A DNA stretch of 64,000 nucleotides from Pyrobaculum oguniense TE7 (GTDB taxonomy: Archaea > Thermoproteota > Thermoprotei > Thermoproteales > Thermoproteaceae), in the NCBI GenBank assembly GCA_000247545.1, contig CP003316.1, positions 1,335,233 to 1,399,232 of the forward strand, read 5' to 3'. Position 1 is the stretch's first letter. Every line of letters begins with the position of its first letter. The position numbers and the translations under genes are program-made. The notes beneath the pieces were generated by a model. The model ran no database searches, was not told the DNA's origin, and was given only the letters and a program-made list of their open reading frames with translations. Of the stretch, positions 1 through 64,000 are shown in pieces.

Positions 1-919
1 AGTTGTCGCCGTTGAAGGTGATGACAAGCGGGTACTGGACGATGGTCTTAAACACCTCCATCAAGAGGTCGTACTCGCTGTCGAAGAACAAGATTTCATA
101 GTCCGGCCTGTACCTCAGCTCGGGCTCCGCCCCGGGACGCTTCAAGACGAGGACTCGCCTCAGCCCGTCGCTCCCCACAAGCGCCACGGAAATCACCTCA
201 TACTCCGCGGTTTTTGGATCCGGTATCTTGTTTTCCTGCGGCGTATAGACCTCCACGTCTATGGCCACTCTCCTTATGTGGGGGATTGGCGCTTGGAAGA
301 GGGGGATCCACTCCTCGGCGACTTTGGCGTGCTCGGGCTTAAACACAGCGCCCAGAGAGCTCCTCACCTCGTCCGGTATGGAGATCTCCACGGGGGCTAG
401 GCCGTTGCCGTTTGACCTATACCACATCCCTGGGATTATCCCCCGGTCGAAGAGGTAGCTGTGGTGGTACTTAATCCTTGACTCCCATGTCTCCTTTAGG
501 ATGTCCCTGAGGGAGTTCCTCCCGCCGCCTACGGAGAGGGGGTCCTTGGCGTAGACCTTGGTCACCACGACGTTTCTGTCGTGGAGGGCGTCGTACTTCT
601 CCACCACCTCGAAGTGGCTAAAGCCCTTGTGGCGGAGCACCTCTGGGAACTTCTCTATTATCTCCTCAGGAGTCTTGTTGGTAATTAGGTAGGGCTTATG
701 CCCCGTATTGTCGTACCAATAGTAGACCACGTCGGAGGCGGGGTCGTATAGCTTGACCAAGGCCTTGCCCTCCGCCCCGTCGTACACCACCGACAGCACA
801 ATGGAGGGGGGAATGGTGTTTGAGACTACACCCTTTATTTTCCCCTCTTCTATCGCCTCCCCCTCATACTCTGTAACCTCTTCCTCAACCTCCTCAAACT
901 CCTCTTCAAACTCCACCAC
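1..919 (-). CDS. polB: Family B DNA polymerase, N-terminal part (runs off the window)
   Basis: Replicative or repair DNA polymerase of family B. Only the first ~306 residues are present; the gene continues beyond base 1. The translation has an acidic N-terminus, then the polymerase N-terminal domain, then the 3'-5' exonuclease start: VAIDVEVY (Exo I acidic residues near 221 and 223) and FNGDN at the window edge, matching the Exo II motif. The GTG at 919-917 was chosen because a TATA-like AGTTTTTAAC lies about 26 bases upstream, giving a leaderless message. It is transcribed away from the roadblock-like gene. Family assignment is firm; which crenarchaeal PolB paralogue this is cannot be decided from the fragment. 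Confidence 0.9.
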   Translation of the reverse strand, partial: MVEFEEEFEEVEEEVTEYEGEAIEEGKIKGVVSNTIPPSIVLSVVYDGAEGKALVKLYDPASDVVYYWYDNTGHKPYLITNKTPEEIIEKFPEVLRHKGFSHFEVVEKYDALHDRNVVVTKVYAKDPLSVGGGRNSLRDILKETWESRIKYHHSYLFDRGIIPGMWYRSNGNGLAPVEISIPDEVRSSLGAVFKPEHAKVAEEWIPLFQAPIPHIRRVAIDVEVYTPQENKIPDPKTAEYEVISVALVGSDGLRRVLVLKRPGAEPELRYRPDYEILFFDSEYDLLMEVFKTIVQYPLVITFNGDN

Positions 920-940
920 GCTAATGGTTGTGGTGCGGGA

Positions 941-950
941 GTTAAAAACT
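941..950 (-). promoter_or_regulatory. TATA box of the DNA polymerase gene
   Basis: On the minus strand this reads AGTTTTTAAC. Its centre is about 26 bases before the GTG at 919, the spacing seen for leaderless genes throughout this window. Confidence 0.5.
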
Positions 951-978
951 AACTGACGTAATATCCGATCATAAAAGC

Positions 979-986
979 TTATAAAG
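979..986 (+). promoter_or_regulatory. TATA box of the roadblock-like gene
   Basis: TTATAAAG centred about 24 bases before the GTG at 1006. It favours that GTG over the later ATG at 1051 as the first codon. Confidence 0.5.
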
Positions 987-1005
987 AGTTCTATCAGTAA
1001 TTTTC

Positions 1006-1416
1006 GTGGTAATTTACATTTCGCCACACCGAAAAGAAAACAAAACTTCCATGGCGACAGACTTGAAACGAGTTATTGTCAGTGAGATCATCAACGAGGC
1101 CATCCACGGCGTGACTATTCTCGACGAGATGGGCGTACCGCTTATCCACCACCTCCCCAACACCCTCACTGCCAAGACACTTCGACAGGTGACAAACCTC
1201 ATAGAGATCATAAATATTATCAAACAGAACCAAGACGAAGGGCTCGGCGACTTTAACTACGTCGTAGTGAAATATGCAAATTACAAAGTTGGAATTTTCG
1301 AGCTTCCAAACAAAAAAGGTTGGCTAATAGTCTTTGTTAATCCGCTTTGGCACGTTGAAAATCTGTTGCCTAAGATACGCCAGTTTGCCCATAAAATAAG
1401 CCAAAGCCTTACTTAG
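1006..1416 (+). CDS. Possible roadblock/LC7-fold protein
   Basis: Small soluble protein (136 aa from the GTG at 1006, or 121 aa from ATG 1051). After a helical N-terminus (MATDLKRVIVSEIINEA) come strand-like segments GVTILDEMGVPLIHHLP and NYVVVKYANYKVGIFELP, then LIVFVNP and a C-terminal helix. This order resembles roadblock/LC7 (MglB-like) domains, which in archaea regulate small GTPases, but no GTPase gene is adjacent. The promoter spacing supports the GTG start. The gene is convergent with HMG-CoA reductase and the two 3' ends overlap by 8 bases. Fold assignment is by pattern only. Confidence 0.6.
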   Translation: MVIYISPHRKENKTSMATDLKRVIVSEIINEAIHGVTILDEMGVPLIHHLPNTLTAKTLRQVTNLIEIINIIKQNQDEGLGDFNYVVVKYANYKVGIFELPNKKGWLIVFVNPLWHVENLLPKIRQFAHKISQSLT

Positions 1417-2596
1417 CCCCCCTCCCGAGCTTCCTGTGGGCAGAAGCCAGCTCATTCCTGGCTAGAGCCACCAGAAGGTTCAGCTCCCCCGCCAACACTG
1501 CGGCGGCTATTATCTCTGCGAATTTAAGCGCGTTTGTCCCCGGCGGGTTGCCCGGCCCAGCCACTCCCAACAACTCCAGCGCCTCCCTCTGCGTCGGGAG
1601 GCCGGTGCCGCCGCCCACAGTCCCCACCTCGAGGCTGGGTAGAAATACGGAGATGTAGAGCCCCTCCTCCCTCGGCTCTGTCGTGGTTATGCCCATGCTG
1701 GACTCAACCACTTGTGCCACGTCTTGGCCTGTGGCTATGAAAACAGCAGTAATTATATTGGCGAAGTGGGCGTTGAAGCCGTAGGAGTGGGCCAGCGCCG
1801 ATCCTACCAGGTTCTTCGAGATGTTCACCTCGTGCACCGCCTCCGGCGTCGTGCCGAGCTTTTCTAACTGTTCACGCCTTATCAGCGCCTCGGCCACGAC
1901 GGTCTTCCCCCTCCCTAGGAGGAAGTTCACGGAGTTCGGCTTCTTGTCGACGCACATATTTCCGCTTAGGGCCACGAGGCGGGCCTTGGGAAACTCCTCC
2001 TGTATGTACCTCGCCGCGGCATCTGCTGCTATTGTCGCCATGTTCATACCCATGGCGTCTCCCGTGGAGAAGACCATTCTGAGCCAGACGTAGTTCCCCA
2101 CCACGAAGGGCTGGATCTCCTTCAGCCTCCCGTGGCGGGTTGTGGACTCGGCGGCTTTTTTAACCTCTTGGAAGTGTTGCATGACCCAGTTCACGAACTC
2201 CACGGCGTCTACCAGCGAGGGTAGTTTGAAGAGGGGGGCCCTTGCCATGCCGTCTTTAAGCACCTTGGCCCTCGCGCCGCCGGACTCCGTGACGAGCTTA
2301 GCCCCCCTGTTTACCGAAGCCACGAGGGCCCCCTCCGTCGTCGCAAGGGGCACGTAGAAGTAGCCGTTTGCGTAGTCCCCCCTCACCAAGAGGGGGCCGG
2401 CGACGCCCACTGGTATCTGCACAGCCCCTATTACGTTTTCGATGTTGCGCCCCACCACGGTGTTGAGATCTATGATAGTCTTGCCTATGTTCTCCAGCTT
2501 GGCGCCGGTGGCTTTTTCTAGGTACTGCCGCCTCGCCTCGGCGGCTTTGTTGGCGTCGCCGTATAGTTTGTCCAGCTCGTGGAGCTTCACTTCCAT
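1409..2596 (-). CDS. hmgA: Hydroxymethylglutaryl-CoA reductase, class I
   Basis: Reduces HMG-CoA to mevalonate with NADPH, the committed step toward archaeal isoprenoid lipids. Class I signatures are present in order: ENVIGAVQIPVG, ATTEGALVASVNRG with the catalytic Glu, GDAMGMNM with the cofactor-site Asp, GTVGGGTGLPTQ, and a C-terminal ELASAHRKLG carrying the catalytic His. At ~396 aa it has the usual size for archaeal enzymes without a membrane domain. The ATG at 2596 is preferred to the one at 2605 because the TATA element lies about 26 bases upstream of it. It diverges from the thiolase-like, DUF35 and HMG-CoA synthase genes of the same pathway. Confidence 0.96.
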   Translation of the reverse strand: MEVKLHELDKLYGDANKAAEARRQYLEKATGAKLENIGKTIIDLNTVVGRNIENVIGAVQIPVGVAGPLLVRGDYANGYFYVPLATTEGALVASVNRGAKLVTESGGARAKVLKDGMARAPLFKLPSLVDAVEFVNWVMQHFQEVKKAAESTTRHGRLKEIQPFVVGNYVWLRMVFSTGDAMGMNMATIAADAAARYIQEEFPKARLVALSGNMCVDKKPNSVNFLLGRGKTVVAEALIRREQLEKLGTTPEAVHEVNISKNLVGSALAHSYGFNAHFANIITAVFIATGQDVAQVVESSMGITTTEPREEGLYISVFLPSLEVGTVGGGTGLPTQREALELLGVAGPGNPPGTNALKFAEIIAAAVLAGELNLLVALARNELASAHRKLGRGAK

Positions 2597-2603
2597 TAGA
2601 AAC

Positions 2604-2627
2604 ATTTTAATAATTTGGCTTTATAAC
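2604..2627. promoter_or_regulatory. Divergent promoter pair between HMG-CoA reductase and the thiolase-like gene
   Basis: Two TATA elements share 24 bases. TTTTAATA at 2604-2611 lies about 26 bases before the plus-strand ATG at 2634. TTATAA at 2621-2626, which is the same on both strands, lies about 27 bases before the minus-strand ATG at 2596. The two start codons are only 37 bases apart, so the two promoters probably compete or are coordinated. Confidence 0.65.
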
Positions 2628-2633
2628 TCTTCG

Positions 2634-3743
2634 ATGAAAGACGTATACGTAGTAGGCGGGGCCCTCCACCCCGCTGGGCGTCATTACGATAAGAATATCG
2701 ACGATCTCGCTGCCGCCGTGTTAGACAAGGCGATCGCAGACGCCCAGGCGGATATAGAGGCCCTCTTTGTGGCCTCCTCCACCGCCGAACTCGGCAACAA
2801 GCAACAACTACTCGGCGTTTACGTGTTGGAGTCGCTTGGCTTGGATAAGATACCGGTTTTTAGGATTGAAAACGGCGATGGATCCGGCGGCGCCGCAGTG
2901 GTAGCGGCGTACCACGCGTTGAGGGCCGGGGAGTACAACTGCGTTGCCGTCGTGGGCGTGGATAAGCCCAACGATGTCTTGAGCAACCAGCAACAGGACA
3001 TATACGCCACCACGCTCGACACTCACTTCGAGCGGTACTTCGGCTTCACCCCACTCTCCTACGCTGCGCTTATGGCGAAGATGTACTTAAAGAAGTACGA
3101 GTACAAGTACGAGGACTTGGCCAGGTGGGCTGTCCTAATGCACGCTCACGGAGCTGGGAATCCCTACGCCTATTTCAGACGCCCCGTCAAGCTGGAAGAC
3201 GCCGTGAACAGCGAAGTTGTCAGCGAGCCTCTCCGCCTATACGACGTAGGCCCCTTGGCCGACGGGGCGGCGGCCGCCGTGTTGTGCAACAACAAAAAGA
3301 AAGATGGGCCACGGATACTTTCAGTGACGACCTCGACAAATGCTGTGGGCTTCAACGCGAGGAACGAATACGACGTCCTCTACAGCCTCGAAGAGGCGGC
3401 GAGAAGCGCGCTGAAAAAAGCCGGCATTACGCCTAGGGACATCGCCGCGGCAGAGGTCCACGACTCCTTCTCCATATTCGGCGCATTGGCGTTAGAGGGG
3501 CTTGGCATTGTGAAGAGGGGAGGCGCTCTGGCCGCGTTGAGGGAAGGGGACTTGCCGGTGAATCTCAGCGGCGGTTTTAAGGCCCGGGGGAATATTCTAG
3601 GCGCCACCGGCGTGTACCAAGTGGTGGAGTTGGCGTGGCAACTCATGGGCCGGGAGTTTAAACGGGTTGAGGGCAACTACGGAGTTGTCCACAGCATGGG
3701 CGGCGTAGATAGGGTTTCGACAGTTATTGTAGTAGGATTATGA
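2634..3743 (+). CDS. Thiolase-family protein lacking the nucleophilic cysteine
   Basis: About 369 aa, of the SCP2-type archaeal thiolase family that forms a channelling complex with DUF35 and HMG-CoA synthase to make HMG-CoA from acetyl-CoA. Recognisable blocks are the N-terminal strand/helix, EVHDSFSIFGALALEGLG, VNLSGGFKARGNILGATG and GVVHSMGGVD. Two catalytic positions are unusual. Where the family has a Cys in an ACASG-type loop, this protein reads IENGDGSGGAA, and the usual GHPxGATG His is Asn (GNILGATG). It may therefore be non-catalytic or a scaffold. The start at 2634 follows TATA spacing. It precedes the DUF35 and synthase genes. Confidence 0.85.
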   Translation: MKDVYVVGGALHPAGRHYDKNIDDLAAAVLDKAIADAQADIEALFVASSTAELGNKQQLLGVYVLESLGLDKIPVFRIENGDGSGGAAVVAAYHALRAGEYNCVAVVGVDKPNDVLSNQQQDIYATTLDTHFERYFGFTPLSYAALMAKMYLKKYEYKYEDLARWAVLMHAHGAGNPYAYFRRPVKLEDAVNSEVVSEPLRLYDVGPLADGAAAAVLCNNKKKDGPRILSVTTSTNAVGFNARNEYDVLYSLEEAARSALKKAGITPRDIAAAEVHDSFSIFGALALEGLGIVKRGGALAALREGDLPVNLSGGFKARGNILGATGVYQVVELAWQLMGREFKRVEGNYGVVHSMGGVDRVSTVIVVGL

Positions 3744-3745
3744 CA

Positions 3746-3758
3746 AAATATAAAATAT
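3746..3758 (+). promoter_or_regulatory. TATA box of the DUF35 / HMG-CoA synthase pair
   Basis: AAATATAAAATAT centred about 25 bases before the ATG at 3776. The pair can therefore be transcribed separately from the upstream thiolase-like gene. Confidence 0.6.
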
Positions 3759-3775
3759 CACAGAAACTATAGGCC

Positions 3776-4177
3776 ATGAAACACGAGTCAGTGCCAATCT
3801 ATTGGCGAAATATTCCACAGTATTACCGCCTCGTGGCGAAAAGGTGCAAGAAGTGCGGCGCGGTGCACTTCCCACCTGTCGTGAGGTGCAGATGCGGCTC
3901 AAAAGAGCTTGAAGACTTAGAGCTACCAAAAGAGGGGAAGTTGGTAGAGTTCACCGTCCTCCACCAGGTGGGCACAGACTTTCTGAAGCAGAAGCCGCTC
4001 GTGGTAGGGCTTGTGGAGTTGAGCAACGGGGTAAGGGTAGTAGGCCAGATCGTGGACGCCCAGGTGGAGAAGCTTGCCCCCGGGGCGAAGGTTGAGGTTG
4101 TATTCAGGAGAGTAGTGGCCGACGGCAAACACGGCCTTGTAATGTACGGGTACAAATTCAGGCCGGTGGGACTATGA
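3776..4177 (+). CDS. DUF35 OB-fold / zinc-ribbon protein
   Basis: A 133-aa acyl-CoA-associated protein of the DUF35 family. An N-terminal rubredoxin-like zinc ribbon is visible ([19 protein letters not shown], four Cys near residues 22-41), followed by an OB-fold region with [18 protein letters not shown]. In archaea such proteins bridge thiolase and HMG-CoA synthase and shape a shared CoA site. The stop overlaps the ATG of HMG-CoA synthase (ATGA), so the two are translationally coupled. It has its own TATA box. Confidence 0.9.
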
Positions 4178-5223
4178 AAGTCGGCATAGTTAGCTGGGGA
4201 GCATATATCCCCAAGTACCGTATCCGGACCGAGGAGGTTGCGCGGATCTGGGGCGATGACCCGCTCCGCATAGTCGACGTCTACCTCGTAGATGAAAAAA
4301 GCGTGGAGGGCATAGACGAAGACGCGGTGACCATAGCCGTGGAGGCTGCGAGGAGGGCCATAAGAAGGGCCGGCATAGACCCCAAGAAGATCGGCGCAGT
4401 ATACGCCGGCACCGAGTCGAAGCCATATGCCGTGAAGCCCATCTCCTCAATTCTCGTAGACGCCCTTGGCCTCAGTAACAACGTATTCGCGGTTGACATG
4501 GAGTTCGCCTGCAAGGCCGGTAGCGAGGGGTTAGTGGCAGCCATTGGGCTGGTCAAGGCGGGGCAGGTGGAGTACGGCATGACCGTCGGCACCGACACCT
4601 CCCAAGGCGAGCCTGGGGAGCACTTGGAGTACTCTGCAAGTAGCGGGGGCGTGGCATTGATAGTGGGCAGAGACGGCGTCGCCGCCGAGCTTGAGGCCGT
4701 GTATTCCTACGTCTCGGATACGCCCGACTTCTGGAGGAGGGAGGGCTCCCCCTACCCCATGCACGGCGAGGGCTTCACAGGCGAGCCGGCCTACTTTAGA
4801 CACATAATAGGTGCGGCGAAGGGGCTTATGGAGAAATACGGCTACAAGCCCTCCGACTTTGCATACGTGGTGTTCCACCAGCCCAACGGGAGGTTCCCCG
4901 TCCGCGCCGCATCTATGCTGAACATACCAATGGAGAAGATAAAGCCCGGCATTGTGGTGACTCACATAGGCAACACCTACAACGCCTCTGCCCTCATGGG
5001 CTTTGCCAAGGTGCTGGACGTGGCGAAGCCCGGCGACAAGATCCTCCTAGTGCCCTTCGGCAGCGGCGCTGGGTCAAACGCCTTCGTCTTCACCGTCACC
5101 GACGTGGTGCAGGAGCGGCAGAAGACAGGTGTCCCCACGGTGGAAGACATGCTAAGAGACAAGATCTACGTCGACTACGCCCAGTACCTCAAAATGCGTA
5201 AAATGATCAAACTATTTGACTAA
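4174..5223 (+). CDS. Hydroxymethylglutaryl-CoA synthase
   Basis: Condenses acetyl-CoA with acetoacetyl-CoA to HMG-CoA, feeding HMG-CoA reductase encoded just upstream on the other strand. At 349 aa it has the archaeal length. The nucleophile loop FACKAGSEG (Cys near 111) and the [10 protein letters not shown] block with the catalytic His are intact, as is the C-terminal [10 protein letters not shown]. It begins within the DUF35 stop codon. Because the neighbouring thiolase-like protein lacks its Cys, this is the only member of the HMG-CoA complex here with a recognisable acyl-enzyme nucleophile. Confidence 0.95.
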
Positions 5224-5281
5224 TATACATGTAATACCTACAGTAAACATCAGCAAAAAAAGCTACCAGACAAAATTTAAC

Positions 5282-5506
5282 ATGCCAAGAAGGCAGACGG
5301 ACAAGGTGTTTGAGCGCAAGGAGCAGATCATTGAATTTCTAAAAAAATACGGCGAGTTGACAACTAGCAGGCTGATACAGCTCACAGGTCTCAGCCACTC
5401 CCAGATCTTCTATGTCCTTAAGCTACTTGAAAAAGAAAATATAATAAAAGAGGTAAAAAGGGGAAAAATAGCCTACTGGAAACTAGTAGAGGCGAAGGAG
5501 GCTTAG
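5282..5506 (+). CDS. Small winged-helix DNA-binding protein
   Basis: About 74 aa from the ATG at 5282 (MPRRQTDKVFERK). Residues ~15-70 give a clear winged helix: EFLKKYGELTTSRLIQLTG, recognition helix SHSQIFYVLKLLEKENII, then the wing KEVKRGKIAYWKLVEA. It is a likely transcription regulator; its target is unknown. An in-frame extension back to 5216 overlaps HMG-CoA synthase and looks non-native. It lies just downstream of the mevalonate genes, so it could act on them, but nothing in the sequence proves that. Confidence 0.75.
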   Translation: MPRRQTDKVFERKEQIIEFLKKYGELTTSRLIQLTGLSHSQIFYVLKLLEKENIIKEVKRGKIAYWKLVEAKEA

Positions 5507-5514
5507 TTTTATAA
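5507..5514 (+). promoter_or_regulatory. TATA box before the GTG at 5535
   Basis: TTTTATAA overlaps the end of the preceding small HTH gene and lies 25 bases before the GTG at 5535, which makes that GTG the likely leaderless start. Confidence 0.55.
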
Positions 5515-5534
5515 CCACCCACCAAGAAGTATAA

Positions 5535-6149
5535 GTGCTCTCTGAGCTGTACAAGGCCGGCAAGATAAGGCCTGAGGCGCTTGGAGTCCTCGCAAAGACC
5601 ATCATCTGCATAAAAACAGGTTGCCTAGCCACGGGGCCTGAGGTGGCGCTTGGCGACGTAAAAATCCAGCTGGCAGAGGTGATAGCCATAGCGCCGCAAC
5701 CACGCCCCCAGGCCCAGAAGCCCAGGCCCCAGCAGAGAGTTGCTCAGCCCCTCGCCGCAAAGCCCCAGGCGCCGAAGCAGAAACAAGAGAAACCGCCCCC
5801 TGCTCAGACTACCTCCAAGGAGCCCCCCAAGACGGAGCGAGAGGAGAAACAAGAGGCCAAGAGCGTCGCCCCAGGTTGGGAGGCGCTAGTAGCCCTTTTG
5901 GCAAACGATGCCAAAATAGACAAAGCCAAGGCCGAGGCGGTGCTCGAGGCAGTGTCCTCCTACCTTGCTGTCTATCCCAGCGTCGGCGTGATCAGGCTGG
6001 TGGAAGACGTGGCCCGCATAGCCAAGACAGACCAAAAGACGGTCAGAACGGCCCTCGAGATCCTGCGCTCTGCAGATGCCATAGAGCTACGAGAAGAAGG
6101 CGTCGTAAATCTCAAAAAATTGTTTAAAAAAGGAGAGATCCCCCTCTAG
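5535..6149 (+). CDS. Two-domain protein with Pro/Lys-rich linker and C-terminal winged-helix-like domain
   Basis: 204 aa, not recognised as a named family. An N-terminal block (~1-50) has an LSELYKAGKIRPEALGVLAK helix and two Cys (IICIKTGC). Residues ~52-110 are a low-complexity linker of Pro, Gln, Lys and Glu. The C-terminus (~112-204) is helical, with LVEDVARIAKTDQKTVRTAL and an IELREEGVVNL wing, which resembles a winged helix. A nucleic-acid-binding role is an inference. It is convergent with the S25e gene and the 3' ends overlap by 4 bases. Confidence 0.7.
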   Translation: MLSELYKAGKIRPEALGVLAKTIICIKTGCLATGPEVALGDVKIQLAEVIAIAPQPRPQAQKPRPQQRVAQPLAAKPQAPKQKQEKPPPAQTTSKEPPKTEREEKQEAKSVAPGWEALVALLANDAKIDKAKAEAVLEAVSSYLAVYPSVGVIRLVEDVARIAKTDQKTVRTALEILRSADAIELREEGVVNLKKLFKKGEIPL

Positions 6150-6478
6150 CTCCTATTCGCGGGGACGTAGATCTCAGTTCGGTGCCCCTTGGCCACAAGC
6201 ACCAGATCCCCCCTGTCACGCAGAGCTCTCAGCACCTTGAAAGCAACAGACATCTTAATACCGTACTTCGACGCAATCTCGTAAGGAGTCACGACCTTCG
6301 CCGACTGCACCTCCTTTGCAATAGTCTGAAACACCTTCTCATCTAGAGTCTGCACAGTCCTCTTAGCCGGGGACTCCTCTTTCTTCGCCTCCTTCTTACC
6401 CTTCTGCGGTTGCTGCGCCTTCTCCTTCTCGGCCTTCTTAGCCAACTGGCTTAAAGTAGGCTTCTTCTTACCACCCAT
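6146..6478 (-). CDS. rps25e: 30S ribosomal protein S25e
   Basis: Small-subunit protein shared by archaea and eukaryotes. It has a lysine-rich N-terminal tail (~1-45) and the S25 winged-helix core: VTPYEIASKYGIKMSVAFKVLRALRDRGDL, ending in GHRTEIYVP. 110 aa, typical length. A TATA element (RC of ttataaac, 6501-6508) lies about 25 bases before the ATG at 6478. Confidence 0.95.
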   Translation of the reverse strand: MGGKKKPTLSQLAKKAEKEKAQQPQKGKKEAKKEESPAKRTVQTLDEKVFQTIAKEVQSAKVVTPYEIASKYGIKMSVAFKVLRALRDRGDLVLVAKGHRTEIYVPANRS

Positions 6479-6600
6479 AAGCTTTCAGAAGCTACCGCAG
6501 TTATAAACTTTCCCCACGCCACTAGAGGCGAGTATATGCAACATGCAATTCGCAGACGCCACACTTGACACTTACCCTTTCAAAACAAACTGGACAAAGC

Positions 6601-6609
6601 TTAAAAATA
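6601..6609 (+). promoter_or_regulatory. TATA box of tRNA-Arg
   Basis: TTAAAAATA centred about 25 bases before the first base of the tRNA, so the tRNA would be made with essentially no 5' leader. Confidence 0.6.
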
Positions 6610-6629
6610 TGGAATATACCTTGCGGGTA

Positions 6630-6707
6630 GGGCCCGTAGCTCAGCCAGGATAGAGCGGCGGCCTCCTAAGCCGTAGGTCGTGGGTTCGAATCCCACCGGG
6701 CCCGCCA
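6630..6707 (+). tRNA. tRNA-Arg (anticodon CCU), CCA encoded
   Basis: Full cloverleaf: acceptor GGGCCCG pairs CGGGCCC, D stem GCTC/GAGC, anticodon stem GCGGC/GCCGT with loop CTCCTAA giving anticodon CCT (6665-6667), T arm GTGGG-TTCGAAT-CCCAC, discriminator G, then an encoded CCA (6705-6707). It reads AGG codons, which are frequent in this window. No intron. Confidence 0.97.
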
Positions 6708-6710
6708 GTT

Positions 6711-6778
6711 TTCTGCTAGCCTGCTTGGTGTATTTGTCGAGTTGACCTTCGCGCCAAACTCCAAACAGGCTAGCAGAA
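6711..6778 (+). repeat. Strong hairpin directly after tRNA-Arg; possible small RNA
   Basis: The bases TTCTGCTAGCCTG at 6711-6723 are exactly complementary to 6766-6778. After one mismatch, TTGG (6725-6728) pairs with CCAA (6761-6764). That gives a stem of about 18 bp enclosing a 32-base loop. It begins four bases after the tRNA CCA and could be co-transcribed with it. It might be a guide RNA, a processing signal or a terminator-like structure. No clear C/D boxes or ACA box were seen. Confidence 0.5.
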
Positions 6779-6819
6779 GCCCTTTAGCCATCCCCCTAAG
6801 CTCTCCTCAATAATATACT

Positions 6820-7086
6820 CTAGTCGTATACCTGAAAGGAAAACCTGCCCTTACAAGAGGACATCTTCTGGGTTGGCCTTATCATTTTTACACCGCACTT
6901 ATGCACGTATTCCACCGCGTCTCCTCTGGTGCCGTGTGGTCTGCACCACCTCTCGTCTATGTAAGGTACACACATCCTCACAACCGGCTCTGCAACAACG
7001 AGCTCAGCCCCAGCCGCTCGTCTTGCCAGCGCCTCTGCCATCTGCCTAAAGACTGGGCGGTTCCGTACAGCCAATTCCTTTCCCAC
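6820..7086 (-). CDS. Small uncharacterised protein
   Basis: 88 aa from a GTG. Composition and codon use look native (AEALARRAAGAELVVAEP, RMCVPYIDERW, GDAVEYVHKCGVKMIRP) and Cys residues occur in MCVP, WCRP, KCG and SSCK. No family recognised. A weak TATA element (RC of tttat, 7105-7109) lies about 21 bases upstream. It sits between tRNA-Arg and a decayed permease, so it may itself be a remnant of something longer. Confidence 0.4.
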   Translation of the reverse strand: MGKELAVRNRPVFRQMAEALARRAAGAELVVAEPVVRMCVPYIDERWCRPHGTRGDAVEYVHKCGVKMIRPTQKMSSCKGRFSFQVYD

Positions 7087-7166
7087 CTCTCACCTATTGG
7101 CCGGTTTATGGTTAGGCACGAGCACAGTTGTAACAGTTTCTCTTGGTTATACTCACATAGCACCCG

Positions 7167-7690
7167 TTAGAGAAAGCGTATAATATTGAAAGCCATCATT
7201 ATTAGGATTAAGATAGCGAAAGCTTATTTTAATTTCGCACTTGGGACATAGAGACTTGTGACCCTAGCGCCTAGAAATGAGGAAATTGCGCCTACTGCTA
7301 CGAGGAGTATTGTTAATCCCAGATCCCAGTGAGCTGTTGATATGTGAGGAATGAGGGCCGAAAATGATGGGGGCAGACGGCGAATGCGTTCATAGCCACG
7401 GCTTTCTTAGGCTCGAAGCCGCATAGCATTAATGTTGGCATGAGTAGAAAGCCAGGTCACACGCCGAGGAAGCCAGAGAAAACGAATATAGGGACTGCGA
7501 GAATTGATACTAACTTGAAATTCTCATAAGTACTTACCTGTGTCTCAGCTGGCTTTAATAGTCTGTATGCAGAAATAAAAAGATGAGCAACTGGTTCTCT
7601 CTTACCAAGAGGCCAAGATTAGTTCCCATATTTTGGGTGGACCTGTTTAAAAATGCCAAAGGCCGAGGTGAGGAGGAGCGTCTTAACCAT
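7167..7690 (-). pseudogene. Decayed TauE/SafE-family permease
   Basis: The minus-strand translation gives SGFLGV-stop-PGFLLMPTLMLCGFEPKKAVAMNAFAVCP, then after a frameshift near 7360-7372 the segment PPSFSALIPHISTAHW, followed by GLTILLVAVGAISSFLGARV. These are typical membrane segments of TauE/SafE sulfite/anion exporters. In-frame stops lie at 7619-7621, 7457-7459 (a Gly to stop change in the GVG-type loop) and 7224-7226. Only about half to two thirds of a normal ~250-aa permease is represented. The gene is clearly non-functional but recent enough to be readable. Confidence 0.75.
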
Positions 7691-7849
7691 AGTAGCAGAC
7701 ACTATTATAGATATTCTTTGTTAATATGATAAATATGATATTCGCCTACGTGAGAAGGGGGCGCCCGAGAGTGTGACGCCTTTGTTACCAGGCTGTGGTT
7801 GCCGGAAAAGGCTAGAACTGGCTGAGCTTGGCAAGGTTGTTAAAAGAGG

Positions 7850-7921
7850 TGGACCGGCCGGGATTCGAACCCGGGATCTCCCGCGCGCGAGGCGGGCATC
7901 CTTCCGCTAGACTACCGGCCC
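7850..7921 (-). tRNA. tRNA-Ala (anticodon CGC)
   Basis: Reading the minus strand: acceptor GGGCCGG / CCGGTCC with the G3:U70 alanine identity pair, anticodon stem CCCGC/GCGGG with loop CTCGCGC giving anticodon CGC, T arm with TTCGAAT, discriminator A. CCA is not encoded. A TATA element (RC of 7945-7952) lies about 27 bases upstream. The D arm superficially resembles tRNA-Glu, but the anticodon and G3:U70 settle it as Ala. No intron. Confidence 0.95.
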
Positions 7922-8076
7922 CCGCTTTACGTACATAGCGCGTCTTTTTATACTTTTCGCCTTGACAAAAAACCTGGCACTGATAGTCGCCCCGATTCGC
8001 AGGAGGCCGCGCGCCTTAGTTGCCGACCGGTCCCATGGAACCTTAGCCGAGATAACAGCTCTCGAAGATCTTTTGT

Positions 8077-8100
8077 AAAAATTAAGTTTTTAGAAAAAAG
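8077..8100 (-). terminator. Poly-U terminator after the PfpI gene
   Basis: On the minus strand, just past the PfpI stop, there are two uridine runs (six then four or five) split by a short A-rich spacer. This fits archaeal intrinsic termination. Confidence 0.45.
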
Positions 8101-8107
8101 TACAGCC

Positions 8108-8671
8108 TTATTTCGATTTGAGTAGTTTTATGAATTCTCTCATCCATGCTGGGTTGTCGGGCCAGGCTCTTGCAGTTACTAAGTTGCCGTCTACGACGAC
8201 TTCTTGATCTACCCATATGCCGCCGTTGTTCTCCACCTCGGGCCTCACGGCGATATAGCTGGTCATCTTCCTGCCCTTGACGACCCCCGCGGCCGCCAAG
8301 ATCTGAGGCGCGTGGCATATGGCGGCCACCGGCTTGTTGCGCTCGAAGAAATGCCTCACGATCCTCTTGACGTCCTCAGACGCCACAACCCTCACATATT
8401 CCGGCATCCTCCCGCCCGGTATCACAAGGCCGTCGTACTCCTCGGGCTTGACCTCGGCTAAGGTCTTGGTGACCCACCTGAAGAGGTAGCCGGGCTTCTC
8501 GCTGTAGGTCTCCCAGCCCGGCTCAAAGTCATGTACTACCGTCCTGAGCTCCTTCTTGGAGGGGGCCGCCACGTCTACCTCGAAGCCCTCCTCCCTGAGC
8601 CTGTAGTATGGATAGAAGATCTCCAGCGCCTCAACGGCGTCCCCCGCTATTATCAACACTTTCTTTGCCAT
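8108..8671 (-). CDS. DJ-1/PfpI family intracellular protease or glyoxalase-like enzyme
   Basis: 187 aa of the class I glutamine amidotransferase-like fold. It has VLIIAGDAVEALE at the N-terminus with the conserved Glu, YDGLVIPGGRMPEY, and the nucleophile elbow AAICHAPQILAAAG with Cys followed by His. PfpI-like proteins act as intracellular peptidases or as deglycase/glyoxalase stress enzymes, and the exact substrate cannot be told from sequence. A TATA box (RC of tatttaaaca, 8691-8700) lies about 25 bases before the ATG. It is a single-gene unit with its own terminator. Confidence 0.92.
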   Translation of the reverse strand: MAKKVLIIAGDAVEALEIFYPYYRLREEGFEVDVAAPSKKELRTVVHDFEPGWETYSEKPGYLFRWVTKTLAEVKPEEYDGLVIPGGRMPEYVRVVASEDVKRIVRHFFERNKPVAAICHAPQILAAAGVVKGRKMTSYIAVRPEVENNGGIWVDQEVVVDGNLVTARAWPDNPAWMREFIKLLKSK

Positions 8672-8887
8672 AGGTGGAAGAGGGAGGCACTATTTAAACA
8701 TTTCAAAAGACTCGCTTCGCGAGCTACGTGATAGCAGTTTAGGGCTTGGTGCCGAGTCTCGCGGCAACTGATGCTACATTGTTATCCCTTGGCATATGTT
8801 CGCCGTTTTTCCTCCAAATATGACTCGTGGCAGGTTTCTGACGTCTCAGCGAGCCTACATTTATAAACGGTCGTGTGCTGCGGCCCC

Positions 8888-9877
8888 ATGGCTGAGGTAT
8901 CGTTAGTGCCCTCGATTGGACCTGCTGGGGTCGTTGCAGGTATTGTCCTCACACTTCTTGCAGGCCTGCTTATTGAGCAGTTGGTTCATTACATCTCTTG
9001 GCGTTACCAGAGAGCGACGACGGGGGTGGCGGCTATCTTCGCGCCTATTATTACATCAAGCCCCGAGCTGGCTATTTTCACAGTAGCCCTACTTAGGGGC
9101 GAGGTCCACATAGCCTGGGGCTCCATAGTGGCTCAGCCCTTTATGGCCTCTACTGTGATATACCCAGCTGTTATCCTAACAGCTCTTGTGGCTTGGCTCT
9201 TCGGCAAGAGGAGGTATAAGATCCCCCACGTCCATCGCATAGTAGCCGTACCCCTGCTCGTCTTCACAATTCCGCTGTTGCCGATTCTCTTCCTGCACCC
9301 CGAGAAATACGGCTTATATGGACAACTCTACGGCGTTTTGTTGCTGGCTACATACTTCCTCTACGCCAAGTTTATGCTGAGAGAGGAGAAGATAGAGAAA
9401 GAGGCCCCCTCCCTGTGGCTTAGGAACCCGGCGTTGCAGACGGTGGCCGCCCTAGCTGCGATGGTCTTCGGCGCCGAGTGGATGGTGAGCGGGATTAAAG
9501 AGCTGGGAGCTACTGCAGGACTCGACAAGCTTGCGCTGTCGGTTATACTAGTGCCCATCGCAACCGTGATACCTGAGTCCATAGTTGGCCTCATCTTCAT
9601 CGCCAAGGGGAAAGACGACGAAGGAATAAGCGTAATCGTGGGGGAGAAGGCGCTGTATTCGACGTTTTACCCAGGCCTCGCCATGGCTCTCGGAGTTTAC
9701 ACACTCGAGCCGGCGGCAGCCCAGGCCCTGATTATTGCCATTATCGTATCGATGTTTGAAATAGTGGCTATATGGTTCGGGTACTTCGGCCTAACCGCGC
9801 CAATTGGACTAACCGGCTACTTATACTATGTGGCGTGCTACACCCTTCACGCTGCGTGTCCACAGATAAGCTGGTAG
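8888..9877 (+). CDS. Sodium/calcium exchanger family (CaCA) membrane protein
   Basis: ~329 aa, about ten predicted membrane segments in two inverted halves. The two alpha-repeat signatures are visible: FAPIITSSPELAIFTVALL in the first half and LVPIATVIPESIVGLIFIA in the second, each with the acidic residue that binds cation. It should exchange Na+ or H+ against Ca2+ or another cation across the cytoplasmic membrane. The ATG at 8888 was chosen because TTTATAAAC (8858-8866) lies about 26 bases upstream; an upstream GTG at 8873 is too close to the TATA box. Confidence 0.85.
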   Translation: MAEVSLVPSIGPAGVVAGIVLTLLAGLLIEQLVHYISWRYQRATTGVAAIFAPIITSSPELAIFTVALLRGEVHIAWGSIVAQPFMASTVIYPAVILTALVAWLFGKRRYKIPHVHRIVAVPLLVFTIPLLPILFLHPEKYGLYGQLYGVLLLATYFLYAKFMLREEKIEKEAPSLWLRNPALQTVAALAAMVFGAEWMVSGIKELGATAGLDKLALSVILVPIATVIPESIVGLIFIAKGKDDEGISVIVGEKALYSTFYPGLAMALGVYTLEPAAAQALIIAIIVSMFEIVAIWFGYFGLTAPIGLTGYLYYVACYTLHAACPQISW

Positions 9878-9976
9878 TATCTGGAACTATAGTGTACCCC
9901 TCCCTTATGGTTACAACGCTAATACTGTTTCCACCGTCTTGGCAATTCTGAGCGGGAAAAGAAGGAATGTGCACGA

Positions 9977-10264
9977 CTAGCTCTGCGTGGTTTGTTGGGC
10001 CTCCTCCTTCATTTGTTTCTCTATTTCCTCCAGCGCTTTCTGCACTTCTTTCTCAATCTCTTCTATGGGCTTGGGTGGAGGCGTTGTGGCTAGGGCGTAG
10101 CCTACCCATGCTAGAATGACCAGCACGGCGGCTACTGCGACGAAGGCGGTGAGTTGTAGTATAAGCATCTGCCAAGGCGAGAGGAATACCAACCAGCCGT
10201 AGAGCAAAATACCGACAATTCCGACGGCCATGAGGACTGCCCCAACTGCCTTGTCCCTATGCAT
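9977..10264 (-). CDS. Small two-TM membrane protein with charged C-terminal helix
   Basis: 95 aa from the ATG at 10264 (MHRDKAVGAV). Two hydrophobic segments (VLMAVGIVGILLYGWLVFL and LTAFVAVAAVLVILAWVGYA) are followed by a Pro-rich hinge and a highly charged helix EEIEKEVQKALEEIEKQMKE that could form a coiled coil. The start follows the TATA-like tttatat at 10284-10290; an in-frame start at 10294 would overlap that element. No function recognised. Confidence 0.7.
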   Translation of the reverse strand: MHRDKAVGAVLMAVGIVGILLYGWLVFLSPWQMLILQLTAFVAVAAVLVILAWVGYALATTPPPKPIEEIEKEVQKALEEIEKQMKEEAQQTTQS

Positions 10265-10442
10265 GGCTCTTAACAAACTGGGGTTTATATTCATTCTACT
10301 AGCCTGGGTGTGGCACAGGCCTCACACGTGCCGTCGGGATCTGCCTTATGACAAGTCGCCTTACCCGCCGCTGCCCCTAGCCGATGCATCGGATCTGCAA
10401 CGCGCGGCCGCCGCCTCCGTCGGCGAGGCCCCTCGCCCAGAT

Positions 10443-11015
10443 TCATACCTCTATTGTGGAGCCGGCGCCGAGCTTGTACACGTTAAGCCGCCTCTCTAGT
10501 TCTTTCACTAGCTGAGGCGCTGTGTGTAAGGCGACTACGCACCTAACGCCTAGGAGCTTAAGCTCAGCCACTACTCTGTGGAGGAGGTAGGGGTTGTAGC
10601 TACTGCCGCCGAGGCCTCCCACCACACACCTCGCCTTCACGCCTCTCTGCGAGAGCTTGTGGTATGGGATAGCGAACAGGCCACAGGGCGACACCACTAC
10701 GCCGTCTGTGTACAGCAAGTTCTCCCGCCCCTCGTGCAGAACTTCATACCTCCTCCCGCCTAGGCTTATACCCATGTCAAAACGCGGCTCCACTACAGGC
10801 ACGTTGAAGACCTTGAACCCTCCGATGTGGTGCTCGTTGCCCGCAACCCCGACCACGCCTATCCTGGGCCTTACGGAGCTACGGCGCACAAACTGCACGG
10901 CGGCCTCCACACTACAGCTATCGAAAAGAAGGGCGTCGTCTATCAACAAGCCAAATCCATGGCTAGGCTCCAAGGGGCCTGGGAGCTCGGAGCACAAGGC
11001 CGTAATTTTAACCAC
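10443..11015 (-). CDS. Metallo-beta-lactamase-fold protein with degraded metal site
   Basis: 190 aa. It follows the layout of the MBL-fold group that includes dihydropterin/aminobenzene-phosphate synthases: an early GFGLLIDDALLFDSC strand pair, a loop at the HxHxDH position, GGLGGSSYNP, VVALHTAPQ, and a C-terminal KLGAGSTIEV. The metal motif reads AGNEHHIGG instead of HxHxDHIGG, so two His and the Asp are missing, while a later His (ALHT) remains. It is probably a pseudoenzyme or uses another metal arrangement. GTG start about 23 bases after a TATA-like ttaagtattt. Confidence 0.65.
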   Translation of the reverse strand: MVKITALCSELPGPLEPSHGFGLLIDDALLFDSCSVEAAVQFVRRSSVRPRIGVVGVAGNEHHIGGFKVFNVPVVEPRFDMGISLGGRRYEVLHEGRENLLYTDGVVVSPCGLFAIPYHKLSQRGVKARCVVGGLGGSSYNPYLLHRVVAELKLLGVRCVVALHTAPQLVKELERRLNVYKLGAGSTIEV

Positions 11016-11063
11016 GTCACCCGGTCTCTCTTAAGTATTTAAACCAGCTCATGATGTAGCGCT

Positions 11064-11750
11064 ATGAGGCGGGTGGTAATAAGCGTCTTGTCAATACTTG
11101 CATTCTCGGCAGTCCTTGCCCTATTCCCACAGTTCTACTTACAGGCGTTAATTCTCTACTTCATCGTGTTTTTCGGAATAGCCATATTCGCAGGTCTGCG
11201 GTCTTACAGGAAAAACTTGGCGTCTGCGCAAGAAATTGCGAAGGGGCGTCCACTGCTGGAGATAGATGAAAAAGATATAAATAAGACATTGGAAAAAGAT
11301 AAGGAGCTTCTTAATGAATATAAAAATCTGGCTAGAAAGTCATTTATTAATTTTATGATATTACCACTGTCCCTATTCGTCGCCATGGTTTTATTCCCCG
11401 TCCTACCTCCGTTTGTAGAGGCGTCTCTTAAGCCGTATATAGGACCAGAGGCAGGTAGGTTTCTGGGGTACGTGGCTATTTTCAGCATATTCGCCGCCAT
11501 AACAACGGCGATGTTTAGACCAATTACAACCCCCAGGATTGTTAGACATCTTAAAGTCTACGAGACGGGAATTGTCGTAGACAAGAGCCTTGGGCTGAAG
11601 GCGCCCATTGAGGTAACCGACTACCGACTAAACGAAAACAGAAAATTTATAGAATTTAAGACCAATAACCAGATTTTTAGGATTTATTACAAAGATGTAA
11701 AAGAACTGGATAACATTTTATCGAGACTTATAAAGCCGCTAAAACAGTGA
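11064..11750 (+). CDS. Membrane protein, DUF2208-like
   Basis: 228 aa. Two N-terminal membrane segments (residues ~5-45), a charged cytoplasmic region rich in Lys/Glu/Asp (~50-95), two more membrane segments (~95-160), then a soluble C-terminal domain with [20 protein letters not shown] and [19 protein letters not shown], which resembles a PH-like fold. The arrangement matches archaeal DUF2208 proteins as I remember them; function unknown. Convergent with the L12 gene, with 12 bases of overlap at the 3' ends. Confidence 0.65.
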
Positions 11751-12068
11751 AGCCAGCGAACCGGCGATTTCCTCCTCGCTTGGCCCCTTCTTCTCCTCCT
11801 CCTCTTTCTTCTCCGCGGCAGGTGCCTGAGCAGCAGCGGCAGTAGACGCGGCAGCTGCTGGCGCGGCTACCGGCGCGGCCGCCACGGGGGCGAAGGCCGC
11901 GGACTTAATTGCCTCCTCTATGTTTACCTCCTTCAGCGCTGCGACCAGCGTCTTTATCCTAACCTCGTCAGGCGAGATGCCGGCGGCTTGCAACACCTTT
12001 GCCAAGTTCTCCTCGTTTATCTCCTGTTTTGCGTAGTGCAACAACAGGGCGCCGTATATGTACTCCAT
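11739..12068 (-). CDS. rpl12: 50S ribosomal protein L12 (P1-type stalk protein)
   Basis: Archaeal stalk protein that recruits translation factors. N-terminal dimerisation/L10-binding helices ([17 protein letters not shown]), [25 protein letters not shown], an Ala/Pro hinge, and the acidic C-terminal tail ending [12 protein letters not shown], which binds elongation factors. 109 aa, standard. It is separated here from L1 and L10, which are not in the window. A TATA element (RC of ttaaaaattt, 12091-12100) lies 26 bases upstream. Confidence 0.96.
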
Positions 12069-12101
12069 GAAAGGGGGGAGAAGGAGCTGTTTAAAAATTT
12101 T

Positions 12102-12305
12102 CTAGACCTCTTCAACCCTTATATTCTTGGCTTTAAGCTCGGCCAAGACCTGCTCAGCCTTGTCTGGGGGCAACTTGATTGTATAGAGATAGCCGGCCAG
12201 CCTAGCCTTCAGCTTCACATAGTCCTGATACCGCTTCACCCGCACCTCCTCGGCCTTCTCGCCGAACTGCCTCCAGAGGGCCAGGAGGAACACCTCCTTG
12301 GGCAT
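12102..12305 (-). CDS. rpl38e: 50S ribosomal protein L38e
   Basis: 67 aa. The core VRVKRYQDYVKLKARLAGYL followed by YTIKLPPDKAEQVLAEL matches the eukaryotic L38e pattern (VK-x-K...VK-x-K-x-R...YLYT...KAE-L). This protein is found in only some crenarchaeal and related archaeal lineages, which supports the taxonomic reading. A TATA box (tatataaac at about 12326-12334) lies 26 bases upstream of the ATG. It precedes L12 on the same strand with a ~33-base gap. Confidence 0.85.
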   Translation of the reverse strand: MPKEVFLLALWRQFGEKAEEVRVKRYQDYVKLKARLAGYLYTIKLPPDKAEQVLAELKAKNIRVEEV

Positions 12306-12425
12306 AGCCCCTAGGTAGAGGGGGGTATATAAACATATGGCCGGGGTAACCCACCAGGCTCATTCGCCCCCCCTACAGGGGTGTTGCCCAGGGTGTTATC
12401 TAACAACTCAACACCTTATAAATTT

Positions 12426-12956
12426 TCACACAACGGGTCTGTGCCTATACTCTATGTGTGGGAGAGTCCTCATGACTTCAAAGGCGAGGTTGGACAGCTG
12501 GTTCAACAGCTTTACCACCACCTCGGTCCCCTCCAGCGATGTGGCCCTCCTCTCCACCCAGCGGATCCACACCCTGGCTTCGTCCACGGCGGAGCACTCC
12601 GGCGAGGCGCAGGCGATCCAGCTCCTCAGCGGCTCCTCCGGGGCTGTGGAATACGCCTTCTTCAACGCCCTCTTGTACAGCGCAGTGGCTGTGTCAAGGT
12701 ACTCCGCCCTCCCCGTGGCTAGGTAGAAGCCGAGCTCCATCAGCGAGAAGGCGATCAGCCTCATAACCCGCGACTGCGGCCTGGGGAGGACGTTCGCCGC
12801 CTTGTGCGACGCCGCAATGGCGGTGTCTAGAGCGCCGTAGAGCTTAACGACTGGATCGTCCTTCCTCGCGGCGCGCGCCTCCCCCCTCCAGTAGACTACG
12901 GTGTCCCCCTTGTCCCCTGGACACGCAAATAGCAGAAGACACGGCTTGGTAAGCAC
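12426..12956 (-). CDS. PduO-type cobalamin adenosyltransferase-like protein
   Basis: 176 aa, divergent. The order of conserved blocks fits ATP:cob(I)alamin adenosyltransferases: N-terminal GDKGDT (ATP loop), RKDDPVVKLYGALDTAIAA, a helix MRLIAFSLMELGFYLATG, DEARVWIRWVERRA (the normally ARTxxRRxER helix), and VVKLLNQLSNLAFEVMR. The product would be adenosylcobalamin, used by mutases such as methylmalonyl-CoA mutase. The start is a GTG about 24 bases after TATATTA on the minus strand. It diverges from the prpB/prpD propionate genes, a sensible metabolic neighbour. Confidence 0.7.
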   Translation of the reverse strand: MLTKPCLLLFACPGDKGDTVVYWRGEARAARKDDPVVKLYGALDTAIAASHKAANVLPRPQSRVMRLIAFSLMELGFYLATGRAEYLDTATALYKRALKKAYSTAPEEPLRSWIACASPECSAVDEARVWIRWVERRATSLEGTEVVVKLLNQLSNLAFEVMRTLPHIEYRHRPVV

Positions 12957-12990
12957 TATACCTACACCGACCTACTATATTAACTCATCA

Positions 12991-13000
12991 GTTATTTTTA
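12991..13000 (+). promoter_or_regulatory. TATA-like element before a candidate C/D box RNA
   Basis: GTTATTTTTA lies about 26 bases before 13021 and is too far upstream (about 103 bases) to serve prpB as a leaderless promoter; prpB has its own element at 13071-13080. Confidence 0.4.
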
Positions 13001-13020
13001 CTTCTATCGACTTGGTCAAA

Positions 13021-13072
13021 AGTGATGAGGCCGCTGAGCCACGACTGGTGACGTGTCTTTAGCCGGCTGAAC
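13021..13072 (+). ncRNA. Candidate C/D box guide RNA
   Basis: A ~50-base stretch holds box-like elements in order: GTGATGA (C, 13022-13028), CTGA (D', 13034-13037), GTGACG (C', about 13048-13053) and CTGA (D, 13067-13070). The spacing from C' to D leaves a 13-base guide (TGTCTTTAGCCGG), but the C to D' interval is only 5 bases, shorter than usual. A TATA-like element sits 26 bases upstream, and the RNA lies in the gap between two genes. Plausible, not certain. Confidence 0.4.
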
Positions 13073-13080
13073 ATAAAAAG
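13071..13080 (+). promoter_or_regulatory. TATA box of prpB
   Basis: ACATAAAAAG centred about 24 bases before the ATG at 13099. Confidence 0.5.
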
Positions 13081-13098
13081 AGGTGTCACCTCTCACAT

Positions 13099-14034
13099 AT
13101 GTTGTTTAGGAAAGATAGGGCCGAGGGCGCCAGGTTGTTGAGGGAGGAGCTGGGGAGGCCGGGCATCGTGTTGGTGCCCGGCGTCTTCAACGCGTTGACC
13201 GCCCTCATGGCCCAGAGCCTAGGCTTCAAGGCGGTGTACGTATCGGGGGCGGCCGTCACGGCTTCTATGGCCCTCCCCGACCTGGGGCTGATCACCATGG
13301 ACGAAATGGTGAGGGCCGTTAAGTACATCGTAGACGCCGTGGATATACCAGTGGTCGTCGACATAGATACGGGATACGGCGAGGCTCTCAACGTGATGCG
13401 CGCGGTGAGGGAGTTCGAGGCCGTGGGTGCGGCGGGGGTCCAGCTGGAGGACCAGGTACTGCCCAAGAAGTGCGGCCACCTCGCCGGCAAGGCTGTGATA
13501 CCGCCAGACGAAATGGCGAAGAAAATACGCGCCGCGGTGGAGGCCCGGCGCAACCCCGACTTCGTCATTATTGCCCGCACCGATGCCGTAGGCGTGACTG
13601 GCTTTGAAGACGCCGTCGAGCGGGCTAAGCTGTACCTAGAGGCGGGGGCGGACGTCATATTCCCCGAGGCCCTCCGCACCGAGGAGGAGTTCGCCGAGTT
13701 TGCCAAGAGGGTAAGGGCGCCCCTCCTCGCCAACATGACCGAGTTCGGCGTGTCGCCTCTAATACCGGCGAGAAAGCTGGAGGAGTTCGGCTACAAGTTC
13801 GTAATCTTCCCAGTGACGGCGCTGAGGGTAGCTATGTACGCCATTAGGGAGGTGTACAAGACAATACTCGCCGAGGGGACACAGGCGTCGTGGCTTGACA
13901 AAATGTTTACGCGTAAAGAGCTGTACGAGCTGATAAGATACTACGACTACGAGAAGATAGACTCAGAAATTTCAAAATACATTGACAATATTTATAAATC
14001 GGGAAAGGCGCTGAGGCATGGACAGGGTAACTAA
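13099..14034 (+). CDS. prpB: 2-methylisocitrate lyase (PEP mutase/isocitrate lyase family)
   Basis: 311 aa TIM-barrel enzyme that cleaves 2-methylisocitrate to pyruvate and succinate in propionate breakdown. Family blocks: PGVFNALTALMAQSLGFKAVYVSG, VVDIDTGYG with the metal-binding Asp, GVQLEDQVLPKKCGH with the catalytic KKCGH (Cys near 124), and IIARTDA. The prpD gene starts inside its 3' end. No methylcitrate synthase gene is adjacent. Other family members (phosphonomutase, oxaloacetate decarboxylase) lack KKCGH, so lyase is preferred. Confidence 0.9.
   Translation: MLFRKDRAEGARLLREELGRPGIVLVPGVFNALTALMAQSLGFKAVYVSGAAVTASMALPDLGLITMDEMVRAVKYIVDAVDIPVVVDIDTGYGEALNVMRAVREFEAVGAAGVQLEDQVLPKKCGHLAGKAVIPPDEMAKKIRAAVEARRNPDFVIIARTDAVGVTGFEDAVERAKLYLEAGADVIFPEALRTEEEFAEFAKRVRAPLLANMTEFGVSPLIPARKLEEFGYKFVIFPVTALRVAMYAIREVYKTILAEGTQASWLDKMFTRKELYELIRYYDYEKIDSEISKYIDNIYKSGKALRHGQGN
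13991..13999 (+). promoter_or_regulatory. Internal TATA box for prpD
   Basis: TTTATAAAT lies inside the last codons of prpB, about 24 bases before the prpD ATG at 14018. prpD can therefore be transcribed independently even though the two reading frames overlap by 17 bases. Confidence 0.6.
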
Positions 14035-15379
14035 AACCCTAGCCGAGTACGCCCAGTCCATAGACTTCTCTAGGGTGCCCCCCGAGACGCGGCACGAGGT
14101 CAAGCGGAGGATTATAGACTCGCTTGCTGTAGCCTTCGCCGCATACACCGCGGAGCCCGTCGCCATAGCCAGGAGGGCCGCGTCCAAATTCCCCACAGCC
14201 AAAGGCGCCAGGATTGTCGGCACACGCTACCAAGTCACGCCCGACTGGGCTACTTTCGTCAACGGGCTCATGATTCGCTACCACGACTTCAACGACACAT
14301 ATCTCAGCAAGGAGCCCCTACACCCCAGCGACTTGATAGGCGCCGCCCTCGCCGTTGGGGACTACGTCGGGGCCAGGGGCACTGACTTAATTACGGCCAT
14401 CGCAATCGGCTACGAGGCCTCTGTCACTTTCTGCGACGGGGGGACTCTGCGGAAGAGGGGGTGGGACCACGTCAACTTCTTGGGCATAGGCAGCGCGCTG
14501 GCGGCGGCCAAGCTCCTTGGCCTAGATACAACAAAGACGCAACACGCCCTAGCCATCTACGCAGTGCCCCACGCCGCGATGCGCCAGACGAGGGTAGGCG
14601 AGCTCTCCATGTGGAAAGGCGCGGCCGCCGCCAACTCCAGCAGAAACGCGGTCTTCGCCGCCCTGCTGGCGCAGGAGGGCTTTACGGGGCCCTATAAGCC
14701 CTTCGAGGGGGAGATGGCCTTCTTCAAGCAACTACTCCAGGGGGACTTCGACTTCTCAGTCCTCAAGCCGCTGGAGGAGGGCAGGCCGCCCCGGAGGATA
14801 CTCGACACATACATAAAGCCCTACCCCGTCGAGTACCACGCCCAGACCGCCGTCGAGGCCGCGCTGAGGCTTAGGGAGAGGGTTAGGCTCGAGGAGATAG
14901 AAAAGATCAGAATCGACACATACGAGGCGGCGTACACCATCATAGGCCCTAAAGACCCCGAGAAGTGGGACCCACACACAAGGGAGACCGCCGACCACTC
15001 GTTGATGTGGGTGACCGCCGCCGCCCTCGTCTGGGGCCCCATAAAAATCGAGCACTACAAAGACATACGCAACCCAGCTGTCCTCTCCCTGATGAAGAAG
15101 ATGGAGGTGAACCTAGACCCGGAGCTGGACAAGCTGTACCCACAGGCCTTCCCCACCGTGATAACCATCTACACGAGGGGAGGCGCCAAATACACCGAGC
15201 GCGTCGACTACGCAAAGGGGCACCCGAAAAACCCCATGACAGACGCCGAGCTGGAGGAGAAGTTCAACACACTGACCCGCGACGTGTTGCCAGAAGACGC
15301 CAGGAAGAGGATCTTGCAAATGCTCTGGCGCCTTGAAAACTACGACATAAGCGACTTAGTAGAAGCCCTCGCAGTCTAA
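14018..15379 (+). CDS. prpD: 2-methylcitrate dehydratase (MmgE/PrpD family)
   Basis: 453 aa, full family length. It dehydrates 2-methylcitrate toward 2-methylisocitrate, the substrate of the adjacent PrpB. Recognisable blocks: RRIIDSLAVAFAAY, VNGLMIRYHDFNDTYL with conserved His/Asp, AIAIGYEASVTFCDGGTLRKRGWD, GELSMWKGAAAANSSRNAVF, KPYPVEYHAQTAVEAAL, and TADHSLMWVTAAAL. Start overlaps prpB and has a TATA box of its own inside that gene. Confidence 0.92.
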   Translation: MDRVTKTLAEYAQSIDFSRVPPETRHEVKRRIIDSLAVAFAAYTAEPVAIARRAASKFPTAKGARIVGTRYQVTPDWATFVNGLMIRYHDFNDTYLSKEPLHPSDLIGAALAVGDYVGARGTDLITAIAIGYEASVTFCDGGTLRKRGWDHVNFLGIGSALAAAKLLGLDTTKTQHALAIYAVPHAAMRQTRVGELSMWKGAAAANSSRNAVFAALLAQEGFTGPYKPFEGEMAFFKQLLQGDFDFSVLKPLEEGRPPRRILDTYIKPYPVEYHAQTAVEAALRLRERVRLEEIEKIRIDTYEAAYTIIGPKDPEKWDPHTRETADHSLMWVTAAALVWGPIKIEHYKDIRNPAVLSLMKKMEVNLDPELDKLYPQAFPTVITIYTRGGAKYTERVDYAKGHPKNPMTDAELEEKFNTLTRDVLPEDARKRILQMLWRLENYDISDLVEALAV

Positions 15380-16204
15380 CCCGCCGAGGCACACGGCGTT
15401 TCCCCCGTCGTGCCGCGCACTCCCGAGCCGGCGCCTTGAGGGGCTCAAGTTCGGCTAGCTAATAAATGCGGGTTATGCATTTGTCACTATCTTTCTCCTT
15501 TCAGTGATACTCGCCATTGGTTACCCTCATCATGGCCTTGAGGGGGGCTCTCCCAGCTTGCCGGCGTCGCCGCTGTGCTTGCGATCGCCACGCCGAGCGT
15601 GGGCCCAAGAGGTCGCCTTGACGGCTGTACCATGCCGCTTATGCGTATTGGGATGCTCTCTCGTTGAGTATAATATGGCTGTATGTTATTAATATCAATC
15701 ATAACTTGGTACTCATAAATCTCACTTGACAGTGGCAGATCTAACATAGACAAGCTTTTAAGTGCTTTTAGAATATAACATCACTTGAGGCCATGGCCGA
15801 AATCCCCCTGTGCTGTTTAATCATATTACCACTATAAAACACGCGGACAAAGACCCTTGGAATTTCGCCCCCAGGTAACCCCATGCCATTTGACCTCAGC
15901 ATATAAAGAAACCTCTTATGCTTCTCTTCAATACTTAAGTAGGCAAGATAGTCTCGGTGGCGTCCAACGAGTTTTCAGACAAACCCACTAATAGTTTAGT
16001 AAAGCGCGCGTTGAGTTATGAAATCCTGCCAGTTACCTATTTTTTCCTAAAATACTCTACAACGGGGAGTACTTGATAAGCATCGTCACAACGAGACACA
16101 TTTAGTCAGTTATAAGATTTTCTCGCATCAACTCATTTCTAAAAAGGCAAATATGAATTCGACTCCAGCCTAACAGAAAAAAATAGCGGCTCATAAGCTG
16201 TACC
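15380..16204. other. 825-base gap; possible membrane-protein remnant near 15,470-15,665
   Basis: No intact gene. On the plus strand, split over two or three frames, short hydrophobic runs appear (YAFVTIFLLSVILAIGYP, then LSQLAGVAAVLAIATPSVGP), which look like remains of a transporter membrane segment broken by indels and a stop. The rest (15,670-16,170) is A/T-rich with no feature I can support, apart from a weak TATA-like aaaaaaatag at about 16,177 before the next gene. Confidence 0.35.
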
Positions 16205-17806
16205 ATGCTGAGAAACGTTTTGTTGGGAGTTCTATTATTTGCCGCCGCGATTGTGGTATTGCAAACGTGGGTAGACGCTGTTGCGCAGAGAACTCCGTGG
16301 GGCAAAATAGTAGTGCAAAGCGGAGACGGGCAAGACGAGATAGAAGTAGTAATCTTAGAAGGGGGGAGGAGGTCAGACCGCGACTACGACTTCGCGATTG
16401 TGGGGATGGACGGAGAGATACGCACAAGACGGGCGGAGAGGGGCTACGGCAAAGTGGTGCTGGGCGCCTACCACGCCAAACTAGCTCAAATAGCCAAAGA
16501 ACTCGGCTACAACCCAACCGACGTTGAGCTGGGAGTTATTATTGAAATCGGGCGCCTCGTAGATCACAACGAAACACACATAGCGACAGAGAGAATGATA
16601 ATCTCAGCCCCCCTAAAGCCTGGAAAGCCAAACAAGATAAGGGTAGAAGTAGAATTCAAGCCACAAGCCAAAACATTGGTGCCCAAGCCAAAAAACTCAA
16701 CAAAGCCACACACGCGGGGCACATATGAAGTCCAAGCCTCTACCTCGCCACCCAGCTTAATTGAACAGGGCTGTCCCGCAATAAAAAGCCCATTTTCCAA
16801 CCCGGTATATACATGTTATGAGTGGAGGCTTGTGTCGAGCACGAAGAGCCAAGACACGCTAATCCCAAGCATGATCGTATACCTAGGCGCCAACGATGTA
16901 TACAACGCCAAATCTGTGTCCGTATATTCAGAGATAAAAGTAGGTCAAGACACAGGCCTGAGGCTGACTCTTCCCATAGGCGCCGTCTTATCTAAAGAGG
17001 GGAAGACATATCTACTAACACAAGGATTTACAGTAAACCTAGGCAGTAGTACTACGTTAATGCAAGCAAGTTGTCTATTTAGATCGAATAAGGAGACCCC
17101 CGCTTATTCAGAGTGTAGAGACATGCTAAGAGGCACCTCTACTACATTGCCAACTTATGATAGTAGTAGTCCTACAGGGGCGTGGGCGACCGTAGGGCCG
17201 CGGGGTGTATATTGGCAGGTGACATACGACATCTACTACGTGGCCTATGTGTACAACTGGACGTTGAGAAAATACGTAATTACGTACCAGTATAAAGTCG
17301 ACACAGCTACAGGCGTCTGGTCAGCGCCCTACGCAGAGCAGGTGGGCAACGGACAGTATAGATTCTGGCCTGAATTTAGAATCAACTCATATGAAATAGG
17401 CCGGGTCGTAACTTACTACAATACACCCGAGTGGAGTGGAGGACCGCCTAAATTCACGATTCAGAGCGGGGCAAGTTCTTACATTGCCATAGGTGTATAT
17501 CAAATCGTAAGTGAAGCTAATACACTGTTTTCAACTACGCCGTTTGCAGTACCCGCAACCCTTATTGCTTGTGCTTATACAGGTGGCTCCTTGTGCACTA
17601 TTGCCGCCACTGCGGCTACTTCGTTTGACGTTTCTTATGAGACGTCTATGTATTTAAGCCAGTTGGGAATAGTGCAAGCCGATTTGAGGTGTTCGGTGCC
17701 GTATGAAAGCACAGGCTTTACTATAAAGAACTACCTAGAAGGCATGGGCGTTGAGGTATATCTCCCCGCGGTGTTTATACATCTCCGCACCACTGCACGT
17801 TGTTAA
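16205..17806 (+). CDS. Secreted protein of unknown function
   Basis: 533 aa. N-terminal signal peptide (LLGVLLFAAAIVVLQTWVDA), then a mixed charged region to ~170, then a Ser/Thr/Tyr-rich beta-type region typical of archaeal exoproteins (for instance YWQVTYDIYYVAYVYNWTL). Six or more Cys (near CPAIKS, TCYEW, ASCLF, SECRD, LIACAYT, RCSVP) could form disulfides. No catalytic motif recognised and no C-terminal membrane anchor. It opens an accessory block of exported proteins. Confidence 0.7.
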   Translation: MLRNVLLGVLLFAAAIVVLQTWVDAVAQRTPWGKIVVQSGDGQDEIEVVILEGGRRSDRDYDFAIVGMDGEIRTRRAERGYGKVVLGAYHAKLAQIAKELGYNPTDVELGVIIEIGRLVDHNETHIATERMIISAPLKPGKPNKIRVEVEFKPQAKTLVPKPKNSTKPHTRGTYEVQASTSPPSLIEQGCPAIKSPFSNPVYTCYEWRLVSSTKSQDTLIPSMIVYLGANDVYNAKSVSVYSEIKVGQDTGLRLTLPIGAVLSKEGKTYLLTQGFTVNLGSSTTLMQASCLFRSNKETPAYSECRDMLRGTSTTLPTYDSSSPTGAWATVGPRGVYWQVTYDIYYVAYVYNWTLRKYVITYQYKVDTATGVWSAPYAEQVGNGQYRFWPEFRINSYEIGRVVTYYNTPEWSGGPPKFTIQSGASSYIAIGVYQIVSEANTLFSTTPFAVPATLIACAYTGGSLCTIAATAATSFDVSYETSMYLSQLGIVQADLRCSVPYESTGFTIKNYLEGMGVEVYLPAVFIHLRTTARC

Positions 17807-18014
17807 TACATTTACTTTTTCTCACCACGCCTATTGCGTCTTAAATACACGGCCTGGACATCCCACGCCGCCCTCTGGGCCTAGCTCTACGATGTTCATC
17901 AAAGGTACAAGCCAGGCGGCAATCGGCGCAGTTTCGTAAAATTTCAAAAGCAGACTCTACCCGCCTTGCTGTTTCTGTAGAGAGAGGTTTTAAGAGGAGT
18001 TGATAAAGTGGTAA

Positions 18015-18366
18015 TTGAAACACACAAAAGGGAATATGCCGACGCCCTGGCCTGTGCCAACGTTGTTAATAGTGCCAGAGAAGCTGGGCGTCGCAACCAA
18101 CGCGATTGTATGTCCCGAAGGATCTCCTCCAGGCGGCTGTATAGAAAACGTGCCAAGCGACGTAGATACCTACGTGTTAGTCGACGTGGTCTCTCTAAGC
18201 CAACTCCCACCTCTCAAAGGCCGCGTCTTTAGAACAGGCCACCGCGCCGCAGGCGACGAAATACCGGGGAATCCGGAAAGATAGCCGAGGCTGTGCAGCA
18301 ACACACTACGGCGTCGGGTATGCTGACAAATATGCTAGAGTCGAATAACAAATCGACAAAGAACTA
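18015..18366 (+). pseudogene. Possible broken gene fragment
   Basis: The plus strand reads LLIVPEKLGVATNAIVCPEG, followed by YVLVDVVSLSQLPPLKGRVF, to a stop near 18,284. A second frame then continues with GESGKIAEAVQQHTTASGML up to a stop near 18,366. The composition looks protein-like but no full frame exists and no family is recognised. It may be the tail of a decayed exported protein between the 533-aa gene and the serine-protease remnant. Confidence 0.3.
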
Positions 18367-18395
18367 ACGAAAAAAGACTTCAACTTCTTGTCATT

Positions 18396-19165
18396 ATGGA
18401 GCGTAAGGTGGTCTTCGGCTTAGCGCTGGCGGCCTTGGCTGTGTTAATAATGTCCGCAACTTATCCAGATTCAGAAGTTCAGACCCCTTTTCGCAGGTGT
18501 TCAGTACGAGGCGAGGTGGGGGCTGTTTGAGCTCTTCAGCTCGATATGTAGCCTAGGCTATCCAGTGGCGCTATCTTCATCGCCTAATCAACCGTGGGGC
18601 TACATATCGGCGGCTCACTGCATCGAGTCAAGAGTGGGGGTGAGTATATACCAGCCCACTAAAGGATCCGATACATACATCGGAACTTCAAGGGCGGACA
18701 AGATTTCCGTATCTCTTGACGCATATGCCATAGATATTAGCGATAAATCAATTATCAGTAACTATGTAATAAGCCTACCTGCGGGGGCTAGATACGCAAT
18801 TTTGAAATACTACACAGACTCAGAACTGGGTAGCATGATAGGGGACGCCTTGTGCAAGACTGGTAGAACTACACTAACTGTGGAAACCTAAACGGCTTTC
18901 GAGCAGACTCGGGCCGGAGATGGGTAGTGGCCAGCGGTCCTCCTTGGTGTGATTCCGGACCTTGGCTGAGGGCGATAGCGGAGGAGTTGTGTGGTATTAC
19001 TATGGAAGTAGCATCGCTGTGGCTGGCATAGGCTACGGCATGGATTCAGGCAGGTGTTGTAGGTACTTCACTGCATGGGATGGACAGCAGTATTACGGAT
19101 GTGATAACTTCCGCAGCGCTGATATGATTAATAAAGCCTTGGGAGTAGTGGGGTGGAGATGGTGA
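18396..19165 (+). pseudogene. Frameshifted chymotrypsin-like (S1) secreted serine protease
   Basis: Joined across frames it reads: signal peptide MERKVVFGLALAALAVLIMS, then FAGVQYEARWGLFELFSSIC, then GYISAAHCIES with the catalytic His (18616-18618), VSLDAYAIDI with the Asp (18718-18720), CGNLNGFRADSGRRWVVAS and GDSGGVVWYYY with the Ser (18977-18979). Frame changes are needed near 18,510, 18,880 and 18,962. All three triad codons are intact although the frame is lost, so inactivation looks recent. A TATA-like aaaaaag lies about 24 bases before the ATG. The next gene starts inside its stop region. Confidence 0.7.
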
Positions 19166-20019
19166 GGCCTATGGTCTTGCTCGCCGTTGCGCTGGCCGTT
19201 GCCGTGCAGGCGGGGGTGCTGTATGTGAACATGTCGAAGTACGTCGTCGAGGTTAACACCACCTGCGGGCCTGCGTATATATTCACGGCGCCGTTTGACT
19301 ACGCCCCTAACCTGGGCAAGTGGCTCGTCGAGGAGGGGTTCGTCCAGAAGTACGACAGCCCAATCCGCAAGAAGGCTAGGGAGATGCTCGGCATAGAGTC
19401 TGAGGACAGGGCGACTCTGGATCAGTGGAAGTCGCTTGTTGCGCTCAGCCAGTCTCTGCTAAGCGACAAGGTGCGGGCTGTGGAGGGCGTGTTAAGAGGG
19501 GCCGGCGTCGAGGTTATAGAGGTGGGCGGCGTGGACACGGTGAAGATCCCCAGCGACAAGGTCAACAACGGCTCTGTATACGCCTTCGTTAGGCTGAGCG
19601 GGAGGCTCAGCGTGCTCAAAGACTTGGAGAGAGTTGCAGACCAGTACAACATATCCATCCTGGTCATAGACCTCCCAAGAGTCAGAGCCCATGCGGCAAA
19701 CAAAACTGTCGACTCAATACCTGGCCTAGGCGCCCCCACACACGGCTTAGCGACTGTTACGATGTTTGGGCAGTTCGGCGACCTGGCCTACTACGTGCGC
19801 CGGCCAGACGAAAAGACCATCAAGGCTGTTGAAAAATATTTACGGGAGAGGGAGCTGTGCGGCGTCGCTGTGTTGTTCGTCCCAGGCGAGGGGTACGTCC
19901 CCCGCCTATTGACCGCTGAAACGCGGAGGGGATCTCCCGTTCTGTCCCTAGTGGCGCTGGCCGCCGGCGCGGCGGCAGTGGCGGCGGCGCTTCTCCTTTT
20001 GTTTAGGAGACGCGTTTAG
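19159..20019 (+). CDS. Exported membrane-anchored partner of the S1 protease remnant
   Basis: ~286 aa. Signal peptide (VLLAVALAVAVQAGVLYV), a soluble exterior region, and a C-terminal anchor (LVALAAGAAAVAAALLLL followed by FRRRV). The exterior shows a strand-helix-strand unit (SVYAFVRLSGRLSVLKDLER, then ISILVIDLP) and a second unit near residues 200-255 with one Cys (ELCGVAVLF). The ATG lies within the overlapping end of the protease frame. The minus-strand gene at 21,065-21,976 has the same layout and position relative to another S1 protease, so the two look like paralogous partners. Function unknown. Confidence 0.7.
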   Translation: MVRPMVLLAVALAVAVQAGVLYVNMSKYVVEVNTTCGPAYIFTAPFDYAPNLGKWLVEEGFVQKYDSPIRKKAREMLGIESEDRATLDQWKSLVALSQSLLSDKVRAVEGVLRGAGVEVIEVGGVDTVKIPSDKVNNGSVYAFVRLSGRLSVLKDLERVADQYNISILVIDLPRVRAHAANKTVDSIPGLGAPTHGLATVTMFGQFGDLAYYVRRPDEKTIKAVEKYLRERELCGVAVLFVPGEGYVPRLLTAETRRGSPVLSLVALAAGAAAVAAALLLLFRRRV

Positions 20020-20025
20020 AAACCC

Positions 20026-20991
20026 TTATTTTTTCTCGGCCCTCCAGTCTACTAGGCTGTGCACGGGCTTGCCTTTCAGCTTCATTACATGCGCCGTGGC
20101 TGAGAGGGCGGCGGCGACGCCCATGGCGGCTGATATCACCGCCTGTTTGTATGGATAGGCCACGATGTCGCCGGCGGCGAAGACGCCTGGGGTCTTCGTC
20201 CTGCCCTCCCAGTCCGCTATTATCTCCCCCCTCTCGTTAAGGTCTACGAGGTGCTTCACGAAGTCGCTTTTCGTGACGTAGCCCACCTCGACAAACACGG
20301 CGGAGACGGGGAGCTCTTGCACCTCGCCCGTCTTCCTGTTCTTAACCACCACGGCCCTCACCTTCGTATCGCCCTTTATCTCCACGACCTCGCTGTTCGG
20401 CACGAAGACGGCTTTGCCAAGCCTCTTGGCTTGTTCTATAAACTCGTCGTCGTGTATCGGCTTGTCACCTGGGAAAATCCAGTAGAACTTGTTGGCCACC
20501 GAGGAGAGTATGGTCACGGGCTCCCTGGCCAAGTCCCCCCAGCTCACCAGCGCCACGTCTTGGCCTTTGAAAAACGGCGCGTCGCAAATGGTGCAGTAGG
20601 AGACGCCCCTGTTCTTGAACTTGGCCTCCCCGGGTACGTTCAGCTCCTTCGGCGTCTTGCCGAAGGCCAGGACTACAGCCAACGCCTTATACTCGTCGCC
20701 CCCCTCCGTCTTCACCACGAAGACGTCGCCCTGCTTCTCCACCGTTTTCACCTCGTCGAAGATAATCTCCGCGCCGAAGGCCCTAGCCTGTTGCTCAACG
20801 CGCTTGGCAAGCTCGGGGCCGGAGATCTTGGCGATTGCCGGGTAGTTCTCGATGAGAGTCGTCATGTTCAGCTGGCCGCCGAGATCCTTGCTAATGACCA
20901 GCGTCTTGAGCCTCTGCCTAGCCGCGTACAAAGCCGCCGAGAGACCCGCTATCCCCGCCCCCACAATGATCACATCGTAATCCGCCTCCAT
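20026..20991 (-). CDS. Thioredoxin-reductase-like flavoprotein without a normal NAD(P)H motif
   Basis: 321 aa. FAD site DVIIVGAGIAGLSAALYAAR, redox-active disulfide YCTICDAPFF, and C-terminal FAD block TPGVFAAGDIVAYPYKQ are intact. The pyridine nucleotide Rossmann motif normally GGGDSAxEE reads VSWGDLAREP, and the NADPH-phosphate HRR motif is IFPGDK. The enzyme may therefore take electrons from NADH in an altered site, ferredoxin or another donor. It lies between two secreted-protease modules. TATA (RC of tttaaaaa, 21013-21020) lies about 25 bases before the ATG. Confidence 0.88.
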   Translation of the reverse strand: MEADYDVIIVGAGIAGLSAALYAARQRLKTLVISKDLGGQLNMTTLIENYPAIAKISGPELAKRVEQQARAFGAEIIFDEVKTVEKQGDVFVVKTEGGDEYKALAVVLAFGKTPKELNVPGEAKFKNRGVSYCTICDAPFFKGQDVALVSWGDLAREPVTILSSVANKFYWIFPGDKPIHDDEFIEQAKRLGKAVFVPNSEVVEIKGDTKVRAVVVKNRKTGEVQELPVSAVFVEVGYVTKSDFVKHLVDLNERGEIIADWEGRTKTPGVFAAGDIVAYPYKQAVISAAMGVAAALSATAHVMKLKGKPVHSLVDWRAEKK

Positions 20992-21064
20992 GGCACCCTT
21001 CCCCGCGTGGTGTTTAAAAAATTTCGCACAGAAGAGGGGTAAAGAAGTACGACGTGTTAAAAAA

Positions 21065-21976
21065 CTACCGTTTTCTCCCCCCAGCCCCGTACATTATAGC
21101 CGCAAGCGCCGCCACCGCCACAAGCAAGGACACCAGCAACACGCTACCCGCCGAGCCGCTTGGGCGCTCCGCCGACAGCGCCGCGGGCGCGCCCTCGGCA
21201 TCAGACACCCCGCTAGGTGGGGGCTCCCCCAATGACACAGTGGGCTTGTTCCCCACGGCAAAATCTTCTAAAGGCGACTGCTCCACAACAAGTGCGCCGC
21301 TTGTTGTAGACCTCTCCCGTGCCGGGTAGTAGTAAAACTTAGACGCGAAGTATACCATTGGGTACTCACACGGCACCACCGTCCTCATCTGTGCCGCCAC
21401 CTTGTCGGCCTCTTCGTCTGTAGCGTTTATAATTATGAGCACCACTAGAGGCGCGTCAAACATAAACCCCAGGAAGTAGCTCCTATTCCCATATATTCTG
21501 CTGTACCTCAATGCCCACTCTATGACCATTTCGGTCATCTTCTCCCGACCGGGGTACTCGGGGGCTGTGGCATTGATGTAGAAGACCGTCAGCCCTACAT
21601 CCAGCCCCCTGGCCTTTCTCAAGACGTGATCTACCAGCGACTTGTTGCCGAATATGTACACCTCAACGGCTATATCGACTTGGTCATGTCCCAACTCCTT
21701 TGCGCGTCTCAAGGTGCCCTCGTCGAGTATTTCGTCGCCGCGGATGTATACGCCCCGCAACTTCTTCAAGCCTTCTACAAACGCCCTGGCCGACGGCAAC
21801 ATCTTAGCGGCCTTGTCCACCTCCACGCGGGCCACGGACTTTGCCACCGTTGGCACATCTTGAGTCTTTACGAGATAGCAAGTCTTGTTCACGACCACGC
21901 CGCCGAAGTCGTACACAACCTGCGGCGCCGCAAGCAACAACACGGCAACCGCTAATATAAACAAGAGCGGCCTCAT
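21065..21976 (-). CDS. Exported membrane-anchored partner of the second S1 protease-like gene
   Basis: 303 aa. Signal peptide (LLFILAVAVLLLAAPQVV), an exterior region with several Asn-x-Ser/Thr sites, a Ser/Pro/Ala-rich stalk (~255-280), and a C-terminal anchor (SVLLVSLLVAVAALAAIMYG followed by GRKR). The segment YFLGFMFDAPLVVLIIINAT and the following VVPCEYPMVYFAS can be laid against residues 200-255 of the plus-strand partner at 19,159, including a single Cys and a Y-x-P. It directly follows the S1 protease-like gene on the minus strand. Function unknown. Confidence 0.7.
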   Translation of the reverse strand: MRPLLFILAVAVLLLAAPQVVYDFGGVVVNKTCYLVKTQDVPTVAKSVARVEVDKAAKMLPSARAFVEGLKKLRGVYIRGDEILDEGTLRRAKELGHDQVDIAVEVYIFGNKSLVDHVLRKARGLDVGLTVFYINATAPEYPGREKMTEMVIEWALRYSRIYGNRSYFLGFMFDAPLVVLIIINATDEEADKVAAQMRTVVPCEYPMVYFASKFYYYPARERSTTSGALVVEQSPLEDFAVGNKPTVSLGEPPPSGVSDAEGAPAALSAERPSGSAGSVLLVSLLVAVAALAAIMYGAGGRKR

Positions 21977-21999
21977 GACCTATACGTATATAGGTAGAC

Positions 22000-22777
22000 T
22001 TATAATCTGTTGAGCGCCTCGTGGATAGGCGCAACAAGTAATACTGTCGGATTGCTCTCCGCATTGCCGCCTTGTATTAAGCCTAAAATATTTGCATAGT
22101 AGACGGTCATTGAGTCTATCCTCTGGCTCCACATGTAGAACACAGGCCCGCCACCATCGCCGCGACAAGCGCTTATTTTCTGCGATTGGCCTTTAACCAA
22201 CAGATAACTAAGCGTTATTGCCCCACGCTCATCCCGTACTGGCCCGTAATATTCTATACTGAGTCCCGAATCATAGCCACAACGGAATCCGAGCTTTGAG
22301 TAGCCGGACATCGGAGCGGTTGACGGCGTGTAGTACCAGTTTACTAGCGCGTTTTGGGAGAACCCCACCGCTGATGTGGCTATCCAGGGCCTGACCAATC
22401 TGTCGGAGACTTCTATATCTTATCAACGCCGCGTCGACTGACGGCTGGCCGCTGTAGTAGCTGTCCCTGAGCACAGTGCCGATGTAGTTGTTTACCTGAG
22501 AGCTTCTGTACGGCTGGTAGACCACGTCCTGGTAGTACTGATTTGTGCAGTGGCCGGCGGTTAGGAACCCAAACACTCTGCCACTCCCCTCGTACCAATA
22601 TACCGGCACGCCGAGGCTACAATATCCCACTAGGATATACCTATCGGGAGTTTGATAATACCCCACTTCTATCATGATGCCGCCTGCAAGGTCGTTCCAC
22701 CTATCAGTTAGCGACAGCGCGCTGGCCGCGACCGCCAATAGCAATGCGGCAACGCCTATCAGTTTGGAGTTGGGCAT
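22000..22777 (-). pseudogene. Frameshifted S1 protease-like gene with Ser to Gly change
   Basis: Two overlapping frames join near 22,398-22,420. First part: signal peptide (LIGVAALLLAVAASALSL), VFGFLTAGHCTNQ with the His (22550-22552), PSVDAALIRY with the Asp (22433-22435). Second part: VRPWIATSAVGFSQNALVNW, then FRCGYDSGLS and SACRGDGGGPVFY. The family motif GDSGGP reads GDGGGP: the nucleophile codon (22153-22155) is GGT. So it is both shifted and missing its Ser. It could be a dead gene, or a non-catalytic homologue with a frame change. Its partner gene follows 23 bases later. Confidence 0.7.
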
Positions 22778-22893
22778 ATTCCGTTGTTCTGAACGCCTTT
22801 TTTTACTTTAGCCTTTCAACGAATTTTCTTTCGTTTTTTAGCTATTCCGCTGTGGGAGGGAAAGTTTTTTAATGGGGTTCTATTGGGGGGCTG

Positions 22894-23373
22894 ATGTCCT
22901 CTTCGAAAGAGCAGGAGGCGCAGAAGGGGAAGCAGGGGTGGATTACGCCAGCGGTGATCCCGCCTGAGGAGTGGGCGACGTTTAGGTACAGGGGCAAGAC
23001 TCTGGAGGAGCTCCTCAACATGCCCATGGACGAGTTCATAAAGCTGTTGCCGGCTAGGCAGAGGAGGAGCTTGAGGAGGGGGCTTAAACCGGAGCACCGC
23101 AAGCTTTTGGAGAAGATAAGGAAGGCCAAGAGGCTGGCGGCCCAGGGGAAGAAGGTTGTTATTAAGACCCACTGCCGCGACATGATCATCCTCCCCGAAA
23201 TGGTCGGGCTGACAATCCAGGTTTACAACGGCATCACGTACATCCCGGTGTATATCTCGCCTTGGCACATAGGGCACTACCTCGGCGAGTTCGCCTTGAC
23301 GACGAAAATTGTGCAACACGGCGAGCCGGGCCTCAAGGCGACGAGGTCGTCGTTGCACATAGCGGCGAAGTAG
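22894..23373 (+). CDS. rps19: 30S ribosomal protein S19
   Basis: 159 aa. After a crenarchaeal N-terminal extension, the S19 core: [75 protein letters not shown]. Binds 16S rRNA in the head. Its TATA box tttttaat lies about 26 bases upstream. It leads S17 by one base, but L2, L22 and S3, its usual archaeal neighbours, are absent or displaced. Confidence 0.96.
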
Positions 23374-23374
23374 T

Positions 23375-23815
23375 ATGGCGTCGATAAAGCTACAGTCAAG
23401 ACCGCGCCCGGGGGACACCTTTACTCTGCCCAGCGGCAAGAAGGTGGAGGTGAGGGATATAGGCATACCCTGGGTATTGCCGCCTGCCGCCGTATGCGAC
23501 GACCCTCTGTGCCCGTGGCATGGCCACCTCAAAGTTCGCCTTAAGTTACTGGAGGTGGCTGTCGAGAAGGCGAGGATGCGCAAAGCCGCCGTCGTGGTCC
23601 ACGAGTGGCTCCACTACATCAGGAAGTACAACAGGTACGAGCGGCGGAGGAGGAAGCTACACGTGAGAGTTCCCGAGTGCATAGAGGTCAAGCCCGGCGA
23701 TAAGGTAATTATTGCCGAGACGAGGCCCCTCTCTAAGACCATTTCCTGGGTCGTTATCGGCAAGAAGGAGGACGTCACGGAGTGGAAGGCCAAACACGAG
23801 ACTCTCCAGGTGTAG
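23375..23815 (+). CDS. rps17: 30S ribosomal protein S17
   Basis: 146 aa, longer than most archaeal S17. Core: VCDDPLCPWHGHLKVRLKLL, RKAAVVVHEWLHYIRKYNRY, a basic RRRRKLHVRVPECIEVKPGD, then VIIAETRPLSKTISWVVIG. The CDDPLCPWHG motif is archaeal. It follows S19 by one base; in most archaea it lies after L29 and Rpp29, so the order here is rearranged. Confidence 0.95.
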   Translation: MASIKLQSRPRPGDTFTLPSGKKVEVRDIGIPWVLPPAAVCDDPLCPWHGHLKVRLKLLEVAVEKARMRKAAVVVHEWLHYIRKYNRYERRRRKLHVRVPECIEVKPGDKVIIAETRPLSKTISWVVIGKKEDVTEWKAKHETLQV

Positions 23816-23839
23816 CGCTTTTTACCCCCAACCCCAGGC

Positions 23840-24469
23840 GTGGAATTCATCGTCCTTGTAGACACTAGGGAGCATGCCCAGGAGGTAGTTAGGCGCATCA
23901 AGGAGGCAGGGTGCGGGGTCCTCAAGACTAAGCTGGAGGCCGGCGACTACGTAGCCGGCGAGTTTGTCTTTGAACGGAAGAGCGTAGACGACTTCGTCAA
24001 CTCGGTGATAGAGGGGAGGGTCTTCGAGCAGGCCGAGAGGCTCAAGTCCTCCGGTCTGAAGCCCGTCGTCGTGGTGGAGGGCGACCTCTGGAGGGAGCTC
24101 AGGTATAGGAGAATTTCGCCAAACGCCGTGCTCGGGGCGTTGCTCGCCCTAAGCTCCATGGGCGTCGGGCTGGTCTACACAGAGGACAAAGCCCAGACAG
24201 GCGCGCTGATCTGCCTCGCGGCGAGGCGGGCGAAAAAGGCGGCGAGGGCCCCCGCCCCAAAGAAGAGGGAGGCCGACGTGAGGAGCCTCCAGATAGCCCT
24301 CCTAGCCTCCCTCCCCGGCATTGGGCCGAGGCGCGCCGAGGAGTTGTTGAGGAAGTACGGCACGCCGCTAAACGCGTTGCTCAACTACAAGTCGTGGGAG
24401 GTAGATAGCAAAAGCCACACCTTAATAAAGAGGGTGTTGGAAACCCCTTCGACGCCGACAACACCCTAG
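23840..24469 (+). CDS. xpf: XPF/ERCC4-type DNA structure-specific endonuclease (crenarchaeal short form)
   Basis: 209 aa, the helicase-less crenarchaeal XPF. ERCC4 nuclease domain: VDTREHAQEV, then EFVFERKSVDDFVNS (ERKxxxD core). Then a linker rich in Lys/Ala and a C-terminal tandem helix-hairpin-helix (LLASLPGIGPRRAEELLRKY). Works as a dimer with PCNA on flaps and 3' structures. Starts at a GTG 24 bases after S17. The location next to ribosomal genes may just reflect an operon fusion. Confidence 0.93.
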   Translation: MEFIVLVDTREHAQEVVRRIKEAGCGVLKTKLEAGDYVAGEFVFERKSVDDFVNSVIEGRVFEQAERLKSSGLKPVVVVEGDLWRELRYRRISPNAVLGALLALSSMGVGLVYTEDKAQTGALICLAARRAKKAARAPAPKKREADVRSLQIALLASLPGIGPRRAEELLRKYGTPLNALLNYKSWEVDSKSHTLIKRVLETPSTPTTP

Positions 24470-24540
24470 ACGGCTACCTAGGCTCCTAATCCACCTCAGA
24501 GACCGGGACGAAAAATTTAAAAAGAAGTTTCCTGATGAGT

Positions 24541-25878
24541 ATGGTCGGTAGGAGGCGGTTTCTAAAAATCTTGGGCGGCTCCGCCTTGGCGCTGTCTGCT
24601 GGGGGCTTGCTGGCTTATGAGGGGCTGTTAAGAGGCGCCGGGGGACAGAAAGCGGAAATCCCGCCGGGCGGCTTCTGGTTTGAGAAGCTACTCGAAGAGC
24701 CCAGCAACGACGACGTAATTTTGGAGTTTGTGGACGAGGAGGAGGAACCGCTGGACTTCTCGGCGTTTCTCATATGGGAGCCTACAGGAGAGGTGGAGGA
24801 GGTCGCCGTGAAGAACGGCAAGCTGAAAATACCCAAGAAACGACTTAAGGAACAAGCCGAGAGGTGGGCGGACAAGCTAAAAAGCGAAGATCAGCCCACC
24901 CTCACCGAAAACCCGCTCTTCACGTTGTTGCCGATTTCGCTCCCGGGAGACCTAGCGCCTTACGTCGCCGTGCCCGGCTCCCCGCGCTTCGCGAACAGGA
25001 GGTACAAGCTCCACGGCGCGAGACATAAGGGAAAATCCACAGCCCCGAGATTCGCCGGTTGTAGCGAGGGGAAGCTACTCTACTCCTCAGACCAAGACAT
25101 AAGAGAGCTCATACCCGCCGTGGCGTTTAGAGACAGCTCAAGCAGAGCCTTCGGCGAGTACATAGACTTCAGCTATCACGTAAGATCTTCTGCTCTTAAG
25201 ATTACCCTATACGGGGCAGTGGCGACCAATTTCGGCGCATCGGTCAGAATAACCAAGGAATACTCATGGAGCACCGGAGATCTCTCGCAAGACGGCGGCG
25301 TCAGTTACAGCCTAACGCGGGACGGCCAAAACGCCGCTGCGCTGTTCTACTCGCAGAAGTGGCGTTTTGTAGTATACGAGCTCTACGACCCTAGCACTTG
25401 TTTAATAATGGACGAGGTCTTTGCGATTTACCCAACCCAGGTGGCTTTCGACGCTAATCAGAGAATTGCGCTGAGAGTAACGGAGCAACTACCTCCTACA
25501 GCCTTCGACGAGACTCAGCCGGCAGAGACTAGGTCATACCAGGGCATAGATGGTAGAGGTGGCTACAACAATATGTTCAGGTATAGCGAGATTTTGATTC
25601 ACGAGCCTTTTATCGACGTCGACGTCGCTATAGGCGGCTTGCCTATAGGCAAAGCCCTCCGGTTACTCGGGACGTTGTTCAGCGACAAGGTAGGCCACGT
25701 ACACGCGGCTTTCAACTTCCAGATATATGTAGGTGTGGCGAATTACGTAGCGACGGTGGCTACGGATGCCGACAAGGGGGCCGGGTACAGGTTGCGCTTG
25801 TATAGGGCGCGCTACAAGCACATGGTGGGGGACTACGAGTTCTACCCGCTCCGCATATCCGCTGAGACCGCCGACTAG
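24541..25878 (+). CDS. Tat-exported protein of unknown function
   Basis: ~445 aa. Twin-arginine signal at the N-terminus (GRRRFLKILGGSALALSAGG), which suggests export of a folded protein or one with a cofactor. Then an acidic region (~55-120) and a long beta-rich region with aromatic residues. Only two Cys follow. No catalytic motif recognised. ATG 24541 was preferred to 24535 because the TATA-like tttaaaaa at 24516-24523 is then about 22 bases upstream. Sits between XPF and L22. Confidence 0.7.
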   Translation: MVGRRRFLKILGGSALALSAGGLLAYEGLLRGAGGQKAEIPPGGFWFEKLLEEPSNDDVILEFVDEEEEPLDFSAFLIWEPTGEVEEVAVKNGKLKIPKKRLKEQAERWADKLKSEDQPTLTENPLFTLLPISLPGDLAPYVAVPGSPRFANRRYKLHGARHKGKSTAPRFAGCSEGKLLYSSDQDIRELIPAVAFRDSSSRAFGEYIDFSYHVRSSALKITLYGAVATNFGASVRITKEYSWSTGDLSQDGGVSYSLTRDGQNAAALFYSQKWRFVVYELYDPSTCLIMDEVFAIYPTQVAFDANQRIALRVTEQLPPTAFDETQPAETRSYQGIDGRGGYNNMFRYSEILIHEPFIDVDVAIGGLPIGKALRLLGTLFSDKVGHVHAAFNFQIYVGVANYVATVATDADKGAGYRLRLYRARYKHMVGDYEFYPLRISAETAD

Positions 25879-25897
25879 GCGCTTTGCGGGGCTGTAA

Positions 25898-25910
25898 ATT
25901 TTATAAACAC
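25898..25910 (+). promoter_or_regulatory. TATA box of L22
   Basis: AATTTTATAAACA centred about 24 bases before the GTG at 25927. Confidence 0.55.
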
Positions 25911-25926
25911 CTCTTTAACCGGCTCT

Positions 25927-26484
25927 GTGCCTAGACACCACAGCTACTCCCTAAGCGATGAGAAGGTGGCGGAGCTAGTGTTCAGGCGGTACGGCGTCAA
26001 GATTACGCCCGAGCAAATAGCCAGGGCCTACGCCCCGGAGCAGAAGATGTCCTGGAAGAAGAGCATCGAGGTGGCCAGGTTCATAAAGGGGATGACGTTA
26101 AAACAGGCAAAGACGTGGCTGGAGGACGTGGTGAAGCTCAAAAGGCCAGTGCCCATTAAGACTTTTAAAAAGAAACAGGCCCACCACGCCACTCCTTGGG
26201 AGGGCTGGCCTGTTGCCAAGTGGCCTGTGAAAGTGGCGAAGCGCTTTCTCCAATTGTTAGAAAACCTCGAAAACAACGCCAGATTTAGGGGCCTTGACGT
26301 CGATAGAGTAGTTATAGTCCACGCGGCGGCCCACAAGGGGATTAGAATACCTAATATCATGCCGCGGGCCTTCGGCAGGGCAACGAGATTCGACGAACAG
26401 ACAGTAAACGTCGAGCTCATAGCAGCGGAGCTACCTAAAGAAGTCGTCCCCAAGCACTACAAGCTGAACCTAGTTAAGAAGTAG
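25927..26484 (+). CDS. rpl22: 50S ribosomal protein L22
   Basis: 185 aa, archaeal-length L22. Blocks: [40 protein letters not shown], a [15 protein letters not shown] insertion, [35 protein letters not shown]. Starts at GTG about 24 bases after a TATA box. The following gene in normal order, S3, is about 4 kb downstream beyond an accessory insert. Confidence 0.96.
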
Positions 26485-26744
26485 GGGGTAAAAGCGTCCA
26501 TCTGGCTAGCGCGTACAATCAATAACTGCCAGAGACGCGGCTTTGCCGCTACAAGACTACCGTCGGCGCGCCGGGGAGATCAGCTACGCTGGAGTTTTAA
26601 CGGGGGGCCTCCGGATACGCCAAAACTCCTTCAACGTCTTTACCGCCTTATGTCATAATATTTAATGTAATTTTATGATTATTGGCATAAAATCTTTAAT
26701 TAAAAGGCCAGCAGAAAATATAAAGAGGAGAGGGATGTAAACAT

Positions 26745-27638
26745 ATGGTTAACTCAAATATTGTAGTGGGGGCGGTAATGGGGCTGGTTGTACTGGTTGC
26801 GGTGGGGGTGTTGATAACTGCTGGGTTCGGCGCCGCATTACAGGGGCCGGCGGAGGATAGCATAGTGTCTAAGGTGTTTGCAGAGGTTGAGAGTGGGTCG
26901 CCGGCGATAACAAAAAGGTGGACTCGTGAGAACAGCTCTTATCTTGTAGAGGAGGAATTCTATATAGATGTGGAGCTTGTTAGAGAGCTTAAGCCGAGGC
27001 TTGGGTATTATGTTTACGAGACAAGCCTCATACGGCTCGCTGATGGCGTTATGTACGAGCGGTGGGTGTATAACGTCACTAAGACCGACGGCGGCTATTC
27101 CGTGGTGCGAACACTGTACAGCTTCATGCTGATTGACGGCAGGTGGTTAAACGGCTCTGCAGTGGACGAGTGGCTTGTCGTAAACAACACCGTGATCTGG
27201 TTACACTTAATAACTGGTGACTCCTTGTGGGTTCACAACTACACCGAGCGGCCTATAAGCATGAACTGCCTCTCGTTGCTCGTGGCCCCGCCGTTTTGGC
27301 CCTACGTGGCCGAGGGCCGCCAGTTCAACGTTAAATGGGTGACCAACGTGACATTTCTACCGCCCTTTGGCAACGGCACGGTACGGGGCGAGTTCAGCGA
27401 CAAGTATAAGGTGGGGAAGGAGCTTGTCGACTGCAGAGGCCCCGTCGGGAAGTGCTACGTGGTGGAGGCGGAGTTGAAGAGGAAATACTACGCACCTCGC
27501 ATTAATATGGTTAACGAATTTGAGCCTTACCGCTACGTTTTCTATGTGGATCTCAGCGGCGTTGTGGTGGAGGTTAGGGAGTACGCGGGACGGAGCAAGA
27601 CGCCAACATTAACGATTAAACTTGTGGAGTGGACATGA
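26745..27638 (+). CDS. Exported or membrane-anchored protein of unknown function
   Basis: 297 aa. One N-terminal hydrophobic segment (IVVGAVMGLVVLVAVGVLIT) that is anchor or uncleaved signal, then an exterior domain rich in Tyr/Trp/Val with many N-x-S/T sequons (about nine) and three Cys (MNCLS, DCRGP, KCYVV). No family recognised. TATA AAATATAAAG lies about 24 bases upstream. Its stop overlaps the ATG of the Cys-rich gene that follows, so the two form a coupled pair, like the other exported-protein pairs in this region. Confidence 0.7.
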   Translation: MVNSNIVVGAVMGLVVLVAVGVLITAGFGAALQGPAEDSIVSKVFAEVESGSPAITKRWTRENSSYLVEEEFYIDVELVRELKPRLGYYVYETSLIRLADGVMYERWVYNVTKTDGGYSVVRTLYSFMLIDGRWLNGSAVDEWLVVNNTVIWLHLITGDSLWVHNYTERPISMNCLSLLVAPPFWPYVAEGRQFNVKWVTNVTFLPPFGNGTVRGEFSDKYKVGKELVDCRGPVGKCYVVEAELKRKYYAPRINMVNEFEPYRYVFYVDLSGVVVEVREYAGRSKTPTLTIKLVEWT

Positions 27639-28120
27639 GGAGAGCCGTATTAGTTCTAGCCGCGGCACTGCTTCTTAGCTGTGAACTTCATATCAGCTGG
27701 AATAGATTATAAGAGTGACTGTTCATGTGTTAAATGCGTTGATGGGAAATGTTCCTCCGGCAGATGGAGTGGAGCGGTGTGCGGATACAGTGAGGGAGAC
27801 CCTGCGTTGAGTCAAGTGAGGAACAAGTATGGAGGAATTGCGTGGGCCCCGCCTAACGGCAATGCTGAGAGTTATCTCACGAATTTGGGCTACTGCAAAT
27901 CGTGGTATTACACACGTTATAGCGATACTGACTTCACCAAAAAGGTAGGTAAAGGTTATTGTAGATATCAATAATTTCGTCTGATAAGAAGTATATTACA
28001 TATCGCGATGGGCCGGAGCCTAATTCACAGCCTGCGTACTTTTGTAATGGAAACCCGGATTTGTGGCTACCCTTTGGATGTGTAGTAGACACCATTGCAT
28101 ACTGGCACCAAAATTGTTAA
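27635..28120 (+). pseudogene. Cys-rich exported protein, twice frameshifted
   Basis: Joined frames give: signal peptide MRRAVLVLAAALLLS, a shift near 27,677-27,683, then SDCSCVKCVDGKCSSGRW, AVCGYSEGDPALSQVRNKYG and YCKSWYYTRYSD to GKGYCRYQ, a second shift near 27,966-27,985, then KKYITYRDGPEPNSQPAYFC and GCVVDTIAYWHQNC at the end. At least ten Cys, consistent with a disulfide-stabilised exoprotein. It begins inside the stop of the preceding gene. No family recognised. Confidence 0.6.
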
Positions 28121-28156
28121 TTTTTTCAAATATTTATTATCTTTTTTTCTTTTTTA
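28121..28156 (+). terminator. Poly-T terminator after the Cys-rich gene
   Basis: T runs of 6, 7 and 6 (28121-28126, 28142-28148, 28150-28155) begin right after the reconstructed stop codon, fitting archaeal U-tract termination. Confidence 0.6.
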
Positions 28157-28396
28157 CAAAAAACGCCGAACACGCAACTGGCCTTAACGACGGGGTCCAC
28201 CAGACGTCTCTCGCCATCTCCCGGGGCCGCTACACAGTAAGCGGTTGCCTCCGCCAACATACTGAGATTGAGGTAACTACCACATCCAGCGCCTCGGAGT
28301 TGGCAACAAGCGGCGTCAGCAAGGGGTGAACCGGTCATCAATCACCTTAAAGGAATTTCCATCACCAGAATGGGATAATTGTACATTTTTATTCTT

Positions 28397-28498
28397 ATGC
28401 CCCCTTTCTACTCTCCTGGCGTTCCGGGGGGCACGGGGCCCTAGGGCGCCGTTTGGCCCCCATGGGGCGGGCGCGTCCGGAGAGTAGAAAGGGGGCAT
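28397..28498. repeat. GC-rich element bounded by a perfect 20-bp inverted repeat
   Basis: ATGCCCCCTTTCTACTCTCC at 28397-28416 is exactly complementary to 28479-28498. The 62 bases between are very GC-rich (for example GGGGCCCTAGGGCGCC) and can extend the stem imperfectly. Flanks are A/T-rich. This could be a small non-autonomous mobile element (MITE-like), a structured RNA or a strong transcription barrier. No clear target-site duplication is visible. Confidence 0.65.
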
Positions 28499-28680
28499 GT
28501 TCCCCGTTGAATAAGCCGCCCCAATGGGTGTTTTAGCAATGGCTTCATGAGTCTCGCAAACCCCAGCAGATATCTCTGACATGCGCCGCAATCTCAAACG
28601 CCGTGGAAAATTTACATCTATACGGCCACTCTCATATACATTTTACAGCGAAAAAAAAATACCGAAGTTTTCTCCCTCTT

Positions 28681-29292
28681 ATGCAAACTAAAAAATATAA
28701 GGGAATAGGAATAAGTCTAGTGTTGGCTGTGGGGGTACTGATCCTAATGGCGACGACTAGCAAATATGCGTGCGCCGCCGGCACGTGCGATACAGAAGAC
28801 TTCTACCCCTCATCATACTACCACTCTAAGTTGACCTCCGAAGGACAGATAGATATTATAATCACAGGGAATCTCTGGACGAAAAAATCTCAATACTTCG
28901 CATCTGGCTACTACTTTTCCTTCGACTTCTACAGAACTGTGAGCTGCACCGACGGCAGTGATAAAGATGTCTACGATTATTATGATTATTACACTGATTT
29001 ACCGGCGCCTCATCGTGAAAATGTAGAGGAGTGGAATCCGTGGAATCCGATTTGTTACATCGTGCCTAGGGTGTGTAACGAAGAGGTAGAAATAGGTACG
29101 GAAAATCCGCAGAATATACAAACTGGCGTGTGGTATATTGTTACTGCGTATTTCACCGTTAAGAAACATGAGAGCTATGCCATGCGTATTGAGCCAGAGG
29201 TTGAGCCCGCCACTACTATTACGCCGCCTCCATGGGAGGAGTGGTGTGAATTAGCTTGTTATAATACAAGGGCTGGAACTACCGGCTGGTAG
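28681..29292 (+). CDS. Small secreted protein of unknown function
   Basis: ~203 aa from the ATG at 28681, chosen because the A-run aaaaaaaaata (centre ~28,656) is about 25 bases upstream. Signal peptide (GIGISLVLAVGVLILMATTS), then a Tyr/Asp-rich exterior (VYDYYDYYTDLP) with Cys at CAAGTCDT, SCTDG, ICYIV, VCNEE and WCELACYN. No catalytic motif. It ends two bases before the next exported-protein gene, so the two form a pair. Confidence 0.7.
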   Translation: MQTKKYKGIGISLVLAVGVLILMATTSKYACAAGTCDTEDFYPSSYYHSKLTSEGQIDIIITGNLWTKKSQYFASGYYFSFDFYRTVSCTDGSDKDVYDYYDYYTDLPAPHRENVEEWNPWNPICYIVPRVCNEEVEIGTENPQNIQTGVWYIVTAYFTVKKHESYAMRIEPEVEPATTITPPPWEEWCELACYNTRAGTTGW

Positions 29293-29293
29293 T

Positions 29294-30106
29294 ATGAGGG
29301 CGAGGTATTTAGCTATACTTCTCGCGCTTGCCATAGCTGCGGCGGCTTTCTACATGGGCGTGGGTAGAGCCGTCGTAGGAGAGGAAAGGGTGGTGGATGA
29401 GCTGGGTGAGGTGCATGAGGTTATTAAAGCTGGGCCTTACGTCATGATAAAACACGGCCCCAGCGCCTACCAAATCGGCGGGGATTTTAACAAAACGATG
29501 AGATATATAGAGACGCGGAGGGCCTCCTGGGAGAGGTGGAAAAGGCTAGTAGACAAATACGGAGACGAGGTGTACAAGGCATATGTAGTGCCATGTAGAA
29601 TGTACAGAATAGAGGAATTCTCAACACTGGCAAAAAACCTCGGCCTCGCAGATAAAATCACCGAACTTATACCCAGTGTTTACTATAAAAACGGCACCTG
29701 GGCGTTAGGAGGCCACTCCATTAGGCCAGAAGGCCTTAATCTCGACGATTGGCTAAAATCAGTGGAAGAGAAGGCTTTTATCAGTGTGGCTATTAAGTAT
29801 CTAGACTGGCGTGGCGGCAATGGGACTGAGGCGCCTAATTTTACTAAGTTTGTCGAAGTGGGTCGTTCTGTGGCTGATGTGTATATTGGCGCTTTTATAG
29901 TGGAGGCGCCTCTTAGGGAGTTATACGCCCTCGCGAAAAAACCGGAGATTTTAATGGTAGACACGCCTCTAGATCTCATATGGAGATATAGGGAGGAGGG
30001 GAGGACTGTGATAGTGAAGAGGGTAACCGTCGGTGAGAGATATCTAATAGAGATGAAAGACCTCTGTGATATAGATAGTAGAGATAAAAGGCGTCTCCCG
30101 GATTAA
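29294..30106 (+). CDS. Exported partner-type protein of unknown function
   Basis: 270 aa. N-terminal signal/anchor (YLAILLALAIAAAAFYMGV), then an exterior region with a helical WERWKRLVDKYGDEVYKAYV and a strand-helix-strand element (DVYIGAFIVEAPLRELYALA ... EILMVDTPLDLIW) that recalls the SVYAFVRLSGRLSVLKDLER ... LVIDLP element of the 19,159 gene. Two Cys (PCRMY, LCDID). No C-terminal anchor. Starts two bases after the preceding secreted protein's stop. Confidence 0.65.
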   Translation: MRARYLAILLALAIAAAAFYMGVGRAVVGEERVVDELGEVHEVIKAGPYVMIKHGPSAYQIGGDFNKTMRYIETRRASWERWKRLVDKYGDEVYKAYVVPCRMYRIEEFSTLAKNLGLADKITELIPSVYYKNGTWALGGHSIRPEGLNLDDWLKSVEEKAFISVAIKYLDWRGGNGTEAPNFTKFVEVGRSVADVYIGAFIVEAPLRELYALAKKPEILMVDTPLDLIWRYREEGRTVIVKRVTVGERYLIEMKDLCDIDSRDKRRLPD

Positions 30107-30110
30107 CAAA

Positions 30111-30129
30111 ACCTTTTTTCGCCTTTTTA
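30111..30129 (+). terminator. Poly-T terminator of the exported-protein pair
   Basis: Two T runs (six and five) begin a few bases after the stop of the 270-aa gene. Confidence 0.55.
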
Positions 30130-30235
30130 GATCTAGAGAGGCATATCCACCATTTTTAATCTAGATGCAATGGCGGCTTCACGGAGCCGCCCAGCCGCCT
30201 ATCGCGTTGCTGTGTTAAATTAGAAGTCTCACAAA

Positions 30236-30455
30236 GGGCCGTGGTTGCGATGTGGAGAGGCTACGGCTAGCGATTTCCTTACAGCGTTGGCCGTGGCGGC
30301 TGGGAATCTTTTCGTGGGGGGCGTCCTTTGAATTACCCTGTGGGCTCTCCACTTAGCGTTTCCAGCTGAGGTATCGATTCCCGGTTCTCAGGCGGTGGAG
30401 ATTCCGCCGCCACATATGGGGGTCGGCGTTTGCCGGCGCCGCGCATAACTCCGTC
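30236..30455 (+). pseudogene. Possible membrane-protein remnant
   Basis: One frame reads ATASDFLTALAVAAGNLFVG, then GVL-stop-ITLWALHLAFPAE and IPGSQAVEIPPPHMG, with a single in-frame stop near 30,330 and no start codon. It looks like a membrane segment of a decayed gene. Apart from this and the S3 promoter (gcttaaatat, about 30,491-30,500), I see nothing else in 30,130-30,519. Confidence 0.3.
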
Positions 30456-30519
30456 TGCTGTCTACAGCGCGTGGGGGTGTGGACAAAAAGCTTAAATATA
30501 GTGTGGTGTCTGGGACGCG

Positions 30520-31182
30520 ATGTCTACTCCTCCGAGGAGGTTGCCGGTTTATAAGAAGATTTTAGAGGAGAATAAGAAGAAGTGGATGATTAAGGAGTTT
30601 CTTGAGTACAAGCTCAGCAAATACGGCTATATCGACTCCGAGATTTTAAAGACGCCGCTCGGCACGCGTATTGTCATATACGCGGAGAGGCCCTCGAGGA
30701 TTATCGGGAGGAAGGGCGCTATTGTGAAGGAGGTTAGCAACATCCTCGCCACGAAGCTGGGGGTGGAGAACCCCCAGATAGACGTAATCGACGTGTCGAA
30801 GATCGAGGCCCCCGAGATGTTCCCCAAAGTGGTGGCCTACCGCATCGCCAACGCCATGGCCAAAGGCGTCCGCTTCAGGAGAGTCATGTTCGCGGCTATT
30901 AGGCAACTGACAGAGGCAGGGGCCAAGGGGTTTGAGATTGTCGTCAGCGGGAAGCTCTCCACCGAGAGGGCGAGGTTCGAGAAGCAGACTTTCGGCAAGC
31001 TTTACAAAATTGGCTACGACGCGAAGAACAGGGTTAGACGGGCCGTGGTGCACGTCCTCCTCAAGCCGGGAATATACGGCATCGAGGTGAGGATCGCTCC
31101 GGCGTCGCTTCAGTACTCAGATGAGTATAAAATCAAGCCGCCGGTGAGGCCCGAGGCAGCCGCCCAGCAACAACAGCAGTAA
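30520..31182 (+). CDS. rps3: 30S ribosomal protein S3
   Basis: 220 aa. KH type II motif IIGRKGAIVKEVSNILATKL near residues 62-81, archaeal blocks KVVAYRIANAMAKGVRFRRV, EAGAKGFEIVVSGKLSTERA and VHVLLKPGIYGIEVRIAP, and a Gln-run tail. TATA gcttaaatat is about 25 bases upstream. Normal neighbours L29 and Rpp29 follow, whereas L22 is separated from it by the accessory insert. Confidence 0.96.
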   Translation: MSTPPRRLPVYKKILEENKKKWMIKEFLEYKLSKYGYIDSEILKTPLGTRIVIYAERPSRIIGRKGAIVKEVSNILATKLGVENPQIDVIDVSKIEAPEMFPKVVAYRIANAMAKGVRFRRVMFAAIRQLTEAGAKGFEIVVSGKLSTERARFEKQTFGKLYKIGYDAKNRVRRAVVHVLLKPGIYGIEVRIAPASLQYSDEYKIKPPVRPEAAAQQQQQ

Positions 31183-31211
31183 CTATTTAAAAGTCTACAA
31201 ACAGCCGCTCT

Positions 31212-31433
31212 ATGTCTAGCGAAAAGAAGCTCAAGGCCAAGGCTTTGCGGGAGATGACTCCAGAGGAGAGGCGCGAATTGTTAAACCAGCTAAGGGCAGA
31301 GCTTGTCAAGCTACAGACCCAACGCGCGAGGGGCTTCGTGGAGAACCCCGGGAGGATTAGGCAGGTGAGGCGCGCGATTGCGAGGATCCTCACCATTGAA
31401 AATGAGCTGAAGAGAAAGGGTGCTGTGCGTTGA
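31212..31433 (+). CDS. rpl29: 50S ribosomal protein L29
   Basis: 73 aa. L29 helical hairpin: LREMTPEERRELLNQLRAEL, RARGFVENPGRIRQVRRAIA, RILTIENELKRKG. Sits at the exit tunnel. The following Rpp29-like gene starts inside its 3' end, the usual archaeal order. Confidence 0.95.
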   Translation: MSSEKKLKAKALREMTPEERRELLNQLRAELVKLQTQRARGFVENPGRIRQVRRAIARILTIENELKRKGAVR

Positions 31434-31656
31434 CCTGCTGGGTAAGATCGTCTCTACCTATAGGTGTCCCTACAGGCTGAGGGGGGTCGTCGTCGGCGAG
31501 ACTTACAATACCTTCCTAATTTTTACGGGTAGCAGAGTGGCCACTGTGCCGAAGAGCGTCTGCCGCTTCATTATTCATGACGACGGCCTTTTGGTCAACG
31601 GGATATATCTGGTGGGGTACAGAGACGTTAGGCTTTTCAACTGCGGCAAATTCTAG
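31420..31656 (+). CDS. RNase P protein component 1 (Rpp29-like), short
   Basis: 78 aa from a GTG overlapping L29 by 14 bases. Sm-like barrel of the Rpp29/Pop4 family: LLGKIVSTYRCPYRLRGVVV, GETYNTFLIFTGSRVATVPK, LLVNGIYLVGYRDVRLF. The place after L29 is where archaea usually carry Rpp29, which supports the call. It is shorter than most archaeal homologues and lacks the N-terminal helix. Rpp29 normally pairs with Rpp21 on the RNase P specificity domain, which makes its retention here noteworthy if this organism has the Pyrobaculum-type minimal RNase P RNA. Confidence 0.7.
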   Translation: MLCVDLLGKIVSTYRCPYRLRGVVVGETYNTFLIFTGSRVATVPKSVCRFIIHDDGLLVNGIYLVGYRDVRLFNCGKF

Positions 31657-31658
31657 AC

Positions 31659-32011
31659 ATGGACTGCGCCGAGAGGGTGCACATACCTGTCATAAAGGAG
31701 AGGCTAGGCTGTTCGGAACCCTCAGACCTAGACCTCGGCTTTATGAAGGTGAGGCCTGATCTCATATGCGATGGGTGCCCACCGAGGTGGAGTGCGCGGG
31801 CCGGGTACACCTCGGAATAGGGCAGGCGCTTGCCTACAAATACGCATGGGGCGTCGCCGCTCTAGTCGTCGTGGCGCATGAGGTGTCGCAAAGTCTTAAA
31901 CAATTTCTCGAATGGGCAATGCAAACCTTGGACTTACGTATTTACATCTACACAGGTGGGGTGGTTACTCCACTAAACGCTCGTAAACCGCCGTCTCCTC
32001 TACGAACTTAG
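31659..32011 (+). pseudogene. Frameshifted PDDEXK-nuclease-like gene
   Basis: Starts MDCAERVHIPVIKERLGCSE and runs to MKVRPDLICDG; then the other frame carries VPTEVECAGRVHLGIGQALA, then YKYAWGVAALVVVAHEV and EWAMQTLDLRIYI. The order D...EVE...GxGQALAYK...ALVVVA resembles small archaeal restriction-endonuclease-like proteins. A one- or two-base change near 31,765-31,790 separates the halves. It is downstream of Rpp29 and convergent with the ParA gene, overlapping its end. Confidence 0.45.
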
Positions 32012-32885
32012 TAAATAGCTCTAGATACGCCCTAAACTGCAACTTTGGCTTTTCTTCTCTTACTTTTGACGACGCCAATACATGGCCATTCTGCTTGTAG
32101 CTATCTAATCTCAGGTCTTCGTAGTACTTGAAGCCCCAAAAGGCTGACTCCTTCTTCTCGCCGTAGTATTTAGCCTTTTTATCTGAGTAGGCGAACTTAA
32201 TGCCGGGGAATTCCCTGCTAAGCCCGTCGTATGCGGCCTTCCCCTCGCGCTCCACTTCGTCAGGCTGAGCGTTTTGCCTTATCTGGTTCAGCACAACTAG
32301 GGCGTATATCTGCGGCTGGGCTATGCCGAACTGGCGGTCCATAATGGCGAATACCCTCTGGAGGAAAACCTTGGTTTTCTCAATCTCCGACTTCCCAGGC
32401 CTCGTCATGACGACGTAGAGAGAGGAGAGGCTGACAGTCATAGGGAAAAGTGGGAAAAGCCAGTTGGGGGAGTCGACTATGACGTAGTCGTATCCGCTCT
32501 CTATGGGGGCCACTAGGTCGGCCATAAGCCTATTCCAGCCGCTTACCTGGAAGACCTCAGACTGTATATCGCTTAGGTTGCCCCCGGGCAGTAGGTCAAA
32601 CGATGAAGCTTCGGCTCCGGCGACTCTATGCCTTGCCAAGCAGTCATTGACGTCCGCGCGCCTAGCGGCTCTGCCCAGCTTGTAGTCAACGAGGTTTTTC
32701 AACAATGTCTGGAGGTTGCAGTCCTCCACGTACTTGTCGAGCAGGTAAAGAGTGGCTGACGCGGAGGGGTCCATATCTATTAGCAACACCTTTTTACCCC
32801 TTATGGCAAGGGCGCCGGCCGTGAGGATAGAAAACAGCGTCTTCCCAGCCCCGCCGGAGGCCGATACGAAACTTATTGTATGCAC
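31965..32885 (-). CDS. ParA/Soj-type ATPase
   Basis: ~306 aa SIMIBI-class P-loop ATPase. Deviant Walker A SASGGAGKTLFSIL at the N-terminus, switch region LLIDMDPSASATLYLL, and Walker B-type YVIVDSPNWLFPLFP. Used by chromosome or plasmid partition, or to position protein complexes. No ParB-like gene is adjacent. The GTG at 32885 is preferred over the TTG at 32891 because the TATA element (RC of atataaa, about 32,904-32,910) is then ~22 bases upstream. The extended C-terminal ~110 residues are basic and aromatic and not typical of MinD. Confidence 0.88.
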   Translation of the reverse strand: MHTISFVSASGGAGKTLFSILTAGALAIRGKKVLLIDMDPSASATLYLLDKYVEDCNLQTLLKNLVDYKLGRAARRADVNDCLARHRVAGAEASSFDLLPGGNLSDIQSEVFQVSGWNRLMADLVAPIESGYDYVIVDSPNWLFPLFPMTVSLSSLYVVMTRPGKSEIEKTKVFLQRVFAIMDRQFGIAQPQIYALVVLNQIRQNAQPDEVEREGKAAYDGLSREFPGIKFAYSDKKAKYYGEKKESAFWGFKYYEDLRLDSYKQNGHVLASSKVREEKPKLQFRAYLELFTKFVEETAVYERLVE

Positions 32886-32924
32886 AGACAAGTTTTTTGA
32901 AAAATATAAAACTTTAACGTTAGT

Positions 32925-33596
32925 TTAAGGCCTTGCTTTAACTTCTTGTAATAATCCCAGTAATGTCTGAAAATCCCTAGGCACGGATAAGACAACCCCA
33001 GGCGCCAGCCCTTCGAGCTTGCGGACTAGCTCCAGAGCCTCCCTAGGGGAAACTACCGTCTGCCCCAGGCGCTCCAATAAGTCAAAGTTCTTCTCTGTCT
33101 TTACTAGGATGTAGGGGTAAACCACCTGCGGGAGATCGGCCAGTTGCCCCGCTTCCCGAAGGTGCAGTGCAAGGTAGAAGTCGGCGCCTACCTTCAGCCT
33201 CTGCTTGTAATCCCTTCTCAGACTTAGAAGAGCCCCTGTCCTGAAGCCCATTTTCTTCGCCACTAACACCGCCTCCTCCGTGGCGATTTCCCCCACGGGC
33301 CTGCCCTCAGCCGGGGGGTCTCCTTGAAGGACCACCACGTATTCTATGTCCAGCAGGCGCGCCCCGCCTAGGAGCGACTTGAAAGCCGTCATGTTGACGT
33401 CGAGAAGCCTTATGTGGACAAGCGGCTCAAGCCCAACCTGCTTGGCCAACACGCCGGCTGCTAACGAGTGCGCAGAAGGCCTACCTCCAGGAGCCTCTGG
33501 TATATCCACCTTCTCCACATAGCGGCGTAATGCCTCGAGGCGCTTCAGAAACAACTCTTTATTTAGCGTTGGGGCAATCTCTGCTATTATCTCCAT
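32925..33596 (-). CDS. Methylenetetrahydrofolate reductase-like protein
   Basis: 223 aa, TIM-barrel. It shows the MetF-type order: DIPEAPGGRPSAHSLAAGVL near the N-terminus, PLVHIRLLDVNMTAFKSLL, then DIEYVVVLQGDPPAEG with the GDP-like motif, GALLSLRRD, KVGADFYLALHL, and VVYPYILVKT. Shorter than ~290-aa MetF, so part of the barrel is reduced. It would act in pterin-bound C1 transfer, but an oxidoreductase role is not proved. Its start codon overlaps the stop of ATPase subunit I by one base. Confidence 0.7.
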   Translation of the reverse strand: MEIIAEIAPTLNKELFLKRLEALRRYVEKVDIPEAPGGRPSAHSLAAGVLAKQVGLEPLVHIRLLDVNMTAFKSLLGGARLLDIEYVVVLQGDPPAEGRPVGEIATEEAVLVAKKMGFRTGALLSLRRDYKQRLKVGADFYLALHLREAGQLADLPQVVYPYILVKTEKNFDLLERLGQTVVSPREALELVRKLEGLAPGVVLSVPRDFQTLLGLLQEVKARP

Positions 33597-35893
33597 TAAG
33601 GCAACGCCAGCGGGGTGAACAGGCGGCCCCTCCCCTCGTAGAACTTCGACAACACCTCGTAGAATATTAGACGGAGCGATTGTACCATGGAGAACAAGCC
33701 CTCAGCCGCGGCTATTAGGGAGTGCCCAAACACGGCGAATAATACCCCGGCCGGTCCCAGCGCAATGGCGAGCCCGTTCACCAGTTTTGTCAAAACGCCG
33801 TGTATCAGGATTAGTATTACAAGACGAGCGAAGCTGGGGATATTGGCAAGGGCGCCCAGCGCCCCCTCGACTATGCCGACGATGAACTCCTCAGTTATAG
33901 GCGGGGCCTCCTCGTGGTGTTTGTACCTGGCCCTAAGCGCAAACGCGCCTACTCCGCTCCAGACTAGAGACCCCACAAGCACGTAGAGCCACGGCAACGA
34001 CAACACAGGAGCGAGAAACGTCAAATGCAACGCTTCCTTTACAAGCGAGAAGAACATCATTGCCAAGGATAGAAAGAGCAGAGCCTGCGGCAGAACTACC
34101 CCCAGCGCCACGTCTGCCTCTCCCTTAAGCACAGTGTTGATGATTTTTGAGAGAAACGCCAAGAAGATCAACAAGAAGCCTAGTACAAACGCCGCGCCTA
34201 GCGCCGCAACTACGCCCTCAACTAAGACGAGCTGGTGCTCTCCAAACATGTGAAAGAGTGGTGCTGTAGGCAATTTTATTCCAAGCTTTTCCAGGGAAAA
34301 GCCAAACGCCTCATGGTACACAAAGGCGCCGAAGAACATCGACACAGCCCCTGTCAGCGCCCATATAATGCCCCAGTCCTTGTACCGGCCGCCGTACAGC
34401 CGCTTCATGAGCAACACGCCGAGCAGGAAGAGCAAAAAGCCGTGGCCCAAATCGCCGTACATCCAGCCGAAGAAGACGGGAAAGAGGAGCGCCGCCAGCG
34501 GCACTGGGCTTATTTCGTTAGGCTTAGGCACGCCGTACATGTAGACAATCTTTGTGAACTGCCTAATCGGCGTGGGGTACTTCTCCAACGTGGGGCGCCT
34601 CTCTGCCGGGACTTGGTCAAAGTACTTGTAGCGAGTCCTCCTCACCACATCCAGCTTGGCGATGTTACGCGCCGCAAATTCAGACAGCGCCTCGTCCACC
34701 TTCTTCACGTCTTTCTCCAACACGTAGAAAACCAGGCTAGCCATGTCATTGTGCTCCTCCCACTTCTTGTCGCCGTAGAGCGAGTACTCGGAGTACTGCC
34801 TCTCTAAGGCATCCAGATCCCTCCTCAACCTCTGTAGAGAGGCCTCTGCCGACCTAATTGCGTCTTCCACAACCCTCCTCCCCGCCTCCACGTCGGCGAG
34901 GTATTCAGGAGGCACCTCTACTCCCCTCGCCTCCCCCCTCACAAGCGCCACCTTGACGCCGCTGACCTCCTGCAATACATGCGGCGCCGCGATGGGGGTC
35001 TCGGGGTCTACGTACATCCTGAAGCCTTCCGGTAGTTTGAAGCCGCCTCCCAAGGAGTCCAACACGAGCTTAATCTTGCGGAGATCAGACAGCTGCTTTT
35101 CAACTTTCTCTATCTCCTTCTCGTAAGAGGCGAATAGGCGGCCTACCTCGGACCCCTCATCTATTGCCGACTTGTTGTAGACGTCCATAACGGCGCCTAC
35201 CGCATACCTGAGGGTGTAAGCGTAGTTTATCAAATCGCTATGTTTCTGAACAAGAGAGGCGAGTTCCTCCTCCGCCTTCTTCAGCCTATCCTGCAAAACC
35301 TCGGGGGGCTCCAGCTCGGCTATCTCCCAGAGGGAGAAGACCCTAGCCCCCAACCTCTCCAAACCGGCCCTCAGTTGCCTCGCCTTTTCTCTGCTCGCCG
35401 CTATAATCAACGCGTTGCCATACTGCATCGCCGACGCGTTGAAAGTTTTTACCAGCTCCGCCGCCTCCTTTACCGACTTTCCCGGCAAGGCCACCAGCGT
35501 CTCCAACACCTCCGTCTTCGGAACCGACGCCGCCCTCAGAGCCGCCACCTCGCGTGATACAGATAGCTTAGCCTTAAGCTCGTCGACGAGCTTTAAGTAG
35601 TAAGACACCTCCTTCTGCAGAGCGGCCAGCTTCTCCAGCACTGCGTCTACCTGAGACTCCAGAGGCTCCAGGGGCAGGCTTAACTGGCGAGGCTGTACAT
35701 ACAGGAGGAGCTGGTTGAGGATCTCGTCGATCTTCTTTGCCTTCTGGAAAAGCACGGGATCCCTCGGCCTCGGAAGTTTGGCGGGCCGCTCCTCGAACAT
35801 AGCCACACCGGCCTTTCCGAGAAAATAGACCAGCTCAGGGAGGGCGTCCACGTTTCCAGCAACTCTAAACTCGACAACGCGTTCAAGAGGCAT
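33596..35893 (-). CDS. atpI: A/V-type ATP synthase subunit I
   Basis: 765 aa. N-terminal half is soluble with coiled coils (~90-110, ~205-280, ~340-370), forming the peripheral stator. C-terminal half (~430-765) has seven to eight membrane segments with the subunit-a signature GWMYGDLGHGFLLFL (~residues 475-490), and the conserved FGHSLIAAAEGLFSMVQSLR with the essential Arg. Couples ion flow to the rotary motor. The other ATPase subunits are not nearby. TATA (RC of atttaaaac) about 24 bases upstream. Confidence 0.95.
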   Translation of the reverse strand: MPLERVVEFRVAGNVDALPELVYFLGKAGVAMFEERPAKLPRPRDPVLFQKAKKIDEILNQLLLYVQPRQLSLPLEPLESQVDAVLEKLAALQKEVSYYLKLVDELKAKLSVSREVAALRAASVPKTEVLETLVALPGKSVKEAAELVKTFNASAMQYGNALIIAASREKARQLRAGLERLGARVFSLWEIAELEPPEVLQDRLKKAEEELASLVQKHSDLINYAYTLRYAVGAVMDVYNKSAIDEGSEVGRLFASYEKEIEKVEKQLSDLRKIKLVLDSLGGGFKLPEGFRMYVDPETPIAAPHVLQEVSGVKVALVRGEARGVEVPPEYLADVEAGRRVVEDAIRSAEASLQRLRRDLDALERQYSEYSLYGDKKWEEHNDMASLVFYVLEKDVKKVDEALSEFAARNIAKLDVVRRTRYKYFDQVPAERRPTLEKYPTPIRQFTKIVYMYGVPKPNEISPVPLAALLFPVFFGWMYGDLGHGFLLFLLGVLLMKRLYGGRYKDWGIIWALTGAVSMFFGAFVYHEAFGFSLEKLGIKLPTAPLFHMFGEHQLVLVEGVVAALGAAFVLGFLLIFLAFLSKIINTVLKGEADVALGVVLPQALLFLSLAMMFFSLVKEALHLTFLAPVLSLPWLYVLVGSLVWSGVGAFALRARYKHHEEAPPITEEFIVGIVEGALGALANIPSFARLVILILIHGVLTKLVNGLAIALGPAGVLFAVFGHSLIAAAEGLFSMVQSLRLIFYEVLSKFYEGRGRLFTPLALP

Positions 35894-35965
35894 TAGCCCT
35901 AGAAAAAGCAGTAATTTAAAACTTGACGTATACGTAATCTATACGTAGACGTGGAAAAGAGACAA

Positions 35966-35975
35966 AATTTAAAAG
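35966..35975 (+). promoter_or_regulatory. TATA box of the membrane pyrophosphatase
   Basis: AATTTAAAAG centred about 25 bases before the ATG at 35995, on a divergent intergenic stretch shared with ATPase subunit I. Confidence 0.55.
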
Positions 35976-35994
35976 AACACGATGTAAAAGCGCC

Positions 35995-38154
<2,160 letters not shown>

Positions 38155-38302
38155 CTCAGCTTTTTAGTCTCAACGATTTTTTCAGGTATGCGACCTGCGA
38201 AACCTGTGTTTGAAAACTACTGCTATTTTGTCGTGCTATGGACGGTAGCGAGTTAGTGTATGAGATTTCCTGGGACCCTCGGTAACTCCTAATAGGGGCT
38301 TG

Positions 38303-38590
38303 TTAATCTCGACGTGTCAACGCCGTAGCGGCTAGCTTGATTCCTCTTTCGAGCCGTCCAGCCTTGTATGCAAGGATTACGAGTAGCACAAGCGAGAAGA
38401 GGACCATGCCGGGGACTGAGCCTAGGAGGAGGGTCAGGAGTATCGGCCATATCCAGGGCCAGCTCAGCTCGTAGCGACCTTCTGCGCAGTTTAGCCTAGC
38501 GGCGAAGGTGAATATTAGGTACCTCCCCTTTACCAACACCAAATCCCCTATCCTATCCACATACACGTCGTCGAATTCGTGTTCAAGCAC
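38303..38590 (-). CDS. Small membrane protein
   Basis: 95 aa from a GTG (38590) that overlaps the stop of the preceding 42-aa gene by 8 bases, implying coupled translation. N-terminal soluble part (LEHEFDDVYVDRIGDLVLVK, one Cys at LNCAEG), then two membrane segments (WIWPILLTLLLGSVPGMVLF, SLVLLVILAYKAG) and a short basic tail. Extending to 38629 gives an N-terminus that reads in the wrong frame of the small gene upstream. No family recognised. Confidence 0.6.
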   Translation of the reverse strand: MLEHEFDDVYVDRIGDLVLVKGRYLIFTFAARLNCAEGRYELSWPWIWPILLTLLLGSVPGMVLFSLVLLVILAYKAGRLERGIKLAATALTRRD

Positions 38591-38711
38591 ACCTCGCTGC
38601 CGAGAGGTTGGGCGGGTACACTGCCACATCTCCCCGCCTCAACAGCAACAACACGACGGCCACTACTACCAGCAGTATTACTAGAAGCCTGAACTCGCTC
38701 CCCGCCAGCAC
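38583..38711 (-). CDS. 42-aa single-TM peptide gene
   Basis: GTG start at 38711 (MLAGSEFRLLVILLVVVAVV), about 24 bases after TATA (RC of tttataag, 38731-38738), then LLLLRRGDVAVYPPNLSAAR and a stop at 38583. One membrane segment with a basic boundary. It is upstream of, and overlaps, the 95-aa membrane protein gene. Too short for routine gene finders. The promoter spacing and overlap argue it is expressed. Confidence 0.5.
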   Translation of the reverse strand: MLAGSEFRLLVILLVVVAVVLLLLRRGDVAVYPPNLSAARCA

Positions 38712-38730
38712 AGATACCTCTCTTGCACGT

Positions 38731-38738
38731 TTTATAAG
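38731..38738 (-). promoter_or_regulatory. TATA box for the small membrane-peptide pair
   Basis: TTTATAAG on the plus strand reads CTTATAAA on the minus strand, 24 bases before the GTG at 38711. It lies just beyond the stop of the next upstream gene. Confidence 0.5.
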
Positions 38739-38739
38739 C

Positions 38740-39333
38740 TTAACGGGGTTGGCCCGTTGTCTGGGACGCCGCGTCTTGGCGCTCCGCGAGGCGGCCTACG
38801 CCGATGTACATAAGCACGAGGCCGATGTAGGCGGTTATGAGCGCTACGAGGGCGACGGAGTAGAGGACTACGGCGGCTAGGAAGACCCCGTCTTTCGTCT
38901 TGTCGTACAGCCGGTAGGCAGGCAGTATGAAGCCCATTACGTAGCCCACTAGCATGAGCGCGATGCCCAGGACGGCGGAGAGGAGGGTCGATCCCACGTC
39001 GCCGGACATGGCGGAGGGGAAGATGAGCAAGAAGACGGCCCACCCCGCGGTGAAGATAGCGGCGCCGTAGGCCGCGGCCTTGTCTTGGAGGAAGTGCAGG
39101 TAGCCCCTCCACATCTTCCACGAGGCGTATCCCAGCAACCCGGCGGCGGCTAGGCCGACTGCAAACGTTGCGGCTAGCCCCGTGGGGTTGGTGACCTTCA
39201 CGCCGCTGGGTAGAACCACCTCTCTGGGGTAGGAGTAGCTGGAGGCGATTACAAGCCCCAGGACGGTGAAGAAGAGTATCGGCAGGCCGATGACAAGGGC
39301 GAAGAGGCCCTGGCGCAAATCATCTAACCCCAT
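38740..39333 (-). CDS. Multi-pass membrane protein
   Basis: 197 aa with five membrane segments: LFALVIGLPILFFTVLGLVI, FAVGLAAAGLLGYASW, AAIFTAGWAVFLLIFPSAMS, LLSAVLGIALMLVGYVMGFI, and VVLYSVALVALITAYIGLVL. It recalls archaeal DUF973-type proteins but I am not sure. The TATA element at ~39,348-39,360 is symmetric (RC aatttttaaatacg) and might also drive the candidate RNA on the plus strand. Confidence 0.6.
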   Translation of the reverse strand: MGLDDLRQGLFALVIGLPILFFTVLGLVIASSYSYPREVVLPSGVKVTNPTGLAATFAVGLAAAGLLGYASWKMWRGYLHFLQDKAAAYGAAIFTAGWAVFLLIFPSAMSGDVGSTLLSAVLGIALMLVGYVMGFILPAYRLYDKTKDGVFLAAVVLYSVALVALITAYIGLVLMYIGVGRLAERQDAASQTTGQPR

Positions 39334-39379
39334 GACGAGTCCTCGCCACGTATTTAAAAATTACACCTCGCCGGCGGAA

Positions 39380-39489
39380 GAGGCGCTGGGGGGCGCATCG
39401 GCCCGGCAGACCTGGGGCCGCCCCGGGCCGCACACGGCGGCGTGGCTTGTAGTGGGCGGGCCTCGGGTGAGATGCGCGGCTGGCGCCTC
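39380..39489 (+). ncRNA. Candidate structured non-coding RNA
   Basis: Very GC-rich stretch with nested complementarity: GAGGCGC (39380-39386) pairs GCGCCTC (39483-39489), and inside it GCGCATC (39393-39399) pairs GATGCGC (39471-39477), leaving a short internal loop of 6 and 5 bases. An internal hairpin GGCCCGG/CCGGGCC (39400-39406 / 39423-39429), or the alternative CCTGGGG-CCG-CCCCGGG, follows. A TATA-like tatttaaaaatt lies about 26 bases before 39380. No protein frame fits. It does not match RNase P or SRP RNA motifs I know. Confidence 0.45.
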
Positions 39490-39563
39490 GACGGAGCTCG
39501 GCGTGGCAATTGGCATCTACTTTAAGGTAGATAAGGTATTTATTGACGGGGCCGCGGCGTGTT

Positions 39564-40145
39564 GTGAGGCTGTACGTCCTCTTGGTGCTGAGCGTTGTGG
39601 TTTTGGTATTTGCGATGGCCTCGCTTTCGGAGAGGTATTATGGCATCTGCACATCTTCTGGCACCTATTACGATTGCGTAATTTATAGAGGTTTCGCCAA
39701 GGTTGGCGAAATAGTGCTGTACCAAAACGGGACTTTCCGCAGTGAGTGGGGCGGCGTCTCCGCTAGGGGCGTTTTGAAGTGTGTGGGCAACTGTACGCCG
39801 GGTAGCCTTGTGGCCGCCGCCCCCAGGAGTGTTTACGTGGTGGGGCGGGAGGCGTACTGGGCCCCCCTCTACTACGTGAACTACTTTGCGTACGCCCTCG
39901 CGGCGCCTATGGCTCTGTACCTCTACGCCCTCCTCCTAGCCGCCGGAGGCTCCCTTGAGAGGATGTACCGGGCCCTCCGCGCCTCCCTCGCGGCGGGGCT
40001 GGCCGCGGCCTCTCTGGCTGTGCCAATAGTCTTGCTAGATCAGGCCCTAGGCACTGCAGCGTTGGCCACCGGGGTGGCCAACGCGCTGTGGGGATGGTGG
40101 GCCCTTAGGCGGGTTAGGCGATGGACAAGGTCGATATTGACGTAG
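39564..40145 (+). CDS. Exported/membrane protein of unknown function
   Basis: ~193 aa from a GTG at 39564, 26 bases after TATTTATT. An N-terminal membrane segment (LYVLLVLSVVVLVFAMASLS), an exterior loop with four Cys (GICTSSG, YDCVI, LKCVGNCTPG), then three C-terminal membrane segments (ALAAPMALYLYALLLAAGGS, RASLAAGLAAASLAVPIVLL, LGTAALATGVANALWGWWAL). The start of the next HTH gene overlaps its end by 25 bases, suggesting they are regulated together. Confidence 0.65.
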   Translation: MRLYVLLVLSVVVLVFAMASLSERYYGICTSSGTYYDCVIYRGFAKVGEIVLYQNGTFRSEWGGVSARGVLKCVGNCTPGSLVAAAPRSVYVVGREAYWAPLYYVNYFAYALAAPMALYLYALLLAAGGSLERMYRALRASLAAGLAAASLAVPIVLLDQALGTAALATGVANALWGWWALRRVRRWTRSILT

Positions 40146-40366
40146 TGATTAGGATCCTCTCCCTCCTCATGGAGAGACCTATGAGGAAGACGGAGTTCTG
40201 GAGACTGAGCAGGCTGAACTACCACAGCTTCCAGAAATACCTCCAGCTACTTGTCGAGAAGGGCCTAGTCGCCGAGAGGGACGGCTTCTACTACCTAACA
40301 GAGCGTGGGGCGAAGGAGGCTTTGTCTATTCTGGAATGGTTGCGTAGGATTTTCTACTTTAAGTAG
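40121..40366 (+). CDS. Winged-helix transcription regulator
   Basis: 81 aa. LSLLMERPMRKTEFWRLSRL, recognition helix HSFQKYLQLLVEKGLVAERD, wing FYYLTERGAKEALSILEWL: a compact MarR/PadR-like winged helix. Overlaps the upstream membrane protein gene by 25 bases, so it may control that gene or sense through it. Confidence 0.8.
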   Translation: MDKVDIDVVIRILSLLMERPMRKTEFWRLSRLNYHSFQKYLQLLVEKGLVAERDGFYYLTERGAKEALSILEWLRRIFYFK

Positions 40367-40371
40367 ATTAG

Positions 40372-40381
40372 GTTTATAATC
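40372..40381 (+). promoter_or_regulatory. TATA box before the secreted protein at 40401
   Basis: GTTTATAATC, about 25 bases before the ATG at 40401. Confidence 0.5.
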
Positions 40382-40400
40382 TAATAAACACAGCGTGTTC

Positions 40401-40871
40401 ATGATGTGGGGGATAATTCCTGTACTGCTGGCGGCGATGTTCCTTGCAAACACGGCGTCGCCCAACGTAGCAGTAAACACCTGTAGCTTCAACGACGTTG
40501 CGTATGTCATATCTGGTGGGTTCACCACAAAGACGTATAATATGCCATATGCTATCGAGGCGTGGGTGGGCAATGCGGTGACAAACGTGCCAGAGGTCTA
40601 CTATACTTACTACTGGGATAGCAACAGTAAGGTTCTGACAGTGATATTCTTCGGCGCAGGTCCAGACAGCGGCTACGTGACGTACACCGTTTATTTCACT
40701 ACGCAGGGCGCATGTCCCACAGAGCCTCCAAGAGGCAACGAGGTAAGGCTAAGGGCCTACGTGGCTAAGGTAGTCGACAGGATAGAGCCGGTCAGCACGA
40801 AGCCCCAGTCGATTAAGTCCGAGGAGAGGATCTTGCCAGCCTACAGGGCTGAGGTAAGACCTGTGGGTTAA
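40401..40871 (+). CDS. Small secreted protein of unknown function
   Basis: 156 aa from ATG 40401 (MMWGIIPVLLAAMFLANTAS), a signal peptide. Exterior part is Tyr/Val/Thr-rich (EVYYTYYWDSNSKVLTVIFF) with two Cys (NTCSF and QGACPTEP) likely forming one disulfide, and a charged C-terminus. No family recognised. It sits before the GTPase gene with its own promoter. Confidence 0.65.
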   Translation: MMWGIIPVLLAAMFLANTASPNVAVNTCSFNDVAYVISGGFTTKTYNMPYAIEAWVGNAVTNVPEVYYTYYWDSNSKVLTVIFFGAGPDSGYVTYTVYFTTQGACPTEPPRGNEVRLRAYVAKVVDRIEPVSTKPQSIKSEERILPAYRAEVRPVG

Positions 40872-40903
40872 ACAACGTTTTTAATACTGGCCGCTTGTTT
40901 TTC

Positions 40904-42457
40904 GTGCTTCCGCCGGAGTCTGAGGAGGGGAATGTGGAGTATAAGCTCACCCTGGGCTTTCAGGACGTGGATAGGCTGGCGGGGCAGCTCAAGCGCCGGG
41001 CTCTGGAGGGGGGCGGCGAGGCTGTCTACCTAATCGGTGTCTCAGACGACGGGAGGCCGGTTGGGCTGCCCGACGACGAGCTGGTGCGGGCTTTGGGGGT
41101 GTTGCGGGAGGCGGCTAGGAGGGTTGGGGCCTCTCTCTACGTGCTGAGGGTGTCGGAGGGGGTGAGGGGGAAAGTGGCGGAGGTCTTGGTGAGGCTGGTG
41201 GGCCGGGAGGAGCCGCCCCCCACGGTGACGGTGGTGGCGATGGGCAACGTCGACGCGGGGAAGTCCACTCTGATAGGGGTCTTGACCACGGGGAGGCTCG
41301 ACGACGGGAAGGGAGCGGCCAGGGCCTTCGCCTCTAGGTACAAGCACGAGGTGCTCTCGGGGAGGACTTCGGCGGTGTCGCTGAGGCTCTTGGGCTTCAG
41401 CGGCGACGCGGTGGTGAACCACAAGCTTGTGGACCCCCTAGACGAGGCTGAGGTGTACAAGAGGTCCGACAAGCTGGTCCTCTTGGTAGATGTGGGGGGC
41501 CACGAGCGGTATCTGAGGACTGCGCTGAGGGGGTTGTTCAGCTCCCAGCCTGACTACGTCATGTTGGTCGTGGCGGCGAATTCGGGGGTGCAGAAAATGA
41601 CAAAGGAGCACCTAGGAATCGCGGTTGCCTTGGGGATACCGGTCTTCGTGGTCGTCACTAGGATAGACATTGCGCCCGACGAGGTTTTTAAGAGGACTGT
41701 AGACGACGTGGTGAGAATCTTGAAGATGCCGGGGGTTAGCAAAATCCCCTTTGTTGTGAGGGACGCAGGCGACGTGGTGCCAGCCGCCGAGGCTATGCCG
41801 GCGGGGCGGGTGGCGCCTATATTCTACGTCTCCAGCGTCACGGGGCACGGGCTGGACCTACTGCTGAGGTTTCTATCGCTCCTCCCCAAGAGGAGGCGGT
41901 GGGACTACGGAGGCGACTTCTTGATGTACGTCTCGGACATCTACCTAGTGAAGGGAGTCGGCCTCGTAGTGGGAGGACTCGTGGAGAGGGGCTCCCTCCG
42001 CGTGGGGGACAAAATCTGGGTTGGCCCCTACGGCGACGGGGGGTGGGCCCAAGCGGCGGTCAAGTCCATACACCTAAACAGGACGCCGGTAGAGGCGGCG
42101 AAGGCTGGTAGCTTCGTCACGGTGGCACTTGACAAGGTGGACAAAATCGAGAAGGGGATGACGCTGTCGGCGAGGCCGCTTAAAGCTGTCAAGGAGATAA
42201 CCGCCGAGGTGTTGGTGTTAAGGCACCCGACTGTGATAAGGCCGGGGTTTTCCGGGGTGCTTCACTACAAGGCCGTGAGGACAGGCGGGTATATAAAGGA
42301 GATCGACAAGGGGGAGCTCATGGTGGGGGACAGCGGCGTGGTGAAGCTGGAGCTCTCGCGGCCGTGGTTCATAGACGGCGGCGTGTTTGTATTTAGGAAC
42401 GGCCCCACGAGAATTTTGGGCCGGGTGCTTGGGACAGATGGAGTTGCTGGTTCCTAG
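40904..42457 (+). CDS. GTPBP1-type translational GTPase
   Basis: ~517 aa. N-terminal domain (~1-105) as in GTPBP1/2, then a G domain related to EF-1A: G1 MGNVDAGKST, switch and G3 LVDVGGHERY, G4 TRID, G5-like SSVTGHG, then two beta-barrel domains (IYLVKGVGLVVGGLVERGSL; EITAEVLVLRHPTVIRPGFS). Archaeal members are thought to act in ribosome rescue or mRNA quality control. The GTG at 40904 follows gtttttaata by 24 bases. Its 3' end overlaps the Cas4-like gene by 20 bases. Confidence 0.88.
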   Translation: MLPPESEEGNVEYKLTLGFQDVDRLAGQLKRRALEGGGEAVYLIGVSDDGRPVGLPDDELVRALGVLREAARRVGASLYVLRVSEGVRGKVAEVLVRLVGREEPPPTVTVVAMGNVDAGKSTLIGVLTTGRLDDGKGAARAFASRYKHEVLSGRTSAVSLRLLGFSGDAVVNHKLVDPLDEAEVYKRSDKLVLLVDVGGHERYLRTALRGLFSSQPDYVMLVVAANSGVQKMTKEHLGIAVALGIPVFVVVTRIDIAPDEVFKRTVDDVVRILKMPGVSKIPFVVRDAGDVVPAAEAMPAGRVAPIFYVSSVTGHGLDLLLRFLSLLPKRRRWDYGGDFLMYVSDIYLVKGVGLVVGGLVERGSLRVGDKIWVGPYGDGGWAQAAVKSIHLNRTPVEAAKAGSFVTVALDKVDKIEKGMTLSARPLKAVKEITAEVLVLRHPTVIRPGFSGVLHYKAVRTGGYIKEIDKGELMVGDSGVVKLELSRPWFIDGGVFVFRNGPTRILGRVLGTDGVAGS

Positions 42458-43079
42458 ATCTATTTGCAGTGTTGTAAACTGCGACGACTTGGAGCTAGAT
42501 GCCGAAACTGCGTTGAGGGAGATTAGAAAGGAGCGGGAGGTGTTTAGGTTAATGCCCAACGTCTATGCCTACAGGTACGACTTCAAGCGCCTATCCCCCT
42601 CCGTGATCAATGACTACGAGTTCTGCCCGAGGCTTCTGTGGGTGGAGCATAGGCTTGGGCTGAAGCTGTTTACAAAAGACTCCGTGGTCGCCGTGGTGAG
42701 GGGTAAGTTGCTCCATGAGCGCTACGAGCGGGCGATGTCCGCCTACGACAACGTCATGGTGGAGTACAAGGTCGAGATCGACGACTTGGTGGGCGTCGTG
42801 GATGTGGTAATCAAAAGGGGTAGGAGGCTTATCCCTGTTGAGGTGAAGACGGGCGCCGCCAGCAAGGAGGCCCACAGAGCCCAGCTGAAGATTTACATCT
42901 CTATGCTAGGAGCGGACTACGGATATCTCGTCTACAGGGATCGGGTGGAGAAGGTCGCTAGGGACGACTCGGCGCTTGGGCTCTTGGCGAAGATAAAAGA
43001 GGTTTTGACAAGCGACAAGCCCCCGGCGAGGGGTTGTGACAAATGCCTGTTTAGGGTGATATGTGAAAACGTGGTTTAG
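42438..43079 (+). CDS. Cas4/RecB-like nuclease, stand-alone
   Basis: ~213 aa. RecB/PDDEXK layout of Cas4: LSPSVINDYEFCPRLLWVEH (first Fe-S Cys), RGKLLHERYE with the active-site His, GVVDVVIKRGRRLIPVEVKT with the D...ExK catalytic residues, QLKIYISML, then a C-terminal CDKCLFRVICENVV giving three more Cys, so a 4Fe-4S cluster is likely. No other cas genes or CRISPR repeats are in the window. Overlap with the GTPase gene suggests one transcript. Start at ATG 42438 (MELLVPRSIC). Confidence 0.82.
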   Translation: MELLVPRSICSVVNCDDLELDAETALREIRKEREVFRLMPNVYAYRYDFKRLSPSVINDYEFCPRLLWVEHRLGLKLFTKDSVVAVVRGKLLHERYERAMSAYDNVMVEYKVEIDDLVGVVDVVIKRGRRLIPVEVKTGAASKEAHRAQLKIYISMLGADYGYLVYRDRVEKVARDDSALGLLAKIKEVLTSDKPPARGCDKCLFRVICENVV

Positions 43080-43117
43080 CGAAGTCAATATTTATAATTA
43101 GAGAGAGGCGCTGGGCC

Positions 43118-44878
43118 ATGCTCGATGAAGTGCTTATTGCCCTCTTTCTTGTCACCTTCCTGGTTTTTACAATTAAGTTGCTAGGTAGGCTGAGGCTTTA
43201 TGGGAAGAGGATAAACCTCCTATCGCTTGTTGTGCACGAGTTCAAGGAGGCCGCCCAGGGCGGCGTGGGGTATATGCACTTCTCCATAGCCGCCGGCATC
43301 GTCCTATCTGTCCTCCTCGCACTGTCCCACCCCCTCCCCGGTCTCAGGATGGCCCTGTGGGTGTTGTCCCTCCCAGTGATGGCGGGGCTTATCGCGGCCG
43401 CGTTGTACCGGGTCGGCGTGTTTATGAGAAGCGCCGCCATTCACAAGAGGCTGGGGGCTGAGAGGGGGTTCGTGGAGGAGTCTAAGAAGATGCAACTAAT
43501 CCTTCTCTTCATAATCGTGTTGACCCTCTCCGATATCGCCCTCGCGGCCTTCTTCCCGGCGGCGTCGTTGGCTGTTGGCACAGTCCGCAATCTGCTCTTG
43601 GCCGGGTTCTACGTAAGGCCTGCCGCCAACCTCATCGCAAACCACGGCGTCAGCCTTACGGAGTTCCGGACCCCCTTCATGCTGGAGGACGTGGTGGAGG
43701 GTCGGGTGAAGCCGGAAGAGGTGAAGTTTGGCTACGAGAAGATGTCCGACGTGGACAAAGACGTCGTCCTCTCCTGCGAGTCCTGCGGCGAGATAGGCGC
43801 TTGTGATGCGGGATGTCCGGCGGTGGCGGGGGGGAGGTTGCTCTCGCCAAGGGTTGTGGTGAGGACTGTGGCGTTGCGCTCCCGCGACCCGCAGTACGAG
43901 CTGGCGGTTAAGCTGGAGCAACAAGCCTGGGCGTGCACCACCTGCGGCTACTGCGTCTACGCGTGTCCGGTGAAGGTTAGGCACCTCGACGTGATTTACG
44001 GCGTTAGGAGGGCGTTGGTGGCCCAGGGCCGGCTGGACAAGAAGATTTCAGATGTCTTGATGTCGGTGTCGCAGTACGGAAATACGCTGTCTGTTCCCAA
44101 CGCGGGGAGACACGACTGGCTCTACGCCATGGGGGTCAAGCACATATCTGAAAACCCAGGCGCAGAGTACCTCCTCTGGGTTGGGTGTATGGGTAGCTTC
44201 GACAGCAGGGCGAGGCAGATCGTGGAGAAGTTTGTAGAGGTTCTGAAAAAGGCCGGCGTGTTAGACAAAATAGCCGTTCTCGGCGACGAGGAGACCTGTT
44301 GCGGCGACCCCGTGAGGAGGATCGGGGAGGAGAGCAGGTTTCAAGAAATCGTATTGAGCAACAGAGAGCTCTTCAAGAAGTACGGCGTGAGGAGGATAAT
44401 CACCATCTGTCCCCACGGCTACAACGTCTTCAAAAACGAGTACAAGAAGTTCGGGGTTGAGCTTGAGGTTTACCACCACGCCGAGGTGATAGACAAGCTG
44501 GTAACAGAGGGGAGGATACAGATGAGGAGGGGAGGGGGGAGCTACGTGATACACGACCCATGCTACCTCGCCAGGTACAACAAGGTGGTGGAGCCCCAGA
44601 GGAGGGTTGTGGTTAAGCTGGGCGAGCTCCGCGAGCCGCCCCGCCGCGGGGAGAAGACCTTCTGTTGCGGCGCCGGGGGCGGCAACTACTGGTACGACGT
44701 CCCTGAGGAGAAGAGGATAAGCCACATCAGGTTCGACGAGCTGGCCGGGACCGGGGCGGAGACAATAGTTACCCTATGCCCCTTCTGCAACGCCATGCTT
44801 TCAGACGCCAAGAGGACGAAGGAGAGCCCCCTGCAAGTCAAGGACATTGCCGAGGTCGTAGCCGAGAGGTTGCAGTAA
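43118..44878 (+). CDS. HdrD-like membrane Fe-S oxidoreductase
   Basis: 586 aa. Five N-terminal membrane segments (~5-175), then a 4Fe-4S pair (CESCGEIGACDAGCP, CTTCGYCVYACPV) and two CCG domains (ETCCGDPVRRIG, TFCCGAGGGNYW), each with partner Cys (WVGCMGS, TLCPFCN). It resembles HdrD/DsrK-type or electron-transfer-flavoprotein-linked quinone reductases, with a fused cytochrome-like membrane part. Likely moves electrons between the quinone pool and a soluble donor. TATA-like tatttataatt lies about 25 bases upstream. Confidence 0.85.
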   Translation: MLDEVLIALFLVTFLVFTIKLLGRLRLYGKRINLLSLVVHEFKEAAQGGVGYMHFSIAAGIVLSVLLALSHPLPGLRMALWVLSLPVMAGLIAAALYRVGVFMRSAAIHKRLGAERGFVEESKKMQLILLFIIVLTLSDIALAAFFPAASLAVGTVRNLLLAGFYVRPAANLIANHGVSLTEFRTPFMLEDVVEGRVKPEEVKFGYEKMSDVDKDVVLSCESCGEIGACDAGCPAVAGGRLLSPRVVVRTVALRSRDPQYELAVKLEQQAWACTTCGYCVYACPVKVRHLDVIYGVRRALVAQGRLDKKISDVLMSVSQYGNTLSVPNAGRHDWLYAMGVKHISENPGAEYLLWVGCMGSFDSRARQIVEKFVEVLKKAGVLDKIAVLGDEETCCGDPVRRIGEESRFQEIVLSNRELFKKYGVRRIITICPHGYNVFKNEYKKFGVELEVYHHAEVIDKLVTEGRIQMRRGGGSYVIHDPCYLARYNKVVEPQRRVVVKLGELREPPRRGEKTFCCGAGGGNYWYDVPEEKRISHIRFDELAGTGAETIVTLCPFCNAMLSDAKRTKESPLQVKDIAEVVAERLQ

Positions 44879-45237
44879 ACAGAGTTGTTTTTAGCCGAGC
44901 TCGACATAGCCAATCACATCCCAGCTCCTGCACGCGTAGATGTAAACGCGCCATCATAAGACGCCACTTTACGCCCCTCCCCCGCCTCTTAAGCGCTTTT
45001 TTAGCATAATCATCGTCGGCGCGCTACCAGCCCCCCTCCGCCGCAGCGCCGTTTCAGTGCAGGAAGGCGATGAAGAGGAAGAGAAGAGGATTTTCGAGAC
45101 CGCGAAGGCATCGTAGTGACCCTTACTCAGGACAACCACCTCGCCATGGCCCAACACGACGCTGGGGGAAAGCGACGGAACTTAGACAGCAAAATAACAT
45201 AACAGAATTGTTTATTAACAGGTGTGTTTAGATCGAC
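44879..45237. other. Intergenic stretch with a weak terminator and the ino1 promoter
   Basis: A T-run (gcgcttttttag, 44,993-45,004) could end the HdrD-like transcript. Two short gene-like scraps (for instance EEEEKRIFETAKAS on the plus strand near 45,070-45,112) have no start or family and may be chance. TTTATTAA at 45,210-45,217 serves the next gene. Confidence 0.35.
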
Positions 45238-46293
45238 ATGCTCATAAGGGTTGGTATAGTGGGTGTGGGCAACTGCGCCTCTGCCCTCGTGCAGGGGATA
45301 GAGATGTACAAGCGCAACCCGGAGATAGAGCCAGCCGTCGCCTTCAAGGACATAGGAGGCTACACCCCGCGCGACATAGTCTTCGCGTCTGCCTTCGAGA
45401 TCGACGCGAGGAAAGTCGGGCTCGACCTCGCCGAGGCCATCTTTCAGCCCCCCAACAACGCCACCGAGGTGTACAAGCCCCCCAAGCTGGGGGTCGTGGT
45501 TAGGCCGGGGCCCGTGCTGGACGGCGTCCCCGCCGGTGGCCTCGTGCCGAAGGTGGTTGAGGGGACTGTGGAGGACGTTGTCAAAGAGCTCAACTCCACC
45601 AACACCCACGTCCTTGTCAACTACCTCCCCACGGGGGCGCAGAAGGCGGCTGAGGCCTACGCCGAGGCGGCTCTGAGGGCCGGCGTCGCCTTCGTCAACG
45701 CCATGCCCGCCTCGATAGCCACCAGCGGGTATTGGCAGAGGAGGTTCCAGGAGAGGGGTGTGCCGCTTCTCGGCGACGACACGCAGAACCAGATTGGGGC
45801 CACCGTGTTCCACAAGACGATAATTAGGTTACTGGCGCTGAGGGGGGTGAAGATAAGGGACACATACCAGATAAACGTGGGCGGCACCCCCGACTTCGTA
45901 AACCTAATGTACAGGAAGGGGGACAAGGAGAAGACCAAGACAGCCGCCGTCAAGATGATGGCGGAGGGCCAAGAATTCGACGCCTACATCTCCCCAGTGG
46001 CGTATATACACTTCCTCGGGGATAGGAAAATTGCCCACACGCTGGTCGAGGCGGAGATCTTCGGCGGACTCACAATTAGGATTGAGGCAACGCTCGACGT
46101 CCACGACGCCTGGAACAGCGCCGCAGTCGTCACAGACTCTGTGAGGCTAGCCAAGCTGGCCATGGACCGGGGCATCGGCGGGCCGCTAATAAGCGCATCG
46201 GCGTGGGGCTTCAAAAACCCGCCTGTCCACATGAGCCCCGAAGACGCGTACAAGGCAGTTCTCGAGTTCATAGAGGGAAAACGCGATAGATGA
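45238..46293 (+). CDS. ino1: myo-inositol-1-phosphate synthase
   Basis: 351 aa. NAD-binding IRVGIVGVGNCASALVQGIE, then FVNAMPASIATSGYWQRRFQ, GDDTQNQIGATVFHKTIIRL with the catalytic Lys, INVGGTPDFVNLM, DRKIAHTLVEAEIFGG, and DVHDAWNSAAVVTDSVRLAK. Makes inositol-1-phosphate for archaeal phospholipids and compatible solutes. The stop overlaps the next start (ATGA). TATA tttattaa lies about 25 bases upstream. Confidence 0.95.
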   Translation: MLIRVGIVGVGNCASALVQGIEMYKRNPEIEPAVAFKDIGGYTPRDIVFASAFEIDARKVGLDLAEAIFQPPNNATEVYKPPKLGVVVRPGPVLDGVPAGGLVPKVVEGTVEDVVKELNSTNTHVLVNYLPTGAQKAAEAYAEAALRAGVAFVNAMPASIATSGYWQRRFQERGVPLLGDDTQNQIGATVFHKTIIRLLALRGVKIRDTYQINVGGTPDFVNLMYRKGDKEKTKTAAVKMMAEGQEFDAYISPVAYIHFLGDRKIAHTLVEAEIFGGLTIRIEATLDVHDAWNSAAVVTDSVRLAKLAMDRGIGGPLISASAWGFKNPPVHMSPEDAYKAVLEFIEGKRDR

Positions 46294-46592
46294 GGGCGTA
46301 TCAGCGCTTTAAGCGGTGCATAGGCCAAGGCAACCTCTGGCTCTACGTAGTCAGCATACTTAACAAGAAAGGCCCGTTGCACGGCTACGCCATAGTACAA
46401 GAGCTTAGGCGGCTGGGCTTCAACGTAAGCACCGTCTATGGATATGTCTTGCTGAAGAGAATGGTAGCAGACGGCGTTCTGCAAGAGAAGGAGGAGGGCG
46501 GGAAGAAACTGTACCTACCCACTGAAGAGGCCTTGGAGAAGTTCAGAAAGGCATTGGACGAGATGCAAAATCTCGTTAGAATGCTGTCGTGA
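46290..46592 (+). CDS. PadR-family winged-helix regulator
   Basis: 100 aa. GNLWLYVVSILNKKGPLHGY, AIVQELRRLGFNVSTVYGYV, LLKRMVADGVLQEKEEGGKK, LYLPTEEALEKFRKALDEMQ: PadR layout, with a C-terminal helix for dimers. It sits between ino1 and mobB with 4-base overlaps on both sides, and may control this operon. Confidence 0.88.
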   Translation: MRAYQRFKRCIGQGNLWLYVVSILNKKGPLHGYAIVQELRRLGFNVSTVYGYVLLKRMVADGVLQEKEEGGKKLYLPTEEALEKFRKALDEMQNLVRMLS

Positions 46593-47032
46593 CTTGCGTA
46601 ATTCAAATCACTGGGGGGAAGGACGTAGGTAAGACAGCCCTCGCCGAGAGGATAATCGCAAAGCTGAAGGAGAGGGGCTACACAGTAGTGGCCGTGAAGC
46701 TCAGCCACCACGAGCCGGAGCCCCCTACCAAGGACACCCACCGCCTGAGAAAGGCGGGAGCCGACAAGGTGGTTTTCTACAACGGCGAGGTGTACGTGGT
46801 GTATAAGCGGGAGCTGGACTGCGCCGAGCTAGACGCCGATTTTATAATAATCGAGGGCCTCCGCGGCGAGAAGGTAGGCTATAAAATACACGTAGGTCCA
46901 GACCCGCCCGGCGACGCGGACGCAGTCGTCCCGACTCCTGATGCGCCTGTGGAGATTAAATGCGTCGAGGCCGACCCATGCGCGGTGCTGTCAGCGTTGC
47001 GTCGGCACCGCCCCGTACGCGCTGGGGAGTAG
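46589..47032 (+). CDS. mobB: MobB-type molybdopterin-guanine dinucleotide biosynthesis adaptor
   Basis: 147 aa, GTG start overlapping the PadR stop. P-loop ITGGKDVGKTALAERI, then VVAVKLSHHEPEPPTKDTHR, RKAGADKVVFYN, and DADFIIIEGLRGEKVGYKIH with the Walker B-like region. In MobB proteins GTP binding assists MobA in Mo/W cofactor guanylation, important for tungsto- and molybdoenzymes common in Thermoproteales. No mobA is adjacent. Confidence 0.87.
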   Translation: MTCVIQITGGKDVGKTALAERIIAKLKERGYTVVAVKLSHHEPEPPTKDTHRLRKAGADKVVFYNGEVYVVYKRELDCAELDADFIIIEGLRGEKVGYKIHVGPDPPGDADAVVPTPDAPVEIKCVEADPCAVLSALRRHRPVRAGE

Positions 47033-47235
47033 CTCCTCCTCACTAAGAAAAGCACCCCTCTTGGATATACGGCGTAGCTATGAGGCGATCGCGTTCGCGG
47101 GTGTTAGCCCAGACGCGTAGTTACTGCCGACAGGTTCGCCAGTGCCGATTCCTGTACAAAACAATTATCGACAACAAGATAGATAGGATTCGTCAATTGG
47201 CAAAAGTAAAAAAAGAGTACAAAATTGTGTCAAAT

Positions 47236-49489
47236 ATGCGGAATTGGGTACTACTCATGTTAATAGCCCGTTGCGGTCCTGGCGACTACGGTGGTGGCCC
47301 AGATGGTAGATCAGCCCGGCCAGCAAGGGGGGAGACTTTTTGTATACCTAGTCGAATCTGACGTGCCTCTTGGAGACGAGATTCCTCACATCCCCGGCGC
47401 CCTGTGGGCTCTGGGCGAGCAGTCCCTCGTCGTCTTTGTTCCAAAAGACGTAGGGCTGGGCTTCGTGTTGTTTACAAATGAGACGGCTCCTGTACCAACA
47501 TACGATCGCCGGTATTTCATCCTAGCACTGCCTGTCGGGGCGAAGCCGGCGAGGGTTAGGGGGAATGCCACGTTGAAGACGCCTGATGGCGAATTTCCCG
47601 TGGTGTTCAGAAAGCCGGATGGAGGGATCATAGAAATGGTGGCCAAAGACCTAGACGAGGCTCTTAGCGCTTTGAGGCGCTTAGGTTTCCAGCCTGAGTT
47701 TCGCGGGAGGGCGAGGCTGGAAAGGGGAGGAGGGCCTAAAACCGGGGGCGCGTCAACCATAGCGGCTACCTCGGACGCGTCAATTGCCGCGGCTACGCCT
47801 GCCCCAAGCCCAGGATCTTCGTTGTATGTTTACGGCGGTGTTTACTTTAGGCCGGTGAGTGTTAGAAGTAGCTACACAGAGTACGTGGTGCCGGTGTACG
47901 GACTATCGGCTGTTAGCGCTTGTACTAACGTTGCCAACGCGGCGTATATAGGCTACGACGCCGCCTCGCTGTCTCTAGGCGTGTTGATTCTGCGCGGAAC
48001 TGTAAGCGGTGTGTTAATGGCCGACGTGTATCGTATAAACGCAGACGGCTCCTGCACGCTTATCCAATCTAGCTCCTACACTCTGGCAAATAAGACAAGG
48101 GTGTGGGTCTCTGGCGTGAATTTGGACAATAGCAAAAACTATCAGCTAGCGGTCAGGCTTAGAGTTTATATAAACACGTATTCCGGCACTCCCATCGTCG
48201 GCATAAACGGCACAGTGCAGTACCTTAGGTACTACTACGGCAACCAGCGCAACTGCACCCTAGCAGAGATGGCCTACGCAACAACCACAGACTACTACGG
48301 ACAGCCCAGCGGATATTCGGTATACAACTACGTGGATAGGATCCTAATAGGGCCCTACGCCGCCTTTGACGGCCTAGTAGAGGGGACTTTTACAGGCGGC
48401 ATAAGGCTACAGTTGACCACAAATGCCGTGGGCGGGGGATGCCCGGGGCTGAAGTGGGAGCTGTGGCTAAACGGCATGTGGTACGTGGCGGGTTCCACGA
48501 CCTACGGTAGCTACAACAGCGGAACAAACAGCTGTTTTTACGAAATAAACACGGGTACTTACAGCCTCAGCGCATATCCCTATAGCTATGCCAAATCCTT
48601 CGGCGGGGGGCTCTTCTGGGTTCTCAAAATAGCTTACGACAATGGCGCCACCCCATACGTGAGGACGGTGCTGTTCAGAACTGTCGAGGTTTTTAGAGCC
48701 TGGCGCTGGGTAGAACAGTGGAAAGATTTCCCCGACACATTGGATATTATATGGAGATACCCCTACTTAGCGTCTGTTCTAGAAATATACGGCGCGCCAG
48801 CCAATCCCCAAGTCGGCCCTTATATATACCACGGGGCCGTCCTTCTCAGAGTTAGCTATGGAGGTGATACAAACCAGCGAGTTATGTTGCAAGTTGCAGG
48901 GCGTTCCGTATCCGGGAGCTATGTGGACTACATAAAGGGGTTTGAGGTATACATGAGGCTAGGCGTCCCCACCAAAACTTCTACAAGTAGCGTTTCTCTG
49001 TATAAGGCCAACTACATAGTAGGATCCACCGTTGCCGATATTACCAAGCCTGAACTTATAGACCTTGCTGAGAGAATACTAGACGCCATCAACTTCATCT
49101 TGATCTTCTTCTCAAACAAGGTGGCATCTCTGCTTGCCTTTCTGGCGGGCCAGGCGCTAAAAACAGCAGCCGGCTCTTATGGCGTCGACATTATCGACAA
49201 CAATATAAGAGTTTGGTGGAACGCCCCGTGGACTGGTTCCGAGTCCGACTCGCTGTTGTTCGCAATAAGTATACCAATGGTTACGGCAGATCCTTACATC
49301 AACACGCCTATAGAAGTAAGGATCACAAAGGCTTGCTTAGAGCAGTACTGCCTGAGCCCGGATCAGGGACTCAGAGGGTATATCCAGCCAACAAACCCGA
49401 ACCTCTATACTCAACTAAGGCATAGAATAGTAAAAACATGGATGTTTAGAGGCTTGACAGGTGCTGATATGCAGTACACACTTACGTGA
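47236..49489 (+). pseudogene. Large secreted protein whose signal peptide is frameshifted by one base
   Basis: From 47291 (GTG) an open frame of 732 aa runs to 49489: a beta-rich exoprotein with many N-x-S/T sites, an Ala/Ser/Pro linker (~165-185), six or more Cys, and a C-terminal membrane-like LIFFSNKVASLLAFLAGQAL. The native start is likely ATG 47236, with a TATA-like gtaaaaaaag about 25 bases upstream: MRNWVLLMLIA, then after removing one C of the CCC at 47267-47269, VAVLATTVVAQMVDQPGQQG. This restores a normal signal peptide, so the present sequence has a one-base insertion. No family recognised. Confidence 0.6.
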
Positions 49490-49496
49490 CGGCCTC

Positions 49497-50054
49497 GTGA
49501 AGAAACTAGCGCTTTTCTCCGCTCTGGTTGTCTACTCTTTTTTATGGCTTATTATTCCTTGGACTAGAGCCGTGGCGTTGTTTGTAGCGGGGGCCGCCTT
49601 TTTCTGGATTCTATTCTTCTCGTCGCTAATTGTCGAAGTCAAACGCAGGGAGGTGGTCGTTGCCTTGGTTCTCTCACTGCCCTTTGCCCTTGCGGCGATA
49701 TCAACAGAGGCTTTTATATGGTACGGGTTGGGACCCTTGGCGGCGCTGATTTGGCTCATATACCTGGCAAAGAGGGCCTACGTCAGTTTGCTTAAAGGAA
49801 TTCTCTTTGTCCTCAGCACGTTGTGGCTACATGTACTTATGCTAGTTGCCGTTGACGTGTTGACGGGAGGGGTTTTAACAAGGGCCTATGACCTTGGCCT
49901 TAACCCCCTACAGAGGTGGAACATCCCAATTATTACACTAGCCGACGCAGTTGCGTTACTTGTCGCTGCTGAGGTAGTAAATGGGCTATTCAGGCTTTGG
50001 CCTAGCAAACCTCGTGCAGGGCCTCAGACATCGCGCACGACAATTAAAGAGTGA
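49497..50054 (+). CDS. Multi-pass membrane protein of unknown function
   Basis: ~185 aa from GTG 49497. Six membrane segments (for example LALFSALVVYSFLWLIIPWT, VVVALVLSLPFALAAISTEA, GLGPLAALIWLIYLAKRA, ILFVLSTLWLHVLMLVAVDV), then a basic tail KPRAGPQTSRTTIKE. The 3' end runs up against tRNA-Ser. It starts seven bases after the secreted protein's stop, so the two probably form an operon; it may be an export or assembly aid, but that is speculation. Confidence 0.65.
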   Translation: MKKLALFSALVVYSFLWLIIPWTRAVALFVAGAAFFWILFFSSLIVEVKRREVVVALVLSLPFALAAISTEAFIWYGLGPLAALIWLIYLAKRAYVSLLKGILFVLSTLWLHVLMLVAVDVLTGGVLTRAYDLGLNPLQRWNIPIITLADAVALLVAAEVVNGLFRLWPSKPRAGPQTSRTTIKE

Positions 50055-50142
50055 TGGCGCCGGGGGTGGGATTTGAACCCACGCCCCCTGGACGGGGACG
50101 GGATCTCAAGTCCCGCGCCTTGGGCCGCTCGGCCACCCCGGC
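50055..50142 (-). tRNA. tRNA-Ser (anticodon UGA), CCA encoded
   Basis: On the minus strand: acceptor GCCGGGG / CCCCGGC, D arm GCCGAGCGGCCCAAGGC, anticodon stem CGGGA/TCCCG with loop CTTGAGA giving anticodon TGA, a long variable arm (CCCCGTCCAGGGGG), T arm GTGGG-TTCAAAT-CCCAC, discriminator G, CCA encoded. The long variable arm and G73 fit serine. TATA (RC of ctttttaaac, 50162-50171) lies about 25 bases before the first base. No intron. Confidence 0.96.
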
Positions 50143-50200
50143 TGGTATCTAGTAGGCCGCTCTTTTTAAACTTTTCAGAAACAGCCGTTGATCGCCGCGC

Positions 50201-51106
50201 CTAGGTGTTGCCCTCCCACGAGTCTTGTACGTATTTTTCTTTTAACAGCCTCTTGGCGGCGTACTCCTTCCCCAAGTAGAAGGCGTGGTCTGGCAGGAGC
50301 TTCTGTGCCTCTCTCCTGAGGTTTGCCTCCGTGAGCTCCAGCGCTCTTAGAAGAACGCCGCGCCTGTCGTAGTGGTACAGCCTGTCGGCGAGGACGAAGT
50401 TGCCGTGTGGGTCGTAGGCGGTGCGGAGAAAAATGGAGGGGTTAACAGAGATCTTCTCCAAGTCGCTCTTCTTCACATATGCCGGCGTGGCCAAGAGCAC
50501 GTCCGCCTTGTCGAGGCCGCAAGGCCAGCCCTCTGCCAAGTCGCAGGGCTCCGCCGTATAAGCCCCTCCGGGGCCTCTTTGCAACACCAAGACGTTGTAC
50601 AACACGTCCTCCGTCTCCAGGCCGTAGGTCAGAATGTAGTCTACGGCCTTGGCCCTCAGCGCTTCTAGGTCGGCATCGTATATGACGTGGGGCGCAGGGT
50701 AGGGAAGCCTTCTGCTAGGCATGGCCATAGGCACCTCCCTCCTCGGCCTCGCGGGCGCCTCCCGAGGCTTGTAAAACGCCTCCAGGGCGGCCCTGAGCTC
50801 CGCCTCGCCCCGCCACCTCAGGTCAACCACCACTGCGTTTAGGTTTTTTACATATTCGCAGGGGATTCTCAAGGCGTCGTTGCACATGCCCTTCAGAGCC
50901 TCCACTATAAGCTCGCCTGCGCCGTTGAGGTCGGGGCCGAACACCACCACCGTGTCCACGTGCGTATACGTCTCGTAGAGGGCCTTCACCACTTGGTTCA
51001 CAGCGTCTGCGGTATATGCAGTCCCCATCGACGCCACCTTGCCGACTACCTCCCGGCTGATCTTATCTGGGCTGAGCCAGAGCAAGACTAGTAAAAGGTT
51101 AGACAC
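50201..51106 (-). CDS. Uncharacterised protein, possible DUF4346/MtrA-like N-terminal domain
   Basis: 301 aa. The N-terminal part reads VDTVVVFGPDLNGAGELIVE, AVVVDLRWRGEAELRAALEA; then a Pro/Arg-rich linker (~115-135) and a helical C-terminal half (PHVIYDADLEALRAKAVDYI, LTYGLETEDVLYNVLVLQRG). The first half recalls archaeal DUF4346 / MtrA-type domains. I am not confident of the family. It is upstream of AdoMet decarboxylase on the same strand. Confidence 0.6.
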   Translation of the reverse strand: MSNLLLVLLWLSPDKISREVVGKVASMGTAYTADAVNQVVKALYETYTHVDTVVVFGPDLNGAGELIVEALKGMCNDALRIPCEYVKNLNAVVVDLRWRGEAELRAALEAFYKPREAPARPRREVPMAMPSRRLPYPAPHVIYDADLEALRAKAVDYILTYGLETEDVLYNVLVLQRGPGGAYTAEPCDLAEGWPCGLDKADVLLATPAYVKKSDLEKISVNPSIFLRTAYDPHGNFVLADRLYHYDRRGVLLRALELTEANLRREAQKLLPDHAFYLGKEYAAKRLLKEKYVQDSWEGNT

Positions 51107-51141
51107 GTGGAAAAAAGAAGAGTGGTAATAAAGAGAAAGGC

Positions 51142-51528
51142 CTACTTATAAGACCTGTCCGAGTAGTTAACTGTGAACCTCTTGGGAGACAGTTGGGATA
51201 CTATGTAGCGGAAGGCGGACATGGGGTCTGAGTGCTCGCCGCAGGTGTAGACGTCTACCGTGGCGAATTTGTAAGTTGGCCACGTGTGGATGGCGATGTG
51301 GCTCTCAAGCACCAACGCGATTACTGAAACCCCCTCCTTGTCCCCGCCCTTGAAGCGCCACAAGTTGACCTCCACTAAGTGCATATTGGCTATGTGAGCT
51401 GCCTCGATGACTATCTGCCGGAGCCGCCCCTCGTCTTGCAGAAGCTTCTCATCTACTCCGTACAGTTCTCCGTAGACGTGTTTCCCCACCACCGGCGTTT
51501 TTACCTGGGTTTGGGCTCGTGCCTCCAT
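51142..51528 (-). CDS. speH: S-adenosylmethionine decarboxylase proenzyme
   Basis: 128 aa from ATG 51528 (MEARAQTQVKTPVVGKHVYG). Self-cleaves to a pyruvoyl enzyme: the cleavage region VLESHIAIHTWPTYKFATVD, VYTCG with the conserved Cys, and EVNLWRFKGGDKEGVS. Makes decarboxylated AdoMet for spermidine and longer polyamines of hyperthermophiles. In-frame starts at 51543 and 51600 exist, but the TATA box (RC of 51552-51561) is only 14 bases from 51543 and 29 bases from 51528, so the latter is chosen. Confidence 0.93.
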   Translation of the reverse strand: MEARAQTQVKTPVVGKHVYGELYGVDEKLLQDEGRLRQIVIEAAHIANMHLVEVNLWRFKGGDKEGVSVIALVLESHIAIHTWPTYKFATVDVYTCGEHSDPMSAFRYIVSQLSPKRFTVNYSDRSYK

Positions 51529-51633
51529 GCCGCCCCGCGCCATTGACACCCCTATATAAACTTTTCGGATGAAAAAATATATCGAATCCAGCCGCCTCAA
51601 GGCAAACGTCGCTGTGTCGCTTGTCTTACGGCG

Positions 51634-53460
51634 CTAATGGCGTGAAGGCCTCTGGCTAAGTAGCCGTGGTAGGTAGAGAGGCCTCTGTGGGTAGCCCTTT
51701 ACCTCCTCTCTTATCTTCTTCGCCAGCTCCTCGGCCTTGGCCTTGTACTGCCCTCCGCCTCTCTCCCTGACCGTCACCGTGCCCTCCGCCTCTTCTTTTG
51801 AGCCGACGACGACGATGTAGGGCACCCAAGCAGTCTCGGCGTCTCTGATCTTCTTGCTGAGGGTCTCCTCACGGTCGTCTACGTCTACTCTTATGCCCTC
51901 CGCCTCGAGGAGGTCGGCCACCGCCATGGCGTACTTCAAGTTCTCCTTGGAGACGGGGATGACGCGGGTTTGGACCGGCGAGAGCCATGTGGGGAGCCGC
52001 GGCGTCTTCCCCTCTTTCTCCATCTTTGCCATTGTGTCGAAAACGGCGTATAGGTAGCGCTCTACCGAGCCCAGAATGGCGGTGTGGATGATGACGGGGT
52101 ACCTCACCTGGTTGTTCTCGTCGACGTACTTAATGCCGAAGCGCTGGGCGTTCCCTACGTCGATCTGGAACGTTGCGATCTCCCTGGGCCTCCCCAGCTC
52201 GTCCACAATGTGGAACTCCACGTTGAGGACCCAGTAGTACTTCTGTCCCGGCAGAATCCTCACCAGTATGGGCTTCCCCTCTCTCCTCGCCAGCTCCACC
52301 AAGTATTCCCTGTGGCCTTTGTAGAAGTCCTCAGTGACGTTGTAGAGCGAGACGTAGGTTCTCCCCAGCTTTCCTATCTCCCTGAATATTACCTCGTGGA
52401 GCTTAAACGTGACTTCCATAGCCTCCTTGAGGTCTTTGGTGAAGATGTGGAGGTCGGGCATGTAGAAGCGTCTCAGCCTAAAGAGGAGGACTGTCTCCCC
52501 CGGCTGCTCGTGGCGGTATGAGTCGGCTATTTCGAGGAGTCCGAAGGGGAGGTGCCTGTAGCTGATGACCCAGTCCTTTACCATGGCGAACTGCTGAAAG
52601 CACGCGGCGTAGCGCAGGATGAGGTCGGTGTCGGACTCCACCACGTAGAGACGCTCGCCGAAGAGCCTGGCGTGGGACTCAATAGCGTATTCCGACAGCT
52701 TAAACATGTTGGTCCCCCTGATCTTGAAAACGGGTATTCCCAGCGACTTGGCTACCATATACGCGTAGTCCTCGACGAGCTCCATCATCACCGTGGCCTC
52801 GGGGGCGTAGCGCATGTGGCCGACGTCTGACATAGGCTCCCACTCGAAGCCGAACTTCCGCAAGTAGTTGAGGTACTTAGGCTCGCCGCCGACGAGCTCC
52901 CTCTTAAACACCTCCTTCTCCACGAGGGCCTTGAAGTCGTCAAGCCCCGCATAGTTGAACTTGGCGGGGTCGTGCTCGGCGCCGTCCGGCGTCAAGACAA
53001 CGTAGTAGTCCCGCCTCTCCTCAGCCCTCTTTTCAGTTTTCGCCTCCTCCGGCTTGAAAACGCGGCTCAGCTCGGAGAGCGGGTGTCCCAAGCACTTCAG
53101 CTCGAAGGCCTTGTAGTAGCCGAAGGGCGCCTTCAGCACTTGTCCCCCGAACTGCGCCTTGACGACCTCGTACAGCCTATCCACCACCTCCCGCGCCGTG
53201 TAGGGCCTTGCAAGGTCTGTGGAGAGGTGGGCATAGGGGTATACCACAATGGAGGACGCGCCGACCCTCTTAGCAGTTTCCACCACGTCGGCGGCTACTG
53301 CCTTGAGAAACCCCTCGTCGGGGGAGTCTCCCCTCTCCACCGAGACGAACACCACCAAGGCGTTGGAGGCGCTCCCCGAAACCGGCTCGTCTCTAATATC
53401 AAGCGCGGGGTCTCTCGGATCCCAGCTAAACCGCTCTGCGTGTATGTAAAGAACGCGCAT
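51634..53460 (-). CDS. thrS: Threonyl-tRNA synthetase, archaeal type
   Basis: 608 aa. The N-terminal ~145 residues (MRVLYIHAERFSWDPRD ... PFGYYKAFELKCLGHPLSEL) form the archaeal editing domain that removes L-Ser. Then the class II core: motif 1/2 around HMRYAPEATVMM and SYRHEQPGETVLLFRLRRFY, motif 3 HTAILGSVERYLYAVFD, and the anticodon-binding domain (RVIPVSKENLKYAMAVADLL). TATA RC of tatataaaat about 24 bases upstream. Ends with a proline/basic tail. Confidence 0.95.
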   Translation of the reverse strand: MRVLYIHAERFSWDPRDPALDIRDEPVSGSASNALVVFVSVERGDSPDEGFLKAVAADVVETAKRVGASSIVVYPYAHLSTDLARPYTAREVVDRLYEVVKAQFGGQVLKAPFGYYKAFELKCLGHPLSELSRVFKPEEAKTEKRAEERRDYYVVLTPDGAEHDPAKFNYAGLDDFKALVEKEVFKRELVGGEPKYLNYLRKFGFEWEPMSDVGHMRYAPEATVMMELVEDYAYMVAKSLGIPVFKIRGTNMFKLSEYAIESHARLFGERLYVVESDTDLILRYAACFQQFAMVKDWVISYRHLPFGLLEIADSYRHEQPGETVLLFRLRRFYMPDLHIFTKDLKEAMEVTFKLHEVIFREIGKLGRTYVSLYNVTEDFYKGHREYLVELARREGKPILVRILPGQKYYWVLNVEFHIVDELGRPREIATFQIDVGNAQRFGIKYVDENNQVRYPVIIHTAILGSVERYLYAVFDTMAKMEKEGKTPRLPTWLSPVQTRVIPVSKENLKYAMAVADLLEAEGIRVDVDDREETLSKKIRDAETAWVPYIVVVGSKEEAEGTVTVRERGGGQYKAKAEELAKKIREEVKGYPQRPLYLPRLLSQRPSRH

Positions 53461-53488
53461 ATCCCGTCCAACCGCTTGTTATATAAAA

Positions 53489-54064
53489 TTATTCTACGTA
53501 GATGCCGTTCCGCCTCAGCCTTTTTAAAATGCCTTCCGCCTCCTCGCCGAATGCCTGGGCGTAGACCCTTATCTTGTCATAGTCGAGTTTAATGTTTTGA
53601 TCTATGACAATCCTAGCCACCTCGTTTATGAACTCCTCGGCCTCCTTTGTGGCGATCTTCGCCTTCAAGACGAGGAGTTGCTCCAGTCCAGTAGCCTTGA
53701 TGCTGATGCCGTCTATCTTCACCTCTTTTAAGTCTGAGAGGAGCTCCGGCGGGATGTATATGTCGAGAATGTTTTCCAATAGGTCGACCCTCACAGCCTC
53801 GCCTCCCACAATCAGCTCGTAGTATATAGTTCCGTGGTCGGAGGTGCCCATGTCGTAGTCATTTTCCTCTGCTATTTTTTCGAAGAGCTCGTTGTCTAAT
53901 ACAGTGGACTTGTTTAAAATAAAGAGGTCAACGTCGCCTGGGTCGTAGTCTATCTTGTAGACGAAGGGGAGCACGGCGCTTCCTACTAGCACGAACTCCA
54001 CGCCTCGTTTCTCAAGACTTTCGGCCACCTTTTTCAAGGCCGTTTTGTATTTGTCAAGGCGCAT
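53489..54064 (-). CDS. Nucleotidyltransferase-fold protein
   Basis: 191 aa. VEFVLVGSAVLPFVYKIDYD, followed by PGDVDLFI, is a polymerase-beta-like nucleotidyltransferase active site (GSA...GDVDLF), with a later strand VRVDLLENILDIY giving the third Asp. The C-terminal half is helical. It might be a MNT-type or kanamycin-type nucleotidyltransferase, or a toxin-antitoxin protein; no HEPN partner is adjacent. TATA elements around 54,083-54,098 on the minus strand. Confidence 0.75.
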   Translation of the reverse strand: MRLDKYKTALKKVAESLEKRGVEFVLVGSAVLPFVYKIDYDPGDVDLFILNKSTVLDNELFEKIAEENDYDMGTSDHGTIYYELIVGGEAVRVDLLENILDIYIPPELLSDLKEVKIDGISIKATGLEQLLVLKAKIATKEAEEFINEVARIVIDQNIKLDYDKIRVYAQAFGEEAEGILKRLRRNGIYVE

Positions 54065-54150
54065 AGTGTAGTTGAGAGATGTGTTAATAACAGTTTATAA
54101 CTGCCTCAATATAATATATATAGAGATATATAGTGAGTAGAATCAGTAAT

Positions 54151-54160
54151 ACTTATTAAC
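54151..54160 (+). promoter_or_regulatory. TATA box of the pgk operon
   Basis: ACTTATTAAC centred about 24 bases before the ATG at 54180. No other good TATA element is seen before the next three coupled genes. Confidence 0.55.
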
Positions 54161-54179
54161 CCCAGTAACAACGTCCAAC

Positions 54180-55406
54180 ATGTTACTTAATGAAGTTCTT
54201 AACCAATTGCCAAATATAAATAAATGCTTAGAAAAAGGAAAAATATTAATTATAAGAATTGACATAAACTCGCCAATTATAAACGGTAAAATTATTGACG
54301 ATTACAGGATACGTGCCCATTCATACACGCTTAGGCTTGCCTCAGATGCCGGGGCGAGGGCCGTGGTGCTGGCACACCAGGGCAGGCCGGGGCAGGACGA
54401 CTTCACATCTCTAGAGGTGCACAAGCCCTACATTGAGAAGTACTTAGAGAGGCCCATAAAATTCGTCGACGACATCATAGGGCCTGAGGCACGGAGACAG
54501 ATTAAGGAGCTGAAAGACGGCGAGATCTTACTGCTAGAAAACGTGAGGATGCTGTCGGAGGAGGTCATCGAAAAGGTCCCCGAGGCCCAGGCAGAGACCA
54601 TGTTGGTGAAGAAGCTGGCGCCGCTGGCGGACTACTACGTCTTCGACGGATTTGCCGTGGCTCACAGATCCCAGCCCAGCGTCGTGGGGTTCCCCATGGT
54701 GATGCCCTCCTGTATGGGCCCCGTCTTCGAGAAGGAGCTGAGGGCGCTTAGCGTGGTGTTCGAGAAGCGCGGAAAAGGAGTAGTCCTACTGGCAGGAGGC
54801 GCCAAAATCCCAGATACCATAAAAGCCGTTGAGCAGTTGCTCAAAAACGGCTTTGTGGAAAAGGTGGCCTTCGGCGGCTTGGTGGGCTTCGTCTTCGCCG
54901 TGGCTAGATATGGCGTTCTGAACACGGCCTTAAAACAGGAGGTGGAAAAAGGCGGATACCTCCCCTATGTGGAAAGGGCGCGCCAGCTACTAAGCAAATA
55001 CGGAGAGAAGATAGAGGTGCCGGTCGACTTTGCAATTAACCAGAACGGAAGGATCGACGTCGACGTCTTCTCCCTGGCACAGCAACCGCTAGACATAGGC
55101 AAGTCCACGACAATGCAGTACAAGGAAGTGATCGACCAAGCGGAGGTGGCCATATTCAGCGGCCCGATGGGCTACATAGAAGACGAGAGGTTCGCCACAG
55201 GGACGGTGGAGTTGCTGAGAGCCGCCGCAAAGAAGAAGCTCATCCTCGGCGGAGGGCACACCATACTAGCCGCCGAGAAGGCCGGAGTAATCGACAAGGC
55301 ATTTCACGTCTCTACCGGAGGCCGCGCGTTTATTTCGACTATCGGCGGCGAGGAAATGCCCGCCGTGAAAGCGTTATTAACCTCGGCCGCGAAGTTTAGG
55401 CTATGA
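54180..55406 (+). CDS. pgk: Phosphoglycerate kinase
   Basis: 408 aa. N-terminal [20 protein letters not shown] with the substrate Asp/Asn/Arg, [98 protein letters not shown], and [17 protein letters not shown]. Phosphorylates 3-phosphoglycerate (gluconeogenic) or the reverse. Stop overlaps the gap start (ATGA). Confidence 0.96.
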
Positions 55407-56437
55407 TCAGAGTCGGCATCGTCGGGTTTGGCACCATCGGCAAGCGCATCGCCGACGCAGTAGCGGCGCAGGGCGACATGCACGTCTCAGGCGTTCTTAA
55501 GGTAACGCCGGATTACGAAGCCCTAGTTGCAACTGCTAAGGGCTTCAAGGTCTACACCCTCCCCGACCGCGTCGAGAAGTTCAAAAAGGCGGGCATCGAG
55601 CCGGCGGGGACAATTGAGGACTTGATAAAGGCATCTGACGTGATTATAGACGCCTCGCCCGAGGACGTAGGTGCTGAAAACAAGGAGAAGTACTACTCCA
55701 AATTTGACAAGCCCGTCATATTCCAGGGCGGCGAAGAGGCGGAGGTGGCTGATGTGAGCTTCAACGCCCTGGCCAACTACGACGAGGCCAGAGGGAGGCG
55801 GTATGTGAGAGTCGTCAGTTGCAACACCACCGGCATTACCAGGGTTTTGACGTCCCTAATGCTAAACGGGGTGGGGATAAAGAAGGCAAGGATCTTCATA
55901 GCGAGGAGGGGGGCGGACCCCAAAGAGCACAAGAAGGGGCCGATCAACGACGTAGTGCCCAACCCAGCCACTGTGCCGAGCCACCACGGCCCCGACGTGA
56001 AAACCGTGTTGAAGAACGTGGACATCGTGACGATGGCCGTCGCAGTCCCTGTCACAATCATGCACATGCACATGGCGTATCTCGAACTAGACGGGGCCTA
56101 CCCCCGCGACGCCGTGCTGGAGGCCCTCGCCAAGACGCCTAGAATCTTCCTCGCAGACGTCGGGGCGGGCTTCCAGAGCCTAGCCCAAATTATCGAATAC
56201 GCCCGCGACCTAGGCAGGCCCAGAGGAGACTTCCCCGAGGTGGCCATATTCCGCGACTCGGTGACAGTCAACGGGAACGAGCTGTACCTCATGTACGGCG
56301 TCCATCAAGAGTCAATAGTAGTGCCGGAAAACGTAGACGCCGTCAGGGCCGTGCTCGGCGCAATGCCCAAGTGGGAGTCCATAAAGACGACCGACACAAC
56401 GCTTAAATTATTCACCGAAGGGAAGAGATATGGGTGA
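55403..56437 (+). CDS. gap: Glyceraldehyde-3-phosphate dehydrogenase, archaeal type II
   Basis: 344 aa. Rossmann start [20 protein letters not shown], catalytic [16 protein letters not shown] with Cys near 140, [36 protein letters not shown], and [20 protein letters not shown]. In hyperthermophilic archaea this enzyme is mainly gluconeogenic because the catabolic step uses other oxidoreductases. It overlaps pgk by 4 bases and the stress protein by 8. Confidence 0.95.
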
Positions 56438-56855
56438 TGAGCCTTTCTACGAGCTGGCCTACAAATTTAGGCGTATCTTAGTACCTGTATCGCCCATGAA
56501 CCCGGCAAGGCTGAAGGAGCTTCTCAACGTCGCCGTGGACTTCGGCGAGCGCTACGGCGCGGAGATAAACTTCCTATACGTCACACACTCTGACAACGAC
56601 CCTGCCGTTGAACAGCTCAGAAAAGCGGTGGAGGACTTCGTCGGTAGGCGTGGCGTGAAGCACAACTTTAAGGTGAGGAAGATGGGGGAGGGAGAGACCA
56701 TCGCCTCGGAAATTGTAAAAGAGCTATCCGAGAGCGCTTACGACTTAGTAATACTTTTGTCAAGAGGCTACTACGGCGCATCGGCGTTGCTTTACAACAG
56801 CACCTCCGTGGCGGTGGCGCTGGCGGCCAACACTTCCGTGTTAATACTAAGGTGA
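56430..56855 (+). CDS. Universal stress protein (UspA) family
   Basis: 141 aa. [80 protein letters not shown], then SVLILR. The ATP-binding G-x2-G-x9-GS/T motif is only partly kept ([14 protein letters not shown]). Part of a tightly coupled pgk-gap-usp-glycosidase run; the role may be in stress or energy sensing. Confidence 0.85.
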
Positions 56856-57928
56856 AGGTCGGGGCCGCCGTATCGCCCTACCAACACTTCGGCTTTTGCG
56901 GTTGCGACCTCCCCGACGAGCCGGGGGCGCAACACCTCCTTTTCTACGAAGAGGACTTGGAAATAGCCAAGTCGATAGGTCTCGACGTCTTCCGCACCGG
57001 CGTTGAGTGGGCCCTTATCGAGCCGGCAGAGGGAAAGTACGACAAAGAGGCGATTAGGCTCTTCCGCCAGTACCTAGCCGACGTTAAGTCCAAGGGCTTC
57101 GAGACGTGGGTAACGCTACACCACTTCACAAACCCCCGCTGGGTGTGGAGGCGGGGCGGCTGGGAGAGCCGCGAGGTGGCCTCGCGGTTTGTCTCGTACA
57201 TCGAGCTGGTGGCGAGGGAGCTGGGGGGCCTTACCGACGTGGCGGTCATATTCAACGAGCCGAATATGTACACCTTTCTGGCTTACATAAAGGGCGACCT
57301 CCCTCCGCATGGCTTCCTCTCGATCAAGCACATGAGGAGGGCCCAGGCGGTGATAGATGAGGCAATAGCCGCCGCGAGGGACGTGTTGAAGAGCTACGGC
57401 CTAAAAGCGACGTTCGCCCACTCCTACTCTAAGTTCGAGAGCCGGAGCCCCGTCTTCAAGCCCGCCGTCTATTACTTGAATAGGCAGAACTCTAAGTACC
57501 TGGAAATGTTTAGGGAGATGGACTACGCCGGCGTGAACTTCTACGTGGTGGGGAGGTACGACGACTTTGCCCTGCGCTTTGTCCTGAGGCCGGAGGCCCT
57601 CCTCGAGGTGAAGACGCCGCGGCCCCTCGCCGTGACGGAGTTCGGCGTGGCGTCTAGAAACGAGGAGTTTAGGTACAGGTACCTATGCTCCATGGCCAAC
57701 GTCTTCAAGAAGGCGAAGCCGGTGGTGGCAATCTGGTGGTCCCTCCTCCACGGCTACGAGTGGGGCCTCGGCTACCAGCCCTTCTTCGCCTTGATCGACG
57801 TGAGGGGCACTAAGCGGCTGGTCACCCCCCTCGCAAGGAGGTTCAGGGAGACCCTCTTGAGCCCGCACCCGTGCGACCTAGGCGAAGTGGAGATGGGGCT
57901 GGAGTGGCGCTGGGAGCCGCCTGGCTAG
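56852..57928 (+). CDS. Glycoside hydrolase family 1-like enzyme, short
   Basis: 358 aa. GH1 barrel: GAAVSPYQHFGFCGCDLPDE near the start, GLDVFRTGVEWALIEPAEGK, WVTLHHFTNPRWVWRRGGWE, VIFNEPNMYTFLAYIKG with the acid/base Glu, GVNFYVVGRYDDF, VTEFGVAS with the nucleophile Glu, and WWSLLHGYEWGLGYQPFFAL. About 100 residues shorter than usual archaeal beta-glycosidases (~480 aa). It starts at GTG inside the stop of the stress protein. Substrate unknown. Confidence 0.82.
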   Translation: MKVGAAVSPYQHFGFCGCDLPDEPGAQHLLFYEEDLEIAKSIGLDVFRTGVEWALIEPAEGKYDKEAIRLFRQYLADVKSKGFETWVTLHHFTNPRWVWRRGGWESREVASRFVSYIELVARELGGLTDVAVIFNEPNMYTFLAYIKGDLPPHGFLSIKHMRRAQAVIDEAIAAARDVLKSYGLKATFAHSYSKFESRSPVFKPAVYYLNRQNSKYLEMFREMDYAGVNFYVVGRYDDFALRFVLRPEALLEVKTPRPLAVTEFGVASRNEEFRYRYLCSMANVFKKAKPVVAIWWSLLHGYEWGLGYQPFFALIDVRGTKRLVTPLARRFRETLLSPHPCDLGEVEMGLEWRWEPPG

Positions 57929-57989
57929 TCTCGGAACATGTCGCCGCTGTGGATGGGGGGCTCTTAGAAAGGGGCGTGGTGGTGTGAGA

Positions 57990-57999
57990 CAGCTATAAA
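57990..57999 (+). promoter_or_regulatory. TATA box of the UbiA-family gene
   Basis: CAGCTATAAAC region, with TATAAA about 25 bases before the GTG at 58019. Confidence 0.5.
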
Positions 58000-58018
58000 C
58001 CCCCGCTTGTGTCTACCT

Positions 58019-58846
58019 GTGTCGCTTTGGAAGCTGATAAGGGGTGAACACGGCGTTCTTGCCGCACTGGCCTCCACAGCCTCCTACGCCGTGGCTGGGG
58101 GGAATAACGCGGCGACCCTCGTATTGCTTGCCGCGTCCACCTTCTTAGCCCAGGCTGGGCTGTTCGCCCACAACGACCTGTCAAACCTGGAAGAGGATAG
58201 GGTAAATAGGCCAGACGCCCCCCTCGTGTCGGGGAGAGTTAGCCTTGCCACGGCGCGTGCTGTGGCGTACGGCTCTCTAGTTGCCGGCGCTGCTTGCGCC
58301 GCAACGCTGGGGCTTGCCCCCCTGTCTGTGTACCTGACCGCCGCGGTGCTGGGCGTGTTGTACAACGTCCGCCTTAAGCGGGTACCCGTTGTGGGGAATT
58401 TAATTGTCGCCTTCCTCACATCCATGACATACATCTACGGCATGGCGGCTGCTGGGAGGCTCTCCGACGTGTTGATGTTGCTCTTCGCCTCATCCCTAGT
58501 CGCGAATGTGGGCAGAGAGTTCGTAAAGACGGCGATGGACTACCAGGGCGACATGAGAGCCGGCCTCAAGACTCTGGCGGTGCTTATCGGCCCCCAGAAG
58601 ACGGCGGCGGTGGGGGGATTGGTGACGGCGGCGTCTGCGGCGCTGGGCGTGTGGCTTGTGATGGACTCCGCCTCAACTGGGCTCTATGCCCTGGCCGCAG
58701 GGGCCGGGCTGACGAGCGCTCTGCTGGTGTATATGGCCTACCTCGCGTTGAGGGGGCAGTGGCGTACCTACCGAAACGGCACCTTAGCCGCCTTCGGGAT
58801 AACCCTAATAGCGCTGGTGGCGGAGGCCGCATGGCGACTATTCTAG
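58019..58846 (+). CDS. UbiA prenyltransferase (archaeal lipid/quinone type)
   Basis: ~275 aa, eight or nine membrane segments. First aspartate-rich motif LFAHNDLSNLEEDRVNRPDA, second motif FVKTAMDYQGDMRAGLKTLA, and a helix LYNVRLKRVPVVGNLIVAFL. Family members transfer geranylgeranyl to glycerol phosphates in ether-lipid synthesis, or to quinone precursors. The start follows TATA spacing; the overlapping HAD gene suggests one transcript. Which substrate it takes is not clear. Confidence 0.85.
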   Translation: MSLWKLIRGEHGVLAALASTASYAVAGGNNAATLVLLAASTFLAQAGLFAHNDLSNLEEDRVNRPDAPLVSGRVSLATARAVAYGSLVAGAACAATLGLAPLSVYLTAAVLGVLYNVRLKRVPVVGNLIVAFLTSMTYIYGMAAAGRLSDVLMLLFASSLVANVGREFVKTAMDYQGDMRAGLKTLAVLIGPQKTAAVGGLVTAASAALGVWLVMDSASTGLYALAAGAGLTSALLVYMAYLALRGQWRTYRNGTLAAFGITLIALVAEAAWRLF

Positions 58847-59523
58847 TAGACCTAGACGGGACGTTGTTGCCGCTAAGCGCGTGGAATCCTGTTTTCGCAG
58901 AGGCTTGTGCCGTGATCGCGGAGAAGGCCGGCGTGTCGCCGGAGGAGGTGTGGAGAAGGGCTAGGCAGAGGAACCTCGCCCTAATGAGGAGGCTGGACTG
59001 GCGGGCCTTCGACTGGCAGGCCATACTGGACTCTGTGGCCGAGGAGCTGGGCGCGGGGAGGGCACCAGACATAGTCACGTTGCTACGCAAACACCTGCCG
59101 GGCTTCCAGCTATCCGACGGCGCCGTGGAGGCCTTAGAGGAGCTCAAGGCGCTGGGCCACCGCGTCGAGATAGCAACGAACGGTCACGCGGCCTACCAGC
59201 TACCCGTAATACGGCGCCTAGGCCTAGACAGACTTGTCGACGGCGTTAGGACTTCCGACGTGTACAAATGCCCCAAGACCTGCCCCGAATTCTTCAACGG
59301 GGCACACGTAATGGTGGGAGACAACCCAGTGTTCGACGTATATTTCCCAAAGAGGTTCGGTCTCCTTGCCGTGTTCTACGGCAACTGGGAGAGGGAGGCC
59401 CTTGAGTATTCTCAAAGGCTTTTAATACCGGCGTACAACGTGCGGCCGGACGCCGCGGTGGAAACACTGAAGGAGCTACCCAGGACGGTAGAGGCCGTGT
59501 TGAAAAACAAGTCCATCCCCTAG
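58831..59523 (+). CDS. HAD-superfamily hydrolase
   Basis: ~230 aa from ATG 58831, overlapping the UbiA gene end by 16 bases. HAD motifs in order: ILVDLDGTLLPLS (I), IATNGHAAY (II), YKCPKTCPEF with the Lys (III), MVGDNPVFDVYFPKRFG (IV). A helical cap lies between I and II. A phosphatase; perhaps for phosphoglycolate or a lipid precursor phosphate, given its UbiA neighbour, but that is inference. Confidence 0.88.
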   Translation: MATILVDLDGTLLPLSAWNPVFAEACAVIAEKAGVSPEEVWRRARQRNLALMRRLDWRAFDWQAILDSVAEELGAGRAPDIVTLLRKHLPGFQLSDGAVEALEELKALGHRVEIATNGHAAYQLPVIRRLGLDRLVDGVRTSDVYKCPKTCPEFFNGAHVMVGDNPVFDVYFPKRFGLLAVFYGNWEREALEYSQRLLIPAYNVRPDAAVETLKELPRTVEAVLKNKSIP

Positions 59524-59574
59524 ACGGCGAGCCGGGCGCCTCTCCTGGAGCAGATAAGCAGGGCCGTAGGGGGT

Positions 59575-60039
59575 TTAGGAGGATTCGGGTAGGCACCACA
59601 GGCCTCTCTCTTTTTGGACGAAGCCTCTTTTTCTGAGCATGACGCTGTTTAGGTTTTTGCCGTAATACCTCCTAATCTCGGAGAAGCTTAGGCACTTGTC
59701 GGGCCTCCTGCTGGCTTCTCTTATCACGGCTTCCCAGCCCCCGCCCACCTCGCCGCTTATCTGTAGCTGGCGCAGCCCCTCCTTGAGGGCTCTCTCCACG
59801 GTGTGGACCACCCTCCTCTCCACTTCTGCGAGCCCCCTAGAAATGGCCTCCTCAACGATTTTGCCTACCCTCTCCTCGAGGCTCAACGACGCCATCACCT
59901 CCTCCACAATCTCCCTAATCCTCAGCTTGCAGGGCTGTTCCAGAAGCTTGATTATTACGTCATCAAACGGAGCGTCTGGCCTGGGGAGGAGTCTCCTGAG
60001 CCGCTCAACTAATGTGGGGTCTCTTATCTCAATATGCAT
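59575..60039 (-). CDS. Uncharacterised helical protein
   Basis: 154 aa. N-terminal DPTLVERLRRLLPRPDAPFD and VIIKLLEQPC, a long central helical/coiled-coil region (EIVEEVMASLSLEERVGKIV to ALKEGLRQL), and a C-terminal element CLSFSEIRRYYGKNLNSVML with RGLWCLPESS that may be a winged helix. Possibly DNA-binding. TATA-like ttttatatat on the minus strand. No family recognised. Confidence 0.65.
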   Translation of the reverse strand: MHIEIRDPTLVERLRRLLPRPDAPFDDVIIKLLEQPCKLRIREIVEEVMASLSLEERVGKIVEEAISRGLAEVERRVVHTVERALKEGLRQLQISGEVGGGWEAVIREASRRPDKCLSFSEIRRYYGKNLNSVMLRKRGFVQKERGLWCLPESS

Positions 60040-60088
60040 AAACCCAGGATATGTAAAAATATATAAAATTTGTGAGCGATCCTGGGGC

Positions 60089-60929
60089 CTACTCCTTTGT
60101 CTCTTTTATCATCTTCTTAGCCAGTGCGTATATTATGGGTGCCAACATGATACCAGCAGCGATGGCCACGCCCCATGCCACGTTCTGTACCACGTGGGCG
60201 GTCTGCGGGAAGTTGGCAAATATGGCGCCGAGCCCTACCATTAGGAAGATTGAGTATAGCAAGAACTTGGCGTAGGGAGCGGCGCTGGAGAACTCGGGGT
60301 GGTCCTCCACGATGTTGCGGACTATTGTGTGGCCGATGAAGATCCCCGCGCCGATTATCACAGTGCCGAGGATGAGCGGGTAGACCAGCGGACCTGTGAA
60401 GAGCATGAGGTCAAGCGCCAGCGACACGACAAGCGCGATGAGGCCAATAAGCAGTAAGTTGCGGAGCATTTCCCCTATCTCCACGAACTGCTTGGGGAAC
60501 AGCCCCGTGAGGAGCTTCCCGATATAGTCGGTGAGTAGGGCCACTAGTATAACACCCGCAGTTATTGAGGATAATGCCGCCGATGAGCCTCGGCAGATAC
60601 CGCGCCACGTCGGCGATGAGAGCCCCCGCCTCGCCACCTATTCTCAAATAGCCCAAGGCGATGACGATGCCTATAACCACTATGAAGGCGGTTACGAGCA
60701 TTCCTATCAAGTTAGAGAGGTCTATTCCCGCCGACCTAAAGGCCTTCCCTACGTCTGTCTTGTCAAAAGCCTTCTCGAGGCCGGTCCTCTCTATCAGCCT
60801 ATTCACCGCCCTGCCAACCACAGAGCCCAGGAGCCAAGCAATAAGCACTATTATTATCGCTATGAGTCCCTGGATGCCGTACTGGATTATGTCTTGGATC
60901 AACCTACCTAGGTCTATTTGGAGTTGCAT
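60089..60929 (-). pseudogene. Frameshifted conserved-TM-helix membrane protein (mechanosensitive-channel-like)
   Basis: Two frames join near 60,570. The first reads IDLGRLIQDIIQYGIQGLIA, IIIVLIAWLLGSVVGRAVNR, KAFRSAGIDLSNLIGMLVTA, YLPRLIGGIIL. The second resumes ITAGVILVALLTDYIGKLLT, PKQFVEIGEMLRNLLLIGLI, IIGAGIFIGHTIVRNIVED, MLAPIIYALAKKM. Repeated TM helix plus glycine patterns match the CmpX/conserved-TM-helix group related to small-conductance channels. A single-base deletion would explain it; sequencing error or programmed slippage are also possible. Confidence 0.7.
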
Positions 60930-61315
60930 AGCGCATCAACGTTAAGTAGTTTTTAACAATTTTCCGTGTGAACCGCGCAGTTAACACTGTTAATGGCTTG
61001 GGCCGGCGTTTGGAGTTCGCAGTGTTAGCTTGCCCGGACTAACACCACGATTTAAAAACCGCCGTACGCAAACGTAAACAAACAGAGCTTTTTAGTAGGC
61101 CAAAACAAAACAGAGATAAGGGATACTTCAGTAATATTTAATATAGAAAAATACAATACGGAAAAGAAATATGAAATACAAATTTAAACAAAATAAAGTT
61201 TTTAAATTTATAAATATTTATTTTCACGGTTTTTAAGTAGATATGTCGTTTTGTTTGGGTAAAGTTGCGCCGTTTAATCTTCTATGCTTTTATTTACCTC
61301 TAAAGTATTATACTT
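60930..61315. other. A/T-rich intergenic region with small inverted repeats
   Basis: From about 61,080 the sequence becomes very A/T-rich, ending in runs such as TTTTAAATTTATAAATATTT. Small inverted repeats occur before it (GTGTTAG...CTAACAC at about 61,020-61,043; a near-palindrome around TTAACACTGTTAA). TATA gcttttattta at about 61,286-61,296 serves the ATPase gene. No gene and no known origin motif recognised. Confidence 0.4.
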
Positions 61316-62647
61316 GTGGAGGTAAAATTTATCGATAGGGAGGCCGAGTGGAGGTGGCTTGAAGAGGCGTATAGGGCGCCCGGCGCGCAGTTGCTCGTGC
61401 TGTACGGGAGGCGGAGGATCGGCAAGACTGCTCTGGTGGAGAGGTTTGTGGCGGAGAAGGGCGGCATATACCACATGTGCACCTACGACTACGTGGAGAG
61501 GAATGTGAAGGAGCTCTTGGCGAAGCTGGCGTCTTACACGGGGGAGGGCTACCTCAGCCGCCTAGAGCCCAGGCTGGACGTGTTCCTAGAGGCCTACGCC
61601 AGGTTTGCGTCTAGGGAGAGGATTGTGCTTGTGCTGGACGAGTTCCAGTACCTAGTGGAAATAGACCCCGCCGTGCCGTCCCTGCTACAACGGGCGTGGG
61701 ACCTCTCGCTGTCTAGGACAAGGGCGTTTATCCTCCTGGTGGGGTCCAGCGTGGGGATGATAGAGGAGAAGGTGCTGTCCCGGAAGTCCCCGCTGTACGG
61801 GAGGCGGACCGGTAGCTGGAAGATGGGCGAAATCCCGCCGGGGAGGCTGGGGGAGTTCCTCCCAGGCTGGGGGGCGGAGGAGGTCTTCAAGGCCTGGGCC
61901 GTCGTCGGCGGCGTGCCGTACTACCTGCGGCTCTTCGACCCGGCGCAGAGCTTCGAGGAGAACTTGACGAGACTTTTCAGGAAGGGCGGCCCCCTCTACG
62001 AGGAGCCCCTATTCCTGCTGAGGGAGGAGCTGAGAGAGCCGCGGGTCTACATCGCAATACTGGAGGCCATCGCGGCGGGGAGAAACACGCTGGGGGAGAT
62101 AGCGGACTACGCCGGCGTCGACAAGCCCAAGGCGTCTAAATACCTCTGGGTCCTCCAGCACTTGGACATTGTGAGGCGGGAGGTGCCGCTAGGCGCCAAG
62201 AGGAGGGGGCTCTACTACGTGAAGGACAACCTATTCCGCTTCTGGTTCAGATTTGTATACCCCAACATATCCAGCCTAGAGCTGGGAAATGACAAGCCGC
62301 TGAGAAGCGCGGAGGCCCTCTCCCAGTACTTCGGCGAGATGTTAGAGGAGTTCGTCAGGAGGTATTCCCCTGCTATATTCGGCGTCGAGCTCAAGAAGTA
62401 CGTAAAGAGAGACGTGGATATAGACCTGGCGGGAGAAGCCGGCGGCTGTAGGATATACGGCGAGGTGAAGTGGTCGGCAGACGTCGACGCCGAGGCTGTG
62501 GCCAGGGAGCTGGCGTGGAAAAAAGGCGGAGACGTCTACGTGGTAGTGGCCAGGGGGTTTAGGAAGAGGACGCCTCACTCCTACACCTTGGAGGAGGTCT
62601 TCGATGTGCTGAGAGGTGGCAGGAGGATAGAGCTGTGTAAAAGCTAA
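61316..62647 (+). CDS. Archaeal AAA-type ATPase with DUF234 nuclease-like C-terminus
   Basis: 443 aa. N-terminal P-loop domain: FIDREAEWRWLEEAYRAPGA, Walker A LYGRRRIGKTALVERF, Walker B IVLVLDEFQYLVEID, sensor ILLVGSSVGMIEEKV. A winged-helix region (TLGEIADYAGVDKPKASKYL) follows, then the DUF234 segment with DVDIDLAGEAGGCRIYGEVK, a D...ExK nuclease-like motif. These ATPases are abundant in archaea and may act in DNA repair or mobile-element control. GTG start, TATA about 24 bases upstream. Confidence 0.92.
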   Translation: MEVKFIDREAEWRWLEEAYRAPGAQLLVLYGRRRIGKTALVERFVAEKGGIYHMCTYDYVERNVKELLAKLASYTGEGYLSRLEPRLDVFLEAYARFASRERIVLVLDEFQYLVEIDPAVPSLLQRAWDLSLSRTRAFILLVGSSVGMIEEKVLSRKSPLYGRRTGSWKMGEIPPGRLGEFLPGWGAEEVFKAWAVVGGVPYYLRLFDPAQSFEENLTRLFRKGGPLYEEPLFLLREELREPRVYIAILEAIAAGRNTLGEIADYAGVDKPKASKYLWVLQHLDIVRREVPLGAKRRGLYYVKDNLFRFWFRFVYPNISSLELGNDKPLRSAEALSQYFGEMLEEFVRRYSPAIFGVELKKYVKRDVDIDLAGEAGGCRIYGEVKWSADVDAEAVARELAWKKGGDVYVVVARGFRKRTPHSYTLEEVFDVLRGGRRIELCKS

Positions 62648-62669
62648 AAATCTTCCCATCCGCCGGGCC

Positions 62670-62882
62670 GTGGCGAGGCCGCCGATCAAAGCGGTGTGGA
62701 CATCAAAGAGGAAGACGCCTGACGGCTACTACGTGGTGGTGCTTGGCCTCTACGCCAAGGAGGTTCTGGGCGTGGATGCGGAGCCAGCCGGCCGCTTCTA
62801 CGTGTACAAAACAAAGTCGTGGCAGGAAGTCCTCCGTCTCATAAACAAGGCGAAGGCCCTGGGCCTAGACGTCAGGGCCTAA
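62670..62882 (+). CDS. Small uncharacterised protein
   Basis: 70 aa from GTG, about 25 bases after gctaaaaatc. Reads KAVWTSKRKTPDGYYVVVLG, LYAKEVLGVDAEPAGRFYVY, SWQEVLRLINKAKALGLDVR: a compact alpha/beta domain. No family. It follows the ATPase by 22 bases. Confidence 0.6.
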   Translation: MARPPIKAVWTSKRKTPDGYYVVVLGLYAKEVLGVDAEPAGRFYVYKTKSWQEVLRLINKAKALGLDVRA

Positions 62883-63000
62883 CCAGCTAAGTCTCTCGCT
62901 ACTTTTAACACGACATGAATTTGAGCATCTCTGCGTCTAGGCTTCCAATGCGCCTTGAGTGCTAAGTCAGATAGATGTAGATTTACCCTGGCGCGGTAAC

Positions 63001-63009
63001 ATATATAAG
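63001..63009 (+). promoter_or_regulatory. TATA box of the GH57 gene
   Basis: ATATATAAG lies 26 bases before the ATG at 63030. A second similar element (aatatataag) follows at about 63,013-63,022 but is too close to the start. Confidence 0.55.
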
Positions 63010-63029
63010 TAGAATATATAAGCATCTAT

Positions 63030-64000
63030 ATGAGTAGGGCATTGTTGGTACTAGTTCTGTTAGTTGTAGTTGTTTCGGCTCAAAATGTTGTGTTTGTGTG
63101 GCATATGCACCAGCCCCCGTATTATATACCGAAAGAGTCTGTCCCCACGGATACGGGCAAGGCGGTTGTTGAGGCCCCCTGGGTGAGGCTTTGGACCGCC
63201 AAGGCCTACTACCCCATGCTCCTGCTCGTGGAGGAGACCGGGGCTAAAGTCACGTTTGACATAACGCCTACGTTGCTCGAGCAGATAGAGATGTACGCCC
63301 AGGGCAGGCTGACGGACAAGTATCTGCAAATATCTTTGAAAAAAGCAGAGGACCTAACGGAGGAGGAGAAATCCTTTATACTAGAGCGGTTTTTCGACAT
63401 TAGCTGGGAGGTGCAAATTCCCAAATTTCCGAGATATCAATGCCTTCTTGAAAAGAGGAACAACGTGCCGGGATCTTTCGACACCGCCGACTACCGGGAT
63501 CTCCAAGTTCTGTTCAACCTGGCTTGGATAAACGAGAAGCTCCTCAACGAGGACCCAGACCTACGCCCAATATATCAAAAAGCTAAGGGGAGCGACTGCG
63601 GCACGCACTTCACAGACGGGGACAAGATGGCCGTGCTTGCAAAACACATGCAGTACCCCAAGGCGTTTCTAGACAAGTTGGCGCAGCTGTACAAGAAGGG
63701 GCAAATAGAGGTGATAATGACCCCGTACTATTACCCCATAGCCCCCCTAGTGGAGAACACCAACAACGCCCTGTCCACAGACCCGGGAATTATAACGCTA
63801 CCTAAACCCTTCGCACATCCAGAAGACGTCTCCGCGCAGGTACAGCTGTCTCGGCACAAGTTCAAGACCTTCTTCAAGGCCGAGTTGTTGGGAATATGGC
63901 CGCCGGAACTCGCCGTAGATGACCAATTCATACAAATCCTCGCCCAGAGCGGCATAAAATACACCGTAGCCGACCAAGTAGCGCTGGAGCGCTACCTGGG
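63030..64000 (+). CDS. Secreted glycoside hydrolase family 57 protein (truncated by window end)
   Basis: At least 323 aa. Signal peptide MSRALLVLVLLVVVVSAQ, then the GH57 start motif VVFVWHMHQPPYYIP, WVRLWTAKAYYPMLLLVEET, KVTFDITPTLLEQIEMYAQG, and KKGQIEVIMTPYYYPIAPLV. An extracellular amylopullulanase/amylase-type enzyme for alpha-glucans, based on family membership. Catalytic Glu and Asp regions lie beyond the window. The two TATA elements in the promoter may allow alternative start sites. Confidence 0.9.
   Translation, partial: MSRALLVLVLLVVVVSAQNVVFVWHMHQPPYYIPKESVPTDTGKAVVEAPWVRLWTAKAYYPMLLLVEETGAKVTFDITPTLLEQIEMYAQGRLTDKYLQISLKKAEDLTEEEKSFILERFFDISWEVQIPKFPRYQCLLEKRNNVPGSFDTADYRDLQVLFNLAWINEKLLNEDPDLRPIYQKAKGSDCGTHFTDGDKMAVLAKHMQYPKAFLDKLAQLYKKGQIEVIMTPYYYPIAPLVENTNNALSTDPGIITLPKPFAHPEDVSAQVQLSRHKFKTFFKAELLGIWPPELAVDDQFIQILAQSGIKYTVADQVALERYL

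Follow-up and report, generated by a model that had tools for sequence, protein, structure and literature searches.

What does the membrane-anchored protein encoded beside each of two secreted protease genes do in Pyrobaculum oguniense TE7, and is the protease system to which it belongs still at work there? The window, that is, the whole stretch of 64,000 nucleotides that was analysed, comes from a genome (G000) of 2,452,920 bases in two contigs, with a chromosome of 2,436,033 bases. A preliminary description had placed five genes at this locus, namely two chymotrypsin-like protease genes, an anchored partner for each and a flavoprotein gene between the two pairs, and open reading frames and translations bear out all five positions (Table 1). 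Judged from orthologues, the window carries two remnants of a conserved two-gene module of the Thermoproteota, composed of a secreted S1 protease without a pro-domain and a downstream type I membrane protein. The chances are about even that this partner acts in trans as a membrane-tethered stand-in for the pro-domain, which would fold the protease, inhibit it or both.

Table 1. Positions of the window genes, the third gene pair of the genome and associated features in other contigs
Feature	Sequence	Position	Strand	Basis
Protease gene A, broken, S1 (chymotrypsin fold)	window	18396..19165	+	three-frame translation; tblastn against intact 265-aa G009 orthologue
Partner A, 288 aa	window	19153..20019	+	single ORF; orthologues
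Thioredoxin-reductase-like flavoprotein	window	20026..20991	-	NCBIfam TRX_reduct 306 bits; Pfam Pyr_redox_2
Partner B, 303 aa	window	21065..21976	-	single ORF; orthologues
Protease gene B, broken, S1	window	about 21979..22777	-	alignment with intact L062/G001 gene; translations
533-aa protein upstream of module A	window	16205-17806	+	
Third-pair protease, one frameshift	L030	about 8786-7993	-	
Third-pair partner, intact	L030	8012-6900	-	
Repeated leader	L032	617-705, 2264-2370, 5317-5448, 7410-7507, 8971-9065, 12087-12359, 13906-14048		
Repeated leader	L056	6256-6354		
Repeated leader	L031	656-727, 2615-2725, 5574-5684, 9309-9428		
Leader with near-palindrome	L017	4390-4500, 11030-11130		
Fused 642-aa ORF, partner B and family D	L016	5804-7732		
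Fused 642-aa ORF, partner B and family D	L017	5380-7308		
E-type frameshift site	L056	about 6400-6470		
E-type frameshift site	L057	about 8450-8500		
E-type frameshift site	L058	about 6850-6890		
Class I locus with N-anchored downstream gene	L094 (this genome, C1 about 406648-408063)	4649-6064		
Class I locus with N-anchored downstream gene	L059	7106-8512		
Class I locus with N-anchored downstream gene	L095	4983-6260		

Lesions in the proteases of this genome

Three-frame translation of protease A yields a signal peptide followed by a catalytic domain that runs across three further frame segments, so that three frame changes (about 18470, 18873 and 18968) would be needed to read it, and it also contains an internal stop. 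With the intact 265-aa orthologue of genome G009 as query, tblastn placed the segments in frames 1, 3 and 2 and likewise showed a stop. The catalytic motifs are kept though frameshifted, and the TGA stop of the gene overlaps partner A by 13 bases. The preliminary description had noticed damage in A only; protease B was found to be broken as well. Its +1 frameshift near 22418-22428 leaves two ORFs (22777-22271 and 22398-22000), its catalytic Ser codon has been changed to Gly at 22153-22155 (GDSGG to GDGGG), and a Gln codon has become a TAA stop at 22000-22002, near the end of the frame of the intact relative. In contigs L062, L016 and L017, the stop of that intact relative overlaps the partner start codon by 4 bases.

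Sequencing error was ruled out as the source of the lesions in A and B, since each gene carries several independent ones; the single frameshift of the third protease, at about 800,620 of C1, may be such an error. Both partners of the window form one open frame each, with the N-terminal hydrophobic signal and C-terminal transmembrane segment described before. By their reading frames, then, both window proteases are dead and both partners are intact, and with the third protease broken too, the notion of a working protease system in P. oguniense is not supported.

Upstream of module A lies a gene for a 533-aa protein with an N-terminal hydrophobic segment. Large secreted proteins stand near other modules too, and they possibly correspond to the families of the 'Pyrobaculum-specific expansion' that the excerpted text of a 2014 study mentions (PMC4158269).

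The flavoprotein neighbour and shared leaders

The suspicion that the flavoprotein is only a neighbour was well founded. Its score of 306 bits to the thioredoxin reductase model of NCBIfam lies below the cut-off of 343 bits, and it contains a CTIC motif. The gene was found in 11 of 11 Pyrobaculum genomes, including five where no protease of this family was detected; it mostly lies away from the module and adjoins it only in G000 and G001. On this distribution, a functional link with the module was rejected.

A leader of about 70-110 bases, 74-98% identical between copies, was observed upstream of unrelated secreted-protein genes (proteases, partners and large beta-rich proteins) in G009, and a second such leader recurs within G006. 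These repeats look like a shared promoter or leader; Rfam gave no match to the leader in L032. Protease genes A and B of G009 have another leader in common, with the near-palindrome AATACGATTCGTATT, which suggests that modules A and B are co-regulated.

The proteases and their missing pro-domain

Intact orthologues in G001, G003, G009 and G006 carry the His-Asp-Ser triad in AGHC, D and GDSGG motifs, and the G001 protease lies above the Pfam Trypsin cut-off. When a profile of the archaeal proteases was compared with the PDB, streptogrisin B (E = 2.6e-6) and alpha-lytic protease (E = 4e-4) were the best matches. These similarities assign the module proteases to peptidase family S1, where they are S1E-like and close to the alpha-lytic protease/streptogrisin group.

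The relatives were sorted by the protease gene only. At least about 75 residues between the signal peptide and the motif 'P-L-V-G-G-V-Q-I' at the catalytic start defined class I, and S1 relatives without such an N-terminal segment, broken copies included, formed class II. Position 32 of the class II profile, directly after the signal peptide, aligns to residue 2 of mature alpha-lytic protease, and thus only the signal peptide precedes the enzyme. Profile alignment and N-terminal lengths both indicate that an N-terminal pro-domain is absent from the module proteases. In class I relatives, archaeal as well as bacterial, the signal and the catalytic start are about 75-215 aa apart. Their position and the example of the S1E family suggest that these extensions act as pro-domains, least surely in L083-L093, L108, L139 and L140, where the N-terminal region may be something other than a pro-domain. 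On the protease tree there are 4 label changes against 11.9 after shuffling; with the deep forks of the tree weak, the pro-less proteases may have one origin or several. No relatives were found in viral contigs.

Pairing of extension-less proteases with a downstream partner

A type I membrane gene directly downstream, called by a simple hydropathy rule, was found for 27 of the 30 archaeal class II proteases and for none of the 22 in class I; among the background genes of these loci, the rule picked 15 of 202. Class II fell short in three cases: at L128 the contig ends, the partner in L134 is secreted but lacks a membrane helix, and in L058 the helix is just under the threshold. Class I contains, among others, a contig of Rubrivirga (L063) and two families, one of about 470 aa in Pyrobaculum (L059, L094, L095) and one of about 610-650 aa (L098, L100, L102, L103). 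Tracing the protease instead of the partner added further families, in which each extension-less protease-like gene precedes a gene for a signal-peptide protein, usually with a C-terminal membrane helix. Intact pairs (protease/partner, in aa) are those of G001 B (275/293), G009 A (265/287), G009 C (262/364) and G006 C (249/351), together with two in G023 and others in further families (L107, L129, L131, L132, L133, L135 and L137). In many pairs the two genes overlap by 4 bases, which suggests translational coupling.

Orthologous pairs in other genomes place the pairing seen at A and B beyond chance, and their occurrence in several genomes and several families of the phylum agrees with the earlier proposal of a conserved extracellular protease/anchored-partner module. 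Rather than lacking a protease neighbour in most genomes, nearly all partners follow a protease gene or what is left of one, although about half of these proteases are dead. The proposal that the partner 'anchors, chaperones or inhibits' the protease can be narrowed: since only proteases with no N-terminal extension in cis are accompanied by a partner, the partner may be taken for a stand-in for the pro-domain, supplied in trans. This trade-off, with the missing pro-domain, is the principal evidence for the stand-in reading.

The class I S1 proteases of Pyrobaculum also have a conserved downstream gene, of a different type, which encodes a protein of 216-235 aa with an N-terminal anchor and overlaps the protease gene by 4 bases in L094 and L095.

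The partner proteins

Partner A consists of a signal peptide, an exterior part of 230 aa with Cys 38 and Cys 236, a C-terminal transmembrane helix and a basic tail, whereas in partner B an exterior part with Cys 33 and Cys 203 is followed by a long stalk and the C-terminal helix. Partner A occurs in five Pyrobaculum genomes (the window and four others), and G001 also has a divergent paralogue of it. Partner B occurs in four, with orthologues in G001, G003 and G009 and also in contig L062. Across all families, partner length varies from about 270 to 380 aa. Many partners have one Cys in an early strand and another just ahead of the last strand, a pair that plausibly forms a disulfide. In most families, alignment by eye gives the last unit before the stalk as strand, loop, helix, (Cys), strand.

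The partner families matched nothing in Pfam, NCBIfam or the PDB sequences. In profile comparison, families A and B reached a probability of 66-70%, with E about 5e-5 in a pairwise test near the C-terminal half, and families C and E reached 38%. The similarity of A and B noted in the preliminary description is therefore real, though borderline, and the homology suggested between partner families is weak. AlphaFold models based on alignments of only 2-3 rows, drawn from the window and one related contig, were poor (mean pLDDT 51.3 for B and 43.8 for A); in the B model, residues 46-135 alone reach about 70-87 and contain two beta-alpha-beta stretches. A Foldseek search of PDB folds with this model, too poor to be informative, returned nothing at E <= 0.001. 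In G003 and G009, partner B is fused in one ORF to a family D protein that has its own signal peptide and membrane anchor.

Asymmetric decay of the gene pairs

Both genes are intact in 16 loci (L134 counted). In about 15 others the protease is broken or deleted while the partner is open, and no intact protease with a broken partner was found among the surveyed loci. The decayed set comprises window A, window B and the third pair of this genome; G001 A (a 61-aa stub after deletion) and A2; G003 A (C-terminal scraps only), E and E2; G009 E and E2; G007 A; and G342, G471b, G178 and G368. It includes some metagenome assemblies, and the G368 call, which depends on a missing signal frame, is uncertain. 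For 15 against 0, a two-sided sign test gives about 6e-5, or about 5e-4 when the shared E-type frameshift and the G178/G368 loci of one genus are each counted once. In G001 B' the partner is frameshifted too, yet it is open in L062, a contig 99.7% identical. Partners evidently outlive their proteases, at least for a time, and since the reverse was never seen, inhibition or immunity is favoured over folding help alone. A protein that did nothing but help its client to fold would be expected to decay along with it, whereas the partners persist.

Two side observations concern these loci. An apparent frameshift of one base, located between signal and catalytic domain, is common to the E-type proteases of G009 and to both copies in G003; downstream of it the frames are open although the copies differ, and programmed frameshifting may be at work. 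Over 8.2 kb, contig L062 (WUQR01000008.1) has 99.67% identity to G001, and its placement in a Calditenuaceae MAG is probably a case of mis-binning; in this contig, the intact B' partner runs in frame into the flavoprotein ORF (634 aa).

The same asymmetry lends itself to a tentative alternative, unlikely on balance, in which the partner is an immunity protein. Here the protease would harm competitors or endanger its maker, the anchored partner would shield the surface of the maker, and orphan partners would protect against the proteases of relatives. The persistence of partners fits this reading, as does purifying selection on partner A between the window and G001 (dN/dS 0.17), neither of which has a working protease. 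Between G009 and G003, dN/dS is 0.07 for partner E and 0.51 for its broken protease. Faster divergence of partners than of proteases, with 43% against 73% identity in the B pair of G001 and G003, also points in this direction. However, selection on some orphan partners may be relaxed (dN/dS 0.68 from few changes for partner A between G003 and G009), no sign of killing or of a target range was seen, and immunity alone leaves the restriction of partners to proteases without a long N-terminal extension unexplained.

Weighing the role of the partner

Surface attachment offers another route. In Staphylothermus marinus, the crenarchaeal protease STABLE is held at the cell surface by tetrabrachion; it resembles the module in being a surface-held crenarchaeal protease and differs in being a subtilase on an S-layer stalk instead of part of an S1 pair. 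By analogy, the partner might be a mere dock for the mature, active protease. The type I topology of nearly all partners, with signal, exterior domain, stalk and basic cytoplasmic tail, would suit such a dock, but docking requires neither one-to-one gene coupling nor co-variation with the N-terminal extension, the partner in L134 lacks a membrane helix, and docks without clients should decay, all of which makes this explanation improbable. Also improbable is that the partner has a role of its own, as a substrate or a structural protein of the surface, and that the protease is a losable accessory processing enzyme: partners do persist without proteases and modules often lie beside large secreted beta-rich proteins, but the survey turned up no pro-less protease that lacked a partner gene (one locus being at a contig end), relatives with a cis extension never have one, and the partner families are too divergent for a single structural role.

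As the pro-domain stand-in, the partner would be exported and tethered outside the membrane, would bind the protease as it emerges, and would aid its folding and/or hold it inhibited at the cell surface until release. Binding, folding help and inhibition are functions that we infer for the partner. In this genome, where partners are kept though the proteases are dead, protective inhibition probably still pays, or the partner has a second role. Cis pro-domains end in a unit like the last one of the partners, with a beta-alpha-beta layout. Profiles of the two units match in register but weakly: the score is 12.2, where 60 column shuffles reached at most 8.9, and the hhalign probability is 1.4%; between whole partner families and cis pro-domains, profiles detected no homology (probability at most 1.2%).

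A combined scenario of surface defence or antagonism in archaea, which we consider rather unlikely, is that the pro-domain function of a secreted S1 protease moved to a separate, anchored gene with a second role in immunity; lineages without the protease would then retain the anchored inhibitor for protection against relatives.

If the stand-in reading is true, the module would represent a natural split of protease and pro-domain across several families of the Thermoproteota, in which the pro-domain half is tethered to the cell. It would also provide a function for a set of uncharacterised surface-protein families and an annotation rule for archaeal proteases, by which the lack of a cis extension signals a trans partner. 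The recurrent state of a dead protease beside a living partner makes inhibition, folding and immunity directly testable against each other.

Comparison with known systems

A 2008 survey of prokaryotic serine proteases recorded one trypsin-type protein in P. aerophilum and S1-PDZ as the sole domain combination, present in 4 of the 6 archaeal genomes with trypsins (PMC2605481). The 2014 archaeal 'dark matter' study reported Pyrobaculum-specific expansions of large secreted proteins, and its excerpted text names no S1 pair (PMC4158269). No description of the protease/partner module was found in the openly licensed literature, and the general arrangement is apparently undescribed, the function of the partner being one that we infer.

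Among known enzymes, alpha-lytic protease and streptogrisin B (S1E) are the closest, being the best PDB matches and resembling the module protease in the start of the catalytic domain. S1E enzymes have an N-terminal pro region, and the class I relatives described here carry a cis extension at that place. Unlike them, the module protease has no extension, and a separate anchored protein of no known family is encoded next door. The Pseudomonas lipase foldase LipH/Lif, in the excerpted account of PMC13381987, is likewise a membrane-anchored steric chaperone made as a separate polypeptide for a secreted enzyme. Its client is a lipase, and the anchor in the present module is type I and C-terminal; the likeness is one of description, not of sequence.

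Inhibition provides a further parallel. In the staphostatin and Spi systems, with staphopains and SpeB, a secreted protease gene is likewise transcriptionally coupled to a dedicated inhibitor gene, and one pair in B. thetaiotaomicron consists of a protease without its catalytic Cys and a retained inhibitor gene (PMC3462683). These systems differ in that the enzymes are cysteine proteases keeping their own propeptides and the inhibitors are cytoplasmic, periplasmic or membrane-associated (PMC3462683). Finally, VvsA/VvsB of Vibrio vulnificus shares with the module a chymotrypsin-like secreted protease in an operon whose downstream product modulates its activity (PMC11272048); that system is bacterial, its partner is a different protein, and the resemblance is again by description.
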